Of a stretch of DNA of 64,000 bases, positions 1 through 64,000 are shown in pieces; position 1 is the stretch's first letter, and each line of letters starts with the position of its first letter. Position numbers and translations under genes: made by a program. This DNA comes from Arcticibacter eurypsychrophilus. Its GTDB lineage: Bacteria > Bacteroidota > Bacteroidia > Sphingobacteriales > Sphingobacteriaceae. The stretch covers positions 1 to 64,000 of the forward strand of contig NZ_MDFN01000030.1 in the NCBI RefSeq assembly GCF_001730525.1, read 5' to 3'. Under the pieces are notes generated by a model, which was not told the DNA's origin, did no database searches, and was given only the letters and a program-made list of their open reading frames with translations.

Positions 1-19
1 AATTTCTGTGCATTGTTAA

Positions 20-202
20 TTACCGACTACAATTGTAGACAAGTAAATAAAGCGGAATAACTATTATCGCAATTGGGAAGATGATGAGAAACAATAATAA
101 ATAATACGCTTGTTTGTGCGCCATGTTGAATGTTTGCCCAAATCCATACTTCTTTTCAACAAACAGCTCAGGATCATCAGGATTGTAAAAAACATTCCCC
201 AT
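20..202 (-). CDS. small DUF5808-like membrane protein
   Basis: A 60-residue protein. The N-terminus reads NPDDPELFVEKKYGFGQTFN, which resembles the DUF5808 motif (PDDPR.FVPKR.G.G.TLN), followed by one hydrophobic segment at about residues 33-55 that should span the membrane. The function of this family is not established. It lies at the left edge of the accessory region and is transcribed away from the lipoprotein gene at 505. The family assignment is from memory of the motif, so it is tentative. The short length matches stand-alone DUF5808 proteins. Confidence 0.6.
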   Translation of the reverse strand: MGNVFYNPDDPELFVEKKYGFGQTFNMAHKQAYYLLLFLIIFPIAIIVIPLYLLVYNCSR

Positions 203-504
203 GTCCAGTACTTAGAATTCTTCCTATGATTATACTTCCATATTGCATATTAGAATCATCATCACATCAATATTCTGACTTGTAAAAGTTACTTCTTGAA
301 GGGCCTTTGATTTATCGTAAACAACCTACAAATATGCGCATGATACATGGAGTGCTTTGCTTAAGCTTCGAGGATATTCTCCTTCACAGTGTATGTAATT
401 AAGAAAAATCAATTCTTCTAAAGTTGTTAGGAGTAAAATAGCTATTACTAGCTATTGCGTCAATCATTTACTCAAGGTACATTAGAGAACTCAATCATAT
501 CAAA
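203..504. other. AT-rich spacer, no gene seen
   Basis: A 302-bp divergent spacer between the small membrane protein and the lipoprotein gene. It should hold promoters for both, but I see no clean TAnnTTTG element, RNA gene or strong hairpin in it. Confidence 0.5.
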
Positions 505-1263
505 ATGACTAAACTCTATTCATTATTTGCCCAAGGATTCTCTTGTGTATTTTTATTAATGGTTCTATCGGGATGTGGTACTAATTGCAAATATTTAACG
601 GTTGTCTGTCCAGTCACGAATATGCCTGTTAATTACCCAAAATCTCAGAAATGTGCAAAATTATTTTATGAGGACGCTGTTAAGACCTATGAACCGCGCT
701 TCAAGGGGGATATAGATATTCTAAGTAAAATAAAGATTATGTCTGTAGATGCTGGTGTAGATGCAAAAGTGGACTTATTAAAAGAAAAACTTACGAGCGA
801 ACACCAGCTTATGCAAGGGGTTCTGCAATCGGCTACATTGTTGTTAGCATCACACCCATGCGATGGGATTGTTGCTTATACACAAGCGATGGATAATGTT
901 GCTAATTATAAAATCCGCCTTGAAATGATTGCTGCCGACGTAGAAAAAAACAAACAAAATCCAGAAGCACTTAAGCAGGTATTAGATACTTACAATAAGG
1001 GAAAATTCGTTGGCAAAAGAGTTGGGATTATCCTGGGTGCTTTAGATACATACTATGCTAATAATAATAAATATCCTTCCAGCCTGTCAGAGTTGCCGGA
1101 TAAGCTTTCAAAAGACTCTATTGCAATTCTTGGATTGAGCTTGTTATACACTGCTGATTCCGCTGAAACTTACACGTTAAGATTTGCGGGCCAAGATGGA
1201 GTGATAAATAGTTCAGATGACAAAATACACAAAGGCACTAATGGCAAGCTCATCCCATTTTAA
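505..1263 (+). CDS. lipoprotein with pseudopilin-G-like C-terminal tail
   Basis: A 252-residue predicted lipoprotein. The signal peptide ends in a lipobox (VLSGC, lipidated Cys about residue 24). The middle is helical without a recognised domain. The last 80 residues contain LDTYYANNNKYPSSLSEL and then YTLRFAGQDGVINSSDDKIH. This resembles the C-terminal half of type II secretion pseudopilin G proteins, where a YP...L helix is followed by an acidic, calcium-binding-like loop, but the N-terminal pilin helix is absent. No secretion genes are nearby. Function unknown. The start ATG at 505 gives a complete signal peptide. Confidence 0.7.
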   Translation: MTKLYSLFAQGFSCVFLLMVLSGCGTNCKYLTVVCPVTNMPVNYPKSQKCAKLFYEDAVKTYEPRFKGDIDILSKIKIMSVDAGVDAKVDLLKEKLTSEHQLMQGVLQSATLLLASHPCDGIVAYTQAMDNVANYKIRLEMIAADVEKNKQNPEALKQVLDTYNKGKFVGKRVGIILGALDTYYANNNKYPSSLSELPDKLSKDSIAILGLSLLYTADSAETYTLRFAGQDGVINSSDDKIHKGTNGKLIPF

Positions 1264-1401
1264 CAAAAAGAACTAAACACTTACACCTCTTTTTCTTAAT
1301 TCGCTTAATGGTCATTAATTCGAATATAGTACCCTAGTATTTTCAGTAACCGTTTATCATATAGGCTTTATTTTCAATACTTGACTAGTTTGGTTGTATG
1401 T

Positions 1402-1432
1402 GTCCTTTTTTAAGAACCAATTAAAAAAGGAC
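1402..1432. terminator. bidirectional hairpin terminator
   Basis: A perfect 12-bp stem (GTCCTTTTTTAA and its complement) with a 7-nt loop lies between the convergent lipoprotein gene and hsdR. The A and T tracts inside the stem would allow termination in both directions. Confidence 0.7.
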
Positions 1433-1454
1433 GCTAATAAATTCTTTATAGCTA

Positions 1455-4421
1455 CTAGTAATACTCCTTTATATAAGCATAAGCCCGATCAAACAAAACC
1501 TGTTCCTTATGCAACTTATACTTCAACAAAGCCTGGCGCAACGATTTCTGCACTTCCCGTTCCCCTGATGCAGTTTTTTGCCATCCAGGAAAACGAACCA
1601 ATCGAACAATAGAATCTATATCATTTACAATCCTCTCCACAACCGCAGGAGTCTGGTCAGTTTTAAGCTCCAAAAACAACTCTGTTAAAGCAGCCTGAGG
1701 CGTTTTCTCAGGAATAGCTAGCGCAAGCTCTTTCTCTGCCTGAAGAGTCTCCTTGGCTAGCTTACAGAGTTCTTTTACAAATTCTATAGAAGTGATCAAT
1801 CCCCGCTCTGCTCTATCTCTCAGGGCTTCTAAAAGCTCACTCAATTTTTTGAACCTAGGATCACCGCCACGTTTTTTAAACCGCTTTATCAATATCTTCT
1901 CCAAATCCTTAGCTGCCTTTGGATCTGGATTGTTAAAAATATCTTCAATCACATCCGCATCCAGTACAAACTCATCCAATTGATGTATTTCACCAACATG
2001 GATATTTTCATGGATAAGCTTAGTTGTCTGTGCTCCCAAAGAAAACCATAGCAATTTACCAATATGATTAGACGCAGGACGAACGGATTCAAAAACTTGA
2101 GAAAGCCATTTATAATCTACCTGATAATCATTCAGTATCTGATCCGGTGACAAAGACTCCCATAAATTAGCCAGATACTTAAAGTCTTTTGCAAAAGCAT
2201 CCTTTTTTTCATCGGTATTAATAACATTTTGAGCAGCTTCAAGTCCGTCAAAACCTGTTATCGTTCTATCCAAGTCTCCAAAATGCATTAGCGTTTTTTC
2301 TATCGCTTTTGGTAATACGTTGCGTAATTCTGATAAGTTAGATATTATCTTTTTTACACCTTCTTCATCAAATTCAAGAGCCTTTGCTGCATCATCAAAA
2401 ACGCCAAAATAATCTACAATCCTTCCAAATGTCTTTCCTGGAAACAAACGATTCGTTCTACAAATGGCCTGTAATAAAGTATGATCTTTTATCGATTTAT
2501 CCAGATACATCGTTTGCAAAATTGGCGCATCAAAGCCTGTCAAAAGCTTGGCTGTTACAATTAAGAATTTCAATTCTGTTAATGGAGCATTAAAGTCATC
2601 AAGTATTTTTTCTTGCTGACTCTTATCTACAGCCCATTTTTGTTTAAATTCATACGAATCATTGGCTGTTGTGGATATTACGACTTTACTCGCAGCAATC
2701 GGAAAATAACGATCCAGTTCTTCTTTGTATTGAACACAAGCATAACGATCAGGACAAACAATCATAGCCTTGTACCCTTGTGGCCCAACCTTTTCATTAA
2801 AATGCTTAGCTATGTCCTCAACAATTTTTGCAACCCGCTCAGGCGATTTCAAAAATGCAGCCATCTTAGCTGATTTTCTATTTAAAGCATCAGCTTCCTC
2901 ATCAGATAATGCAGACTCTTCTTTAAAATCCTGGAAAGCCTGATCAATTGTCTCCTTATCCACATGAACATCTACTAAACGAGGCTCAAAATGCAAAGGT
3001 AAAGTTGCGTTATCACGAATTGAATCTTGAAAAGTATATCGAGACAAATATCCGCCTTCATCTTCCGAAGATCCAAATGCCCAAAAGGTGTTTTTATCAG
3101 CCTTATTAACCGGTGTTCCAGTTAATCCGAATAAAAAGGCATTGGGTAATGCAGCACGCATTTGTCTTCCTAAATCACCCTCTTGCGTTCTATGCGCCTC
3201 ATCCACTAAAACAATAATGTTATCACGTGTATTCATATCAGGCTTTGCATCCCTGAATTTATGAATCATCGAAATGATGATCTTTCTGGTATCCCGCTCT
3301 AATAAGGTTTTAAGTTCGCTAATACTTTCTGTGGTAACCACGTTGCTAATATCCGCGGCGTTGAAGGTACCCGTAATTTGGGTATCTAAATCTATTCTGT
3401 CCACCAAAACAATAACCGTTGGGCTTTTTAAAGCAGCCAGCTTACGTAACTTCTGTGCTGCGAATACCATCAATAATGACTTCCCAGAACCCTGGAAATG
3501 CCAGATCAATCCCTTTTTAATTCTACCTTCAACAACCCGATCAACTATTTTATTTGCCCCTTCATATTGCTGGAAACGACATATAATTTTTATCCTCTGT
3601 TTCTTTTTATTGGTGGTGAATAAAGAAAAATTCTGAAGAATATCCAGTAATCTTACAGGACTCATCAAGTCTGATAACTCCTTCCCTATTTCAGCTAAAC
3701 CTAAACGCCTAGCTAAAGCATCATCATCACCTTCAATACGCCAGGGGGACCAAAACTCCAAGGGAGTTCGAATACCGCCGTATTTTAAAGTTTTACCTTC
3801 AGTCGCAAAAGAAAGAATATTTGTAACAAACAATTGCGGTATGGCATCCTCGTAAACAGCATGAATTTCATGGGCACCATCAAGCCAACTCACGGAGGGA
3901 CGTATTGGTGTCTTGGCCTCACCAACAACAACCGGGATCCCATTGATGAATAATACAATGTCAGGAATCTTCGTCTCTCGGTAGTGAACGCGAAATTGGT
4001 TCGTTACCCAGTAATGGTTATTATCTAATTTTTCAAAATCTATTAGGCGAACCTGTACATGGCGGTTATTTTCACTAAAAGGCATTGTCTTTTCGCCCTG
4101 CATCCATTTAAAAAACTCCTCATTCGCTTTTACTAACCCTACCTGGTTAACTGATAACAGAATTGCCCTGAGCTTATAAATAACCTCATCCGCCAATTCA
4201 TTACGAACTCCAATTTCCGGATTTAACCTAATTAAAGCATCCTTCAGTTCAGTTTCCAGTAAAAGTTCATTAACACCTCTTTCCAGCTCTGAAGGATCTT
4301 TATAAATCCATTTATTACCATAGTTGGCTTCTGGTTCAGTAACTAAGCTGCTATTTAAATTCACATTGCTTAATTGATGAATGATATAATGTTCTACTGA
4401 GTTGAGTTCGTTGAATGACAT
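1455..4421 (-). CDS. hsdR: type I restriction enzyme, R (motor/nuclease) subunit
   Basis: A 988-residue HsdR, a normal family length. The N-terminal nuclease domain shows the PD-(D/E)XK core: D154 in IPDIVLF, then E168 and K170 in VVVGEAK. The SF2 translocase follows with Walker A GSGKS (about 311-315), DEAH (407-410), LTGTP (433-437) and a QAICRTNR motif VI. With HsdM and HsdS it would translocate on and cut unmodified DNA. It is the last gene of the locus, but it is separated from darG by a hairpin terminator and 86 bp. It may therefore have its own promoter or depend on readthrough. No truncation or frameshift is seen. Confidence 0.95.
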   Translation of the reverse strand: MSFNELNSVEHYIIHQLSNVNLNSSLVTEPEANYGNKWIYKDPSELERGVNELLLETELKDALIRLNPEIGVRNELADEVIYKLRAILLSVNQVGLVKANEEFFKWMQGEKTMPFSENNRHVQVRLIDFEKLDNNHYWVTNQFRVHYRETKIPDIVLFINGIPVVVGEAKTPIRPSVSWLDGAHEIHAVYEDAIPQLFVTNILSFATEGKTLKYGGIRTPLEFWSPWRIEGDDDALARRLGLAEIGKELSDLMSPVRLLDILQNFSLFTTNKKKQRIKIICRFQQYEGANKIVDRVVEGRIKKGLIWHFQGSGKSLLMVFAAQKLRKLAALKSPTVIVLVDRIDLDTQITGTFNAADISNVVTTESISELKTLLERDTRKIIISMIHKFRDAKPDMNTRDNIIVLVDEAHRTQEGDLGRQMRAALPNAFLFGLTGTPVNKADKNTFWAFGSSEDEGGYLSRYTFQDSIRDNATLPLHFEPRLVDVHVDKETIDQAFQDFKEESALSDEEADALNRKSAKMAAFLKSPERVAKIVEDIAKHFNEKVGPQGYKAMIVCPDRYACVQYKEELDRYFPIAASKVVISTTANDSYEFKQKWAVDKSQQEKILDDFNAPLTELKFLIVTAKLLTGFDAPILQTMYLDKSIKDHTLLQAICRTNRLFPGKTFGRIVDYFGVFDDAAKALEFDEEGVKKIISNLSELRNVLPKAIEKTLMHFGDLDRTITGFDGLEAAQNVINTDEKKDAFAKDFKYLANLWESLSPDQILNDYQVDYKWLSQVFESVRPASNHIGKLLWFSLGAQTTKLIHENIHVGEIHQLDEFVLDADVIEDIFNNPDPKAAKDLEKILIKRFKKRGGDPRFKKLSELLEALRDRAERGLITSIEFVKELCKLAKETLQAEKELALAIPEKTPQAALTELFLELKTDQTPAVVERIVNDIDSIVRLVRFPGWQKTASGEREVQKSLRQALLKYKLHKEQVLFDRAYAYIKEYY

Positions 4422-4473
4422 TAGTTTTTAGGCTAGGCTAATATATTTACAAAGTAGTAAAATTATACTGTAA

Positions 4474-4503
4474 TAAAAAAAGAGATGGTTTTATCATCTC
4501 TTT
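4474..4503 (-). terminator. terminator between darG and hsdR
   Basis: On the minus strand a 9-bp stem (AAAGAGATG with CATCTCTTT) is followed directly by a run of T residues. It would end transcripts coming from hsdM-hsdS-darTG before hsdR. Confidence 0.7.
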
Positions 4504-4507
4504 CCTC

Positions 4508-5554
4508 TTATACAAATACATTTTGTTTATGTTGTTCCAAATGCTCTGCGGCAATTCTAACATGCCTTTCTTCAAACATATGGGCCTTCCGGGGATTCCA
4601 GGCTTTAATTTCGTGAACTAGTAATCCCAGATCTTTTGTTTTATTCACCTGCTGTACAAAATCTACTGAAGCTAATAGTTCCAATGAAAATGTAGACTCA
4701 AAACCATTGATTAACTTAAGTACATTTTGTAACCTTTGCTTTTGTTCAAAAGATAACTGGGTTTCTACGTATCTGTTAATTTCATCTGCTTTAGCATAAT
4801 TTAGAAACAGCGGTTCGAATGGTTTCGCCTGATTCTGTTCCATACCTTTCAAATAAACGCCATTTAAATAACCAAGCACATGATTCAGCTGAACAGTATA
4901 AGGACCATAATGATGTGCTTTAAAATCCAGTTTTAAATTTTCACCACTCCGTTGTAAAAAATATGCTAATTTATTTACCACAAACAGACTACTTTGCTCA
5001 CCATAAATTTCATATTGGTGCATTAAATGCAACAACATCGCTCTTGCCGGTGTTAGCTTAATTTCTTTTTTTACACCTTCTTTTTGTAGAATCTCTTTTA
5101 TATGATCATTTGGTGTGTAAACTATTACTTCAGCAGATAAGTTGCCCAGGTATTTATCGATCATTGGCTGAACTTTTTTCCAATCCAACCCGCCATTTCC
5201 ACAACCTAATGGAGGTAATGCGATACTTTGTACCTGCTTTTCAATAATAAGTTTACGAAGTTCTTGTAATCCAGATTCTATGTATTCATATCTCGAATCT
5301 CCACGCCAATGCGCTTTTGTTGGAAAGTTAATAATCAACTTTTTATCAGTCAAATCATCTTCCTGAACAACAAGTAATTCACCCACATGAAAAGACTTCA
5401 CTCTACAAGCTTCCTTATATACCTTGTAATTATTGGCAAAACGGTTTTTAAACTGCAATGCAATACCTTTCCCCATGACACCTACGGTATTCACAGTATT
5501 TACCAATGCATCAACAGATGCATCTAATAAATTTCCTTGTGTGTACTTGATCAT
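4508..5554 (-). CDS. darG: DarG-type macrodomain antitoxin
   Basis: A 348-residue protein. Residues 1-155 form a macrodomain: GNLLDASVDALVNTVN, the NTVGVMGKG loop at 22-30, and PPLGCGNGGLDW at 114-125. Lys80 (FPTK80) sits where DarG enzymes carry a catalytic lysine. The C-terminal part (about 165-340, with HHYGPYTVQLNHVLGYLNG) resembles the second DarG domain that binds DarT. In the known family DarG removes ADP-ribose from DNA and neutralises DarT. The start ATGATC overlaps the darT stop by 4 bp (ATGA), so the pair is translationally coupled. The toxin-antitoxin gene order and domain make-up agree. Confidence 0.92.
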   Translation of the reverse strand: MIKYTQGNLLDASVDALVNTVNTVGVMGKGIALQFKNRFANNYKVYKEACRVKSFHVGELLVVQEDDLTDKKLIINFPTKAHWRGDSRYEYIESGLQELRKLIIEKQVQSIALPPLGCGNGGLDWKKVQPMIDKYLGNLSAEVIVYTPNDHIKEILQKEGVKKEIKLTPARAMLLHLMHQYEIYGEQSSLFVVNKLAYFLQRSGENLKLDFKAHHYGPYTVQLNHVLGYLNGVYLKGMEQNQAKPFEPLFLNYAKADEINRYVETQLSFEQKQRLQNVLKLINGFESTFSLELLASVDFVQQVNKTKDLGLLVHEIKAWNPRKAHMFEERHVRIAAEHLEQHKQNVFV

Positions 5555-6186
5555 GGGTAATATAATTTATTTCCTGTATCTATATGAACTGGAATATTCA
5601 ATCCAAAAGTATACAATTGCTCTTCAATATAGGTCTTTTTTTCTTCATTTTTAACAACTATCGCACTAATTAATTCTACAGGCAGATGGTGCCTAACCAG
5701 AAATTCCGCTTGTTTTAAATCTCTCTTCTGAATATTTTCTTCTGTATTTTTCCATTCAAGGGCATTAATGCAATCCCAATTCAATTTATCTAAATCAGCA
5801 GTATCCGTGAAGGTTTCAACAAATTTTAATTTAGCATTCCGATCGGTAAAGAAGAAATCAACACCGGACTGACTTACTACCTCAATTTTGCAAACAAGAA
5901 ATATCAAATCTTCTTGTGGCCGCTTTTGAACCCCTAGATAACCATTCATTATGACGTAGAGCATTGGGGAATGCCCTGCAAAGTAGAATGGAATGTAATC
6001 TCCTAACACACCTAATCCTTCTAAATCAATGGGATGCTGATCTCTATCATTAATTAATTGTTGATGACCAATATTAATAAAATTAGCATCCGCATTTTCA
6101 TGGGCACGACAACATAATCCATATTGTAAAATATGAGGAACGTTTTGCCAATGCACCATGCGATATATGTATTTACCTATAGCCAA
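5551..6186 (-). CDS. darT: DarT-type DNA ADP-ribosyltransferase toxin
   Basis: A 211-residue protein of the DarT (DUF4433) family, which transfers ADP-ribose from NAD+ to thymidine in single-stranded DNA. Visible family marks are the N-terminal YRMVHWQNVPHILQYGL, the central DYIPFYFAGHSPMLYVI, and the RDLKQAEFLV helix whose Glu (about 161) matches the catalytic glutamate. Arg48 is a candidate for the NAD-contacting arginine. The first in-frame start is TTG at 6186, abutting the hsdS stop. An ATG 27 bp further in would cut into the conserved N-terminus, so TTG is preferred. No disabling change is visible. Confidence 0.92.
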   Translation of the reverse strand: MAIGKYIYRMVHWQNVPHILQYGLCCRAHENADANFINIGHQQLINDRDQHPIDLEGLGVLGDYIPFYFAGHSPMLYVIMNGYLGVQKRPQEDLIFLVCKIEVVSQSGVDFFFTDRNAKLKFVETFTDTADLDKLNWDCINALEWKNTEENIQKRDLKQAEFLVRHHLPVELISAIVVKNEEKKTYIEEQLYTFGLNIPVHIDTGNKLYYP

Positions 6187-7413
6187 CTATCCAAATATTT
6201 GATTGATTAAGGCTTTTTGTAAGGATTTGGAGGCATTAAGTTTTGAATTAACACCAGAAATTGACGTATCAAAGTATTCCATTTTTTTTATAATCAAATC
6301 TTGTACTTTTAATATTGGTATTGCCAGTGGGAGACTTCCAATATCACTTTGATCTAAGCTTGCTTGATTAATAGCTTGCTTTGCTCTTCGTTCATAAAAG
6401 CGTTTTGCTGGCTTATTATCTAAAAGATAATGCAAAAACGTATATCTGATCAAGGATGGGTCTGCTTTTAATCTCATAAGATTAACTCCATGATATAAGT
6501 CTACGTGTTCTTTATAAAGAGCAACTTTGCCAATATGAGCTACACTATTAATGTGACTAAACAATATATCACCAACATCCAATTTATATTTTGAATAATC
6601 TCTAGTGGTATCAATAAACCCTACATTCTTTATATTTATTACACTCTCTGAGATAGTTTCTATACGGGTTACTTTAATCCCTTTCTCATTCAAGTTTTGT
6701 TCTTCTGAAATTCCATTTCTCAGGCTTGATAACAATTCTTTAAGATGAAAGACTGTCCAACTCTTAGGATAAACTATTGACTTATATTTAGCATTCTCTT
6801 CATCAAAGTAAATTCCTGAAGTAATGCTCCTATTGAAATAAACATATTGACCTCTAGTTATTTTATTTAGTAATTTATGCTCCTGCTCAATTAAATGATC
6901 AATTCTCCACAATAATCTACCCAATCGTTCTTGTTCTTCTAAAGGAGGTAGATGAAACTCTTGTGTTTTTAGTGTTCCCCAATTTATAGTTGGAGAAAGT
7001 GAACCAACAGAAATATCAACCGCCCTATTCATGAACAAATCGGAGTGTATAAAAAAAGGAAAAAGTTTAGGATGAATAACCGCTGGATTAGCTCTCAAAA
7101 CCAATGAATGCGCTGAGCAGAAACCATCGAAAGTTGCTATCGCCGCTTTACGCTGATATGCTCTCCTTCTTCCAAAAATGATATCCCCAGGGTAACACCT
7201 AAGTTTTGTTCCATTAACATCATCTGGCGTTCCTGTTCTTTTTATGTGTAAAGATTCAGAATCAATATGTTCTAAACCTACATATACTTGTAAATCAGTA
7301 TCATTTGGGTCTACACGTTCAGATATATTTTTAGCAATCTCATCAAAGCGATAAGATCTCCACTTAGACCTATCAATATTTTTCAAATCAATCCCTTGCA
7401 AAATTGTTTCCAT
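6187..7413 (-). CDS. hsdS: type I restriction enzyme, specificity subunit
   Basis: A 408-residue HsdS with the usual two-half layout. Target recognition domain 1 covers about residues 1-150. A central conserved helix follows (LPPLEEQERLGRLLWRIDHL). Target recognition domain 2 runs to about 350, and a distal helix (VQDLIIKKMEYFDTSISGVN) closes the protein. HsdS chooses the bipartite DNA target and holds the M subunits. The ATG starts immediately after the upstream hsdM stop (TAA then ATG), and the stop abuts darT, so hsdM-hsdS-darT-darG look like one transcript. The recognition sequence cannot be read from the protein. Confidence 0.93.
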   Translation of the reverse strand: METILQGIDLKNIDRSKWRSYRFDEIAKNISERVDPNDTDLQVYVGLEHIDSESLHIKRTGTPDDVNGTKLRCYPGDIIFGRRRAYQRKAAIATFDGFCSAHSLVLRANPAVIHPKLFPFFIHSDLFMNRAVDISVGSLSPTINWGTLKTQEFHLPPLEEQERLGRLLWRIDHLIEQEHKLLNKITRGQYVYFNRSITSGIYFDEENAKYKSIVYPKSWTVFHLKELLSSLRNGISEEQNLNEKGIKVTRIETISESVINIKNVGFIDTTRDYSKYKLDVGDILFSHINSVAHIGKVALYKEHVDLYHGVNLMRLKADPSLIRYTFLHYLLDNKPAKRFYERRAKQAINQASLDQSDIGSLPLAIPILKVQDLIIKKMEYFDTSISGVNSKLNASKSLQKALINQIFG

Positions 7414-8874
7414 TTAGTTTAAGATTTGAAATAACTCACTCATACTTTTCTTTAAGTCAACAGATTGCTTATTAAATGCCGACAGTGCTTCATCAATTGA
7501 TAATTGCACTTTTTGTGAATCGACATTGCTCACATACAAAGCCATGTTTAGACTTGACCTATTATTTATTATTTCTTCTATGGGCACTACTTTACAGAAT
7601 CCATCAGCGTCCTGGAAATTCTTATAGGCATCAAAGATTTTAATAATATGATTTTGTTGTAAATGAGAAATAGTCTTTTCTTGTTTTAGCTCCTTAACCG
7701 CATTGATAATTAAAACCTTACCTTTCTTACTAACAGCCTTGTTATTATTAGTAATCAACAAACACGCTTCCATCGGTGAGTTATAAAATAAATTGGGACC
7801 TAACCCAATCACACATTCAACCAAATCTTGTTCAATCATCTTTTTGCGCATTTCAGTTTCAGCATCTCTAAACAAAATACCATGAGGCCATAATGAAATA
7901 GAACGCCCGTTCTTCTCATTTAAACTTTTCTGAATATGTTGTTGGAAAGCATAATCTGCACAGCCTTGAGGTGGTGTTCCCCAAATATTTCTACCGTAAG
8001 GATCACTTTCAAATCCTTTACGGTCCCAAGCCTTTATGGAATAAGGTGGATTAGCTAAAATAACGTTGAACTTTTTTAGTTCATCATTCTCTAAAAATGC
8101 CGGCTGAGCTAAAGTATCCCCACGTACAATACTGAACTCCTCTATACCATGCATAAACATATTCATACGGGCAATGGCTGAGGTTATCAAATTTATTTCC
8201 TGCCCGTAAAGTTTTAAAGTCCGAAATTCTTTACCTTCTTCTCTTAAATGTAAAGCACAATTCAGCAACAATCCTCCAGAACCACAAGTAGGGTCATACA
8301 CACTCTCTCCAGGTTGCGGATCCATGATCATTGTCATCAGCTTCACTACAGTTCTGTTGGTATAGAACTCAGCAGCAGTATGCCCACTATCATCAGCAAA
8401 TTCTTTAATCAAATATTCATAAGCGTTGCCTAATTTATCATCTGGCACATTTTCAAGATTAAGTTTGTGCTGAGAAAAATGCTCTACCAGATTATTTAAA
8501 GTAGCATCTGACAGGCGCTCTTTATTTGTCCAGCTGGCATCACCAAAGATACCAAACAGGGTTTCAGGATTAGCCTTCTCTATCTCCCGCATAGCCTCCT
8601 GAATGGCCATACCAACATTCACTGTCACTTCTCTTACTTGATTCCAATGAGCACCAATAGGTATTTGAAAGCGATGATTCTCCTCAAAGGCAGCATACTC
8701 TAAATCTCCGTCACTTTCTTTTAAGGCTTTTTCAAATTCTTCTTCATACACATCGCAAATGCGTTTAAAAAAAAGCAAAGGAAAAATATATTGTTTATAA
8801 TCTCCGGCATCTATTGTACCTCGTAAAGCAGTAGCTGCACCCCAGAGAAATTTTTCTAATTGTTGTTGAGTCAT
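7414..8874 (-). CDS. hsdM: type I DNA methyltransferase subunit M (copy 1)
   Basis: A 486-residue N6-adenine methyltransferase. The HsdM N-terminal helical domain covers about 1-150. The SAM-binding motif DPTCGSGG is at 194-201 and the catalytic NPPY at 275-278. It lies directly upstream of hsdS without a gap. A second, clearly related but different HsdM (8949-10448) precedes it. Both keep all catalytic motifs, so neither is a pseudogene on sequence grounds. It should methylate the target adenine and, with HsdR, decide between maintenance methylation and cleavage. Confidence 0.93.
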   Translation of the reverse strand: MTQQQLEKFLWGAATALRGTIDAGDYKQYIFPLLFFKRICDVYEEEFEKALKESDGDLEYAAFEENHRFQIPIGAHWNQVREVTVNVGMAIQEAMREIEKANPETLFGIFGDASWTNKERLSDATLNNLVEHFSQHKLNLENVPDDKLGNAYEYLIKEFADDSGHTAAEFYTNRTVVKLMTMIMDPQPGESVYDPTCGSGGLLLNCALHLREEGKEFRTLKLYGQEINLITSAIARMNMFMHGIEEFSIVRGDTLAQPAFLENDELKKFNVILANPPYSIKAWDRKGFESDPYGRNIWGTPPQGCADYAFQQHIQKSLNEKNGRSISLWPHGILFRDAETEMRKKMIEQDLVECVIGLGPNLFYNSPMEACLLITNNNKAVSKKGKVLIINAVKELKQEKTISHLQQNHIIKIFDAYKNFQDADGFCKVVPIEEIINNRSSLNMALYVSNVDSQKVQLSIDEALSAFNKQSVDLKKSMSELFQILN

Positions 8875-8948
8875 GATTAACTAAAATTTTCAACTTTATA
8901 TAAGACTCTTACTGCTCATGTTAAGGTTGCTTGAGGACATCTTTATAC

Positions 8949-10448
8949 TTAAATAATAAATCTGTCTAATATCCTTTTAAATTTTTCTTCTGCTTCCAGA
9001 CTTGCATCCCAGGCTGTCTTTAAATCAGCTAGAGCTTCCTCTACTGAAGGTAAGTTGTCTTCAATAATCTTCTCTACATAAAGCGGAATATTTAAATTAT
9101 AATCGTTTTCTTTAATAGCTGCCAAGTCAGCCACCTGAACGTAATTTGCAACATCATTATAATTTTTATACCATGAATAAATTTGTTTAATGTGGTCAGG
9201 CTCCAAGTAATTTTGTGCCCTACCCTCACGAACCTGATCAGAGGCATCAATAATCAACACCTTTCCTTTCCTGGCTTTTTCTTTATTTTGCTTAAAAACC
9301 AGTACACAAGCCGCTAATTGAGTACCATAAAAAATATTCGACCCTATACCAATTACAGCCTCTAATAAGTCCTGATTAATTAAAGCCTCTCTAATTTTTC
9401 CTTCAGCGCCTTTTCTAAACAAAGCACCATGAGGTAAAACAACTGTCATTCGGCCAGTTTTATTGACTGACTTAATCATGTGTTGGACCCAAGCCATATC
9501 ACCATTTCCTTGAGGAGGCACTCCCGCAATATTTCTTCCAAATGGATCATTTGCCCAGTTTTCAGCCCCCCAATCTTTCAGTGAAAAAGGTGGATTTGCA
9601 ATCACACAGTCAAAAGTCTTTAATTCATCAGCTTCAAAAAATGCAGGATTTCGTAAAGTATCCCCTCGAACGATGTGAAAATCTTCAATGCCATGCAAAA
9701 ACATATTCATACGAGCAATGGAACTTGATGTCAGGTTTTTTTCCTGACCATAAAGCTTCAAGGTTCTGAAATCTTCCTGATTGTCTCTCAAGTGATCAAC
9801 ACATTCTAATAACATTCCGCCTGTACCACATGCGGGATCATAAACACTTTCCCCTTCGTGTGGATCCAAAATTAAACCTAGCAAATGCACAACCGATCGG
9901 GGCGTATAAAACTCCCCTGCTTTTTTGTTGGTTAGATCTGCGAAATGTTTAATTAAATACTCATAGGATTGACCTAAAATATCCGGATCAACTAAAGAAT
10001 TTGATAGTGTATACTGGGAAAAGTGCTCGATTAAATCTATTAAAAGCCTATCTGAAAGTTTATTCTTGTTACTCCATTGTGCATCGCCAAAAATGCCATA
10101 TAAAAATTCCTGATTGGCTTGCTCTATTCCCCTAAGCGCACTCTCAATAGCTAACCCGATATTAGATGTTTTTTCTCGAACATAATTCCAATGACAACCT
10201 TCAGGAATAATAAACCGATGTAATTCTGGTAGTAAAGCATATTCTTGATCACCATCAGAAGCATTCAACGCCTCCTGATACTCCTCATCATACACATCTG
10301 AAATTCTTTTAAAAAACAAAAGAGGGAAAATAAACACCTTAAAATCTGATGCATCCACCGGGCCCTTTAAGATCCATGCAGCTCTTGATAGATACTGTTC
10401 TAATTGTGATAATGATAGCTTGGGTTGAGACATCTCGTTATTCGGCAT
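8949..10448 (-). CDS. hsdM: type I DNA methyltransferase subunit M (copy 2)
   Basis: A 499-residue HsdM. Its motifs are DPACGTGG (204-211) and NPPF (285-288), with the FYTPR signature just before the SAM site. It aligns along its whole length with copy 1 but is far from identical, so it is not a recent duplication. It is the first gene of the leftward operon, 74 bp upstream of copy 1, behind a 771-bp spacer. Two M subunits with one S could form a mixed M1-M2-S methyltransferase, or one may be a survivor of an older locus. The chosen ATG reads PNNEMSQPK; an ATG five codons later is also possible. Confidence 0.93.
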   Translation of the reverse strand: MPNNEMSQPKLSLSQLEQYLSRAAWILKGPVDASDFKVFIFPLLFFKRISDVYDEEYQEALNASDGDQEYALLPELHRFIIPEGCHWNYVREKTSNIGLAIESALRGIEQANQEFLYGIFGDAQWSNKNKLSDRLLIDLIEHFSQYTLSNSLVDPDILGQSYEYLIKHFADLTNKKAGEFYTPRSVVHLLGLILDPHEGESVYDPACGTGGMLLECVDHLRDNQEDFRTLKLYGQEKNLTSSSIARMNMFLHGIEDFHIVRGDTLRNPAFFEADELKTFDCVIANPPFSLKDWGAENWANDPFGRNIAGVPPQGNGDMAWVQHMIKSVNKTGRMTVVLPHGALFRKGAEGKIREALINQDLLEAVIGIGSNIFYGTQLAACVLVFKQNKEKARKGKVLIIDASDQVREGRAQNYLEPDHIKQIYSWYKNYNDVANYVQVADLAAIKENDYNLNIPLYVEKIIEDNLPSVEEALADLKTAWDASLEAEEKFKRILDRFII

Positions 10449-10612
10449 TATTAAGAAGTTTGCAAATTACCAAATATTTGCTGATTGTGGGTCTTAAATC
10501 TGGCACCTATTTTTCAGCAGGAGCAACTAGTCTTATAGAAAATTCTATTCAATAACAATAACCAATAATGATTCTCTCCAAATTTTCACATAATCAACGA
10601 CCTCGTTTAGAT

Positions 10613-10738
10613 TCAATTCAGAAGACAACAGCCCAATGCACCAAAAATTGGCGAATCTTGTAAATCAACACCTTCATCACAATTTAGTCCTCGGTCCTCT
10701 AAACATTCCCTTATATGTTTATATACTTCTTCCTTATG
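10613..10738 (-). pseudogene. possible eroded coding fragment
   Basis: On the minus strand about 41 codons read with protein-like composition (KEEVYKHIRECLEDRG, then DLQDSPIFGALG) before a TGA. No start codon fits and stops lie just upstream. I do not recognise the family. It may be the tail of a decayed gene. Confidence 0.25.
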
Positions 10739-10760
10739 TTACTAAAAGTTCGCTAAAGAG

Positions 10761-10812
10761 ACTAAGAGTTGAGTGATTAGTATCCCGAAGATCTAATCAC
10801 TCAATTCTTAGT
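10761..10812. repeat. 20-bp inverted repeat
   Basis: Arms 10761-10780 and 10793-10812 are complementary over 20 bp with a single G-T wobble and a 12-nt loop. No T tract follows on either strand, so it does not look like an ordinary terminator. Confidence 0.75.
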
Positions 10813-10985
10813 CATTACAACCAGTTTCAATTCCAAACAAATAGGAAACAAAAACAGTTCACTTGTATAACCAATTGACCTTTGCTAATTCTGTGAAAGT
10901 ATTCTTATCTACATCTTTTAGGAATTCATATATTAATTACTCTTCTTCCATTTTCCCCTCTAAGGAGTTGCGACCTTTTTCCCTT

Positions 10986-11088
10986 CCGTGGCCTTGCCTA
11001 ACCCTGACGGGAAAGGCAAGGCCACGGCAAGTTCGTTTTTGTAAGTCAATCGTGCGGAGCAGATTGTACGTACAAAAACACAACTCGC
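10986..11088. repeat. two abutting GC-rich hairpins
   Basis: The first hairpin pairs CCGTGGCCTTGCC (10986-10998) perfectly with 11015-11027 around a 16-nt loop. The second, at 11027-11088, pairs GCAAGTT..GTTTTTGTA with TACAAAAACACAACTCGC, with small interruptions. The block is much richer in GC than the flanks. It could be a structured RNA, a REP or MITE-like element, or an integration scar. Confidence 0.7.
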
Positions 11089-11219
11089 AGTTAATAAAAC
11101 AAAACGCCTTTTCTTATTAAAGTATGTGAATCAAGAGAATAAAGAAAAGAAAATTCCCCACCCTAGTGTTACACAATTTCTATTCGCATTCGTTGACTGG
11201 TAGGAATTTCATGGCCAAT

Positions 11220-12503
11220 TCAATCAGGAAACTCTTGTTCGCTAGTATGGACCACGGTATGCTTTGTAAACCAGCCCATCAACTCAACATCTTTCCTTAT
11301 TTCTATTTCTAAACTATCCGGATACTTTTCTAGCTTATCGACATATGCAAATAAAAACCGATGCTCCCGGTTTGATGATATCAGTATCATTGATTTACTC
11401 TTATAATCTGTATAAAGATTTGAACTTTCAACCGCCAAATTATTTAAGGTATTGACCATCTCTAAATCCATTTGTTTTGTATAAAAAGTAAATAACACTC
11501 CGATACCATCATAATCAGCAAATCTTCTCCCGAAGTTCAAACCTGCTATGTCCTTATACAAATCATAAAAATCAAAATAGCTTTTAGCAATTGTTCTCCT
11601 TGTCAGCCTATCAAATGACAGGAGTGCTTTCGCCAAGCCTTCCCGCATAGGATTTAAATTTTTAAGTAAATTATCCTTCAATAATTCGTTTTTAACGAAC
11701 TCATCTATAAAATAGCTTACCTTATCGGCTTGGGTCTTTTTAAGAACCTTTTGATTTGCCGCAAAACTTTCCCAATCTCCGTCTATTTGTAGGTAGTAGC
11801 TATCGGAATCACCATTAAGTATTTCAGGAAAATTCCTTTGATTCTTAAAAAAATGGGACAACAGATCTTTTTCCGTTCCTGATATTAATATATTCTTTTT
11901 GCCTAAAGTTTCCCCGAACTTTGAAAATTCCTGCTGTGTTTCAACTGGAAAATCGAATTCATCTCCTGGTAATATTATAGTTGTCTTACCTTTAAAGAGT
12001 TTTTCCCGTTTTTCCAAATAATCTATGAAATCAGGTATGGTATCTAATTCATCAATTATTGCTTCAAATGATTTTTTATCAAAAAGTGTGACGTAGTCAT
12101 CATTTTTTGTAGTTTGGTTGAAAGGATAAAATTTTACGCCCTCACCTAAGTTAATTACAATCCTAAATACCTTTTTAATCTGGTCTTTAGGGAAAATTTC
12201 TATTTCTTTGTCGGGATGCTTAATCTGGACTTCAGACGAACCAAATAAAACCCGACAAGCACCATATATCTGCTTTACCGCCTTTTCAATGGTATTATTG
12301 AAATATCGGAAGTGGTTGCCTTTGAACTCATAATTTTTGACTGAAACCACAATCAATATTGAATTAAATATTATTAGTAGATCACAAATCTCTTTTTTAT
12401 TACCATTTTCAAATCTAGGTCCAGGATAGCACCAAAATTTCAGAAATGAACTATATGCTAACTCATTGACAAATTCCTCTCCTAATTTTCCTTTATCTTC
12501 CAT
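11220..12503 (-). CDS. uncharacterised protein with PD-(D/E)XK-like N-terminus
   Basis: A 427-residue protein of no family I can name. Residues 1-90 look like a restriction-endonuclease fold: GKLGEEFVNEL near the start, then EICDLLIIF with Asp41, a beta strand, and SVKN with Lys56, followed by the helix AVKQIYGACRVL. Position 54 is Ser where Glu or Asp is usual. The rest is mixed alpha/beta without motifs. It lies between an integrase remnant and the type I locus, in the same orientation, so a defence role is plausible but unproven. Start ATG at 12503 follows about 90 bp of spacer. Confidence 0.7.
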   Translation of the reverse strand: MEDKGKLGEEFVNELAYSSFLKFWCYPGPRFENGNKKEICDLLIIFNSILIVVSVKNYEFKGNHFRYFNNTIEKAVKQIYGACRVLFGSSEVQIKHPDKEIEIFPKDQIKKVFRIVINLGEGVKFYPFNQTTKNDDYVTLFDKKSFEAIIDELDTIPDFIDYLEKREKLFKGKTTIILPGDEFDFPVETQQEFSKFGETLGKKNILISGTEKDLLSHFFKNQRNFPEILNGDSDSYYLQIDGDWESFAANQKVLKKTQADKVSYFIDEFVKNELLKDNLLKNLNPMREGLAKALLSFDRLTRRTIAKSYFDFYDLYKDIAGLNFGRRFADYDGIGVLFTFYTKQMDLEMVNTLNNLAVESSNLYTDYKSKSMILISSNREHRFLFAYVDKLEKYPDSLEIEIRKDVELMGWFTKHTVVHTSEQEFPD

Positions 12504-12592
12504 CTTACGTTTTAATTTGCTTAATCGTAAAAGTAGTCAATAAAATAGATTCAATATCTTACTGGTATTATCAGCTTAACGGTAGGGTCACA

Positions 12593-13905
12593 CTAAACAT
12601 TAAGGTTTACAATGCGCATAGTTCTCCGTTGTTCAACTGGGTCGCTAAGTTTCTTTATTCTAGCCTCATTAGGTTCGCTCAATAGTGCGATTACCTTTGA
12701 CTGTACTTCATCTACAATGCCCCAGTCCTTTTCGATATAAATATCAGTAGTCTTATTTCCCTGATCTACGTGATTAAGCGCTAATCCCACATCATCCTTA
12801 CTCATGCGGCATTTGTTACGGCCAAGATTTGCGAATGTATGTCGTGCCCAATAAAAGGTTATACCAGATAACTTTGCCCTTTCATTAACAATCTTAATCC
12901 CCTCATTGATCGCTCTATCCAGATTTTCAAAGCTGTTATACCGGGTATGTGATTTTTCAAGATACCTATCCAAAAGTGGTTTCGCCTCTTTCACTACTTT
13001 AATACTTATAAAAGCTTTATCTGATCTTCGGATAGTTTTACTTCTGTTATATTCGACACGGCCTTTAATAATATTGGACGTTCGTAAATGGTATAGATCA
13101 ACCGCGTTCATACCACATAGGTAAAAAGACAGCATAAAAAGATCCTGCACCAATTCAGCCCTGCTATCAGTTGGCACTTTGCAATCACGGATCGCTTTAA
13201 TCTGCTCAACCGTCAGATTTCGTTTCCTAGTTTCCGGGGCATCAACGATTTTGTAATTATCGAAAGGGCAATAAGGTATCCTAATCTCGCCGATTTGCGG
13301 TTTGTTATAAAATTTCATTGCCGCTTTAAACAGTATTCGTAAATCCCGGAAATGATTGTGCACGGCTGCATCACTCATGCCCTTTACTGTCCGGGTGATC
13401 AATTTCCCCTGATTTAAGCGCGTTAATTTTCTTTCAGCCCGTAAATATTTCTCATAAGCGGTAAGCATCCACTCATTGATTTCCAAAGGTGACAAAGCAT
13501 TACCTTTGAAATAATCCTTCAGGCTTAGCAGGACTGTATTCAATGTCCCAGCTGATCCTTTTCTCCCCTGGTTCTTTAAGGCTTCAATATGGTCGCTGCA
13601 AAACCTAAAGAAATCCATCGGTTCATTTTTATCCCTTAAATGGTTCCTTAACGTTTCCGCATTAAAGAGTTCCAGTTTAGGCCCCAGGTTACTGATTGTG
13701 ATTCGGTAATCATCGAGAGTCTGGTTCAGAAACTTTCTTAAGGTAGCATCCTTCAGCGTAGATTTAGCTTGAGTTGCTTGTCAACAACAAAATGGGGAGT
13801 ATCGATGTATTTCTTTTCCCCTTTGTGTGCAATCCTGATTTTTACATTGTAAGTTCCATCTGCTTTTTTGTGGTGTTTGTGAATTTTGATACCTACAGTA
13901 GCCAT
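12593..13905 (-). pseudogene. tyrosine integrase, frameshifted near its N-terminus
   Basis: The long frame (12593-13618 from its first ATG, 341 residues) is a phage-type integrase with a SAM-like domain and a catalytic domain. HxxR is in WARHTFANLG, and the nucleophile Tyr is in TTDIYIEKDW. The same frame continues upstream as coding-like sequence (LKDATLRKFLNQTLDDYR) to about 13780. An N-terminal piece in another frame (13753-13905) begins ATGGCTACT and reads MATVGIKIHKHHKKADG, typical for this integrase family. One base lost between 13753 and 13783 would explain the split. The usual catalytic Arg I is Asn here (GMNAVDL). The gene faces away from, and lies next to, tRNA-Phe. Confidence 0.8.
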
Positions 13906-14003
13906 GACAAAACCTGTTTAACAAAAAAGTTATGTAAAAGCTATCGGAACGGGACGTTCCTGACAGTTGGCTTAAATCTTAAAAAACCGCCTTTATAAAC
14001 GAG

Positions 14004-14036
14004 AAAAGGCCTTTTTCTAAGCGAAAAAGACCTTTT
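14004..14036 (-). terminator. terminator after tRNA-Phe
   Basis: Minus-strand arms AAAAGGTCTTTTTC and GAAAAAGGCCTTTT form a 14-bp stem with one wobble and a 5-nt loop, directly downstream of the tRNA. Confidence 0.75.
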
Positions 14037-14044
14037 TTGTTTTG

Positions 14045-14117
14045 TGGTACCACCTGGATTCGAACCAGGGACACAAGGATTTTCAGTCCTTTGCTCTACC
14101 GACTGAGCTATGGTACC
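14045..14117 (-). tRNA. tRNA-Phe (anticodon GAA)
   Basis: The acceptor stem GGTACCA pairs with TGGTACC. The D arm is AGCTCAGTCGGTAGAGC, the anticodon loop ACTGAAAATC carries GAA, and the T arm GGTTCGAATCC is intact. The discriminator is A and CCA is not encoded. It is a classical integration target. The integrase remnant starts 140 bp beyond its 3' end, which marks this as the junction of the accessory island with core chromosome. Confidence 0.97.
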
Positions 14118-14535
14118 CTATTCGTGTTTGGGTTTGCAAATATAGAATCTTTTTATATTAAATTAACATATTTCGCAAAAATATCCCTTCAAATTCCCAA
14201 ATTCAAATGCTCCCTCCTGATTATTAGAAAATTAAGTCCTAATTATTTTTTTATCCAAACCCTCATTTAGCCCTAAAATCACTCCTTAATACCCCTAAAC
14301 CTCCAACCACATGACAACCAAACTATATTTAAGTCAATATTGATACTAACATGATTCTATCATAAGTCCGACTTTTGCCGCTAAAACATGGACTTATCAT
14401 GGACTCAACCCAGTATCTTACCCGATTCAATAATAATAAAACCTAAACCTATCCCCTCATTCTTACTAATTCCCTACCACACAATTTTACCTCTACCCTA
14501 TAATTCTCTAAACCCAAATTATGTATATTTACATT
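14118..14535. other. intergenic region, promoters only
   Basis: A 418-bp AT-rich divergent spacer. Apart from the tRNA-Phe promoter and a TATATTTA element just before the next gene, I see nothing specific in it. Confidence 0.5.
14137..14144 (-). promoter_or_regulatory. tRNA-Phe promoter, -7 element
   Basis: TATATTTG on the minus strand, an exact match to the Bacteroidota TAnnTTTG consensus, 20 nt upstream of the mature tRNA 5' end. Confidence 0.7.
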
Positions 14536-15006
14536 ATGGAATTTTCACAAAATTCAAAGGTTTGGATTTATCAATCCAACAGACCTTTTGCTCAAGAGGA
14601 GCAGGTTAAAATAGAAAAAATAGTAGCGGAATTTGCCACTGAATGGCAGGCTCATGGCGTACAATTAAAAGCAAGGTCCGAAATTCGATATAACCGCTTT
14701 ATTATATTCATGGTGGATGAAATTAAAGCAAACGCTTCCGGCTGCTCTATTGACCGCTCTGCGGACTTTATCAAGGAATTGGAAGCCGAGTATAAGGTCA
14801 GTCTGTTTGATCGCTTTAATATGGCTTATAAAACGAATGAGGAAGTAATTTCCTGCAACCGCGATGAGTTTGAGGTTTTACTAAATAATGGGATCATTAA
14901 ACCGGATACGATTGTGTTTAACAATATGGTGCATACCAAGGCAGAATTAGATACGAATTGGGAAATTCCTTTTAATAAAAGCTGGCACGCACGCGTATTT
15001 GCTTAA
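14536..15006 (+). CDS. conserved Bacteroidota protein of unknown function
   Basis: A 156-residue soluble protein without a signal peptide or membrane segment. It resembles a small family widespread in Bacteroidota that is often labelled ABC transporter ATPase without any Walker motif. None is visible here, so I do not assign that function. The ATG at 14536 (MEFSQNSKVW) is chosen over the one at 14521, because the earlier start overlaps a TATATTTA promoter-like element. The stop codon lies in the first unit of a 22-bp tandem repeat. Confidence 0.75.
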   Translation: MEFSQNSKVWIYQSNRPFAQEEQVKIEKIVAEFATEWQAHGVQLKARSEIRYNRFIIFMVDEIKANASGCSIDRSADFIKELEAEYKVSLFDRFNMAYKTNEEVISCNRDEFEVLLNNGIIKPDTIVFNNMVHTKAELDTNWEIPFNKSWHARVFA

Positions 15007-15110
15007 TCCAACAAGTATCTACACTTAATCAGGCACCTATATTCGCTTAATCAAACTACTATCTGGCTTTAATCATAAACGTATCTTCACTTAATCCGGC
15101 AACCTTATAT
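15001..15110. repeat. five 22-bp tandem repeat units between convergent genes
   Basis: TTAATC recurs at exactly 22-bp spacing (units start at 15001, 15023, 15045, 15067, 15089). Units 1 to 4 also share a TAT near unit position 16. The first unit supplies the TAA of the gene at 14536, and the last supplies the TAA of mtgA on the other strand. Confidence 0.85.
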
Positions 15111-15813
15111 ACCGCATATTCCGCATAATCACCCCTCTTTTATAATAAATATAATTGGTTGGATGCTCCGGCGTCCATTTCCTTGGATTCGGAAACACAG
15201 CTACCAGTAGTGCAGCCTGCCTTCTACTCATGCTCCGGGCAGACTTAGAGTAATACTCTTGTGTAGCCGCTTCCGCTCCATAAATACCATCCCCCATTTC
15301 TATCACATTCAGATAAACTTCCAGAATCCGTTGTTTACTCCAGAATACCTCAATCAGCACCGTAAACCAGGCTTCAAATCCTTTACGTAACCAGGACCTT
15401 CCTCCCCATAGAAATACATTCTTTGCGGTTTGCTGACTGATAGTACTTCCCCCGCGGATAGGTTTACCTGCACGGTTCTTTAGATAAGCTTTTTGAATCG
15501 CATTGGCATCGAAACCCCAATGCTGGACAAACCCTGCATCCTCTCCGGCAATAGCTGCCTTCTTCAGGTTAGCGGACAGCTCATCATAGTCACGCCACTC
15601 CTGGTCAATCTTCCAGCTCTTACCGTCAAGCTTTCGCTCAAACCCTCTTTGAATCATCAACGAGGTAAAAGGCGGATTGATAAAGCGATATAACAAAACC
15701 CACAAAACACTCAGGGCCAGAAACCAAACGAAGGCCCTTTTTAAATATGTTAGAATGCTAATGAAAAGAGAACGACTACCCTTCCCTGCTGAATACTTTT
15801 TTTTACTAGACAT
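15091..15813 (-). CDS. mtgA: monofunctional peptidoglycan glycosyltransferase
   Basis: A 240-residue GT51 enzyme that polymerises lipid II into glycan strands at the outer face of the inner membrane. One N-terminal membrane helix (about residues 25-48) precedes the catalytic domain. The family marks EDAGFVQHWGFD (catalytic Glu), RGGSTISQQTAKN, and the membrane-proximal KGFEAWFTVLIE are present. There is no transpeptidase domain, and the length fits the monofunctional family. It starts 60 bp beyond the rplI stop, behind the ribosomal operon's terminator. Its C-terminus (RLPD) and stop lie in the last 22-bp repeat unit. Confidence 0.93.
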   Translation of the reverse strand: MSSKKKYSAGKGSRSLFISILTYLKRAFVWFLALSVLWVLLYRFINPPFTSLMIQRGFERKLDGKSWKIDQEWRDYDELSANLKKAAIAGEDAGFVQHWGFDANAIQKAYLKNRAGKPIRGGSTISQQTAKNVFLWGGRSWLRKGFEAWFTVLIEVFWSKQRILEVYLNVIEMGDGIYGAEAATQEYYSKSARSMSRRQAALLVAVFPNPRKWTPEHPTNYIYYKRGVIMRNMRYIRLPD

Positions 15814-15821
15814 TTTCTTAC

Positions 15822-15855
15822 AAAAAAAGGCGCCCTGTTATGGAGCGCCCTTTCA
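15822..15855 (-). terminator. terminator of rpsF-rpsR-rplI
   Basis: The minus strand reads AAAGGGCGC, an 11-nt loop, GCGCC and a run of seven T residues, between rplI and mtgA. Confidence 0.75.
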
Positions 15856-15872
15856 TTATCTTTAAAATTAAC

Positions 15873-16316
15873 TTATTCAGCGATCACTTCAAAAGGAACC
15901 TGAACCTTAACTTCTTTATGAAGATTTAAGTTAGCAACATATTCGCCAACAAATTTAGGTTCTGATTCGAAAGTGATACGACGACGGTCTACTTCAAATC
16001 CTAGTTTTTTCAATGCTTCTGCTACCTGAATGGTATTTACTGCACCAAAGATCTTTCCGCTTTCACCAGCCTTAGCGCCGATACTTAATTTAACTCCTTC
16101 TAACCGTGCTGCAACAGCAAGAGCGTCATTTTTGATCTTCTCTTGTTTGAACTGTGCTTGTTTCAGGTTTTCTGCAAGAACTTTCTTAGCAGATGAAGTA
16201 GCCATAATTCCGAATCCCTGAGGAATAAGGAAATTACGTCCGTAACCTGGCTTAACGCTTACAATATCGTCTTTCTCGCCAAGGTTCTTAATATCTTGTT
16301 TTAAAATGATTTCCAT
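15873..16316 (-). CDS. rplI: ribosomal protein bL9
   Basis: A 147-residue bL9 with the conserved N-terminal domain (MEIILKQDIKNLGEKDDIV, PGYGRNFLIPQG) that binds 23S rRNA. A long connecting helix and a C-terminal domain with KIFGAVNTIQVAEAL follow. The length is normal. It is the last gene of the rpsF-rpsR-rplI operon, 15 bp after rpsR. Confidence 0.97.
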   Translation of the reverse strand: MEIILKQDIKNLGEKDDIVSVKPGYGRNFLIPQGFGIMATSSAKKVLAENLKQAQFKQEKIKNDALAVAARLEGVKLSIGAKAGESGKIFGAVNTIQVAEALKKLGFEVDRRRITFESEPKFVGEYVANLNLHKEVKVQVPFEVIAE

Positions 16317-16331
16317 GCTGATCTACCTCTC

Positions 16332-16595
16332 TTATTTTATTGAATCAGTAACATAAGGTAATATACCAATATGGCGTGCACGTTTAACTGCTTGCGCAAC
16401 TTTACGCTGAAACTTCAATGATGTTCCTGTTAAACGACGTGGTAATACTTTACCCTGGTCATTGATGAACTTCAAAAGGAAATTTCCGTCCTTATAATCA
16501 ATATACTTGATACCGTTCTTTTTGAAACGGCAATATTTCTTACGCGTATCCTCTACTTTAGGGGCTGTTACGTATTGAATTTGTTCTCTTGCCAT
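16332..16595 (-). CDS. rpsR: ribosomal protein bS18
   Basis: An 87-residue bS18. The core KYCRFKKNGIKYIDYKD and the basic RRLTGTSLKFQRKVAQAVKR region that contacts 16S rRNA and bS6 are present. Its start overlaps the rpsF stop by one base, so translation of the two partners is coupled, which fits the S6-S18 dimer they form in the ribosome. Confidence 0.97.
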   Translation of the reverse strand: MAREQIQYVTAPKVEDTRKKYCRFKKNGIKYIDYKDGNFLLKFINDQGKVLPRRLTGTSLKFQRKVAQAVKRARHIGILPYVTDSIK

Positions 16596-16969
16596 TATTT
16601 TGAAGCGTTCTCGGTTTGATTATCAGTTTTAGGTTTCTTCAGGAATGCTCCACTGCGTTTCTTTTCGTTGTACGCACGGGCATGTTTGTCTAAAGAAATC
16701 GTAAGGAAACGCATAACTCGTTCGTCACGTCTAAGCTCAACCTCCAGTTTGTTAATTAAGTCACCCGGGGCCTTGTATTCAGTTAGGTGATAGTATCCTG
16801 TTGTTTTCTTTTCAATAGGATACGCAAGTTTCTTCAAACCCCAATTATCCTCTTGGACAATTTCGGCTCCGTTATCGGTTAGAAGTGTACTGAATTTGGT
16901 TAAAACCTCTTTCACTGCTTCTTGTGATAACAACGGGGTAAGAATGATTACTGTTTCGTACTGTTGCAT
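16595..16969 (-). CDS. rpsF: ribosomal protein bS6
   Basis: A 124-residue bS6: YETVIILTPLLSQEAVKEV at the N-terminus, then DNWGLKKLAYPIEKKTTGYY and RRDERVMRFLTISLDKHA. The C-terminal tail is lysine-rich. It opens the small ribosomal operon and diverges from dnaX. A clean TACATTTG promoter element lies about 40 bp upstream. Confidence 0.97.
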   Translation of the reverse strand: MQQYETVIILTPLLSQEAVKEVLTKFSTLLTDNGAEIVQEDNWGLKKLAYPIEKKTTGYYHLTEYKAPGDLINKLEVELRRDERVMRFLTISLDKHARAYNEKKRSGAFLKKPKTDNQTENASK

Positions 16970-17011
16970 TTTATATAATTATCAATTATTTACCCTCTTT
17001 ATAAGGGATTG

Positions 17012-17019
17012 CAAATGTA
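17012..17019 (-). promoter_or_regulatory. rpsF operon promoter, -7 element
   Basis: TACATTTG on the minus strand, an exact TAnnTTTG match, 43 bp upstream of the rpsF start. Confidence 0.65.
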
Positions 17020-17061
17020 GCAGATTCGGTTGTAAAAAACAAATTTCATGTACATTACTCT

Positions 17062-17069
17062 TATCCTTG
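17062..17069 (+). promoter_or_regulatory. dnaX promoter, -7-like element
   Basis: TATCCTTG, one mismatch from TAnnTTTG, 33 bp before the chosen dnaX start. It argues against the longer upstream reading frame being translated. Confidence 0.5.
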
Positions 17070-17102
17070 CACATCAACTCCCTTCTGCTTATCTTAGTGG
17101 CG

Positions 17103-18944
17103 ATGGATAATTTCTTAGTATCGGCTAGAAAATATAGACCTACAACGTTCGAAAGCGTTGTAGGTCAGTTACATATAACCAATACGCTTAAAAATGCCAT
17201 TAAAAATAATCAGCTCGCACAGGCCTTTTTATTCTGTGGTCCGCGTGGTGTGGGCAAAACTACCTGCGCCCGTATTCTTGCAAAGACCATTAATTGCGAA
17301 AATTTAAGTGCCGAAACTGAGGCTTGCGGCGTTTGTCCTTCCTGCAGGGCCTTCCTAAATGGCAATTCCTTCAACGTGCATGAGCTGGATGCGGCATCGA
17401 ACAATTCGGTGGATGATATCCGGAGTCTGACGGAGCAGGTTAGGATTCCCCCTCAGGCTGGCCGGTACAAAATCTATATTATTGATGAGGTTCATATGTT
17501 ATCCCAGGCGGCTTTCAACGCCTTTTTGAAGACACTGGAAGAACCTCCTCCATACGCGATTTTTATTCTCGCCACTACAGAGAAACATAAAATCCTCCCT
17601 ACTATTTTATCAAGGTGTCAGATCTTTGATTTTAACAGGATCAAGGTGGACGATATGGCTCATCACCTGGCGGGAATCGCGAAAAAAGAAAATGTAACCT
17701 ATGATGCAGATGGACTGCATGTGATTGCACAGAAGGCGGATGGCGGACTGCGTGATGCCTTGTCTATGTTCGATCAGATTGTCAGCTTTTCTAACCGTAA
17801 CATCACCTATAAGGCGGTTATTGATAACCTCAACATCCTGGATTACGACTATTATTTTAAAGTGACTGATCATTTGCTGAATGAGGATATCGCTTCTACC
17901 CTACTTGTTTTTGATGAGATCCTCGTGAATGGTTTTGATGGTAATAATTTCATTACCGGACTGGCTTCTCATTTCAGGAATCTGTTGGTGGGTAGGGATA
18001 CGGCTACTTTAAAGCTTTTAGAAGTGAGCGAGGGAATCCGTAACCGGTATATGGAACAGTGCAAAAAAACCTCTGCTTCTTTTTTACTTTCGGGTTTAAA
18101 TATTGCCAATCAATGTGACCTGAATTATCGGAACAGTAAAAACCAGCGTCTTCAGGTGGAAATCTCACTGATTAAGATCTGCCATATTACCTCTGCTTTA
18201 AATTTGGCTAATGCTGCTCCTGAAGAGGTTGTAAAAAAAAAACCTAATCCTGTCATAGGTAATTCTGCTGTTATTCCGGTTCAAGTACCTGTAAAACAGC
18301 CTAATCCTGTTGTTCAAACACCTCCAATACCAACAAATTCAGCTCTTCAAACTCCTTCGGTACCAACAATACCGACTATTCAGTTGCCTGCTGCAGCTGT
18401 ACAGGTTCAGAATGATTCTGCTCCTACAAGCTTTCAGGCTGCACTTCCGGTTAAGCCTAAAATTCTAATCAAGAAAATGGTTAATACGGGGTCCCTCATT
18501 CCAAATCTGAATGATTTGGCGACCAGCATGGTTGCTGAAGAGGATAATGCACCTAAATATGTATCGGGCGACATGAAGGAGCATTTCAGCTCCGAAGATC
18601 TGTTAATTGCATGGAACAAATATGCTCAGGATATTTTGAAAGAGAATAAAATGAGCATATATACTTTAATGCATGCGAATGAGCCTGTTTTAAAAGACAA
18701 TTTTCAGGTGGAGGTGATTGTAGACAATCGCATCCAGGAAAACCTGCTTGTTCATGAAAAGGTTGATCTGCTTAATCGTTTAAGGGTTGAACTTCAAAAT
18801 TTCGACATTGACCTGATCGTCCGTTATATAGAAAAAAATGAGAAGAAGCAGTTGTATACTTCTCATGATAAATACCAGCACCTGGTTGCTAAAAACCCAC
18901 AGCTGGATGACCTTCGTAAACGATTCAACCTTGATCTGAGCTAA
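17103..18944 (+). CDS. dnaX: DNA polymerase III subunit gamma/tau
   Basis: A 613-residue clamp-loader ATPase that loads the beta sliding clamp. The AAA+ domain has Walker A GPRGVGKT (46-53), the zinc-binding cysteines with CGVCPSC, the DEVHML Walker B, and the sensor LATTEKHKILPTILSRCQIF. A proline- and glutamine-rich linker (about 365-450) leads to a tau-like tail. The open frame extends 69 codons upstream, but that stretch crosses the promoter and the rpsF start and has non-conserved composition. The ATG at 17103 (MDNFLVSARKYRPTTF) matches the family start. No obvious frameshift site for gamma was found. Confidence 0.96.
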   Translation: MDNFLVSARKYRPTTFESVVGQLHITNTLKNAIKNNQLAQAFLFCGPRGVGKTTCARILAKTINCENLSAETEACGVCPSCRAFLNGNSFNVHELDAASNNSVDDIRSLTEQVRIPPQAGRYKIYIIDEVHMLSQAAFNAFLKTLEEPPPYAIFILATTEKHKILPTILSRCQIFDFNRIKVDDMAHHLAGIAKKENVTYDADGLHVIAQKADGGLRDALSMFDQIVSFSNRNITYKAVIDNLNILDYDYYFKVTDHLLNEDIASTLLVFDEILVNGFDGNNFITGLASHFRNLLVGRDTATLKLLEVSEGIRNRYMEQCKKTSASFLLSGLNIANQCDLNYRNSKNQRLQVEISLIKICHITSALNLANAAPEEVVKKKPNPVIGNSAVIPVQVPVKQPNPVVQTPPIPTNSALQTPSVPTIPTIQLPAAAVQVQNDSAPTSFQAALPVKPKILIKKMVNTGSLIPNLNDLATSMVAEEDNAPKYVSGDMKEHFSSEDLLIAWNKYAQDILKENKMSIYTLMHANEPVLKDNFQVEVIVDNRIQENLLVHEKVDLLNRLRVELQNFDIDLIVRYIEKNEKKQLYTSHDKYQHLVAKNPQLDDLRKRFNLDLS

Positions 18945-18952
18945 TCGGCAGT

Positions 18953-19402
18953 TTATAAAAAATTTCCGTCTTTATCCGGATCAACGTCATTCTTTGGGTA
19001 TCCTTCTTCATCGAGGTCGCCTCTTTCGTCTTCCGGTGTTTCAGACAGCTCTTCGTCTAACTTATCCAGTACCACTATTTTACCACTGTCTATGTGCATG
19101 CCATACTCATCTATTCCATCGTCATCTTCATCATTGGCACGGTCGTATTCATCATTCGCAGTAGGATTGGCTTCATCAAAATCCGAATCAGAATCACTTC
19201 CATTCTTTACTGAAGTATCGTATGGATCGGGATGTACATAATCCGGATCTTCACTTTCCACATCGATCTCATAACTCCCTTCTTCTTCGTTATATTTAAG
19301 GTCCTCCTTATCTACTTTAGCTCCTAATTCGTCTTTTATTTTCTTGTCCCTATTGCTGTTTTCGTTGTTTAATTCCGGATAGGGTGTATTTTCGTTACTC
19401 AT
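18953..19402 (-). CDS. hypothetical, very acidic protein
   Basis: A 149-residue protein made largely of Asp and Glu with no hydrophobic core, signal peptide or known domain. It contains short acidic runs such as SDSDFDEANPT and a DDDGIDEYGMHIDSGKIVVL stretch that is the only segment with folded character. It converges on dnaX with only 8 bp between stops. It is probably natively unstructured. The function is unknown; the even reading frame and stop position support it being real. Confidence 0.65.
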   Translation of the reverse strand: MSNENTPYPELNNENSNRDKKIKDELGAKVDKEDLKYNEEEGSYEIDVESEDPDYVHPDPYDTSVKNGSDSDSDFDEANPTANDEYDRANDEDDDGIDEYGMHIDSGKIVVLDKLDEELSETPEDERGDLDEEGYPKNDVDPDKDGNFL

Positions 19403-19503
19403 GATATATAGGTTTTATACTTATAATAGCAATTGAAAGGGTTAAATGTTTGTCATCAAATACTTTTGAAGCACCTTACATTCCCCTCTTTATTCAATTT
19501 TTA

Positions 19504-19511
19504 TATATTTG
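19504..19511 (+). promoter_or_regulatory. icd promoter, -7 element
   Basis: TATATTTG, an exact consensus match 35 bp before the icd ATG at 19546. It lies inside the longer open frame and so rules against the upstream start. Confidence 0.7.
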
Positions 19512-19545
19512 TGTTTCTGAACAAATTACTCAAACAAACTCAAAT

Positions 19546-20778
19546 ATGTCAGTGCAGAAAATTAAAGTTGTTAATTCAATAGTAGAACTAGACGGGGATG
19601 AAATGACCCGCATCATATGGAAGTTTATTAAAGATAAACTAATTCTTCCTTATCTTGACCTTGATATTAAATATTATGATCTGGGTATTGAACACCGCGA
19701 TGAAACCAATGACCAGGTTACTATTGATGCCGCGAATGCAATTAAAGAACATGGTGTTGGGATTAAATGTGCTACTATCACTCCGGATGAACAACGTGTT
19801 GAAGAATTTAAACTGAAACAAATGTGGAGGTCTCCAAACGGGACTGTACGTAATATTCTCGATGGTACTGTATTTCGCGAGCCTATTCTGATGAATAATG
19901 TACCTCGTTTGGTTCCAAACTGGACCGCTCCTATTTGCATTGGTCGTCATGCTTTTGGTGATCAATACCGTGCTACAGATTTCCGGACTAAGGGAAAAGG
20001 TAAGTTAACCCTTACTTTTACTCCTGAAGATGGCTCTGAAGTGCAGTCTTACGAAGTGTATAACTTCACCAGTGACGGTGTCGCCCTTGCGATGTACAAT
20101 ACAGATGAATCGATCACTGGTTTTGCCCGCGCTTGTTTTAATCAGGCATTAATGAAGAAATGGCCTTTATATCTTTCTACTAAGAACACGATCCTAAAGA
20201 AATATGATGGTCGTTTCAAGGATATCTTCCAGGAAGTGTTTGAACAAGAATTTAAGGCTGAGTTTGAACAAACAGGCATCACTTATGAACACCGTCTGAT
20301 TGATGATATGGTTGCTTCTGCTTTGAAATGGAATGGAAATTTTGTTTGGGCTTGTAAGAATTACGATGGTGATGTACAGTCGGATACGGTTGCTCAGGGA
20401 TTTGGATCATTAGGTCTGATGACTTCGGTTCTGATCACTCCGGATGGAAAAACAATGGAAGCTGAAGCGGCACACGGTACAGTGACCCGTCATTTCCGCG
20501 AACATCAAAAGGGAAACCCTACTTCAACTAATCCTATTGCTTCTATCTTCGCATGGACAAGAGGTTTGGAATTCCGTGGTAAACTGGATGGTAACGAGGA
20601 ATTGATCAAATTCTGTCATGCATTAGAGCAAGTTTGCATCGAAACTGTTGAAAGTGGTAAGATGACCAAGGATTTGGCTATCACCATCAAACCTAAAGTA
20701 GAGCATGGAACGGATTACTTGTATACCGAAGAATTTTTGGATGCTATTGATCAGAATTTACAAGCTAAACTAGCATAA
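19546..20778 (+). CDS. icd: NADP-dependent isocitrate dehydrogenase, eukaryotic type
   Basis: A 411-residue enzyme of the TCA cycle that oxidises isocitrate to 2-oxoglutarate and makes NADPH. The sequence follows the eukaryotic-type (subfamily II, homodimeric) pattern: [45 protein letters not shown] for substrate binding, and [10 protein letters not shown] for cofactor binding. The start MSVQKIKV is preferred because a promoter element lies between it and the earlier ATG. It stands alone, followed by a terminator. Confidence 0.96.
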
Positions 20779-20816
20779 GTTGAAGCACGTTTAGGATAAC
20801 AATATAACAAAAACAG

Positions 20817-20852
20817 GAAAAGGCTGGGTCGTAAAGATTTAGCCTTTTTTTT
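20817..20852 (+). terminator. terminator after icd
   Basis: AAAAGGCT pairs with AGCCTTTT around a 15-nt loop and is followed by a T run. Confidence 0.75.
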
Positions 20853-20867
20853 ATGTCCTAATTTTCA

Positions 20868-20875
20868 TATCTTTG
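20868..20875 (+). promoter_or_regulatory. promoter -7 element for the DMP19-like gene
   Basis: TATCTTTG, an exact TAnnTTTG match, 22 bp before the ATG at 20898. Confidence 0.65.
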
Positions 20876-20897
20876 ATGTCCAAAATTATAAAAAAAC

Positions 20898-21473
20898 ATG
20901 CCTGAAAGTGTTCCTCGTTATTTCTTGTGTATTCTCGTCTTTGCGTGTCTGATGGGCTCTGCTCCTGTATTTGCGCAAAATATAGATGCTATAATTTCCT
21001 CCGAAATGAGTGATTATAAAAACAGGACGATTCATTCGAATTTAACGGCTAAAGTGATTGATGCGACTCCGGATCAGGAATTGGTACAGGTAATTAAGGA
21101 TAATTTATTATCTAAAATGAAGAAAAGCATGAATAATGAAGATCAGGTATTTAGTATGTTGTCCGAACCCAGGAAAGCGATTTATACCATCTGGCAGGTA
21201 GAAGCGGAAGTTAACAATGGTGGGTTTAAACAACTATTTTCCAGTCCTGCCCGCAAGTTTGTTGTTCATGCGCAAAAGTCTTTTAACTCTATACGGGCTC
21301 CCCATTTTGCTAAATTGCTTGCAGAGGTAGTAGAAAAAGAGAAAAACGGACAAATTTCTGATCAATATATCTCATTTAATGAAGCATTCGTTGCTTTATA
21401 TGATCAAGAAGATCTTCAAAAACTCAAAATTGCCTATATTAGGCATAATAAAAATGAGTTTATTGACAATTAA
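20898..21473 (+). CDS. DMP19 (DUF4375)-like protein with signal peptide
   Basis: A 191-residue protein. Residues 1-26 form a signal peptide ending in PVFA before Gln27. The mature part contains IYTIWQVEAEVNNGGFKQLF, the signature of the DMP19/DUF4375 family, whose members are thought to be small helical proteins of unsettled function. Export of such a domain is unusual. It sits 8 bp upstream of an EamA exporter gene, so the two are likely co-transcribed. A consensus promoter lies just upstream. Confidence 0.75.
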   Translation: MPESVPRYFLCILVFACLMGSAPVFAQNIDAIISSEMSDYKNRTIHSNLTAKVIDATPDQELVQVIKDNLLSKMKKSMNNEDQVFSMLSEPRKAIYTIWQVEAEVNNGGFKQLFSSPARKFVVHAQKSFNSIRAPHFAKLLAEVVEKEKNGQISDQYISFNEAFVALYDQEDLQKLKIAYIRHNKNEFIDN

Positions 21474-21481
21474 GGTTCCTA

Positions 21482-22414
21482 TTGAAACAAGCTAAATCCT
21501 CTTTCCTTCTTGTAATTATTGCTTTTGCTACTGTTTATATAGTTTGGGGCTCAACTTATTTCTTTATCCAAAAAGCAGTACTGCATATCCCCCCTTTTGT
21601 TATGGGCTCGATCCGATTTTTGATAGCCGGAGGAATCATGTTGTCCTGGAGTGCCCTGAAAGGGGAAAAAATTTTTCGTAAAGATTTGATCCGATCTGCT
21701 GGCATCAGCGGATTATTGTTGCTCTTTGTTGGAAATGGCTGTGTGATCTGGGTGGAACAATACATTCCGAGTGGCATGGTTGCCATCATGGTTTCTTCTG
21801 CTCCTCTTTGGTTTGTGCTGTTTGATAAGCCTAACTGGGGAGCTAATTTCAGAAGTCTGCATACCATCCTCGGTCTGGTAGTCGGTTTCGCTGGAGTAAT
21901 TCTTCTTTTTTGGAACCAGGTGGGTGCATTATTCAGCAAACATGACCTGACTAATTTGCCGGCGTTAATTATGTTGCTCATTGGCTCAATGGCCTGGTCT
22001 GCAGGATCCTTGTATTCCAAGTATTATTCGAAGTCCGGATCTGCCATTGTAAATACCGGCTGGCAAATGACAATTGCTGGTTTGGCTTTTGTTCCAGGAA
22101 CTTTCATTTTGCAGGAATGGAAACTGGTAGTTTGGGAAAGTATCCCTACGGAATCCTGGTTATCGCTGCTTTACTTAATCTTTATGGGTTCGATTGCAGC
22201 TTTTAGTTCTTATGTATGGCTTTTACAGGAGCGACCGGCCACACAGGTTAGTACCTATGCGTATGTGAATCCTGTCATTGCTGTTTTACTGGGTGTATTT
22301 TTTGCGCATGAAAAGGTTTCCTTTATCCAAATAATTGGGCTAGCAATCATATTGGGAAGTGTGCTGCTCATTAATCTTTCCAGATACAGACAGGGCAAAA
22401 AAAAACTGTCCTAA
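21482..22414 (+). CDS. EamA/DMT-family inner-membrane exporter
   Basis: A 310-residue permease with about ten hydrophobic segments arranged as two EamA repeats, starting VYIVWGSTYFFIQKAVLHIP and ending in a VIAVLLGVFFAHEKVSFIQ repeat 2 motif. The family exports metabolites or amino acids; the substrate cannot be read here. The start is TTG at 21482, 8 bp after the preceding stop. No ATG lies upstream in frame, and the next ATG would remove the first two membrane helices. Confidence 0.9.
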   Translation: MKQAKSSFLLVIIAFATVYIVWGSTYFFIQKAVLHIPPFVMGSIRFLIAGGIMLSWSALKGEKIFRKDLIRSAGISGLLLLFVGNGCVIWVEQYIPSGMVAIMVSSAPLWFVLFDKPNWGANFRSLHTILGLVVGFAGVILLFWNQVGALFSKHDLTNLPALIMLLIGSMAWSAGSLYSKYYSKSGSAIVNTGWQMTIAGLAFVPGTFILQEWKLVVWESIPTESWLSLLYLIFMGSIAAFSSYVWLLQERPATQVSTYAYVNPVIAVLLGVFFAHEKVSFIQIIGLAIILGSVLLINLSRYRQGKKKLS

Positions 22415-22437
22415 TTAAATCAAGACAGTCTTAAACT
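22405..22437. terminator. hairpin between convergent genes
   Basis: ACTGTC and GACAGT pair around the EamA stop codon, followed by a short T-rich stretch. It sits between the EamA gene and the convergent small gene. Confidence 0.5.
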
Positions 22438-22451
22438 TTTATAAAACAGTA

Positions 22452-22748
22452 TTACACTGAGGCATCACGAATGGTTTGATCTTCCCGAAGCTTATCTACA
22501 TTGTTTGTATCACCAAAGTTTTCTGTTTTATCAGCGAAATAATCTAAGATTCCAGCAATGGTATCCAAATTATCGGCAGTACGCTGATGAACATCAGGTA
22601 AGTCTTTTTCAAGCCTTTTATCACCTAATTCCATGTTATCTACTTCGATCTTAGCAATTTTTTGTATGACAGCTTGCTGACTGTTTTTTAGATCTTCCAA
22701 TTCTCTAACAATTTTTGCCATCAAATCGAACTTTTTCAACTTATCCAT
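22452..22748 (-). CDS. hypothetical helical protein
   Basis: A 98-residue protein predicted to be almost entirely alpha-helical, with a likely coiled coil at residues 8-45 (KIVRELEDLKNSQQAVIQK). There is no signal peptide or membrane segment. I do not recognise a family. It converges on the EamA exporter. The start ATG is the only plausible one, and 136 bp separate it from the aminopeptidase gene stop upstream. Confidence 0.6.
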   Translation of the reverse strand: MDKLKKFDLMAKIVRELEDLKNSQQAVIQKIAKIEVDNMELGDKRLEKDLPDVHQRTADNLDTIAGILDYFADKTENFGDTNNVDKLREDQTIRDASV

Positions 22749-22884
22749 AAATATATATTTATATTGATTTGCTACTACATACTATAAAGCAATAACTCTG
22801 CCGAAATGATTTTGAAGCACAATTACCCGTAACAACGGAGAAAACAGGTTCTTTTACTAGACAATCGTATCGATATGAAGACAG

Positions 22885-24663
22885 TTAAATTGCTTGTGCC
22901 TTTTTCTGAAGCCATTTTAAATCTTCGGCATCCAGAAATGGACTTAATTTAGCGACTACTTTTTCGTTATAGGCATTTAACCATTTTACATGTTTATCTT
23001 CAAGTAAGGATTGATCTACAAGACTGGTATCAATAAGAAACTGTGTAAGGGTTTCAAAGGTATAAAATTCGCCAAACTCTGTTTCTTCATCTTTTACGGT
23101 CAGCACCAGGTTCTCAATCCTGATTCCGTATCGTAATGGACGGTACAGACCGGGTTCCACAGAGGTGATCATACCAAGGTCCACTTCTACCGTACTATTA
23201 GATGCGTTGAATACTTGCGGACCTTCGTGCACGTTGAGAAAATAGCCAATTCCATGACCTGTACCATGTCCGTAATTCCGGGCAAAATCCCACAATGGTT
23301 TACGGGTAATGGCATCAATCTGATAGCCTTTGGAGCCTTTTGGAAAACGCGCGGTTGATCCTTCAATCATTGCCCGAAGCACCAATGTGTAATCGGTCTT
23401 TTCTTCCTGACTTAGATTACCCAAGGAAATGACGCGGGTGATATCCGTAGTGCCGCGCAAGTACTGCCCTCCTGAATCAAGTAAAAATAATCCTGATTGC
23501 AATAAGGGAACATCGCTTTCGGGTGTAGCCTTGTAATGAGGCAATGCTCCATGTGCGGCATACCCTGCAATAGTATCAAAACTTTCGCCAACAAAACCTT
23601 CTTGTTCTGCCCGGAAAGCATAGAGCTTTTCTGCTACGGATATTTCTGTTAAGGTTGCCTGATCCGGATTAGTTTCCATCCATCTGAAGAAACGGGTTAG
23701 CGCTACACCATCCCGAACCATAGTCTGCCTGATATTAGCTATTTCTATTTCATTCTTAATGGCCTTGAAATTGGTACTTGGATTGGTATCCTGTACAATT
23801 TTAACACCGGCAGGAATCATTTGGTAAAGGGCGTTGCAGGTTTTCTTAGGATCGATCAGGATACTGCTGGTCTTAGGAAGGGATTGGATCTGTCCGTTTA
23901 GATCCTCATAGGGCCATATTTCTACTCCCCAGATTTTAAGTTTGGATTGATCCGTACTGGAAAGTTTGGCTGCATCAATATACAAGCGCGTTTCGTCTGG
24001 ACTAATTAAAGCAAAGCCGAGGGTAACGGGGTTGCATTTTACATCTGCTCCACGGATATTGAAAACCCAGGCTACATCGTCAAGAGAAGATATGAGATGA
24101 TAAACAGCACGTTTCTTTTTTAACACTTCGCGGATGCGCTGCAGTTTGGAAGGAACGGATTCTCCGGTAATTTCTTCTTCCAACAGGAACGCCGGGGAAG
24201 CTGGAAGTTGGGGACGGTCTGCCCAGATTTCAGTTAAATAATCTTTATGCTCAGCTACACCGATATCCGCAAGATCCAATCCTTCGGCAATCATTTGAGC
24301 CAGTTGAACAGAGATGAGGTTAGAGTCGAAGCCAACAACTGCACCGCTCTTGAGGCATTCGGTCAGCCATGTGATATATTCAGGAGTAGCCTGTGCAATT
24401 AGTTTCACTAATACAAAACCGCTATTTTCTAATTGTTCTGCAGCCTGAACGAAATACCGGGCATCTGTCCAGAGTCCTGCAAATTCTTGTGTGATCACTA
24501 AAGTTCCAGCCGAACCGGTGAAACCTGAAGTAAAATAAATACATTTATAGCGGTCCGGAAGGTATTCGCTGATATGTGGGTCAGCGGATGGAATTATATA
24601 GGCGTCTACCCGGTCATCGCGCATTTGGCGACGTATTCCTGAAAGTTTTTCCTGATATGTCAT
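22885..24663 (-). CDS. Xaa-Pro aminopeptidase (M24B)
   Basis: A 592-residue M24 metallopeptidase that removes the N-terminal residue before proline. The two N-terminal creatinase-like domains cover about 1-300. The catalytic pita-bread domain follows with metal ligands in LLDSGGQYLRGTTDITRV (two Asp), GHGTGHGIGYFLNVHEGP (His) and SVEPGLYRPLRYGIRIEN (two Glu). The length fits the long, eukaryotic-like aminopeptidase P family common in Bacteroidota. There is no signal peptide, so it is probably cytoplasmic. It diverges from corA. Confidence 0.93.
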   Translation of the reverse strand: MTYQEKLSGIRRQMRDDRVDAYIIPSADPHISEYLPDRYKCIYFTSGFTGSAGTLVITQEFAGLWTDARYFVQAAEQLENSGFVLVKLIAQATPEYITWLTECLKSGAVVGFDSNLISVQLAQMIAEGLDLADIGVAEHKDYLTEIWADRPQLPASPAFLLEEEITGESVPSKLQRIREVLKKKRAVYHLISSLDDVAWVFNIRGADVKCNPVTLGFALISPDETRLYIDAAKLSSTDQSKLKIWGVEIWPYEDLNGQIQSLPKTSSILIDPKKTCNALYQMIPAGVKIVQDTNPSTNFKAIKNEIEIANIRQTMVRDGVALTRFFRWMETNPDQATLTEISVAEKLYAFRAEQEGFVGESFDTIAGYAAHGALPHYKATPESDVPLLQSGLFLLDSGGQYLRGTTDITRVISLGNLSQEEKTDYTLVLRAMIEGSTARFPKGSKGYQIDAITRKPLWDFARNYGHGTGHGIGYFLNVHEGPQVFNASNSTVEVDLGMITSVEPGLYRPLRYGIRIENLVLTVKDEETEFGEFYTFETLTQFLIDTSLVDQSLLEDKHVKWLNAYNEKVVAKLSPFLDAEDLKWLQKKAQAI

Positions 24664-24781
24664 TTTGAAAAGATTAAAGTCTGCAATTTACAAACTCATT
24701 AGCTCTTTGAATGTATCAAAGAAGGAAAACTTACATTTAACGGATGGCTGACGAAGATTTCGAAATTATAAAGAAAAGAAT

Positions 24782-25678
24782 ATGATTAAACAGTATGCGA
24801 ATAAAGCAGAACATGGATATGATTGGATCGATTTGACAGATCCTGAAGAAGCTGAATTACGCGATGTAGCAAAAAATTATAATTTACATGAGGCCTTGGT
24901 TCATGATTGTTTGCAGCCTGGACATTTGCCTAAGTACGAATCATTGGAAGCTTATGCCTTTATCATTTCCAGAGTTTATACCGATATTGATATGCTGGAG
25001 GCGGATACAGTTCAGGAGCTCACCAATAAGGTTGCCTTATTTTATGCGGACAGCTTTTTTATTACCATACATCGGAAAGATCAGCCTTTTTTAAATAAAT
25101 TGGCTTGTCTGGATCGCACCAAAGGTTTAAAAAACACGCATCAGCTTTTGAATACCGTGGTCAGGGCCTGTTTAATGACTTATGAAGAGCCTTCTAATAA
25201 GCTGGCTAAGTCCATCGACTATTATGAAGAGCAAGTGTTTTTAAGTAACAGAAGGACTCCATTGTTAAAGGGACTCTATTATTTAAGGAGAAAGATTGAT
25301 TTGCTGAGGAGAATGCTGATCCTATCTTTAGATACGATAGAAAACATCGATGACGACCGGGGGAATGTAAATACACGGGACACGCGCGATTTGTACGTAA
25401 AGCTTACCACGATTTATGATAGTTTGAATGATAATATCAATCAGCTGCTGACCACTTATTTCTCCACTTCCTCTCAGCGGACCAATGAGACCATGCGGGT
25501 ACTGACTATTTTCTCCGTATTTTTTATGCCACTGACCTTTATTGTAGGCATCTATGGCATGAATTTTAAATTTATGCCCGAACTTGAACACCCTTTGGGA
25601 TATCCTGCTATTTTGATCGTGATGGCGGTCATCACGATTGGCATTTATTTTTGGTTTAAACGAAAAGGCTGGTTATAA
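24782..25678 (+). CDS. corA: CorA-family magnesium/divalent cation channel
   Basis: A 298-residue CorA homologue. A soluble N-terminal domain and a long stalk helix precede two C-terminal membrane helices. The signature YGMNFKFMPELEHPLGYP follows the first helix, with GMN as the selectivity motif. A short basic tail (RKGWL) closes the protein. It forms a pentameric inner-membrane channel for Mg2+, or possibly Co2+/Ni2+. The length is normal and it appears monocistronic. No Mg2+-sensing leader structure was noticed in the 118-bp upstream spacer. Confidence 0.93.
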   Translation: MIKQYANKAEHGYDWIDLTDPEEAELRDVAKNYNLHEALVHDCLQPGHLPKYESLEAYAFIISRVYTDIDMLEADTVQELTNKVALFYADSFFITIHRKDQPFLNKLACLDRTKGLKNTHQLLNTVVRACLMTYEEPSNKLAKSIDYYEEQVFLSNRRTPLLKGLYYLRRKIDLLRRMLILSLDTIENIDDDRGNVNTRDTRDLYVKLTTIYDSLNDNINQLLTTYFSTSSQRTNETMRVLTIFSVFFMPLTFIVGIYGMNFKFMPELEHPLGYPAILIVMAVITIGIYFWFKRKGWL

Positions 25679-25706
25679 ACAGCTTATCGTTTAAACCTGT
25701 TTTTAA

Positions 25707-25934
25707 TTAGACACTAAAGCCTTTAAGTTGCTCGGCAATTCTTGACTGAAGATCTTCATCAATATTAGTCGTATTGGTATCAATGGCAAATGACCCATTT
25801 TTATCATCCTTGAATGTGGCGATCAAGGTCTCTTTATCATATACTTCATAATACTGGGCTTTTCGATCTGTTTTAACGTCATAGTCAGCAAATTTGCCAT
25901 CCTTTAACATTACCTGCATATTAAATCGTTCCAT
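25707..25934 (-). CDS. hypothetical small protein
   Basis: A 75-residue protein (start MERFNMQVML). It has a repeated beta-strand appearance and reads DVKTDRKAQYYEVYDKETL then IATFKDDKNGSFAIDT. I do not recognise the family. The open frame extends another 51 codons upstream, but that part is low-quality sequence, so the start at 25934 is preferred. It converges on corA with a 28-bp gap. Confidence 0.6.
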   Translation of the reverse strand: MERFNMQVMLKDGKFADYDVKTDRKAQYYEVYDKETLIATFKDDKNGSFAIDTNTTNIDEDLQSRIAEQLKGFSV

Positions 25935-26201
25935 ATTTTCTTTTTTTAACAATAACCTCCTTATCGGATTAATGTTTGTTTTGAAATCTTTCTGATCGGG
26001 TGTACCTATTGTGGGTCGTATTGAAATATTGCTGTACTGAAAAAACAACATGTGTTTGCAGGCTTTTAAAATCCATGCAAAAGACAAGGCTTGTTATAAA
26101 TTTAGTTATTCATTATCAGCATCTTACAAGTAATCCTATAAGGCATCCTGGTTTTGGCATGTTTTTGGAATAATCCTTTATATAACTTTAAACCAAACAT
26201 C

Positions 26202-26351
26202 ATGAAAAAGATCATATCTATTACCAACATTAGCGAATTGACACAAGATTTTGATATTGAATTAATGGAGATCCTTAAATCAGAAGTTAAAAAGTTTAAA
26301 ACAATCAAGACATATATAAATCTACGCGATTCTATTATACAAGCAGCATAA
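26202..26351 (+). CDS. hypothetical 49-residue protein
   Basis: A short helical protein beginning MKKIISITNISELTQDFD and ending SIIQAA. It has no signal peptide or membrane segment, and its family is unknown. The ATG at 26202 is preferred over 26154 because the protein-like composition begins there. A strong bidirectional terminator follows 32 bp after its stop, which supports the gene being real. Confidence 0.5.
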   Translation: MKKIISITNISELTQDFDIELMEILKSEVKKFKTIKTYINLRDSIIQAA

Positions 26352-26382
26352 TCTATTTACTTTATTATTTTATCAACTACCT

Positions 26383-26434
26383 ATGAGCATAAAAAAAGGG
26401 AACTTCTTACGAAATTCCCTTTTTTTATGCTCAT
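26383..26434. terminator. bidirectional terminator with AGCAT outer arms
   Basis: An almost perfect palindrome: ATGAGCAT, an A7 tract, a GGGAATTT-like inner stem, a T7 tract, then ATGCTCAT. It lies between the convergent small gene and the helicase. The same outer arms recur at 38044-38100. Confidence 0.85.
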
Positions 26435-26444
26435 ATAACCGGTT

Positions 26445-27710
26445 TTAAAGTGTCTTACGGTGAAAAGACTGCGGTTTTTCTCTTGGCTTAAAACTTCTTT
26501 TCTTTGCTGCTGCGGCTAAATTAATTTTAGTTTTCGCTCTTTTAACAGAAGAAGCATCCATCAGTTTATTAAAAAACATCGGGTAAGGATGATCTTCAAC
26601 CAATGGAATGTCCTGTTGAGTAAGTTTTAAGATATCATGCAGGAATGGGCGATCTTCTTCATCGCAGAATGACCATGCTGTTCCGCTTGCTCCTGCTCTT
26701 CCTGTACGTCCGATCCGGTGAACATAAGTTTCCGGAACATTAGGAAGGTCGAAATTGATTACATTTTTCAGTTCATCTACATCAATACCACGTGCTGCAA
26801 TATCTGTAGCTACCAATACACGCAAAGTTCCGGCTTTAAAACTTGTTAATGCACGCTGACGCGCATTTTGAGATTTATTTCCATGAATAGCTTCTGCATT
26901 GATGCTTGCTCTTTCGAGTACTTTTACCAGTTTATCTGCACCATGTTTGGTCTTGGTAAATACCAAAACGTTCTCGATGGATTTATCCTGTAAAAGATGG
27001 ATAAGTAGATTAGGCTTATTTTTCTTCTCTACGGAATAGATTGCTTGCGTAATCTTTTCCACTGTAGAAGATACCGGAGATACTTCTACCCGTACGGGGT
27101 TGGATAAAATGGTATTAGCCAGGTTAGAGATCTCAGAAGGCATGGTAGCTGAAAAGAACAGGGTCTGTCTTTTAGCCGGGATTTTAGAAATGATCTTTTT
27201 TACATCATTTACAAAACCCATATCCAGCATGCGATCGGCCTCATCAAGGACAAATATTTGGATGTGCTGTAAATTAACCAGACGTTGAGAAACAAGATCC
27301 AGAAGTCTTCCAGGGGTAGCAATTAAAACGTCTACTCCTTTATTGATTTCTTCTACTTGTTTTCCTTGAGAAACACCACCGAATATAACGGCTTGTCTTA
27401 GACCGGTAAATTTTCCGTAAGACTGAAAACTTTCCTTAATTTGAATGGCAAGCTCGCGGGTAGGTGTTAGAATAAGTGCCCTGATGTCTCTACGGGTACT
27501 TTTCTGAATAGGTTGTGCACTTAATAGCTGTAACATCGGCAATGCGAACGCTGCCGTTTTTCCTGTACCTGTTTGTGCGCAACCCAATAGATCTTTTTGT
27601 TGTAAAACGATGGGGATGGCCTTTTCCTGGATAGGAGTTGGATGTGTATAACCTTCTGCACTCAGAGCTTTTAGAAGTGGCTCTATGAGATTTAATTCTT
27701 TAAATGACAA
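26445..27710 (-). CDS. rhlE: DEAD-box RNA helicase, RhlE type
   Basis: A 421-residue ATP-dependent RNA helicase. All core motifs are visible in order: Q motif YTHPTPIQEKAIP, Walker A AQTGTGKT, PTRELAIQ, DEAD in VLDEADRMLDMGF, SAT in FFSATMP, and motif VI YVHRIGRTGRAG. A short basic C-terminal tail (RSFKPREKPQSFHRK) suits RNA binding. Such enzymes act in ribosome assembly and RNA turnover, notably in the cold. It is transcribed alone, bounded by the bidirectional terminator. Confidence 0.93.
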   Translation of the reverse strand: MSFKELNLIEPLLKALSAEGYTHPTPIQEKAIPIVLQQKDLLGCAQTGTGKTAAFALPMLQLLSAQPIQKSTRRDIRALILTPTRELAIQIKESFQSYGKFTGLRQAVIFGGVSQGKQVEEINKGVDVLIATPGRLLDLVSQRLVNLQHIQIFVLDEADRMLDMGFVNDVKKIISKIPAKRQTLFFSATMPSEISNLANTILSNPVRVEVSPVSSTVEKITQAIYSVEKKNKPNLLIHLLQDKSIENVLVFTKTKHGADKLVKVLERASINAEAIHGNKSQNARQRALTSFKAGTLRVLVATDIAARGIDVDELKNVINFDLPNVPETYVHRIGRTGRAGASGTAWSFCDEEDRPFLHDILKLTQQDIPLVEDHPYPMFFNKLMDASSVKRAKTKINLAAAAKKRSFKPREKPQSFHRKTL

Positions 27711-27948
27711 AATTGTTGATTTTTTTTAATGTGATGTATCGTATTTGCCCTCGAATACTTTGTTATATTACAGGAGCTTTCTGAATGAATAGTATGATTC
27801 AAAACAGTTTTTACGACTCAAAGATACGAAATTATTACATCTTAGCAATTAGAACTGAGCAACACTCTGAAAATGAGTCAATTTTAACAAAAGTAAGACA
27901 ACTAATCATTTTTAATTATACTTGCGTTGATAAACTGACATACATATC

Positions 27949-28926
27949 ATGGCAACATTATATCCGCTAAAATTTAAAACTATATTTAAAGACAAGATCT
28001 GGGGAGGCGAAAAGATTCGTACCTACCTTGGAAAAGATTTTAGTCCGCTGCCTAATTGTGGTGAGACCTGGGAAGTATCAGGTGTAAAAAGTGACGTTTC
28101 TGTGGTACAGAATGGCCCCCTTGAGGGACAAACCCTGGCGGCGTTACTGGAAACCCATCAGGAAGAGCTGGTAGGCAAAAAGGTTTACGAACGCTTTGGC
28201 AATGAATTCCCTTTACTGATTAAATTTATTGATGCTAATGAAGATCTGTCTATTCAGGTACATCCGAACGATGCATTAGCACGTAAAAGACATAATTCCT
28301 TTGGAAAAACAGAAATGTGGTATGTGCTTCAGGCTGATGAGGGTGCATCCTTAATTGCTGGATTCAATCAGCCTTTGGATCAGGAGATCTATCTGGAGAA
28401 ATTTAATAGTGGTCATCTGATTGACATCCTGAATAAGGAAGAGGTAAAAGCGGGTGATGTATTCTTTTTACCTGCTGGACGGGTTCATACTATCGGTAAA
28501 GGTTTACTGATTGCTGAAATACAGCAGACTTCTGATATTACCTACCGGATTTATGATTTTGACCGTGTAGATGATAAGGGTAACAAACGTGAATTGCATA
28601 CCGAAGATGCTTTGGCTGCTATCGATTATAATTTTTATCCGGAGTACAAGTCGCTTTACAAGGAAAAGCTGAATGAACCGGTAGAGGTTGTCACTTGCCC
28701 CTATTTCACGACCAATATCCTTGAATATACCGAATCTGTTTCACGCGATTATGCTGCAAAGGATTCATTTGTGATCCATGTATGTGTTGCAGGATCTTAT
28801 ACCTTATTATATGGGGAAGAGAGTTTGAAGGTAAGTATGGGTGATTGCATTCTTATCCCGGCTTCTATTGACCGTGTAACCTTACATGCACAGAAAGGGT
28901 TTAAAATATTAGAGTCTTATGTATAA
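27949..28926 (+). CDS. manA: mannose-6-phosphate isomerase, class I
   Basis: A 325-residue cupin-type zinc enzyme that interconverts mannose 6-phosphate and fructose 6-phosphate, feeding GDP-sugar and glycan synthesis. Zinc ligands are visible in LSIQVHPND (Gln, His), KTEMWYVLQ (Glu) and PAGRVHTIG (His). The short bacterial form is the expected length. A TATACTTG element about 25 bp upstream is a candidate promoter. A strong hairpin terminator overlaps its last codons. Confidence 0.93.
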   Translation: MATLYPLKFKTIFKDKIWGGEKIRTYLGKDFSPLPNCGETWEVSGVKSDVSVVQNGPLEGQTLAALLETHQEELVGKKVYERFGNEFPLLIKFIDANEDLSIQVHPNDALARKRHNSFGKTEMWYVLQADEGASLIAGFNQPLDQEIYLEKFNSGHLIDILNKEEVKAGDVFFLPAGRVHTIGKGLLIAEIQQTSDITYRIYDFDRVDDKGNKRELHTEDALAAIDYNFYPEYKSLYKEKLNEPVEVVTCPYFTTNILEYTESVSRDYAAKDSFVIHVCVAGSYTLLYGEESLKVSMGDCILIPASIDRVTLHAQKGFKILESYV

Positions 28927-28944
28927 GACTCTAATATTTTTTTA
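28903..28944 (+). terminator. terminator overlapping the end of manA
   Basis: Arms 28903-28920 and 28923-28940 are perfectly complementary over 18 bp and followed by T residues. The left arm is coding (last residues of ManA) and the TAA stop lies in the right arm. Confidence 0.85.
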
Positions 28945-29174
28945 GTTTTCTAAAGCCTGGTAGGCCAACGCTCTGAACTTATCGTAAACATCCCCTTTAG
29001 GGGGGTTGTTGCGTAAAGATCAAGCAGAGTAGTTTCTTTTGTGGATCTATCCTAAAGTTCATTGTCGGATAAGAGACAGTAATGGTTGGGAAAAAGTATA
29101 ATTTACAATTTATGTTAATAAATCAAACATTTATGCTTTTTAACAATTATTGATTTGAACTAAATACATTTAAC

Positions 29175-32100
29175 TTGAGAAGATTCGGTACCCTCACCTT
29201 AAAAATCATTCTGTGGATCATTGGGATTTTAATTTTTCTGGTTCTTTTAGTATTTGTCCTGATTCGTGTTCCGGCTGTTCAAAATTTTGCAAAAAAAAAG
29301 GTTGTAAGTTACCTGGAGGGTAAGATTGGTACGAAGGTAGAGATTAATAAGATTAGCCTGGACTTGCCTAAACTGATTGTACTGGAAGACATTTATTTCG
29401 AAGATCAGAAGAAAGATACCTTGTTGGCGGGAGATACGCTAAAAGTAAACATCAGCTTATTAAAGCTGCTTGATAATAAACTTGAAATTAATGAAATTGA
29501 CCTAAGAGGTATTACGGCTAATATTCAGCGTGGATCCGATAGTGCATTCAATTTTGACTATATCATGAAGGCTTTTGTGAGCGAGCAAAAAAAAGAGCCT
29601 GAGCCGGTTGATACTTCATCTACCATGAAGTTTTCGCTGGATAAAATTAACCTGGACCGGATTAAAGTAAGTTTTAAAGATGCTCCATCAGCAAATGATG
29701 TTTATTTTTCTATTGGTCACTTTGACACCCGGGTAAAGGAATTTGATCTGGATAAGATGAAGTTCAGTATCCCCAAAATAGTACTTTCGGGAGTCAATGC
29801 GAGGGTAATTCAGAGTAAGCCTGCCGTAGTTGCAAAATCAGTTGCGGTGCATGAAGCGGAAAGTGCTGAGCCTATGAACCTCGATCTGCAACTAGGAACC
29901 ATTGATCTTTCTAAGATAAAGGTATACTATCAGAATGATGTGTCAGCGATGAAAGCGGATGTAAACCTGGGTTCTCTTGCTGTTGAATCTGATCAGATCG
30001 ATATGAAGAATCAGCATATCGCTTTGAATAAGCTTGATTTGAGTAATTCTTCAATTTTATTTCAGCTTGGGAAAAGTCAGCAGGCTAAGTTGGTGGCTTC
30101 AGAAACCGTAAAAACTACAGAGGCGACAGCTAACAACTGGAAGTTTGATACCAAAGACCTGAATCTGGGCAATAACAATATCCGCTTTGATAACTTCAAC
30201 ATGCCCATGCAAAAGAAGGGGATGGATTTCGCTCATATGGATATTAAGGACTTGAATTTAAGTTTGAATGACCTTGCTTATTCTGTAGACACCATTTCAG
30301 GGAAAATCAATTCAGGCACGTTTAAGGATAAAAGTGGGTTTAACCTGTTGAAGTTTGAAACGAAATTCTTTTATGGACCTAAAGAAGCCTATTTGAAAGA
30401 CCTGCTGATTCAGACTCCTTATACCAGCATTAGTAATAATATCAGAGTTACTTATCCTTCTATAGCCAGCATCTCTAAGAATTTGGGTGAACTTGGGGTG
30501 GAAGCGAACTTGATTAAAACTAAGATTGGATTCAAAGATATCTTAATTCTGGCTCCGGATCTGGTTAATACAGTTCCCCTTAAAGGTAATCCAAATGCGG
30601 TACTGAATATAAATGGCAAGGTGAAAGGTAAGGTGAAAAATCTGGAGATTGAAAATCTTCAGATCTCAGGATTGGGAGGTACGATCATTAAGGCCTCCGC
30701 TAAGACCAGGGGGTTACCGGATATGAATAAGGCTTGGTTGGACATTAAAATTGATGAGTTTAGCACCAGAAGGTCCGATATTCTCGCATTAGTTCCAAAA
30801 GGTACCATTCCTGCAAATATCCGGATTCCTGAATCGATTAAGTTGACGGGCAAGTTTAAAGGTGGAATGACCAATTTCAGTACAGACTTAAACCTTTTTT
30901 CAAGCTTTGGAAGTGCGAAAACTATTGCGACGTATAATGCGCTGGTTAAAGGCCGGGAATCTTATAAAGCTAATGTACGGATCTTCAATTTTGACGTCGG
31001 AAGGATGATCAAAAATGATAGTATCGGGCGGATTACACTGGCGGCAAATGTGGTAGGGAATGGATTGAATCCTAAAACGATGCGAGCCAGGGCAGTTGCT
31101 AAAGTGATTAAAGCGGAATACAACCACTATACCTACCGGAACTTTTCTTTTGATGGTTCTGCCAGCAGAGGAAATATGATGGTGAAGGCTGATATGCCTG
31201 ATCCAAACTTGAAGTTTAATTTGACTGCTTCGGCTAATATGTCGGGCACATATCCTGCGATTAAGTTGAACCTGGATCTGGACAGTGCAAATCTGAAGAA
31301 CCTACATTTTGTGAAAGAGGACATGCGTTTCCATGGTAAGTTGGTTGCCGATTTGCCTACTGCTGATCCTGACTATTTAAATGGGAGCATTCTGCTGACT
31401 GAAGCGTTGTTTGCCAAAGCAGATCAGCGAATTGGTTTGGATACAGTGAGTATCATTTCCAGTGCTTCTGCGGATAGCAATACACTTCGTTTACGCTCGG
31501 AAGTGATGTCCGCCGACTTGAAAGGAAAGTATAAATTGACGCAATTAGGTACTGCAGTGCAGGATCTGATTGGCAAATATTATACAATAGGTTTGAAGGC
31601 TAAACCGGTAAAATATGGGCCGCAAAAATTGATCTTTAATGCAAAAATTGCCAATGGGCCTTTGATTCAAAAGTTTGTGCCGGATTTGAAAGAACTTGCG
31701 ACCATTGTTTTGAATGGAGATTTTGACAGTCAGAAAAGGCAACTGAATGTAAATGGTTCGATACCCCGTATTTTGTATGGCACAAATGACCTGAGTAATT
31801 TCCAGATGAAGATCAACACAGCGGACAGTACGCTGAATTATGCATTGATGCTAGATAAGATTACAACAGGCTCTATGCAACTTCTTAAGGCTAGTGTTGC
31901 CGGAAATGTGAGGAATAATACGATTACGACTGCGATCCAGACCCAGGACAATAAGGGTCGGGCTGATTATCGGATTGCTGGTGCGCTAAAGGCTTTGCAG
32001 GACGCTTTTCAGTTTAGTTTGAATCCGGATGGATTAGTTTTAAATCATACGCCATGGAAAGTAAGTCAGAATAATGCCATTCTCTTTGGAGGAAAAGGGA

Positions 32101-34220
32101 TAGAGGCAACGAACTTTGTCTTATCCAACAATAATCAGCAATTAAGTATCAATACGAGTCCACCGGGACTTAATAACCCTTTGGTAATTGACTTTAAAAA
32201 TTTCCAGATTGAAACGTTAACCAATATAGCGAAACAAGATTCCCTATTGGCTGGTGGTACAATAAACGGGAATGCACAAGTGCGCAATTTCAATACAACT
32301 CCTGTATTTACTTCGGATATGACGGTGAGCAATTTCAGCTTCATGGGTGATACCGTAGGAAATATAGCTCTAAAAGTCAATAATGAGCAGGCAAACACTT
32401 TTGCAGCGGACGTTAAGATTACAGGACAAGGGAATCAGGTTAACCTGAATGGCTTATATTATACCAACAATAGCAGCTTTGACATGAAGCTCGACATTGC
32501 CAACCTTAATATGAAGAGTATTGAAGGTTTTACTATGGGGAGTGTGAAAGAAACAAAAGGTTTTATGAAGGGGAACCTGGATATTACCGGCACCACTACT
32601 GCACCTGCCATACGAGGAGGAATTGACTTTAAGGAAGTAGCCTTTAATGTGACGATGCTGAACTCCTATTTTAAAATTCAGGACAATGCGAGGATTGGTT
32701 TTACGGAGGATGGGATTACGTTTAACGACTTTGCCCTGATTGACTCCGCTAATAACAAAGCGCAGCTTTTAGGAACTGTATATACGAAAACGTATACAGA
32801 CTTCCGTTTTGACCTGAAATTAAATGCAAATAACTTCAAGCTTATTAACTCAGCAGCAAAAGATAATGACCTGTTTTATGGAAAGTTATTTATTGATACC
32901 CGTTTAGGAATTAAGGGAACAGTAGCTGCTCCTGCTGTGGATGGATCTTTAAAAATCGATCCGAAAACGGACTTCACTTTAGTGCTTCCTGCCAGTGATC
33001 CGGGAATTCAGGACAGGGCAGGCATTGTTGAATTTGTGGATAAAGATAATCCACAGCTTGCAAAGGTGTTTAAAGATCCTGCTGATACTTTAAATTCTTC
33101 TGCGATTACAGGAATGGATGTCTCAGTGAACATCGAACTGGATAAAGAAGCGCAACTCAACGTTTTGGTGGATCCTGCAAATGGGGATATGTTGCGGCTT
33201 AAAGGTGCGGCACAGTTAAACGGGGGTATTGACCCTAGCGGTAAGGTTAGTTTAACAGGTAACCTTACTGTAGAAGAAGGTTCTTATGACTTAAGCTTAA
33301 GCTTTCTTAAAAGAAAATTCTTAATCAAAAAAGGAAGTACTCTAACCTGGAACGGAGAGCCGATGATGGCTGATGCGGATATTACTGCAACGTACGTGGT
33401 CAATACAGCTCCTATTGATTTGGTGGAACAACAATTGGGCTCTGTGGCACAGACTACGCTTAATACCTATAAACAGAAACTTCCATTTAATGTGAACCTG
33501 ATGTTAAAAGGAGAACTGATGAAACCAACGATTACTTTTGACATCATTCTGCCGGAAGCAAACTATAATGTTGCCACAGAAGTGATTACTAATGTGAATG
33601 GCAGATTGACGCAGCTAAGAACAGAGCCTTCGGAGTTGAATAAACAGGTATTTGCGGTATTGTTATTGAACCGTTTTATATCGGATAATCCTTTTGCGAG
33701 CAGTGCTGGTGGCGGTGGTCTGGAATCTTCTGCCAGACAAAGTGTAAGTCGCCTGTTATCGGATCAGCTGAATAACCTGGCCGGTGATATGATTGGTGGT
33801 GTGCAGCTGGAATTTGATCTGCAGTCATCGGAAGATTATACGACCGGACAAATGGCTAACCGTACGGATTTGAACGTAGGTTTATCCAAGCGATTGCTTA
33901 ACGATCGTTTGAAGGTAACGGTGGGTAGCAATTTTGAATTAGAAGGTCCTCAGCAACAAAACCGAAAGACCAGTAATATAGCGGGTGATATTCAAGCGGA
34001 ATACCAGCTCAGCAATAATGGCCGGTATATGTTACGGGCTTACCAAAAAAATCAATATCAGGTAGCACTTCAGGGACAAGTTATTGAAACAGGTGTAGGA
34101 TTTGTAATTAGCATGGATTACAATCAGTTTAAAGAAATATTCGGAACAAAAACAAGAGAAGAAAAGAGACGTCAGCGTGCTCGAAAATCGGCTAATGAAA
34201 CTACTAAAGAGAATGACTAA
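29175..34220 (+). CDS. tamB: TamB-like translocation and assembly protein
   Basis: A 1,681-residue giant with one N-terminal membrane anchor (about residues 9-31) and then a long repetitive beta-rich periplasmic region. The C-terminal DUF490/TamB domain follows (from about 1,300, with VEEGSYDLSLSFLKRKFLIK and LLLNRFISDNPFA). TamB proteins bridge the inner membrane to an Omp85 partner and are implicated in outer-membrane protein assembly and lipid transport. The partner gene overlaps its end by 8 bp. The start is TTG at 29175 (RRFGTLTLKII), which keeps the basic stretch before the membrane helix. Confidence 0.93.
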   Translation: MRRFGTLTLKIILWIIGILIFLVLLVFVLIRVPAVQNFAKKKVVSYLEGKIGTKVEINKISLDLPKLIVLEDIYFEDQKKDTLLAGDTLKVNISLLKLLDNKLEINEIDLRGITANIQRGSDSAFNFDYIMKAFVSEQKKEPEPVDTSSTMKFSLDKINLDRIKVSFKDAPSANDVYFSIGHFDTRVKEFDLDKMKFSIPKIVLSGVNARVIQSKPAVVAKSVAVHEAESAEPMNLDLQLGTIDLSKIKVYYQNDVSAMKADVNLGSLAVESDQIDMKNQHIALNKLDLSNSSILFQLGKSQQAKLVASETVKTTEATANNWKFDTKDLNLGNNNIRFDNFNMPMQKKGMDFAHMDIKDLNLSLNDLAYSVDTISGKINSGTFKDKSGFNLLKFETKFFYGPKEAYLKDLLIQTPYTSISNNIRVTYPSIASISKNLGELGVEANLIKTKIGFKDILILAPDLVNTVPLKGNPNAVLNINGKVKGKVKNLEIENLQISGLGGTIIKASAKTRGLPDMNKAWLDIKIDEFSTRRSDILALVPKGTIPANIRIPESIKLTGKFKGGMTNFSTDLNLFSSFGSAKTIATYNALVKGRESYKANVRIFNFDVGRMIKNDSIGRITLAANVVGNGLNPKTMRARAVAKVIKAEYNHYTYRNFSFDGSASRGNMMVKADMPDPNLKFNLTASANMSGTYPAIKLNLDLDSANLKNLHFVKEDMRFHGKLVADLPTADPDYLNGSILLTEALFAKADQRIGLDTVSIISSASADSNTLRLRSEVMSADLKGKYKLTQLGTAVQDLIGKYYTIGLKAKPVKYGPQKLIFNAKIANGPLIQKFVPDLKELATIVLNGDFDSQKRQLNVNGSIPRILYGTNDLSNFQMKINTADSTLNYALMLDKITTGSMQLLKASVAGNVRNNTITTAIQTQDNKGRADYRIAGALKALQDAFQFSLNPDGLVLNHTPWKVSQNNAILFGGKGIEATNFVLSNNNQQLSINTSPPGLNNPLVIDFKNFQIETLTNIAKQDSLLAGGTINGNAQVRNFNTTPVFTSDMTVSNFSFMGDTVGNIALKVNNEQANTFAADVKITGQGNQVNLNGLYYTNNSSFDMKLDIANLNMKSIEGFTMGSVKETKGFMKGNLDITGTTTAPAIRGGIDFKEVAFNVTMLNSYFKIQDNARIGFTEDGITFNDFALIDSANNKAQLLGTVYTKTYTDFRFDLKLNANNFKLINSAAKDNDLFYGKLFIDTRLGIKGTVAAPAVDGSLKIDPKTDFTLVLPASDPGIQDRAGIVEFVDKDNPQLAKVFKDPADTLNSSAITGMDVSVNIELDKEAQLNVLVDPANGDMLRLKGAAQLNGGIDPSGKVSLTGNLTVEEGSYDLSLSFLKRKFLIKKGSTLTWNGEPMMADADITATYVVNTAPIDLVEQQLGSVAQTTLNTYKQKLPFNVNLMLKGELMKPTITFDIILPEANYNVATEVITNVNGRLTQLRTEPSELNKQVFAVLLLNRFISDNPFASSAGGGGLESSARQSVSRLLSDQLNNLAGDMIGGVQLEFDLQSSEDYTTGQMANRTDLNVGLSKRLLNDRLKVTVGSNFELEGPQQQNRKTSNIAGDIQAEYQLSNNGRYMLRAYQKNQYQVALQGQVIETGVGFVISMDYNQFKEIFGTKTREEKRRQRARKSANETTKEND

Positions 34221-36495
34221 ACGATATATAAAATACTTCTTGTTACTCTGTGTAGCGTTTCTTGCTGCATGTAATGTGACGAAAAATGTTCCCGAAGGTG
34301 ATTTTCTGTATACTGGTGCAAAGGTTAAAATTGAAGACAAGGACCTGAAGAAAAAAGATAAAAAGATCTTGGAACCCGACCTGACCAGTTTATTAAGGCC
34401 TAAACCGAATATGTCTATTTTGGGGATCAGGCCCAAAATATGGATCTATAATATTACCAAAAACGCGAAGAAAGGACCGTTGAAATGGATTAAAAAGTAC
34501 GGTGAGCCCCCTGTATTATTCAGTTCGGTAAAGGTAGATTACAATCGGGATATCGTTTCTAACAGGCTTGAAAATAAAGGTTTTTTTGTGGCTAGCACGA
34601 ATGCGGATACCACTATACATGGTAAAAAAGCTTCTCTTACTTATCAGGCTTTGGCTGGACCGCGATATCTGATTAAAACCGTTAATTTTACTACGGATAG
34701 TTCTGACCTTGGAAAAGCAGTACATGCTACAGCTGAGGATAGCCAGTTAAAAGTTGGCGACAGTTATGACCTTGATGTCATTAAACTGGAACGTGAACGG
34801 ATCGACTCCCGGCTGAAAGAACAGGGATTTTACTACTTTAGCCCGGAGAATCTTATTGTTCAGATTGACAGTACTACAGCCGATCACAAGGTTGATTTGT
34901 ATATGAACATCAAAGACGCAACTACTGAAAAAGCGAAGGATATTTACAAGATCAATAACATTTTTATCTATCCTAACTTTAAACTTAGGGACACTGTACA
35001 GGGAAAAAGTCCGGAAGCTGTGAAGTATAAGGACTTTTATGTCATTGACCGGACGAATATGTTCAAACCTGCTGTATTTGAACGGACTATGTTCTTTTAT
35101 AAGGGGGACACCTATAATCGTGCAGATCATAATTTGTCTTTAAGCAGATTGACCAGTTTGGGTACTTTCAAGTTTGTTAAGAATCAATTTATAGAATCGG
35201 ACACGACGAAAAAGGCACTGGACGCCTATTATTACCTCACTCCTATGGCTAAAAAGTCTATTCGGGCAGAGGTAACGGGAAGAACAAATTCAGCTAATTT
35301 TACCGGATCGGAATTTACATTAAGCTGGCGGAACAGGAATGCTTTCCGGGGTGCGGAACTGCTAACTCTATCTGCTTATGTGGCCACTGATGTACAAGTA
35401 TCGGGCAATAATAGCGGAGACGGGATTTTTAGATATGGTACAGAGGCCAACCTCAGTATTCCACGTTTCCTTACTCCTTTTAAACTGAATACGAGTAGTG
35501 CTTATATTCCACGTACACGGTTTGTTTTGGGGTATGACCGCCTGGAAAGAAAGAACAGTTACAAGTTAAATTCATTTCGTACCTCGGTGGGTTACACCTG
35601 GAAAGAGAGTTTGGAAAAGGAACATCAGCTGACCGTTTTAGGGGTAACTTATGTACATGCCCCATTTGTATCTCCAGCTTATGACACATTGGCTCAAACT
35701 AATTCTACTTATAGAAATGCGATTCAAGATCAGTTTATAATTGGCCCTAACTATAATTTCAATTATACGAACACCCACCGTGCTTATAAAAAGAATACCT
35801 TTTATTTCAATGCGAATCTGGATATGTCTGCTAATTTATTGGGCTTAATTCAGGGGGCAAAGGTAGAAAATGAAAAGAAATTATTCAACACCCCCTATTC
35901 CCAATATGTAAGGGGTGAATTAGACTTCAGACACTATTATAAGTTGGGTATAAATTCACAATGGGCATCTCGACTAATTATGGGTTATGGTCAAGCGTAC
36001 GGGAACTCGCGATCATTACCATTTGTTAAGCAGTTTTTTATTGGCGGCACGAATAGTTTAAGAGCATTCCGTGCAAGGTCTCTGGGTCCGGGGGTATATC
36101 GTGATCCGGCGCAGGATTCCAATGATACCATAGCAGCCGATCAATCCGGAGATATTAAGCTGGAATTTAACACCGAATTCAGGCCTAAATTATTCAGTAT
36201 TGTAAGAGGAGCCTTGTTCCTGGATGCCGGTAACATCTGGTTACTAAATAATGATACTAACCGATCCGGTGCTAAGTTTACTAAAGATTTTATGAAAGAG
36301 CTTGCCGTAGGAACAGGAGCCGGAGTAAGGATTGATGCCTCCATATTAATTTTACGTCTTGACCTGGCATTTCCTCTCCGGAAGCCATGGTTGCCTGAAG
36401 GTGAACGCTGGGTATTTGATGAAATCAATTTCGGAAACAAGGAATGGAGAAAAGACAATCTAGTGTTAAATTTAGCAATTGGGTATCCATTCTAA
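34213..36495 (+). CDS. tamL: TamL-type Omp85 lipoprotein (BamA/TamA family)
   Basis: A 760-residue outer-membrane protein. The ATG at 34213 (MTKRYIKYFLLL) gives a lipoprotein signal with lipobox FLAAC and lipidated Cys20. Earlier in-frame ATGs at 34177 and 34195 would break it. POTRA-like repeats occupy about 30-330. A 16-strand barrel follows with the Omp85 signature FFIGGTNSLRAFRARSLGPG and a C-terminal aromatic end (LAIGYPF). In Bacteroidota the lipidated TamA relative TamL pairs with TamB. The overlap ATGACTAA with tamB implies coupled expression. Confidence 0.93.
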   Translation: MTKRYIKYFLLLCVAFLAACNVTKNVPEGDFLYTGAKVKIEDKDLKKKDKKILEPDLTSLLRPKPNMSILGIRPKIWIYNITKNAKKGPLKWIKKYGEPPVLFSSVKVDYNRDIVSNRLENKGFFVASTNADTTIHGKKASLTYQALAGPRYLIKTVNFTTDSSDLGKAVHATAEDSQLKVGDSYDLDVIKLERERIDSRLKEQGFYYFSPENLIVQIDSTTADHKVDLYMNIKDATTEKAKDIYKINNIFIYPNFKLRDTVQGKSPEAVKYKDFYVIDRTNMFKPAVFERTMFFYKGDTYNRADHNLSLSRLTSLGTFKFVKNQFIESDTTKKALDAYYYLTPMAKKSIRAEVTGRTNSANFTGSEFTLSWRNRNAFRGAELLTLSAYVATDVQVSGNNSGDGIFRYGTEANLSIPRFLTPFKLNTSSAYIPRTRFVLGYDRLERKNSYKLNSFRTSVGYTWKESLEKEHQLTVLGVTYVHAPFVSPAYDTLAQTNSTYRNAIQDQFIIGPNYNFNYTNTHRAYKKNTFYFNANLDMSANLLGLIQGAKVENEKKLFNTPYSQYVRGELDFRHYYKLGINSQWASRLIMGYGQAYGNSRSLPFVKQFFIGGTNSLRAFRARSLGPGVYRDPAQDSNDTIAADQSGDIKLEFNTEFRPKLFSIVRGALFLDAGNIWLLNNDTNRSGAKFTKDFMKELAVGTGAGVRIDASILILRLDLAFPLRKPWLPEGERWVFDEINFGNKEWRKDNLVLNLAIGYPF

Positions 36496-36597
36496 TGTTT
36501 AAACAAAATTTGTGTTACATTTAATGAATTCTATCGAATAGGTTAGGGGATTTATTTAAATTGCCTAACTTTTATTACATACTAAATTACCTAAAAC

Positions 36598-37524
36598 ATG
36601 AAAGTTACAGTAGTGGGAGCAGGTGCCGTTGGAGCAACCTGTACTGATAATATTGCTAGAAAAGAATTAGCAGAGGAACTTATATTGCTTGATATTAAAG
36701 ATGGTTTTGCCGAAGGCAAGGCTATCGATATGATGCAAACCTCTGCCCTATTGGGTTTTGATACTAAGGTTAGAGGCGTCACGAATGATTATGCAAGTAC
36801 AGCTGATTCAAACGTAGTTGTTATTACATCCGGATTACCGCGCAAACCAGGAATGACTCGCGAAGAGCTGATTGGAACAAATGCTGGTATTGTAAAAGGT
36901 GTAGTAGAAAACATACTTAAGTATTCTCCAGAAGCTGTTATTGTTATTGTTTCTAATCCGATGGATACAATGACTTACTTGTCTCTTAAAACATCAGGAT
37001 TACCAAAAAATCGTATTATTGGTATGGGTGGAGCACTTGACTCATCCAGATTTAAATATTACCTGAGTCAGGAACTAGGATGTTCTCCTGCAGATTTGAA
37101 TGCGATGGTTATTGGCGGACATGGTGATACTACGATGATTCCTTTGATTAATCATGCTACATGGAACAGTATCCCGGTTACTCAATTCTTAAGTAAGGAA
37201 CAGCAGGATAGTATAGTTGCGGCGACTATGGTTGGTGGTGCTACACTGACTAAACTAGTTGGTACTTCTGCCTGGTATGCGCCAGGTGCTGGAACAGCTG
37301 CCATGGTTGAAAGCATTCTTAGGGATGAGAAAAAATTAGTGCCTTGCTGTGTTGCCCTGGATGGCGAATACGGACAATCGGATATTGCTATAGGAGTTCC
37401 TGTGATCATCGGCAAGAATGGATGGGAAAAAATCATTCAACTTCAGTTAAGTGATGAAGAAACTGCTGCTTTCAATAAGAGTGCAGAGGCTGTAAGGGCT
37501 ATGAATAGTGTTTTGACCTTCTAA
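36598..37524 (+). CDS. mdh: malate dehydrogenase
   Basis: A 308-residue NAD-dependent TCA-cycle enzyme of the lactate/malate dehydrogenase family. The Rossmann loop VVGAGAVGAT is at residues 5-14. The substrate loop ITSGLPRKPGMTREEL carries Arg residues that select malate, and the catalytic His lies in VIGGHGDTTMIPL. Length and motifs match the LDH-like, tetrameric bacterial malate dehydrogenases. Its stop codon shares one base with the next gene's start, so the two are co-expressed. Confidence 0.96.
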   Translation: MKVTVVGAGAVGATCTDNIARKELAEELILLDIKDGFAEGKAIDMMQTSALLGFDTKVRGVTNDYASTADSNVVVITSGLPRKPGMTREELIGTNAGIVKGVVENILKYSPEAVIVIVSNPMDTMTYLSLKTSGLPKNRIIGMGGALDSSRFKYYLSQELGCSPADLNAMVIGGHGDTTMIPLINHATWNSIPVTQFLSKEQQDSIVAATMVGGATLTKLVGTSAWYAPGAGTAAMVESILRDEKKLVPCCVALDGEYGQSDIAIGVPVIIGKNGWEKIIQLQLSDEETAAFNKSAEAVRAMNSVLTF

Positions 37525-38018
37525 TGATAGAGGTAAAATTGAAACTTTTGAATCTACATAACGACGGCTTTCACGCTTTAGTGGACGTCGTTGTATTTGG
37601 AAAAAAGTTCAAAGCGGTTGTTGATACAGGAGCTTCAAGAACTGTTCTTGATAAAAGCATGGTGGAGAAATACATCAGTTCGGATATGATCTCTATCAGT
37701 GATTTACTTTCAACAGGACTAGGTACTAATTCAATGGAAAGCTATACGCTGAAAGTTGAAGAAATGAGTATTGGGGATTTAGTGATATCGAATATGGAGG
37801 TTGCTATTCTTGATCTTTCGACAATTAACAATGCATTTGAGCAAGTATCGGTCAAACCGGTAATTGGTGTAATTGGTGGGGATATTTTAGTGAAGTATAG
37901 GGCAATCATCAATTATCCGTTGAAAAAGATCTCTTTTTCTGAGGTTCGAAAACATATATCCAAGGATACAAAAGTTTCGTTTGAAAAAATAGATTCAGGA
38001 CAAACTACATTTGATTAA
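37524..38018 (+). CDS. retropepsin-like aspartic protease family protein
   Basis: A 164-residue single-domain protein with the aspartic protease active-site motif VVDTGASRTVLD (DTGAS at 34-38) and a later hydrophobic segment (VIGVIGGDIL) that corresponds to the second conserved ILG-like motif of retropepsins. Such proteins work as homodimers. There is no signal peptide, so it is probably cytoplasmic. The ATG overlaps the mdh stop by one base. The substrate and role are unknown. Confidence 0.8.
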   Translation: MIEVKLKLLNLHNDGFHALVDVVVFGKKFKAVVDTGASRTVLDKSMVEKYISSDMISISDLLSTGLGTNSMESYTLKVEEMSIGDLVISNMEVAILDLSTINNAFEQVSVKPVIGVIGGDILVKYRAIINYPLKKISFSEVRKHISKDTKVSFEKIDSGQTTFD

Positions 38019-38043
38019 AAGAATTTATTTATTTTCATTTATT

Positions 38044-38100
38044 TATAAGCATAAAAAAAGAGGCTGATCAAATGAATCAGCCTCTTTTTTTATGCTTATA
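38044..38100. terminator. bidirectional terminator with AGCAT outer arms
   Basis: TATAAGCATAAAAAAAG, an inner stem AGGCTGATcaaatgaATCAGCCT, then CTTTTTTTATGCTTATA. It separates the convergent retropepsin gene and gyrB, and shares its outer arms with the terminator at 26383. Confidence 0.88.
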
Positions 38101-38104
38101 AGTA

Positions 38105-40126
<2,022 letters not shown>

Positions 40127-40185
40127 TTAAAGCGTCAGAGAAAGCTGTTTTATGATTTCTAAATTGTTTACATCAGGCGAAAGAT

Positions 40186-40193
40186 TATATTTG
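40186..40193 (+). promoter_or_regulatory. OmpH-like gene promoter, -7 element
   Basis: TATATTTG, an exact match, 20 bp before the ATG at 40213. A TTG about 20 bp further upstream suits the -33 element. Confidence 0.7.
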
Positions 40194-40212
40194 CCTGAAA
40201 TTATAAGTAAAA

Positions 40213-40812
40213 ATGACAATATCATTCGGAACATTCTCCAAACTTACAGCGGGATTCTTGTTTGCAGCCGTAGTTGTTTCATGTAACAATAAAGAGCAGG
40301 CTAAAACAAATTCGCCATCTACTTCAGCTTCGGCATCTAAAGCTGCAGAACCAATTGTATTTGTTAATTCTGATTCTTTAGTTAATAATTACAATTACTT
40401 TAAAGACATTAAAGGTAAACTTCAATCTAAATCTAAAAAAGCTCAGGATGACTTAAGTTCTAAAGGGACTGCTTTCCAGAGAGAAGTTGCTGAATACCAA
40501 CAAAAGGCTCAAAGCTTGAGTGCAGATGAACGGGCATCAACAGAACAACGCCTTGCTCGTAAGCAACAGGAACTACAGGCTTTTAATCAAAATGCCAGTT
40601 CTGCTTTAGCTAACGAATCTGCTGGAGAAAACGAAAAGCTTTATGATAAAGTAGCGGAATATTTGAAAGTGTACGCAAAAGAAAAAGGCTATAAAATGGT
40701 CCTGACTTATTCTAAAAGCAATCCTTCATTGTTATTCGCAGATGAAAGTCTGGACGTAACCAATGAAGTGGTTAAAGGGTTAAACGATCAGTATACGAAG
40801 GATAAAAAATAA
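40213..40812 (+). CDS. OmpH/Skp-family lipoprotein chaperone
   Basis: A 199-residue protein with a lipoprotein signal (VVVSC, Cys24) and a Ser/Ala linker. An OmpH domain follows: FVNSDSLVNNYNYFKDI, then a long charged coiled coil (about 75-145), then EKGYKMVLTYSKSNPSLLFADESLDVT. Skp-like proteins hold unfolded outer-membrane proteins in the periplasm. Membrane attachment through a lipid differs from the soluble E. coli Skp but is common in Bacteroidota. It is followed by a terminator and so is monocistronic. Confidence 0.88.
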   Translation: MTISFGTFSKLTAGFLFAAVVVSCNNKEQAKTNSPSTSASASKAAEPIVFVNSDSLVNNYNYFKDIKGKLQSKSKKAQDDLSSKGTAFQREVAEYQQKAQSLSADERASTEQRLARKQQELQAFNQNASSALANESAGENEKLYDKVAEYLKVYAKEKGYKMVLTYSKSNPSLLFADESLDVTNEVVKGLNDQYTKDKK

Positions 40813-40837
40813 TCATCACAGGTTAAACTACATAAAG

Positions 40838-40872
40838 AAGGTTGCATTCGGTTTGGTTTGCAGCCTTTTTTA
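40838..40872 (+). terminator. terminator after the OmpH-like gene
   Basis: AAGGTTGCA pairs with TGCAGCCTT (one wobble) and is followed by T residues. Confidence 0.75.
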
Positions 40873-40885
40873 ATATCCCCTTATT

Positions 40886-41365
40886 ATGGAAGAGAACGTT
40901 CATCATCAATTTATGAGAATGGCTATCTCATACTCCAGGTCAAATATACTGGAAAGCCTTGGCGGTCCTTTCGGAGCGGTCATTGTTAAAGATAATTCCA
41001 TCATTGCCGCCAGTCAGAATTTAGTACTTTCCACTAATGATCCTACTGCGCATGCAGAAATCTCTGCTATTCGGAAAGCATGTCAGCTATTGAAGACTTA
41101 TGACCTGAGTGGTTGCATTATTTATACGAGCTGTGAGCCTTGCCCTATGTGCTTAGGTGCAATATATTGGGCCAGGTTAGCTAAAATTTATTATGCCAAC
41201 ACCAAACATGATGCAGCGGTAATCGGGTTTGATGACCATTTCATTTATGAGGAGCTAGAATTAGTTAAAGAACAAAGGCAACTTCCATCTGAACAAATTT
41301 TGGAAGACGAAGCTAAAGTTGTATTCGATCTTTGGGTTCAATCTGAAAAAAAAATGCGTTACTGA
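40886..41365 (+). CDS. nucleoside/guanine deaminase
   Basis: A 159-residue zinc-dependent deaminase of the cytidine deaminase superfamily. The zinc site is complete: TAHAEISAIRKAC (His and catalytic Glu) and CEPCPMCLGAIYWA (two Cys). The C-terminal IGFDDHFIYEEL stretch resembles guanine deaminase (GuaD) more than the tRNA adenosine deaminase TadA, whose C-terminus differs. It most likely converts guanine to xanthine. It converges on the S4-domain gene across a short spacer with 22-bp repeats. Confidence 0.88.
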   Translation: MEENVHHQFMRMAISYSRSNILESLGGPFGAVIVKDNSIIAASQNLVLSTNDPTAHAEISAIRKACQLLKTYDLSGCIIYTSCEPCPMCLGAIYWARLAKIYYANTKHDAAVIGFDDHFIYEELELVKEQRQLPSEQILEDEAKVVFDLWVQSEKKMRY

Positions 41366-41402
41366 TTGAAATTAAGATTTAGGCGTCTATTATTTAACAA
41401 CT

Positions 41403-41446
41403 ATTACTATTTCTGACTTTTAACATTACTATTCTTGACTTTTAAC
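41403..41446. repeat. two 22-bp direct repeats between convergent genes
   Basis: Units 41403-41424 and 41425-41446 match at 20 of 22 positions. Both end in GACTTTTAAC. A degenerate partial copy precedes them. The stop codon of the S4 protein (minus strand) lies inside the second unit. Confidence 0.85.
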
Positions 41447-41833
41447 ATCTTCATCACTAATCAGATCATCAATTTCTCTTCTATCTTTCTTTGTAGGCCT
41501 TCCCGTGCCCCTGTCTCTCTTCAATGAGGGAGCATGAAACATTGATTTATAACCTAATGTTTCTTCTTCTGGTGTGATATCTTCGTAAAAATTGACTACC
41601 GTTTTAGCATCTACCCTACTGTGTAGAAGTCCGGTTACCCGTACCTGTTTACGTTCAATACCTTTTGAGACATGAAAAACATCTCCTATTTTCACCTCGT
41701 AGGAAGGTTTAATATTTTGTCCGTTTAACTTTATACGTCCGGCTTTGCATGCATCTGTTGCTAAAGTACGCGTCTTAAATAGTCGGATTGACCAAAGATA
41801 TTTATCTATTCGTAGTTTTTCTTTCTCGCCCAT
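41429..41833 (-). CDS. S4-domain RNA-binding protein (Hsp15-like)
   Basis: A 134-residue protein with an S4 RNA-binding fold: LRIDKYLWSIRLFKTRTLA, then CKAGRIKLNGQNIKPSYEVK and GDVFHV. The basic tail (KRDRGTGRPTKKDRREI) is typical of the Hsp15/HslR group that rescues stalled 50S subunits. The start MGEKEKLRIDKYL at 41833 is preferred; the 23 codons upstream are hydrophobic and unlike the family. The last residues (DVKSQE) are encoded by a 22-bp repeat unit. Confidence 0.87.
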   Translation of the reverse strand: MGEKEKLRIDKYLWSIRLFKTRTLATDACKAGRIKLNGQNIKPSYEVKIGDVFHVSKGIERKQVRVTGLLHSRVDAKTVVNFYEDITPEEETLGYKSMFHAPSLKRDRGTGRPTKKDRREIDDLISDEDVKSQE

Positions 41834-42104
41834 GCCTTTAATAATTAGATATAAAATTACCAATTTAATTCTTATGAAAATAAATGGTTCTAACCCAACC
41901 ATTTTAAACTATTCGTAAAACTGATTGATTTTTCAATTGATGATTATAACCTACCAATTCTAATTATTAATTCAACAATTGCTTCTTAAATCAATTAGGT
42001 ATAACCATCCTATTTTGATTCTTTGTAAAAATGATTGGTTCTTATTGATAGAATAGATAACAAAAGTCCTTAAAAAAGCTTTATTTTGCTGGAAATATAA
42101 TTAA
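41834..42104. other. AT-rich divergent spacer
   Basis: Divergent promoter region of the S4-domain gene and dapD. TATTTTG about 20 bp before dapD is a near match to the -7 element. Loosely similar AT-rich words recur, but I see no gene. Confidence 0.45.
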
Positions 42105-42923
42105 ATGATCTTTAAACTACAAAAACAGATTGAAGAAGCCTGGGAAGATAGAACTCTTTTAACTTATAGTGAATATATCAAGGCTATTGAGCACGTTATC
42201 GACCTGCTTGATAAAGGAGAAATCAGAGTTGCTGAACCTGTGGCAGGCGGATGGCACGTTAATGAGTGGATTAAAAAAGCAGTAATTTTATATTTCCCTA
42301 TTCGCACGATGGAAGAAATTGAAGTTGGTCCTTTTGTTTTTCATGATAAAATGAAATTAAAGACCAATTATAAAGAACTTGGTGTACGTGTAGTACCACA
42401 TGGCATTGCCCGTTATGGTGCTTACCTGGCTAAAGGTGTAATTTTGATGCCTTCGTATGTCAATATAGGTGCATTTGTTGATGAAGGCACCATGGTGGAC
42501 ACTTGGGCTACGGTTGGCTCATGTGCGCAAATTGGAAAACATGTTCATCTGAGTGGTGGTGTGGGCATTGGTGGCGTATTAGAACCTGTTCAGGCAGCAC
42601 CGGTAATTATTGAAGATAATTGTTTCATAGGATCCCGCGCTATCGTGGTTGAAGGGGTTCGGGTTGAAGAAGAGGCTGTGTTAGGAGCTAACGTAGTGCT
42701 TACTGCTTCTACAAAGATCTTTGATGTATCAGGTAGTTCCAGTGTGGAATATAAAGGTATTATTCCTGCCCGTTCGGTTGTTATTCCTGGAAGCTATGCG
42801 AAGCAATTTCCTGCTGGAGAATTCCATGTTCCCTGCGCATTGATTATTGGAAAACGGAAAGAATCAACTGATAAAAAGACCTCATTAAACAACGCTTTAA
42901 GAGAAAATAACGTAGCAGTATAA
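42105..42923 (+). CDS. dapD: tetrahydrodipicolinate N-succinyltransferase
   Basis: A 272-residue left-handed beta-helix acyltransferase that succinylates tetrahydrodipicolinate in the lysine and diaminopimelate pathway, supplying peptidoglycan. Hexapeptide repeats run through VILMPSYVNIGAFVDEGTMV, and GSCAQIGKHVHLSGGVGIGG is diagnostic for DapD. The length is normal. It is transcribed alone, with its own terminator and a TATTTTG promoter-like element upstream. Confidence 0.96.
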   Translation: MIFKLQKQIEEAWEDRTLLTYSEYIKAIEHVIDLLDKGEIRVAEPVAGGWHVNEWIKKAVILYFPIRTMEEIEVGPFVFHDKMKLKTNYKELGVRVVPHGIARYGAYLAKGVILMPSYVNIGAFVDEGTMVDTWATVGSCAQIGKHVHLSGGVGIGGVLEPVQAAPVIIEDNCFIGSRAIVVEGVRVEEEAVLGANVVLTASTKIFDVSGSSSVEYKGIIPARSVVIPGSYAKQFPAGEFHVPCALIIGKRKESTDKKTSLNNALRENNVAV

Positions 42924-42933
42924 CCTGTTTCAA

Positions 42934-42970
42934 AAACCTGCATGAACTTACCTTAAGTTTATGCAGGTTT
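42934..42970 (+). terminator. terminator after dapD
   Basis: AAACCTGCAT pairs with ATGCAGGTTT, with further AACTT/AAGTTT pairing in the loop, followed by a T-rich stretch. Confidence 0.78.
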
Positions 42971-43381
42971 AATATTTTATAAAAAGTCAATTTTCATTGA
43001 TTTAATAACCTATTGTACTTGGTTTTGGTTTATGCAAATTAAAACATGGAGCAGTTAAGTATTTTATGCCTACAAAACCCTTTTTCTACTTATTCGGGTT
43101 TATTATCTTAACTTAATGTTATAATCAAACAGTTTCGGATATTGGTTTGATACTGAAATCGATTTCTTAAAATAGCAAATTTTTCATTCCAATGAAGGAG
43201 TCTACATCGTGATAATTTTACATGAGAGGCCTCAGTATTCATCGGGCAATCAGATCAAAAATGACCTGCTGATTCCCAGGAAGACACGAAAGTCTATTAC
43301 TGTCTGAGGCGATTAAGCATGGAGATCGTTTAACGATACTTTTATCTGATAACAAATAATAACACTATTTAAAAAAGCACA
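42971..43381. other. 411-bp spacer before the glycosyltransferase
   Basis: I see no RNA gene or strong repeat. A possible 32-codon frame from GTG (43209-43307) reads VIILHERPQYSSGNQIKNDL and ends KSITV. It has no homologue I recognise and may be a gene remnant. Confidence 0.4.
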
Positions 43382-44509
43382 ATGAGGATTGGTTTTGATG
43401 GAAAGAGAGCAGCAAATAATCTCACTGGTTTAGGAAATTACAGTCGATCTTTAATTGTGCAATTAGCTAAATTATTCCCGGATAACCAATATTTAGTTTA
43501 TGCACCTAAACACAAAAAATCGAAACAGATTGATACCTTTCTTGATACCGTTGGAATTGAATTAAAACTTCCGGAAAAAAAGTCATTATCCTTGATGTGG
43601 AGAAGCTTTGGAATAAAAAGTCAACTTAAAAAAGACAACATAGTACTTTACCATGGCTTGAGTAATGAAATCCCTTTTGGCATCCAATCTACTGGTATCA
43701 AAAGCATTGTAAGTATCCATGACCTGATTTTTTTACGTTACCCTGATTATTATAAGCCCATAGATCGGTTCATCTATAATTTCAAGACGAGGTATGCTGC
43801 GAAAAATAGCGACTGTATTGTTGCAATCAGTCAAAAGACGAAACAAGATCTAATTGAATTTTACAACGTTAAGGAAGAAAAGATAAAGGTCATTTATCAA
43901 AGTTGCGATGCGGAGTTTAAGCTAATCCAATCACAGGAGTTTAAAAATTCAATCAAGGCAAAATATGCTTTACCAGATAAATATTTACTGAATGTAGGCA
44001 CGATTGAGCCCCGGAAAAACTTATTGTTGATTATTAATGCACTAAAAGATATTGATCCGGCTTTTAAGCTTGTTGTGGTCGGTAGAAATAAACCTTATGC
44101 AGATCAGGTAAGAGCACAAATAAAATCATTAAATCTATCAGATCGGGTAATTTTTTTGAAGGATCTCCCTTTCATTGATCTGCCGGCTATTTATCAAATG
44201 GCGACTGTGTTTGTTTATCCCTCATTTTATGAGGGCTTTGGAATCCCGGTAATAGAAGCTTTATATTCAGGCATCCCAGTGGTTGCGGCTACTGGATCCT
44301 GTCTGGAAGAAGCAGGCGGACCTGAAAGTCTCTATATTGATCCAAATGACAGTTCAGCATTGGCGCATGCACTAAATGGTATTTTAAGTGATTCCCTTCT
44401 TCAGAATAAAATGAAGATTGCAGGACTAAAGTATGTGCAAAAGTTTGATAGCGATTTACTTGCTCAGCAAATGATAGAATGCTATTATACCCAACTTAAT
44501 AAAAACTAA
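43382..44509 (+). CDS. glycosyltransferase family 4
   Basis: A 375-residue GT-B fold retaining glycosyltransferase. The N-terminal acceptor domain has RIGFDGKRAANNLTGLGNYS. The C-terminal donor domain has GTIEPRKN, then YPSFYEGFGIPVIEALYSG with the EX7E pair that binds the nucleotide sugar. It probably adds mannose or a similar sugar to a cell-surface glycan; the substrate cannot be told. No other glycan genes lie next to it, so it is not part of a visible polysaccharide cluster. Confidence 0.9.
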   Translation: MRIGFDGKRAANNLTGLGNYSRSLIVQLAKLFPDNQYLVYAPKHKKSKQIDTFLDTVGIELKLPEKKSLSLMWRSFGIKSQLKKDNIVLYHGLSNEIPFGIQSTGIKSIVSIHDLIFLRYPDYYKPIDRFIYNFKTRYAAKNSDCIVAISQKTKQDLIEFYNVKEEKIKVIYQSCDAEFKLIQSQEFKNSIKAKYALPDKYLLNVGTIEPRKNLLLIINALKDIDPAFKLVVVGRNKPYADQVRAQIKSLNLSDRVIFLKDLPFIDLPAIYQMATVFVYPSFYEGFGIPVIEALYSGIPVVAATGSCLEEAGGPESLYIDPNDSSALAHALNGILSDSLLQNKMKIAGLKYVQKFDSDLLAQQMIECYYTQLNKN

Positions 44510-44676
44510 TACTCAATCATTTCAGAGGCAATTTATTATAAACCAAAGCCAATAATCAGAAAACATCATTTGGCCAAGTTTATTATCTTATCTTGCAGAT
44601 TATTTTGTCTAAATGAGTGATATGGAAATAAAAAGCCATTTGTACTCCATTATCGAATAACTAATTGCTATAATTA

Positions 44677-45240
44677 ATGAATGCTGAAATAACAAAGGCA
44701 CTTGAAGTACTTAAATCCGGGGGACTTATCCTCTATCCTACTGATACCATTTGGGGTATTGGTTGTGATGCAACAAACGTAGAGGCTGTTGAACGCATTT
44801 ATAAGCTTAAAGGCCGTGATTCCAGCAAAAGCCTGGTTATTCTCCTTGATTCTGATAATAAACTCCTTTCTTATGTATCGGAAGTTCCAGATATTGCCTA
44901 TGATTTGATCGAATATGCAGAGAATCCTCTTACTATAATTTATTCCAATGCTAAGAATTTGGCACCTAATATTATTCATGAGGATGGAAGTATAGGAATC
45001 AGGATCACAACTCATAATTTCTGTAAACAACTAATTCAAAAATTCAAAAAGCCAATTGTTTCTACTTCAGCTAATCTGAGTGGAGAGCCATCACCTGAAA
45101 ACTTTTCACAGATTTCAGAAACTATTATGGAGGGTGTCGATTATGTTGTTGATCTGGAACAAGCTGACATGTCAAAGAAAAAGTCTTCTACTATCATGAA
45201 AATTGAGCCTGACGGTCGCTTTTCATTCATCAGGAAGTAG
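44677..45240 (+). CDS. tsaC: threonylcarbamoyl-AMP synthase
   Basis: A 187-residue YrdC/Sua5-type enzyme that makes threonylcarbamoyl-AMP from threonine, bicarbonate and ATP for the t6A37 modification of ANN-decoding tRNAs. Family marks are GGLILYPTDTIWGIGCDA (substrate pocket), YKLKGRDSSKSLVIL, and PIVSTSANLSGEPSP. It has only the catalytic domain, without the Sua5 C-terminal extension. Together with the CCA-adding enzyme and miaA nearby it forms a loose tRNA-maturation neighbourhood. Confidence 0.93.
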   Translation: MNAEITKALEVLKSGGLILYPTDTIWGIGCDATNVEAVERIYKLKGRDSSKSLVILLDSDNKLLSYVSEVPDIAYDLIEYAENPLTIIYSNAKNLAPNIIHEDGSIGIRITTHNFCKQLIQKFKKPIVSTSANLSGEPSPENFSQISETIMEGVDYVVDLEQADMSKKKSSTIMKIEPDGRFSFIRK

Positions 45241-45301
45241 TTAAAACCTGAACCAATTACTTGAATTTCAAATTAGACAGTTCAAAACAATCAAAATACA
45301 T

Positions 45302-45309
45302 TAATTTTG
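45302..45309 (+). promoter_or_regulatory. promoter -7 element for the CCA-adding enzyme gene
   Basis: TAATTTTG, an exact TAnnTTTG match, 54 bp before the ATG at 45363. Confidence 0.55.
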
Positions 45310-45362
45310 CATTCCCAAATCGTATTCTTTAAATAAGAAATAGGATAAGGGCAACGTGTTTT

Positions 45363-46775
45363 ATGAAGCAACACCTTAAAAATCCTTTATTTAGAAAACT
45401 CAATAAACTAGCTGACGAGAGAGGTGTAGAAACGTATGTTATTGGCGGATTTGTAAGGGATATTTTCTTAAAGAGGCCATCTAAAGACATTGACATACTT
45501 ATTATCGGAAATGGAATTGAGTTCGCAGAAGCAGCTGCCACTGTACTCAAAACTAATGTATCCGTATTTAAAAATTTCGGCACAGCCATGCTTCGCTTTA
45601 AAGACCTTGAAATTGAGTTTGTTGGTGCACGTAAAGAATCATACCGAACAGATTCAAGAAAACCTATAGTGGAAAATGGCACTCTTGAAGATGATCAGTT
45701 CAGGCGTGATTTCACTATTAATGCGATGGCTATCTCGCTGAACACATCAAATTTCGGTGCATTAGTAGATCCATTCCATGGAGTTGATGATTTGAAAGAA
45801 AAAATCATACGTACACCTCTAAATCCAACAGAGACCTTTTCTGATGATCCATTGAGAATGATGAGGGCTATACGCTTTGCATCACAATTAAATTTCACTA
45901 TAGAAGAGAAAGCCTTCGAAGCAATTAAATCATTTAAAGAGCGAATATCCATTGTTTCTACCGAGCGTATTATGGATGAGCTCAATAAAATTATTTTATC
46001 TCCAAAACCATCCATTGGTTTTAATTACCTGTTTGACACCGGTCTGCTTCATCTCATCTTCCCTCAGATGACAGAATTATATGGCGTTGAATTTATTAAT
46101 AGCAAAGGACATAAAGATAATTTTTACCATACATTGGAAGTTTTAGACAACATTGCAGAAACAAGCAATGATCTATGGTTACGTTGGGCGGCGATATTGC
46201 ATGATATAGCAAAGCCTACTACTAAACGCTTTGACTCTGATCACGGTTGGACATTCCATGGACACGAAGATCGGGGAGCACGTATGGTTCCTAAAATTTT
46301 CACTCAGCTTAAACTTCCATTAAATGAAAAAATGAAGTTTGTTCAAAAGTTAGTACAATTACACCTCAGGCCAATCGTTATTGCACAGGATGTAGTTACT
46401 GATTCAGCTGTAAGGCGTTTACTTTTTGATGCAGGTGAAGATATTGAGGCTTTAATGTTACTCTGCCATGCAGATGTTACGACTAAGAATGAGTATAAAA
46501 AGAAAAAATACAGGAATAACTTTGAGCTGGTTAAGCAAAAGTTAAAGGATGTAGAGGAACGGGATCAAATAAGGAACTGGCAACCACCCATATCTGGTCT
46601 GGATATAATGGAAACGTTCGGAATTAAGGCTGGACGTGAAGTAGGCATTATTAAAAATCAAATCAGAGAAGCAATTCTTGAGGGTGAAATCAAAAATTCT
46701 CGCGGAGATGCAATGTCTTACATGATTGATAAAGGTAAAGAACTGGGCCTCTTTCAAAAGAATACTATTATTTAA
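45363..46775 (+). CDS. cca: tRNA nucleotidyltransferase (CCA-adding) with HD domain
   Basis: A 470-residue polymerase-beta-like nucleotidyltransferase. The head domain has VIGGFVRDIFLKRPSKDIDI (GG, then DxD metal ligands) and RRDFTINAMA. The neck has DPLRMMRAIRFASQL. An HD phosphohydrolase domain follows with LRWAAILHDIAKP. It adds or repairs the 3' CCA of tRNAs. Three of the six tRNA genes in this window lack an encoded CCA, so this activity is needed. The exact split between CCA-adding and A-adding types cannot be decided by eye. Confidence 0.92.
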   Translation: MKQHLKNPLFRKLNKLADERGVETYVIGGFVRDIFLKRPSKDIDILIIGNGIEFAEAAATVLKTNVSVFKNFGTAMLRFKDLEIEFVGARKESYRTDSRKPIVENGTLEDDQFRRDFTINAMAISLNTSNFGALVDPFHGVDDLKEKIIRTPLNPTETFSDDPLRMMRAIRFASQLNFTIEEKAFEAIKSFKERISIVSTERIMDELNKIILSPKPSIGFNYLFDTGLLHLIFPQMTELYGVEFINSKGHKDNFYHTLEVLDNIAETSNDLWLRWAAILHDIAKPTTKRFDSDHGWTFHGHEDRGARMVPKIFTQLKLPLNEKMKFVQKLVQLHLRPIVIAQDVVTDSAVRRLLFDAGEDIEALMLLCHADVTTKNEYKKKKYRNNFELVKQKLKDVEERDQIRNWQPPISGLDIMETFGIKAGREVGIIKNQIREAILEGEIKNSRGDAMSYMIDKGKELGLFQKNTII

Positions 46776-46852
46776 CATAATTTCAAACAATCTGAAATAG
46801 AGAGCGTTAAAATTACGCAATTTTTCATTTCGCATAAAACATAAAACTTGTC

Positions 46853-47500
46853 ATGGCTATTTACCGATTCAAGGTTACTTTTGAAGATTACGACGACGTA
46901 GTACGGGATATCGATATTAAGTCAACCCAAACATTTGAGGATTTTCATCTTGCAATACATAAAAGTACAGGGTATAATCCGGAGATGGCTTCCTCTTTTT
47001 TCGTCTGTAATGATCACTGGATCAAAAGTGATGAAATTGCATACCTCCCGTCTCAAAGAAAAATTGATAGAGGTGTTGCGCTCATGTCAAACACGAAATT
47101 GAGCCGCTTTATTGATGATCCTCACCAAAAATTTTATTATACCTTTAATTTTGAACGTCCTTATGACTTTCATATAGAACTAGTCAAAATCCTTGAAGAA
47201 GAAAACGGAAAACAATACCCTTTTCTTTCCAGAAGTATTGGTGAAGCTCCAAAAATGCCGGGTACAATACCAGTACCTCCAGCTACTACAGAAGACGATG
47301 AGGGATTTGATTTCCTTAATGAAACAGAATACGGCTATATTGAGGAAGAAACGGATGATATGGATACGGCCAATTCTGTAGAAGAATTAAATGGTGGTGC
47401 CTCTGAAGATGAAGAAGATGAATTTGCAGATGGTTTTTCTGATAACGACAGTTCCGATTCCGACGACTATGACAATAACAAAAATAAAGACGACTATTAA
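46853..47500 (+). CDS. pRiA4b ORF-3-like (IS1096 passenger TnpR-like) protein
   Basis: A 215-residue protein. Residues 1-125 resemble the pRiA4b ORF-3-like family: AIYRFKVTFEDYDDVVRDID and then DFHLAIHKSTGYNPEMASSFF. The C-terminal 75 residues are strongly acidic (EDEEDEFADGFSDNDSSDSD). The family is named after a passenger gene of an insertion sequence, but there is no transposase or terminal repeat here, so it appears to be a resident gene. It probably shares a transcript with miaA 24 bp downstream. The function is unknown. Confidence 0.75.
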   Translation: MAIYRFKVTFEDYDDVVRDIDIKSTQTFEDFHLAIHKSTGYNPEMASSFFVCNDHWIKSDEIAYLPSQRKIDRGVALMSNTKLSRFIDDPHQKFYYTFNFERPYDFHIELVKILEEENGKQYPFLSRSIGEAPKMPGTIPVPPATTEDDEGFDFLNETEYGYIEEETDDMDTANSVEELNGGASEDEEDEFADGFSDNDSSDSDDYDNNKNKDDY

Positions 47501-47524
47501 AAAATATCCTTCTAATAACAACAT

Positions 47525-48433
47525 ATGGGTTCTGATAACACGCTAATTGTTATAGCCGGACCTACTGCTATAGGTAAAACTGAACTTGCCATTAAGGTTG
47601 CTTTGAATTTTGATACTGAAATTATATCGGCAGATTCAAGGCAATTTTACAAAGAAATGAGCATTGGAAGCGCTAAGCCAAATCAAACCGAATTAGAAGC
47701 AGTTAAACATCACTTTATAGATTCCATTTCTATAGAGGAGTCTTACTCAGCAGGAAGTTTTGAAAATGAAGCCCTATTCAAACTGAATGAAATCTATCAT
47801 AAAAAGAATACAGTTGTCTTAGTTGGAGGTTCCGGTTTATTCATTAAGGCTGTTTGTGAAGGATTCGATGAATTTCCTGATGTTGATCCACTAGTAAGAG
47901 ACCTCTTAAATAAGGAATATGCTGCTAAAGGGATTCAAACTCTCCAAGATCAATTGGAGAAACTTGATCCTTCCTATGCCAAAGAAGTTGATTTGAATAA
48001 TCCTCAACGCCTTATTAGAGCTTTGGAAGTTTGCATTTCCACTGGACAGCCTTTCTCTATATACCGGTCAAATTCTATAAAACAAAACAGACCTTTTAGT
48101 TCAATAAAAATAGGTTTAAATATGGAAAGGCCATTGCTTTATGAAAGGATCAACAAAAGAGTGGACATGATGATTGTAGCTGGATTAGTTGATGAGGTAG
48201 AAAAATTAAAACCATTCAGGCATCTCAATGCCTTAAACACAGTAGGCTACTCGGAAATATTTGACTATTTAGATGGTTCTCTTAGCTTGGAGCAAGCTAT
48301 AGATAAAATAAAGCAGAATACCAGAAGATTTGCTAAACGTCAGCTTACCTGGTTCAGGAAAGATCCAGAAATAAGCTGGTTTCATCCAGAAGATTATTCC
48401 AGCATAATCTCCCATATTAATCAACAAAAATAA
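47525..48433 (+). CDS. miaA: tRNA dimethylallyltransferase
   Basis: A 302-residue enzyme that attaches a dimethylallyl group to A37 of tRNAs reading UNN codons. The P-loop GPTAIGKTEL is at residues 12-21, followed by SADSRQFYKEMSIGSAKP (catalytic Asp and substrate contacts), LNTVGYSEIFDYL, and RQLTWFRKD near the C-terminus. The length is normal. It follows the pRiA4b-like gene closely. Confidence 0.95.
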   Translation: MGSDNTLIVIAGPTAIGKTELAIKVALNFDTEIISADSRQFYKEMSIGSAKPNQTELEAVKHHFIDSISIEESYSAGSFENEALFKLNEIYHKKNTVVLVGGSGLFIKAVCEGFDEFPDVDPLVRDLLNKEYAAKGIQTLQDQLEKLDPSYAKEVDLNNPQRLIRALEVCISTGQPFSIYRSNSIKQNRPFSSIKIGLNMERPLLYERINKRVDMMIVAGLVDEVEKLKPFRHLNALNTVGYSEIFDYLDGSLSLEQAIDKIKQNTRRFAKRQLTWFRKDPEISWFHPEDYSSIISHINQQK

Positions 48434-48511
48434 GAACAAGCTATTTTGAATTTTAAACACGCTAAAAATGTGTATTTAATTCACGAAAGAAGATGTATTC
48501 AAAAAGGCACC

Positions 48512-48613
48512 TTACCGTAAAGTATTCAGCTTGATAGTCATTCCTCTTTTCATCCTGTAACCAATGCCGATCATATTAGGGTTTTGCAATAAACGGATTT
48601 CACCATTAAACGG
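48512..48613 (-). pseudogene. possible remnant of a protein C-terminus
   Basis: In the 272-bp spacer after miaA, the minus strand reads PFNGEIRLLQNPNMIGIGYR and then MKRGMTIKLNTLR before a TAA. A TAG precedes it, and coding-like sequence seems to continue in another frame. It could be the end of a decayed gene. I cannot name the family. Confidence 0.3.
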
Positions 48614-48705
48614 CTACTTTTACGTCCGCTACTTATACTTGCTATTTAGTCCTTGTCTAATAACAATAAGCATACATAGGAGGTTTCTAAATCATCCAGC
48701 TCGTA

Positions 48706-49017
48706 TTAAGCTTGTGCCGTTGGGCCTCCAAAAGTAAGCGGCACACCATTATCCTTTTGTATTTTTATTCTTCCATTCTGTTCTTCAAACTTTTCAATAT
48801 TATCTTCAAGCGCACTGAGAAGTCTTTTTGCATGCTCTGGTGTTAGTATAATCCTCGATTTAACTCTTGCCTTTGGCACTCCTGGCATTACTCTGATAAA
48901 ATCCAATACGAATTCAGTATTGGAGTGAGTAATTATAGCAAGATTGGAATAAATTCCTTCTGCAATTTCTTCTGATAATTCAATATTTAACTGATTATCT
49001 GTATTCTGTTCTTCCAT
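48706..49017 (-). CDS. DUF3467 protein
   Basis: A 103-residue protein matching the DUF3467 pattern: LSEEIAEGIYSNLAIITHSN, EFVLDFIRVMPGVPKARVKS and ILTPEHAKRLLSALEDNI. The family's function is not established. It is the last leftward gene after rpoC, but a strong terminator separates them, so it probably responds to readthrough or its own promoter. The length is typical. Confidence 0.85.
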   Translation of the reverse strand: MEEQNTDNQLNIELSEEIAEGIYSNLAIITHSNTEFVLDFIRVMPGVPKARVKSRIILTPEHAKRLLSALEDNIEKFEEQNGRIKIQKDNGVPLTFGGPTAQA

Positions 49018-49031
49018 AATGTAAAAATAAA

Positions 49032-49058
49032 AAAGTCCCCCTAAATTAGGGGGACTTT
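49032..49058 (-). terminator. terminator of the rpoB-rpoC operon
   Basis: AAAGTCCCCCT pairs perfectly with AGGGGGACTTT and is followed by T residues on the minus strand. Confidence 0.88.
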
Positions 49059-49079
49059 ATAAATAATATTTAATATAAA

Positions 49080-52000
49080 TTAAACGGCTTCTTCTAATTT
49101 CGACGCCAATAATTTATCATACTCTTCCTGAGAACCAACTATGATACGTTCATAGCTACGTAAACCAGTACCTGAAGGAATCAGGTGACCTACAATTACA
49201 TTCTCTTTCAGACCTAACAGATTATCACGTTTTCCACTAATCGCAGCTTCATTCAGAACCTTAGTAGTTTCCTGGAAAGATGCTGCTGAAATAAATGACT
49301 TCGTACCTAATGACGCACGGGTGATACCCTGAAGAACCGGACTGGATGTTGCTGCGATAGCATCGCGTGCTTCAACCAACTGCAAATCCTTACGTTTTAG
49401 AACAGAATTCTCATCCCTTAACTTACGGACAGAAATAATCTGACCTGCTTTAAAGTTTGGAGAATCACCTGCCTCAGTAACTACCTTCTTGTCATAGATA
49501 TCATCATTTTCAATCATAAAGTCCCAACGGTCAACCGCATCCTTTTCAAGGAAACGAGTATCACCTGGATCTTCAATCTGAACTTTCTGCATCATCTGGT
49601 GAACAATAACTTCAAAATGCTTATCATTTATTTTCACACCCTGCAGACGGTAAACTTCCTGAATACCATTTACCAGGTATTCCTGAACCGCAGCCGGACC
49701 TTTAATAGATAAAATATCAGCAGGAGAAATTGAACCATCAGATAATGGCATTCCCGCTTTCACGAAGTCATTATCCTGTACAAGGATGTGTTTAGATAGG
49801 GGCACAAGATATTTCTTAAGCTGTCCATCTTTAGATTCGATAGAAATCTCACGATTACCACGTTTCACACCACCCAATGTTACCACACCATCAATCTCCG
49901 TTACAACTGCAGGATTTGATGGGTTACGTGCTTCAAACAATTCCGTTACACGTGGTAGACCACCCGTAATATCCCTTGTTTTACCAGTTGAACGAGGAAT
50001 CTTAGCAATTACCTCTCCCATCTTAATCTTAGCACCTTCATCAACCGAGATATGAGCTCCTACCGGGATGTTATATCCTTTCACAATCTGAGCTTGACCA
50101 TCAGCAATCTGAATTACCGGATTCTTTGTCTTATCACGGGTATCAATGATTACTTTTTCTCTGTGACCAGTCTGCTCATCAGACTCTTCACGGAAAGTAA
50201 CCCCTTCAATTACCGCTTCAAAAGCAACTCTACCTGTAAATTCAGAGATGATAACGGCATTGTATGGATCCCAGCTACAAATTCTGTCGCCTTTTACCAA
50301 CTGCTGTCCTTCTTTAACATACAAGTAAGAACCGTAAGGAATGTTATTTGTCATAATCATTCTTCCTGTTCCAGCTTCTATGATACGGAACTCACCTGAA
50401 CGTCCAAGAACTACCTCTACCGGACCTTCTTCAGTTTCGTAAGGAACAGTTCTGATATTTTCAAACTCGATAATACCTTCAAACTTCGCGTTGATCTGAG
50501 ATTCAGCAGCGATATTCGATGCAGTACCCCCAACGTGGAACGTACGAAGTGTTAACTGTGTTCCCGGTTCCCCAATGGACTGTGCAGCAATTACACCGAC
50601 AGCTTCACCAGCCTGAACACGTTTACCAGAGGCAAGGTTACGACCATAACATAGCGCACAAACACCTCTTTTATTTTCACAAGTAAGAACGGAACGAATT
50701 TCGATACCTTCAAGTGATGAGTTTTCAATGTTGTGACCTATATGCTCAGTAATATCCTGATTTGCATAAACCAAAAGTTCTCCGGTGATAGGATCATAAA
50801 CATCATGTAATGATGTTCTACCTAAAATCCGGTCGTATAATGGTTCAACAACATCTTCATTATCCTTAAGCGCAGTTGTATAAGTACCTCTTAAAGTACC
50901 ACAATCAGTTTCACTCACGATCATGTCCTGAGCAACGTCATGCAAACGACGAGTTAAATAACCCGCATCTGCTGTTTTAAGAGCCGTATCCGCAAGTCCT
51001 TTACGTGCACCGTGAGTAGAGATAAAGTATTCCAATACCGTTAGTCCTTCTTTAAAGTTAGACAAAATCGGATTCTCAATAATTTCACCTCCTGAACCTG
51101 ATTTCTGAGGCTTAGCCATCAGACCACGCATTCCACAAAGCTGGCGAATCTGCTCCTTTGAACCACGCGCACCTGAGTCAAGCATCATGTATACCGAGTT
51201 GAACCCTTGATTATCATTAGACAAAATATCCATCACATTCGCTGTTAAACGATTGTTGATACGGGTCCAGATATCGATAATCTGATTGTAACGCTCGTTA
51301 TTAGTAATGAAACCCATGTTGTAGTTACTCATTACCTCTTCAACTTCCTTAGTAGCCTGAGCAATCAATGTAACCTTAGCCTCCGGAATATTTAAATCCT
51401 GAAGATTAAAGGAAAGACCACCATGGAACGCCATCCGGAATCCTAATTCCTTAATATCATCAAGGAATTGAGCGGCACGTGCCATACCGGTAGCTTTAAC
51501 TACCTCACCAATAATATCACGAAGTGATTTCTTAGTTAAAAGTTCATTGATATAACCCACTTCTTCCGGTACCATTTCATTAAACAGCACACGACCTACA
51601 GTAGTGTCGATGATTTTGCTGACAATAGAACCGTCTTTTTCTTTCTCTTTTGCCTTTACCTTAATAAATGCATGAAGATCGATCTTCCTTTCATTGTAAG
51701 CAATGATCACCTCTTCAGCAGAATAGAAAGTCTGACCCTGTCCCTTAATAACTCGTTCTGCATCAGTCTTACGGCCTTTAGTGATATAATAAAGACCCAA
51801 AACCATATCCTGAGAAGGTACGGTAATAGGAGTACCATTTGCAGGATTCAGAATGTTATGAGAAGCAAGCATCAAAATCTGAGCTTCCAATACGGCAGCA
51901 TGACCCAAAGGTAAATGAACAGCCATCTGGTCACCGTCAAAATCCGCATTAAAGGCAGTACAGACAAGAGGGTGCAACTGAATCGCTTTACCTTCAATCA

Positions 52001-53363
52001 GCTTTGGCTGAAAAGATTGGATACCTAAACGATGAAGCGTAGGCGCACGATTAAGCAATACAGGATGTCCTTTTAGTACGTTTTCTAATATATCCCAAAC
52101 GATAGGATCCTTACGATCAACGATTTTCTTAGCAGACTTCACTGTTTTGACCACACCTCTTTCTATCATCTTACGAATGATAAACGGTTTGAACAACTCA
52201 GCAGCCATATCCTTTGGCAAACCACACTCATGAAGTTTCAAACTCGGTCCAACAACAATTACCGAACGAGCTGAATAATCCACACGTTTACCTAATAGAT
52301 TCTGACGGAAACGACCTTGCTTACCTTTCAAAATATCTGAAAGAGACTTAAGGGCACGATTTCCTTCAGTTTTAACCGCATTTACTTTACGTGAATTATC
52401 AAATAAAGAGTCAACAGCTTCCTGTAACATACGTTTTTCATTACGTAAAATTACTTCCGGAGCCTTGATCTCGATCAAACGTTTCAAACGATTGTTACGG
52501 ATAATTACACGACGGTATAAGTCATTTAAATCCGAAGTAGCAAAACGGCCACCTTCCAGAGGAACTAAAGGACGTAACTCAGGAGGTATAACAGGAACGA
52601 TTTTAACGATCATCCATTCAGGACGATTTTCAATGTTCTTGCGAGCACCTCTGAAAGATTCTACAACATGAAGACGTTTAAGGGCTTCATTTTTACGTTG
52701 CTGAGAAGTTTCGTTAGCTGCCTGGTGACGAAGATCATACGATTGCTGATCAAGGTCCAGACGTTTTAACAATTCTTCAAGAGCTTCCGCTCCCATCTTG
52801 GCCAAAAACTTTTGAGGATCTTTATCATCAAGATATTGATTTTCCTTAGGAAGCGTATCCAGAATATCTAAATATTCCTCTTCAGTAAGAAAATCCATTT
52901 TGTTGATACCATCAGCCTCTTTAATACCTGGCTGAATAACAACATAACGCTCGTAATAAATGATAAGATCAAGTTTCTTAGTAGGCAAGCCTAGTAAATA
53001 ACCAATTTTATTAGGTAAAGAACGGAAGTACCAGATATGCGCTACGGGAACCACCAAATTGATGTGTCCCATACGCTCACGACGTACTTTTTTCTCTGTT
53101 ACCTCAACACCGCAACGATCACAAACGATACCCTTATAACGGATACGTTTGTATTTACCGCAATGACATTCGTAATCCTTTACCGGACCGAATATACGCT
53201 CACAAAATAAACCATCACGTTCCGGTTTGTAAGTACGATAATTAATCGTTTCAGGCTTTAAAACTTCACCGCTTGAACGCTCCAGAATTGATTCTGGAGA
53301 GGCCAAGCTTATCGTAATCGATGTGAAATTGCTCTTTATTTTATTATCCTTTTTATAAGACAT
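49080..53363 (-). CDS. rpoC: RNA polymerase subunit beta'
   Basis: A 1,427-residue catalytic subunit. The N-terminal zinc ribbon has [13 protein letters not shown] and CDRCG. The active-site motif is [12 protein letters not shown], the bridge and trigger regions include [17 protein letters not shown], and a second zinc site lies in [19 protein letters not shown]. The length agrees with Bacteroidota RpoC. It follows rpoB by 28 bp and ends at a strong terminator. Confidence 0.98.
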
Positions 53364-53391
53364 AGCTCTTTATAAAGTTAAACCTTTGTAA

Positions 53392-56300
53392 CTAATCTAA
53401 CGTGATGTCTAAACCAAGACCTCTTAATTCATGAACCAATACGTTGAATGATTCCGGAACTGAAGGAGTTGGAAGGGTTTCACCCTTAACAATCGCTTCA
53501 TAAGTCTTAGCACGTCCTACCACGTCATCCGATTTAACGGTCAATATTTCCTGAAGAATATTAGCTGCTCCAAATGCTTCAAGTGCCCAAACTTCCATCT
53601 CACCAAAACGCTGACCCCCAAATTGAGCTTTACCACCCAATGGTTGTTGTGTAATTAATGAATATGGTCCAATTGAACGCGCATGCATCTTATCATCAAC
53701 CATGTGTCCAAGTTTCAGCATGTATATAATACCTACTGTTGTTGGCTGGTCAAAACGATCGCCGGTTAAGCCATTATACAAATAGGTACGGCCTGAAGGT
53801 GGAACCCCGGCTTTAGCAACCCATTCTTCTACTTCTTCATGTGAAGCACCATCAAAGATTGGTGTAGCAAACTTTATTCCAAGTTCTTTACCTGCCCAGC
53901 CTAATACAGTTTCGTAAATCTGTCCAAGGTTCATACGGGAAGGCACACCCAGTGGGTTAAGTACGATATCTACAGGTGTTCCGTCTTCCAGGAATGGCAT
54001 ATCTTCATCACGAACGATTCTTGCCACAATACCCTTGTTTCCGTGACGACCAGCCATCTTATCACCAACCTTAAGCTTACGCTTTTTGGCAATATAAACC
54101 TTAGCCATCTGAACAATACCTGAAGGTAACTCATCACCTACACTGATTGCAAACTTATCTCTCTTGTAAGCACCAAGTTCTTCGTTAAGCTTAATGTTAT
54201 AGTTATGCAGTAAAGCTTTAATCAAGTCATTTTTGTCATCATCAGTAGTCCATTTTGTAGGATTGATGTTGGCATATTCCAACTCAGTAAGTATTTTCTG
54301 CGTAAACTTAGCACCCTTAGGCACAAGAAGCTCCTTGTAAACATTAAACACTCCTTGCGAAGTCTTACCATTTACGATAGTGAACAACTTTTCAATCAAA
54401 CTTTCTTTCAGACTCTTAGAAGCTCTGTTATGAGAAGAATCCAGTTTTTCCAACTGTGCTTTTTCTTCCGCTTTAGAAGTTTTCTTCGCACGTGAAAACA
54501 GCTTAGTGTCAATTACCACACCCCTTATAGAAGGAGGAGTTTTCAACGAAGCATCTTTCACATCACCTGCTTTATCACCAAAGATTGCTCTTAATAGTTT
54601 TTCTTCAGGAGAAGGATCAGATTCACCTTTCGGAGTAATCTTACCAATCAAAATATCACCTTCTTTTACTTCAGCCCCAACGCGAATGATACCATTCTCA
54701 TCAAGATCTTTAGTAGCTTCTTCAGAAACATTAGGAATATCAGGAGTCAATTCTTCTTCACCACGTTTCGTATCACGAACTTCAAGTTCGAATTCTTCAA
54801 TATGTAATGAAGTGAAGATATCCTGAGATACTACACGCTCAGAGATTACAATAGCATCCTCAAAGTTGAAACCCTGCCAAGGCATAAATGCCACTTTAAG
54901 ATTTCTACCTAATGCTAATTCACCATTCTGTGTCGCATATCCTTCACAAAGAACTTCACCCTTTTCAACCCGTTGTCCTTTTTTAACAATAGGCTTCAAA
55001 TTGATACAAGTACTCTGATTCGTTTTCTTAAATTTAATTAAGTTATATGATTTTGACTCGCCGTCGAAAGAAACCAATATATCATCATCATTACGATCAT
55101 AAATAATACGGATTTCATTTGCATCAACATAATCAACCACACCACTGCCTTCCGCATTAATCAAGGTACGTGAATCACGTGCCACACGACCTTCAAGACC
55201 TGTACCAACTACAGGAGCTTCCGGACGCAATAATGGAACAGCCTGACGTTGCATATTCGAGCCCATCAAGGCACGATTCGCATCATCATGTTCAAGGAAA
55301 GGAATCAATGACGCTGCGATTGAAGTAATCTGATTCGGAGCAATGTCAATTAAATCAAGTCTCTCCGGTTCAATAACCGGGAAGTCACCTTCAAATCTGG
55401 CTTTAACCTTAGGTGTTGCAAACACACCGTGTTCATCATAATGTGCATTCGCCTGAGCAATGGTTTTACCATCCTCATCCTCAGCAGAAAGATAAATAAC
55501 AGGTTCTTCAACTACCACACGCCCTTTATCTACCTTAAGGTAAGGGGTTTCGATAAATCCAAGATTGTTTATTTTCGCATGCACAGCAAGAGAAGAGATC
55601 AATCCAATATTCGGACCTTCCGGAGTCTCAATTGTACAAAGGCGACCATAATGCGTATAATGAACATCACGAACTTCGAAACCAGCACGTTCTCTGGAAA
55701 GACCACCAGGGCCTAAAGCCGAAAGACGGCGTTTATGTGTAATCTCAGCAAGTGGATTGGTTTGATCCATAAACTGGGATAACTGATTGGTACCAAAGAA
55801 AGAGTTGATTACCGATGACAACGTACGTGCATTGATCAGATCCGTTGGCGTAAACACTTCGTTATCACGAATGTTCATACGTTCACGGATTGTTCTTGCC
55901 ATACGAGCCAAACCAACACCAAACTGGGCGTATAACTGCTCACCTACCGTACGTACACGACGATTAGATAAATGGTCAATATCATCCACTTCAGCCTTAG
56001 AGTTGATCAGTTTGATCAGGTATTTAACAATAGCAATAATATCATCTTTCGTAAGCACCTTAGTTTCTTCAGAAGTACTAAGCTTAAGCTTACGGTTGAT
56101 ACGGTAACGACCTACATCTCCTAAATCATAACGTTTGTCTGAGAAGAACAAGCGGTCGATAATACCACGTGCAGTTTCTTCATCAGGTGGTTCTGCGTTA
56201 CGCAACTGCCTGTAGATGTGTTCCACGGCTTCTTTTTCGGAGTTAGAAGTATCCTTTTGAAGCGTGTTATATATAATCGAATAATCTGCGTTATTAGAAG

Positions 56301-57198
56301 CATCTTCCTTTGTCAGGATAATACTTTTAACTCCTGCATCAATGATCATATCAATATGATCTTCAGAAAGTACAGTTTCACGCTCCAGGATGATTTCGTT
56401 ACGGTCGATAGAAACTACCTCACCTGTATCCTCATCCACAAAGTCTTCCACCCACTTCTTCAGAACCCTTGCTGCAAGCCTACGACCTACATATTTCTTT
56501 AAGCCTGATTTACTGACCTTAACCTCATCAGCAAGTTCAAATAATTCAAGAATATCTTTATCCGAATCATAACCAATTGCACGAAGCAAGGTTGTAACCG
56601 GAAACTTTTTCTTACGGTCAATGTAAGCATACATGACGTTATTTACGTCAGTCGCGAACTCAATCCATGATCCTTTAAATGGAATTACACGGGCTGAATA
56701 CAATTTACTACCGTTAGTATGACGGCTTTGTCCAAAGAACACTCCCGGTGACCGATGTAACTGAGACACAATAACACGTTCAGCACCATTGATTACAAAC
56801 GTTCCTTTAGGAGTCATATAAGGGATAGTCCCCAAATAAACATCCTGAACAATCGTTTCAAAGTCTTCATGCTCTTCATCATTACATGATAAACGCAATT
56901 TTGCTTTTAATGGAACACTGTGAGTTAAACCACGTTCAATACATTCCTGAATGGAATACCGGGGTGGATCTACAAAATAATCAAGAAACTCTAAAACGAA
57001 GATATTTCTTGAATCAGAAATCGGGAAGTTTTCAGCAAAAACCTTAAACAATCCTTCCTGATGGCGGTTGTCAGAGGTTGTTTCGAGCTGAAAAAACTCC
57101 CTGAAAGATTTCAGTTGCACATCCAGAAAATCGGGATAGTCGATTACGTGTTTGCTGGTCGCAAAGTTTATTCTTTCGCTTTGATTTTTGGTTGCCAA
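53392..57198 (-). CDS. rpoB: RNA polymerase subunit beta
   Basis: A 1,268-residue subunit. The rifampicin-pocket region reads [20 protein letters not shown] followed by [16 protein letters not shown], which is the sensitive wild-type pattern. The C-terminal clamp part with [20 protein letters not shown] is intact. The start [16 protein letters not shown] is the first ATG. A GC-rich hairpin lies in the 148-bp spacer from rplL and may tune polymerase expression relative to the L10-L12 genes. Confidence 0.98.
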
Positions 57199-57295
57199 TG
57201 GATTACGATTTTAGTTTATCAAAACTGTGACTTATCGGGCATCTTGTAAACCATGTCGTAAGTCAAACAACTATGGGTACAATACAAACAACAAT

Positions 57296-57319
57296 AGACC
57301 CCGGTGAAAACCGGAGTCT
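57296..57319 (-). terminator. possible attenuator between rplL and rpoB
   Basis: AGACTCCGG pairs with CCGGGGTCT (one wobble) around a 6-nt loop, in the spacer before rpoB. The downstream stretch is only moderately T-rich, so partial termination is more likely than full. Confidence 0.55.
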
Positions 57320-57346
57320 AAAGTATAAATTTATTGAGTCAAGAAA

Positions 57347-57721
57347 TTACTTAACTTCAACTACAGCTCCTGCGTCTTCTAATTGTTTCTTCAGGGATTC
57401 AGCTTCTTCTTTAGATACACCTACTTTTACTTCTTTCGGAGCACCATCAACTAAATCTTTTGCTTCTTTCAGTCCAAGACCAGTAAGGTCTTTTACCAAT
57501 TTAACAACTGCTAATTTAGCACCACCTGCTTCTTTAAGGATCACGTCAAACGTAGTTTTTTCCTCAACAGCAGCAGGTCCATCGTTAGAAGGAGCAGCAG
57601 CTGCTACTGCAGCAGCAGCAGGCTCAATACCATATTCATCTTTTAAGATCTGAGCTAGCTCGTTAACTTCTTTTACAGTCAAGTTTACTAATTGCTCAGC
57701 AAACGCTTTTAAATCTGCCAT
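57347..57721 (-). CDS. rplL: ribosomal protein bL12 (L7/L12)
   Basis: A 124-residue stalk protein. The N-terminal dimerisation helices ([19 protein letters not shown]) are followed by an Ala-rich hinge (about residues 34-50). The C-terminal domain carries [20 protein letters not shown] and [19 protein letters not shown], which recruits translation factors. It lies 56 bp after rplJ. Confidence 0.98.
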
Positions 57722-57777
57722 TGTATTTAAATTTTAATATATTTCTTTTAAATTATAAGAGCTTACAGGTGCCTTAC

Positions 57778-58296
57778 TTAACCTCTTTCTTGTAATGTTT
57801 TAACTAAGCCTGCAAGTTTAGCACCACCAGATAATAATCCGGAAATAACGTTCTTAGCAGGAGATTGTAACAATGCGATAACGTCTCCAACAAGTTCTTC
57901 CTTAGATTTAAGGGTAACAAGTGCGTCTAACTGGTTATCACCGATAAATATAGCGCTATCAATATAAGCACCCTTTAAAAGTGGTTTATCACCAGTCTTT
58001 CTTAGTTCCTTGATCAATTTCGCAGGAGCATTAGCTACTGTTGAAAATGAGATACTCGAGGCACCTTTTAACACTTCACTGAACTCTGTAGGATCAACAC
58101 CTGCTGCTTCAATAGCTTTAAGGATTAACGTATTCTTTGCTACCTGAATTGTGATTCCGTTTTCAAAAAACTTACGTCTGATCTTATTTACCTTTGCAAC
58201 TGAAAGATTAGCAGTATCGGTGATGTAGAAATTACCGTATTCTTTAATCTGTTCGGTAAGGGCTTGAACAATTTCTTGTTTCTCTTCTTTTCTCAT
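57778..58296 (-). CDS. rplJ: ribosomal protein uL10
   Basis: A 172-residue stalk base protein. The N-terminal rRNA-binding domain starts RKEEKQEIVQALTEQIKEYG, with the central IRRKFFENGITIQVAKNTLI. The C-terminal helix that carries L12 dimers ends VISGLLSGGAKLAGLVKTL. Only 2 bp separate it from rplA, so the usual L10 leader is not upstream of rplJ itself. Confidence 0.98.
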   Translation of the reverse strand: MRKEEKQEIVQALTEQIKEYGNFYITDTANLSVAKVNKIRRKFFENGITIQVAKNTLILKAIEAAGVDPTEFSEVLKGASSISFSTVANAPAKLIKELRKTGDKPLLKGAYIDSAIFIGDNQLDALVTLKSKEELVGDVIALLQSPAKNVISGLLSGGAKLAGLVKTLQERG

Positions 58297-58298
58297 GA

Positions 58299-58997
58299 TT
58301 AGATTCCCCCTACTGATTTAGTTTCAACTTTTATTCCAGGTGACATAGTAGAAGAGATATGAACACTCTTAAAATATGTTCCTTTTGATGCTGATGGTTT
58401 TAATTTAGATAATGTTTGAAGAACTTCCAACGCATTTTCGTAGATTTTATCAGCACTAAAAGATGCTTTTCCAATTGACGTATGGATAATTCCAGTCTTG
58501 TCAACCTTGAAGTCAATTTTACCTGCTTTAACATCTGTTACTGCTTTACCTACATCTGTAGTTACAGTACCAGATTTTGGATTCGGCATCAGGTTACGGG
58601 GACCTAAAATACGTCCAAGTCTACCTACTTTTGCCATCACACTAGGCATGGTGATAATGATATCCACATCTGTCCATCCCCCCTCTATTTTGGCGATATA
58701 CTCATCCAGTCCTACAAAATCTGCTCCTGCAGCTTTAGCTTCTTCTTCCTTATCAGGAGTTACTAAAGCTAAAACACGAACAGTCTTGCCTGTACCATGA
58801 GGTAGAGTCGCAATACCACGAACCATTTGATTTGCTTTACGAGGATCAACGCCCAAACGAACATCGATATCTACGGAAGCATCAAATTTGGCTGTCGTGA
58901 TTTCCTTAACCAATGCCGCAGCATCAACTAAAGAATATGACTTTCCAACCTCAATTTTGGAGAGTGCCATTTTTTGATTTTTTGATAATCTAGCCAC
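58299..58997 (-). CDS. rplA: ribosomal protein uL1
   Basis: A 232-residue L1-stalk protein. [20 protein letters not shown] and [17 protein letters not shown] mark the N-terminal domain. [20 protein letters not shown], the best conserved uL1 signature, is intact. It binds 23S rRNA and, in other bacteria, represses its own operon. It follows rplK by about 20 bp. Confidence 0.98.
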
Positions 58998-59017
58998 TTC
59001 TTAACTGATTTAATTAA

Positions 59018-59458
59018 TTAACTGTTCCAGGGTGCATTACCAGAAATGGTAATTCCCATACTACGTGCTGTACCTGCTACCATTTTCATAGCAGACTCTA
59101 CAGTAAAGGCATTTAAGTCTGGCATTTTATCAGTAGCAATTGTTGTTACCTGATCCCAGGATATAGCAGCAACCTTCTTACGATTGGATTCTGCCGATCC
59201 ACTTTTCAGACCTGCAGCTTCCAATAATTGGACTGCTACCGGTGGGGTTTTAATGATAAAATCAAAAGACTTATCAGCATAGACTGTAATTACAACCGGT
59301 AATATTTTACCTGGCTTATCTTGGGTTCTAGAATTGAACTGCTTGCAAAACTCCATGATATTCACACCCTTTGCACCCAATGCGGGTCCTACTGGAGGTG
59401 AAGGATTTGCAGCGTTACCCTTGATTTGTAACTTTACTAAGGCACTGACCTCTTTCAT
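59018..59458 (-). CDS. rplK: ribosomal protein uL11
   Basis: A 146-residue protein of the GTPase-associated centre. [20 protein letters not shown] and [16 protein letters not shown] are the hallmark N-terminal motifs. The C-terminal rRNA-binding domain ends [11 protein letters not shown]. It follows nusG by 68 bp in the standard nusG-rplK-rplA order. Confidence 0.98.
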
Positions 59459-59526
59459 TTTTGTTTATTTATTTATTACTTCAATGTTAATAGTTGGAAG
59501 CTGTAACATTTAAGCCCTTATAAAAT

Positions 59527-60084
59527 TTATTCTTTTTCTACCTGCATGTAGTTAAGTTCGAGAGGAGTACGGCGTCCGAAGATTTTAACCATCACCTTCA
59601 ACTTTTTCTTCTCTTCATTAACTTCTTCAATCACACCAGTAAAACCATTAAACGGACCATCCATTACTTTGACATTTTCGCCAACATAATAAGGAACATT
59701 CATAGTTTCACTCTGCTGGCTCATTTCGTCTACCTTACCTAGTATCCGATTAACCTCTGCAGGGCGCATTGGAACTGCTGCGCCACCCTTACCTTCGCCA
59801 AGGAAACCTATAACGCTGGTAATATTCTTAATAACATGCTCTAATTCCGCATCTAGGACAGCTTCAATCAAAACATAACCAGGATAGTAGTTGCGTTCTT
59901 TCGCAATTTTCTTACCCTCCTTCATCTGGTAGTATTTCTCCATCGGGATCAATACCTGCGGCAACAAATGTGCCATACCCAAACGATTTATCTCCGCTTC
60001 AAGATATTGCTTTACTTTCTTTTCTTTACCACTAACCGCACGGACAACATACCACTTCAGCTGATCACTCATAATTGCACTCAT
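59527..60084 (-). CDS. nusG: transcription elongation/antitermination factor NusG
   Basis: A 185-residue NusG with an N-terminal NGN domain ([20 protein letters not shown], then [20 protein letters not shown]) that binds RNA polymerase. The C-terminal KOW domain ([20 protein letters not shown]) binds Rho or ribosomal S10. The ATG abuts the secE stop (TAA then ATG). A second ATG four codons in ([10 protein letters not shown]) is the more usual family start and may be the true one. Confidence 0.96.
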
Positions 60085-60282
60085 TTAGTTAGCAACTGAT
60101 CTATAAAATAATTTCAATAAGTTACCTACAGACTCATCCATTGCCAATACTAATAAGGCAATGATTACTGAAGCAACCAGAACTATTACAGCAGAATTTT
60201 GTAATTCAGCCCAAGTTGGCCATGACACTCTATGGGTCATTTCCTCATATGAATCTTTAAGAAACTCAACTACGTTAGACAT
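60085..60282 (-). CDS. secE: preprotein translocase subunit SecE
   Basis: A 65-residue single-helix SecE. VVEFLKDSYEEMTHRVSWPT is the amphipathic clamp helix with the conserved WPT. It is followed by one membrane helix (SAVIVLVASVIIALLVLAM). It stabilises SecY in the inner membrane. The start at 60282 (MSNVVEFL) is preferred; the upstream ATG at 60309 lies inside tRNA-Trp. The short form is normal for Bacteroidota. Confidence 0.95.
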   Translation of the reverse strand: MSNVVEFLKDSYEEMTHRVSWPTWAELQNSAVIVLVASVIIALLVLAMDESVGNLLKLFYRSVAN

Positions 60283-60298
60283 ATTTGCAAACTTTAAG

Positions 60299-60369
60299 CA
60301 CGGGAACAAGGATTCGAACCCTGATCAAAGGTTTTGGAGACCTCTATTCTACCGTTGAACTATTCCCGT
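60299..60369 (-). tRNA. tRNA-Trp (anticodon CCA)
   Basis: Acceptor ACGGGAA pairs with TTCCCGT. The anticodon loop CTCCAAA carries CCA and the T arm GGTTCGAATCC is intact. The 3' CCA is not encoded. It sits between tuf and secE, the usual Bacteroidota position. Confidence 0.96.
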
Positions 60370-60411
60370 ATATAAAATTCTCTTTCGAGATGTATAATAA
60401 ACCTTATTAGA

Positions 60412-60444
60412 ACAAAATACTCAGAAAATCTCTGAGTATTTTGT
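60412..60444. terminator. terminator after tuf
   Basis: ACAAAATACTCAGA pairs perfectly with its complement over 14 bp around a short loop, with T residues on the minus strand. It separates tuf from tRNA-Trp-secE. Confidence 0.8.
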
Positions 60445-60483
60445 AAAGTATTATATCTGAATCAGCCCTAAGGCCTTATCTGA

Positions 60484-61671
60484 CTATTTAATAATTTCAG
60501 TTACCTGACCAGCACCTACAGTTCTACCACCTTCACGGATTGCAAAACGTAGACCCTTTTCCATTGCGATTGCATTGATCAACTCAACAGTAATCGTAAC
60601 GTTATCACCTGGCATAACCATTTCAACACCTTCAGCTAGAGTGATTTCACCTGTAACATCTGTTGTACGGAAATAGAATTGAGGACGGTATCTGTTGAAG
60701 AAAGGAGTGTGACGTCCACCTTCAGCCTTTGATAATACATAAACCTCAGCTTTGAAGTTTGTATGAGGAGTTACAGTACCTGGTTTGCAAATAACCATAC
60801 CACGACGGATATCAGTTTTTTCAATACCACGTAACAATAAACCTACGTTATCACCTGCTTCACCTCTATCAAGGATCTTACGGAACATCTCAACACCAGT
60901 AACAACTGATTTAAGATTTTCAGCACCCATTCCAAGAATTTCAACGGGCTCACCAGAGTTGATGATACCGCGTTCAATACGTCCTGTTGCTACAGTACCA
61001 CGACCAGTGATCGAGAATACATCTTCAACCGGCATAAGGAAAGGAAGCTCAGTTAAACGTGGAGGAATAGGAATGTAGCTATCTACAGCATCCATTAATT
61101 CCAGAATTTTAGGAACCCATTTAGGATCACCATTTAAACCTCCTAGAGCTGAACCTTGAATAACAGGAATATCATCACCTGGATAATCGTAGAAAGATAA
61201 TAGTTCACGAATTTCCATTTCTACTAATTCCAACAACTCAGGATCATCAACCATGTCCACCTTGTTCATGAAAACAACCAATGAAGGTACACCAACCTGG
61301 CGGGCCAAAAGGATGTGCTCACGAGTTTGTGGCATCGGACCATCAGTCGCAGCAACTACAATAATCGCACCGTCCATCTGAGCTGCCCCAGTAACCATGT
61401 TCTTAACGTAATCCGCGTGACCTGGACAGTCAACGTGTGCATAGTGACGTTTTGCTGTAGAATACTCAACGTGAGCAGTATTAATTGTGATACCTCTTTC
61501 TTTTTCTTCTGGAGCAGAGTCAATTGATTCAAATGAACGTGCTTCAGAAAACCCAGCATCAGCTAAAACCTTAGTGATAGCTGCAGTAAGAGTAGTTTTA
61601 CCGTGGTCAACATGACCGATTGTACCGATATTTAAGTGTGGCTTACTGCGGTCAAATTTTTCTTTTGCCAT
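60484..61671 (-). CDS. tuf: elongation factor Tu
   Basis: A 395-residue translational GTPase that delivers aminoacyl-tRNA. The G motifs are [10 protein letters not shown] (residues 19-28), DCPGHADY and NKVDMVDD. The [12 protein letters not shown] effector region and the barrel domains 2 and 3 are complete. The start [20 protein letters not shown] is standard. It lies between tRNA-Thr(GGT) and tRNA-Trp and is probably transcribed from the tRNA promoter at 62292. Confidence 0.98.
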
Positions 61672-61733
61672 TTTTTTATACTAATTAGTAGGTTAATTTT
61701 ATTTTAATTGTATTTGATTATATACCTTAACCG

Positions 61734-61805
<72 letters not shown>

Positions 61806-61890
61806 TTATTCGTCATTTTACAGTTTTTATTCACTATACCCTGAAACACAAAACTGCAAACGGCAAACTGCCGACTGCTTACTGTTAAAA

Positions 61891-61966
61891 TGGAGCGGAA
61901 GAAGAGGTTCGAACTCTCGACCTATAGCTTGGAAGGCTATCGCTCTACCAACTGAGCTACTTCCGC
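61891..61966 (-). tRNA. tRNA-Gly (anticodon TCC)
   Basis: Acceptor GCGGAAG pairs with CTTCCGC. The anticodon loop CTTCCAA carries TCC and the T arm is AGTTCGAACCT. The discriminator T is followed by an encoded CCA. Confidence 0.96.
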
Positions 61967-62049
61967 TTATTTTATTTCTTAAAACTTCCAGTCCCGGACT
62001 TTAAAGTTTCGAATCCATAAAGGAAACGTAACTTCAAAATCTAAGATTT

Positions 62050-62133
62050 TGGTGGGGGGAGAAGGATTCGAACCTTCGTAGCCGAAGCAATGGATTTACA
62101 GTCCATCCCATTTGACCGCTCTGGTATCCCCCC
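62050..62133 (-). tRNA. tRNA-Tyr (anticodon GTA)
   Basis: Acceptor GGGGGGA pairs with TCCCCCC. The anticodon arm TGGACTGTAAATCCA carries GTA. A long class II variable arm (TGCTTCGGCTACGAA region) and an intact T arm follow. Discriminator A is followed by an encoded CCA. Confidence 0.96.
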
Positions 62134-62165
62134 AGCCTGATTGTCGATCATTATAATCTCCAAAC

Positions 62166-62241
<76 letters not shown>

Positions 62242-62291
62242 AATTTTTTACTCTTTATTTTCAAAACATTAACTCGATCGTTAATGGGCTG

Positions 62292-62299
62292 CAAAGATA
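62292..62299 (-). promoter_or_regulatory. promoter of the tRNA-tuf transcript, -7 element
   Basis: TATCTTTG on the minus strand, an exact TAnnTTTG match, about 50 bp before tRNA-Thr(TGT). The AT-rich tract upstream suits a strong promoter. Confidence 0.7.
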
Positions 62300-62435
62300 A
62301 GAGATTTTTCTATATAAAAAATATTAATTTAAACTTTTAAAGAACAACCCTTTTCCTGTTCAAATTTCCACGTTAGAACCTCTCGGAAAGGGATTGCAAA
62401 TCTACAAAAAATACGTACCCCACAAAATTTATTTT

Positions 62436-62467
62436 AAAAAAAAACTGACAGTGGTTAAACTGCCAGT
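62436..62467 (-). terminator. terminator after hpf
   Basis: ACTGGCAGT pairs with ACTGTCAGT (one wobble) around a 6-nt loop and is followed by a run of T residues on the minus strand. Confidence 0.78.
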
Positions 62468-62493
62468 CTACGTTTAATTTTTACTTGTTCCTC

Positions 62494-62841
62494 TTACAAA
62501 TCTTCCGATGGAAGAGCTTCAATTTCTGCCTTATGATTACTTAAATGAGGCTTTGTTTTAATTTTATGTTTATCAATTTGTCTCTTCAGCGACTCTATCG
62601 CCAGGTCTGTTGCTTCTTCAAACGTCTTACATTGTTCTTTTGCAAACAACTGACTTCCAGGTAAAATAACTTTGATTTCAGTGATCTTATTTTCCTCGCT
62701 TACCGTATTCTCAAGCTTTAAATAAATTTCACCACTTACTATCTGATCTGACATCTGATCTAATTTATCAGCCTTTTTCTGGATAAAAGCTAACAACTTT
62801 TTGTCAGCTGTGAAGTGGATTGATTGAACACTAATTTTCAT
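62494..62841 (-). CDS. hpf: ribosome hibernation promoting factor, short form
   Basis: A 115-residue HPF/RaiA-type protein: SVQSIHFTADKKLLAFIQKK, EIYLKLENTVSEENKITEIK and CKTFEEATDLAIESLKRQID. It binds the 30S decoding region and inactivates or protects ribosomes in stationary phase. It lacks the long C-terminal dimerisation domain, so it is the short form. It follows the xerC-like gene by 13 bp, an arrangement recurrent in Bacteroidota. Confidence 0.92.
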   Translation of the reverse strand: MKISVQSIHFTADKKLLAFIQKKADKLDQMSDQIVSGEIYLKLENTVSEENKITEIKVILPGSQLFAKEQCKTFEEATDLAIESLKRQIDKHKIKTKPHLSNHKAEIEALPSEDL

Positions 62842-62854
62842 TTTGCCTCCTTTT

Positions 62855-63736
62855 TTAAGCCTTTGGATGGGCTTGTTTATAAATTAATTTTAAACGCTCA
62901 ACTGTATTATGGGTATATACCTCCGTTGAAGCCAAACTTGAATGGCCTAATAATTCTTTTATCGAATTTAAATCGGCACCATTATTAAGCAAATTTGTCG
63001 CAAAAGAATGTCTTAATACATGCGGACTTTTTTTATCCCTGGTCGTTATATAAGCTAAATGCTTTTTTACAATCCGATAAATCAGACCTGAGTACGCAGC
63101 TTCACCCCTATCAGTTAAGATTAACACACTTAAATTACAATCGAAACCTTGGGTATGTTTTTCCCTAATGTACTGTTTTATTAATTCAATAAGCGATTTG
63201 TTCAATGGAACTAGCCTTTGTTTGTTTCTTTTCCCATTGATAAGCACGGTTTCCTCATATAGATTAATATCATTCTCATTTAAACTGAGCAGCTCAGACA
63301 AACGAATCCCTGTGCCGAATAAAAGCTCAATGATTAGCTTATTCCTTAAGCCCTGAAAATCGTTGGAAAAATACGTATTGCTGTCAAGCAGCATATTCAG
63401 ATCATCCTGTTCCAGGTAATCTGGCAAACGCTTTGGCGTCTTTAAAGTCTTGATCTGAAGTAATGGATTGTTTGCTATAAGACCTTCCCTATTTAGAAAC
63501 TTATAGAATGCACGTAAAGAGGATAACTTTCGGTTTATGGTACGCGGGCCACATAAATCCAGTAAAGTAACCAGCCATGCCCGTACATCCTGGTAGTTAA
63601 CCGTAGCAAGCTCGATTTGCTGTAAAGAAAGAAAAGCTTGAAACTGATTCAAGTCCTGTAAATAGGCCTCCGTGGTGTGCACGGAAAATCGCTTTTCGTA
63701 TAGAATGTAATTACTGAATTTCTCTATAAACATCAA
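62855..63736 (-). CDS. xerC: XerC/XerD-type tyrosine recombinase
   Basis: A 293-residue recombinase for chromosome dimer resolution. The SAM-like N-terminal domain begins FSNYILYEKRFSVHTTEAYL. The catalytic residues are all visible: Arg in GTGIRLSELL, HxxR in HVLRHSFATNLL, GH in ELLGHSSLASTE, and the nucleophile in VYTHNTVERL. The length is standard. Its position between rpsU and hpf is typical of a resident Xer protein and not of a mobile integrase. XerC versus XerD is not decided. Confidence 0.93.
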   Translation of the reverse strand: MMFIEKFSNYILYEKRFSVHTTEAYLQDLNQFQAFLSLQQIELATVNYQDVRAWLVTLLDLCGPRTINRKLSSLRAFYKFLNREGLIANNPLLQIKTLKTPKRLPDYLEQDDLNMLLDSNTYFSNDFQGLRNKLIIELLFGTGIRLSELLSLNENDINLYEETVLINGKRNKQRLVPLNKSLIELIKQYIREKHTQGFDCNLSVLILTDRGEAAYSGLIYRIVKKHLAYITTRDKKSPHVLRHSFATNLLNNGADLNSIKELLGHSSLASTEVYTHNTVERLKLIYKQAHPKA

Positions 63737-63804
63737 AAACTATTTGCACATTACATGATATGCAATATACAAATAGTTTTTAAAGTATTAATTTATAACG
63801 AATT

Positions 63805-63996
63805 TTAAATTACCTCAAGGTTAAGGTTTTGTTTGTATACGGCACGTTTAACGATAGTACGACGGGTTACAGACTTCTTTTCATAGGCCTGACGGCTGCG
63901 TAGTTCTCTTAATACACCAGTCTTCTCGAATTTCTTCTTGAATCGTTTCAGGGCTTTATCTAAAGACTCGCCGTCTTTTACGTTGATAATAATCAT
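63805..63996 (-). CDS. rpsU: ribosomal protein bS21
   Basis: A 63-residue basic protein: INVKDGESLDKALKRFKKKF, then LRELRSRQAYEKKSVTR. The N-terminus ends 4 bp from the window edge, so its promoter is outside. bS21 sits near the anti-Shine-Dalgarno in the 30S platform and is linked in Bacteroidota to the weak use of Shine-Dalgarno sites. Confidence 0.96.
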   Translation of the reverse strand: MIIINVKDGESLDKALKRFKKKFEKTGVLRELRSRQAYEKKSVTRRTIVKRAVYKQNLNLEVI

Positions 63997-64000
63997 ATGC

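Follow-up and report, generated by a model that had tools for sequence, protein, structure and literature searches.

A junction between two convergent genes in the genome of Arcticibacter eurypsychrophilus raises the question of how an array of short repeats can come to hold the stop codons of both genes and whether it does anything there. We analyzed a 64,000-nucleotide stretch of this genome (the window) together with the 4.69-Mb assembly from which it comes (G000) and five other species of the genus (G001 to G005). At the junction, a plus-strand gene whose protein has no Pfam or NCBIfam match faces mtgA, whose protein matches TIGR02070 with an E value of 2.5e-85 (285.5 bits; cutoff, 182.65), and 84 bp separate the two gene ends. 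The features are as follows.

14521..15006, plus strand: gene of 161 aa from the open reading frame list; its stop codon, TAA at 15004-15006, lies inside unit 1
15091..15813, minus strand: mtgA, monofunctional peptidoglycan transglycosylase, 240 aa (PF00912, TIGR02070)
15003..15024, no strand: unit 1, holding the TAA of the plus-strand gene
15025..15046, no strand: unit 2 (direct reading and resampling)
15047..15068, no strand: unit 3 (direct reading and resampling)
15069..15090, no strand: unit 4 (direct reading and resampling)
15091..15112, no strand: unit 5, formed by the 3' end of mtgA with its stop at 15091-15093
15003..15090, no strand: 88 bp (4 x 22) present in the window and missing at the same junction in G004

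Elsewhere in the window, positions 12593-14120 carry an integrase-like gene (Phage_int_SAM_5) and, by eye, a candidate tRNA gene on the minus strand near 14045-14118; this region may be the edge of an integrated element.

Read directly from the sequence, TTAATC starts at 15003, 15025, 15047, 15069, and 15091, every step being 22 bp. A first-pass annotation had reported these five copies and had assigned the first to the stop of the plus-strand gene and the last to the stop of mtgA; the open reading frame list agrees on both stops. None of 20,000 Markov-resampled junctions gave a hexamer five times at equal spacing (the maximum, four, was reached once), and 60 resamplings of the whole window gave at most three equally spaced copies. 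The five-copy TTAATC array is not a chance product. The annotation had also called the array exact, which is true of the spacing and the hexamer but not of the rest of the unit: units differ pairwise at 5 to 11 of 22 positions (JC 0.27 to 0.82), all among the 16 positions outside TTAATC, and of the 8 invariant columns, six are TTAATC itself. TRF reports a period of 22 with 4.6 copies and 64% matches, or a period of 44 with 2.3 copies and 75% matches. The unit is specific to this locus; TTAATC-N16-TTAATC-N16-TTAATC has no other occurrence in the assembly, and blastn of the array against its own genome found no second copy better than an E value of 0.268.

The junction in G004, the closest relative (mtgA 91% identical), indicates where the array sits relative to the gene ends. 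There, the last codons of the plus-strand gene are GCC TAA, the stop of mtgA on the opposite strand is TAG, and the two genes share the four bases CTAA. Without 15003-15090, the window aligns with G004 without a gap across the junction (182 of 202 bases identical). The difference is thus exactly 88 bp, or four units, and the array is therefore a tandem repeat that was either acquired at a shared stop or lost from one. Because the gene ends share one stop tetramer once the array is left out, both stops can be copies of a single junction motif. The G004 state resembles the 4-bp convergent overlaps (CTAA, TTAA, CTAG, or TTAG) described in PMC2174442, whereas in the window the stops lie 88 bp apart with the array between them.

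The array was not found in more distant relatives whose two genes lie close together. The gap between the two genes is 14 bp in G002, 9 bp in G003, 53 bp in G001, and 96 bp in G005. Among the 80 loci listed, the best named relatives of mtgA belong to Sphingobacteriaceae (Hufsiella, Daejeonella, and Pedobacter, then Mucilaginibacter). A homologue of the plus-strand gene is convergent with mtgA at a measurable gap in 61 of 85 related loci (-9 bp to about 2.9 kb), and none of the 22 of these with a gap of at most 120 bp has a TTAATC pair at a spacing of 22. Since the outgroups lack the array, the simplest history would place its gain after G002 had split off; the array would then have arisen either in G000 alone or in the common ancestor of G000 and G004, with later loss in G004. 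Three TTAATC copies at the G005 junction are not the same array, because two belong to what is left of a small gene and the last one coincides with the end of mtgA; most of the G005 gap is this remnant (26 residues, 62% identity, E value of 1.5e-9). By eye, several loci of Pedobacter and Mucilaginibacter carry a small gene at this place, flanked by mtgA and the homologue of the plus-strand gene, and a similar remnant is suspected in G001 by eye alone, with no blast match.

Together, these comparisons suggest that the array is, in all probability, a small decayed intergenic tandem repeat (a minisatellite) that split a shared convergent stop. An intergenic tandem repeat calls for at least two head-to-tail copies above chance, and the junction has five at a period of 22; in minisatellites, copy number differs between related genomes, and G004 has exactly four units fewer (with one genome per species in the collection, this is a comparison between species). 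The array shares with other bacterial intergenic tandem repeats and VNTR-like minisatellites its head-to-tail noncoding copies, its locus-specific unit, and a unit number, or presence, that differs between related genomes. Satellites in prokaryotes are treated in PMC6749651 and intergenic tandem repeats behind noncoding deletions in lake bacteria in PMC9426551. Unlike hypervariable VNTR loci, the array has strongly diverged units, as the low TRF match percentage indicates, and it is therefore old and decaying rather than hypervariable.

In the history that we propose, the two convergent genes would at the start have had a single 4-bp stop in common (CTAA or TTAA). Tandem duplication of 22 bp would have taken in this stop, and the addition of more units, by slippage or unequal exchange, would have pushed the gene ends apart, with the first and last copies of the motif each retaining one of the two stops. 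The units would later have decayed at about the rate of weakly constrained sites, while the genes' need for a stop has kept the two outer ones; the array as such is probably without function. The first-pass annotation had offered, as one possibility, an array grown outward into both gene ends. Its idea of growth was near the mark and its geometry was not, as both stops are possibly copies of one motif, judging from G004. Seeding from the end of mtgA or from that of the plus-strand gene was considered, and neither stands out against shuffled flanks: flanks resemble the inner units at 27 to 29 of 64 positions for every split of the G000 flanks (21 to 29 for G004), and shuffled flanks reach the best real value in 407 of 5,000 cases.

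The units have diverged about as much as the fourfold sites of the two flanking genes. Between G000 and G004, fourfold sites differ at 16 of 46 in the plus-strand gene (JC 0.47) and at 33 of 87 in mtgA (JC 0.53), and units that were duplicated at about the time of the G000-G004 split and drifted since would look as observed. The next gene, rplI, shows differences at only 5 of its 62 fourfold sites (JC 0.09), and against this measure the units would look old; because rplI is far less diverged, the neutral yardstick is rough and dependent on the gene chosen.

A decayed repeat of this kind has to be weighed against readings in which the array has a task. According to the first-pass annotation, stops in all six frames could insulate the junction against read-through translation. 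The 84-bp spacer does hold stops in all six frames, and TTAATC is invariant across the five units, as might be expected of an array kept because such stops block read-through from either gene. Stops in six frames are ordinary, however, occurring in 7,833 of 20,000 resampled spacers (39%) and in 34 of 70 real spacers of 75 to 95 bp in the sampled genome, so that the junction is no better provided with them than spacers of its size. The same gene pair, moreover, overlaps in G004 (4 bp) and nearly abuts in G002 (14 bp) and G003 (9 bp). Since the sister species does without the array at the same junction, we regard the array as an ordinary small repeat rather than a translation-stopping device, and insulation is very improbable. 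The same holds at the level of transcription. Terminators are commonly found between convergent genes, and a bidirectional terminator for this pair would be in keeping with that pattern, but shuffled sequences fold at least as well as the array in 186 of 200 cases on the plus strand (z +1.38) and 160 of 200 on the minus strand (z +0.86). Scanning 14400-15900 gave three terminator-like sites (1.3 in shuffles; standard deviation, 1.4), none of them within 15003-15112, and no stable GC-rich hairpin followed by a T run was found inside the array; a terminator-like site at 15160-15177, on the plus strand inside mtgA and past the end of the plus-strand gene, could serve the plus-strand gene without the array. 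We give the terminator reading scarcely any credence.

Two further readings take up the repeat structure itself. Protein-binding sites that all face the same side of the helix and influence transcription or the structure of the chromosome would account for a spacing of 22 bp, which is about two helical turns, for the invariant hexamer within diverged units, and for the presence of other 11- and 22-bp arrays in G000. TTAATC is intact also in units 2 to 4, where no gene needs it, and given 8 invariant columns, a contiguous invariant run of at least 6 has a permutation P value of 0.007. Drift does not readily give such an unbroken inner TTAATC, which hints at constraint; the P value is post hoc and only a hint, because the pattern was noticed before it was tested. 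Against binding sites stand the other 22-bp arrays, which differ in sequence (the best match elsewhere in the genome being that with an E value of 0.268), and the absence of the array from the 22 related junctions with short gaps. An excess of TTAATC in the sampled convergent spacers (47 occurrences versus 15 of its reverse complement) comes mostly from two spacers bearing CRISPR-like repeats. Binding sites are, on balance, unlikely. The alternative that an element of about 81 bp inserted with a 7-bp target duplication (TTAATCC at 15003 and 15091) draws on the same seven bases flanking the 88-bp difference, as seen by eye. A target duplication leaves the inner TTAATC copies at 22-bp spacing unexplained, and blastn found no second genomic copy of such an element with an E value better than that already given, which makes a mobile element highly doubtful. 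The decayed minisatellite remains the reading that we prefer.

TTAATC was accordingly rejected as a motif of convergent spacers: 31 of the 47 occurrences lie in two spacers of contig C44, and the 19 of these that were inspected all fall in the CRISPR-like repeat.

G000 C44:32438-32730 and 34697-36513: CRISPR-like arrays, repeat ending CCCTTAATCGCACCGTACTGGAATTGAAAT, period about 66

Some adjacent spacers of these arrays are identical, and a run of plus-strand genes beside them may be putative cas genes. A CRISPR array consists of repeats of roughly 23 to 50 bp with unique spacers of similar length; the window array, with a whole period of 22 bp and a constant part of 6 bp, was rejected as one.

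Whether such arrays are enriched at convergent junctions, the check proposed with the first-pass annotation, was addressed in 1.261 Mb of G000 (27%, the window included), comprising a first sample of 861 kb and a second of 400 kb; spacer classes come from a home-made open reading frame caller rather than from an annotation, and CRISPR stretches were counted as spacer. A sensitive scan of 688 spacers (154 kb) gave 41 self-matches, 29 of them at lags of 11, 22, 33, or 44, compared with 8.0 and 0.7, respectively, per set of resampled spacers. Many of the 11-bp matches belong to two dispersed families, of the GTGGCCTCAC and GTGCGGAGAAG types. Without these families, 11 merged loci at multiples of 11 remain, of which 5 are convergent, 5 co-directional, and 1 divergent; as convergent spacers make up 15.6% of spacer bases, 5 of 11 corresponds to a binomial P value of 0.018. 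The weak overall excess drops to 4 of 10 (P = 0.056) without the TTAATC array and to 3 of 9 (P = 0.15) without both arrays of the window, and, though promising in the first sample, it was not repeated in the second, in which none of 3 multiple-of-11 arrays is convergent and a strict scan found no intergenic match at 22, 33, or 44 bp. Enrichment is therefore not established. Of the five convergent arrays, three extend over the stop of a gene, which is unsurprising for arrays roughly equal in length to the spacers. A relaxed repeat scan of G001 was left out, its control giving 117.7 matches versus 125 in the sequence, probably through masked N runs.

The two dispersed families are located as follows.

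G000 C5:16870, C5:82816, C6:112304, C7:50686, C11:201015, C11:355405, C12:46944, and C88:50786: GTGAGGCCAC / GTGGCCTCAC element
G004 C10:5111-5157 and others: GTGAGGCCAC / GTGGCCTCAC element
G000 C4:72777, C19:30689, C20:48162, C26:55824, C77:85552, and others: dispersed 11-bp repeat GTGCGGAGAAG

The first consists of a TTTT...AAAA core of about 16 bp between inverted arms, GTGAGGCCAC / GTGGCCTCAC, each of which often recurs in 11-bp steps. Its exact pattern occurs at 8 places in G000, 8 in G002, and 7 in G004 and at none in G001, G003, or G005, and the reversed control gave none; where sampled, the element is intergenic by our own gene calls. One copy lies about 600 bp from mtgA in G004. The 17-base pattern of the GTGCGGAGAAG family has 11 exact matches at 9 places in G000 and 4 in G004, with none in the other four species.

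Other arrays of G000 also change between species. The window holds a second one.

41403..41448, no strand: 22-bp array of 2.1 units at a convergent junction, overlapping the end of a minus-strand gene

By eye, this array is longer and degenerate in G004, and none was seen in G001, G002, or G005; G003 gave no match for the region. Likewise by eye, G004 has no more than part of a unit of the 44-bp array at C11:226727, and it lacks the 22-bp array at C4:67153 along with some adjoining sequence. All three of these other arrays compared between G000 and G004 thus differ between the sister species.

The repeat step itself may differ between G000 and the other species sampled. For this comparison we used a strict detector, which gave 24 loci in G000, or 13 after removal of 11 in the two dispersed 11-bp families; the 80 loci of other species all surround mtgA and come mostly from Pedobacter and Mucilaginibacter, and all 38 repeat loci among them were kept. 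Multiples of 11 account for 7 of 13 repeat loci in G000 and multiples of 7 for none, whereas in the other species multiples of 11 account for 1 of 38 and multiples of 7 for 25 of 38 (Fisher P = 1e-4 for the 11-bp counts). In a sample of G005, 4 of 13 loci were multiples of 11 and 7 of 13 multiples of 7. With the families kept, multiples of 11 make up 18 of 24 loci in G000, 2 of 2 in G002, 2 of 3 in G004, and 1 of 4 in G001. In several Pedobacter, degenerate 7-bp repeats (periods of 14, 21, and 35) lie no farther than about 110 bp downstream of mtgA (loci L045, L052, L065, L066, and L071). The contrast is a lead only, because the samples are small, the 80 loci are confined to the surroundings of mtgA, related arrays do not count as independent, and little was gained from the second G000 sample.

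Short-period spacer repeats with a 7-bp step are known from elsewhere. Intergenic heptamer repeats, such as TAACTGA, occur in Beggiatoaceae, Cyanobacteria, and some Bacteroidetes according to PMC4679880. The loci of Pedobacter and other relatives, with their multiples of 7 bp, are similar in kind; the window array differs in its period of 22, a multiple of 11, and in its sequence. The available parts of PMC4679880 and PMC6749651, on heptamer repeats in bacteria, and of PMC4060949, on repeats of 6 to 11 bp over-represented in a few genomes, do not mention a contrast between 11-bp and 7-bp steps. In the openly readable literature, mainly titles and the beginnings of abstracts, neither the window array nor this contrast is described, which is no proof of novelty.

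As a single feature, the junction illustrates the splitting of a shared convergent stop by repeats for which no function need be assumed. The array is real, locus-specific, and decayed, it is of a known and ordinary kind, and its two stops were probably once one; by itself it matters little. We tentatively raise the possibility that a process working in 11-bp steps, about one helical turn, operates in G000 and its close kin, where it would yield arrays of 11, 22, 33, and 44 bp, and one working in 7-bp steps operates in Pedobacter, other relatives, and largely G005, the window array being a product of the former. If so, a factor acting in replication, repair, or the nucleoid would have changed within a single family. 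The lean toward 11 or 7 would merit a systematic survey, since a step that follows clades would lead to the machinery behind the repeats.
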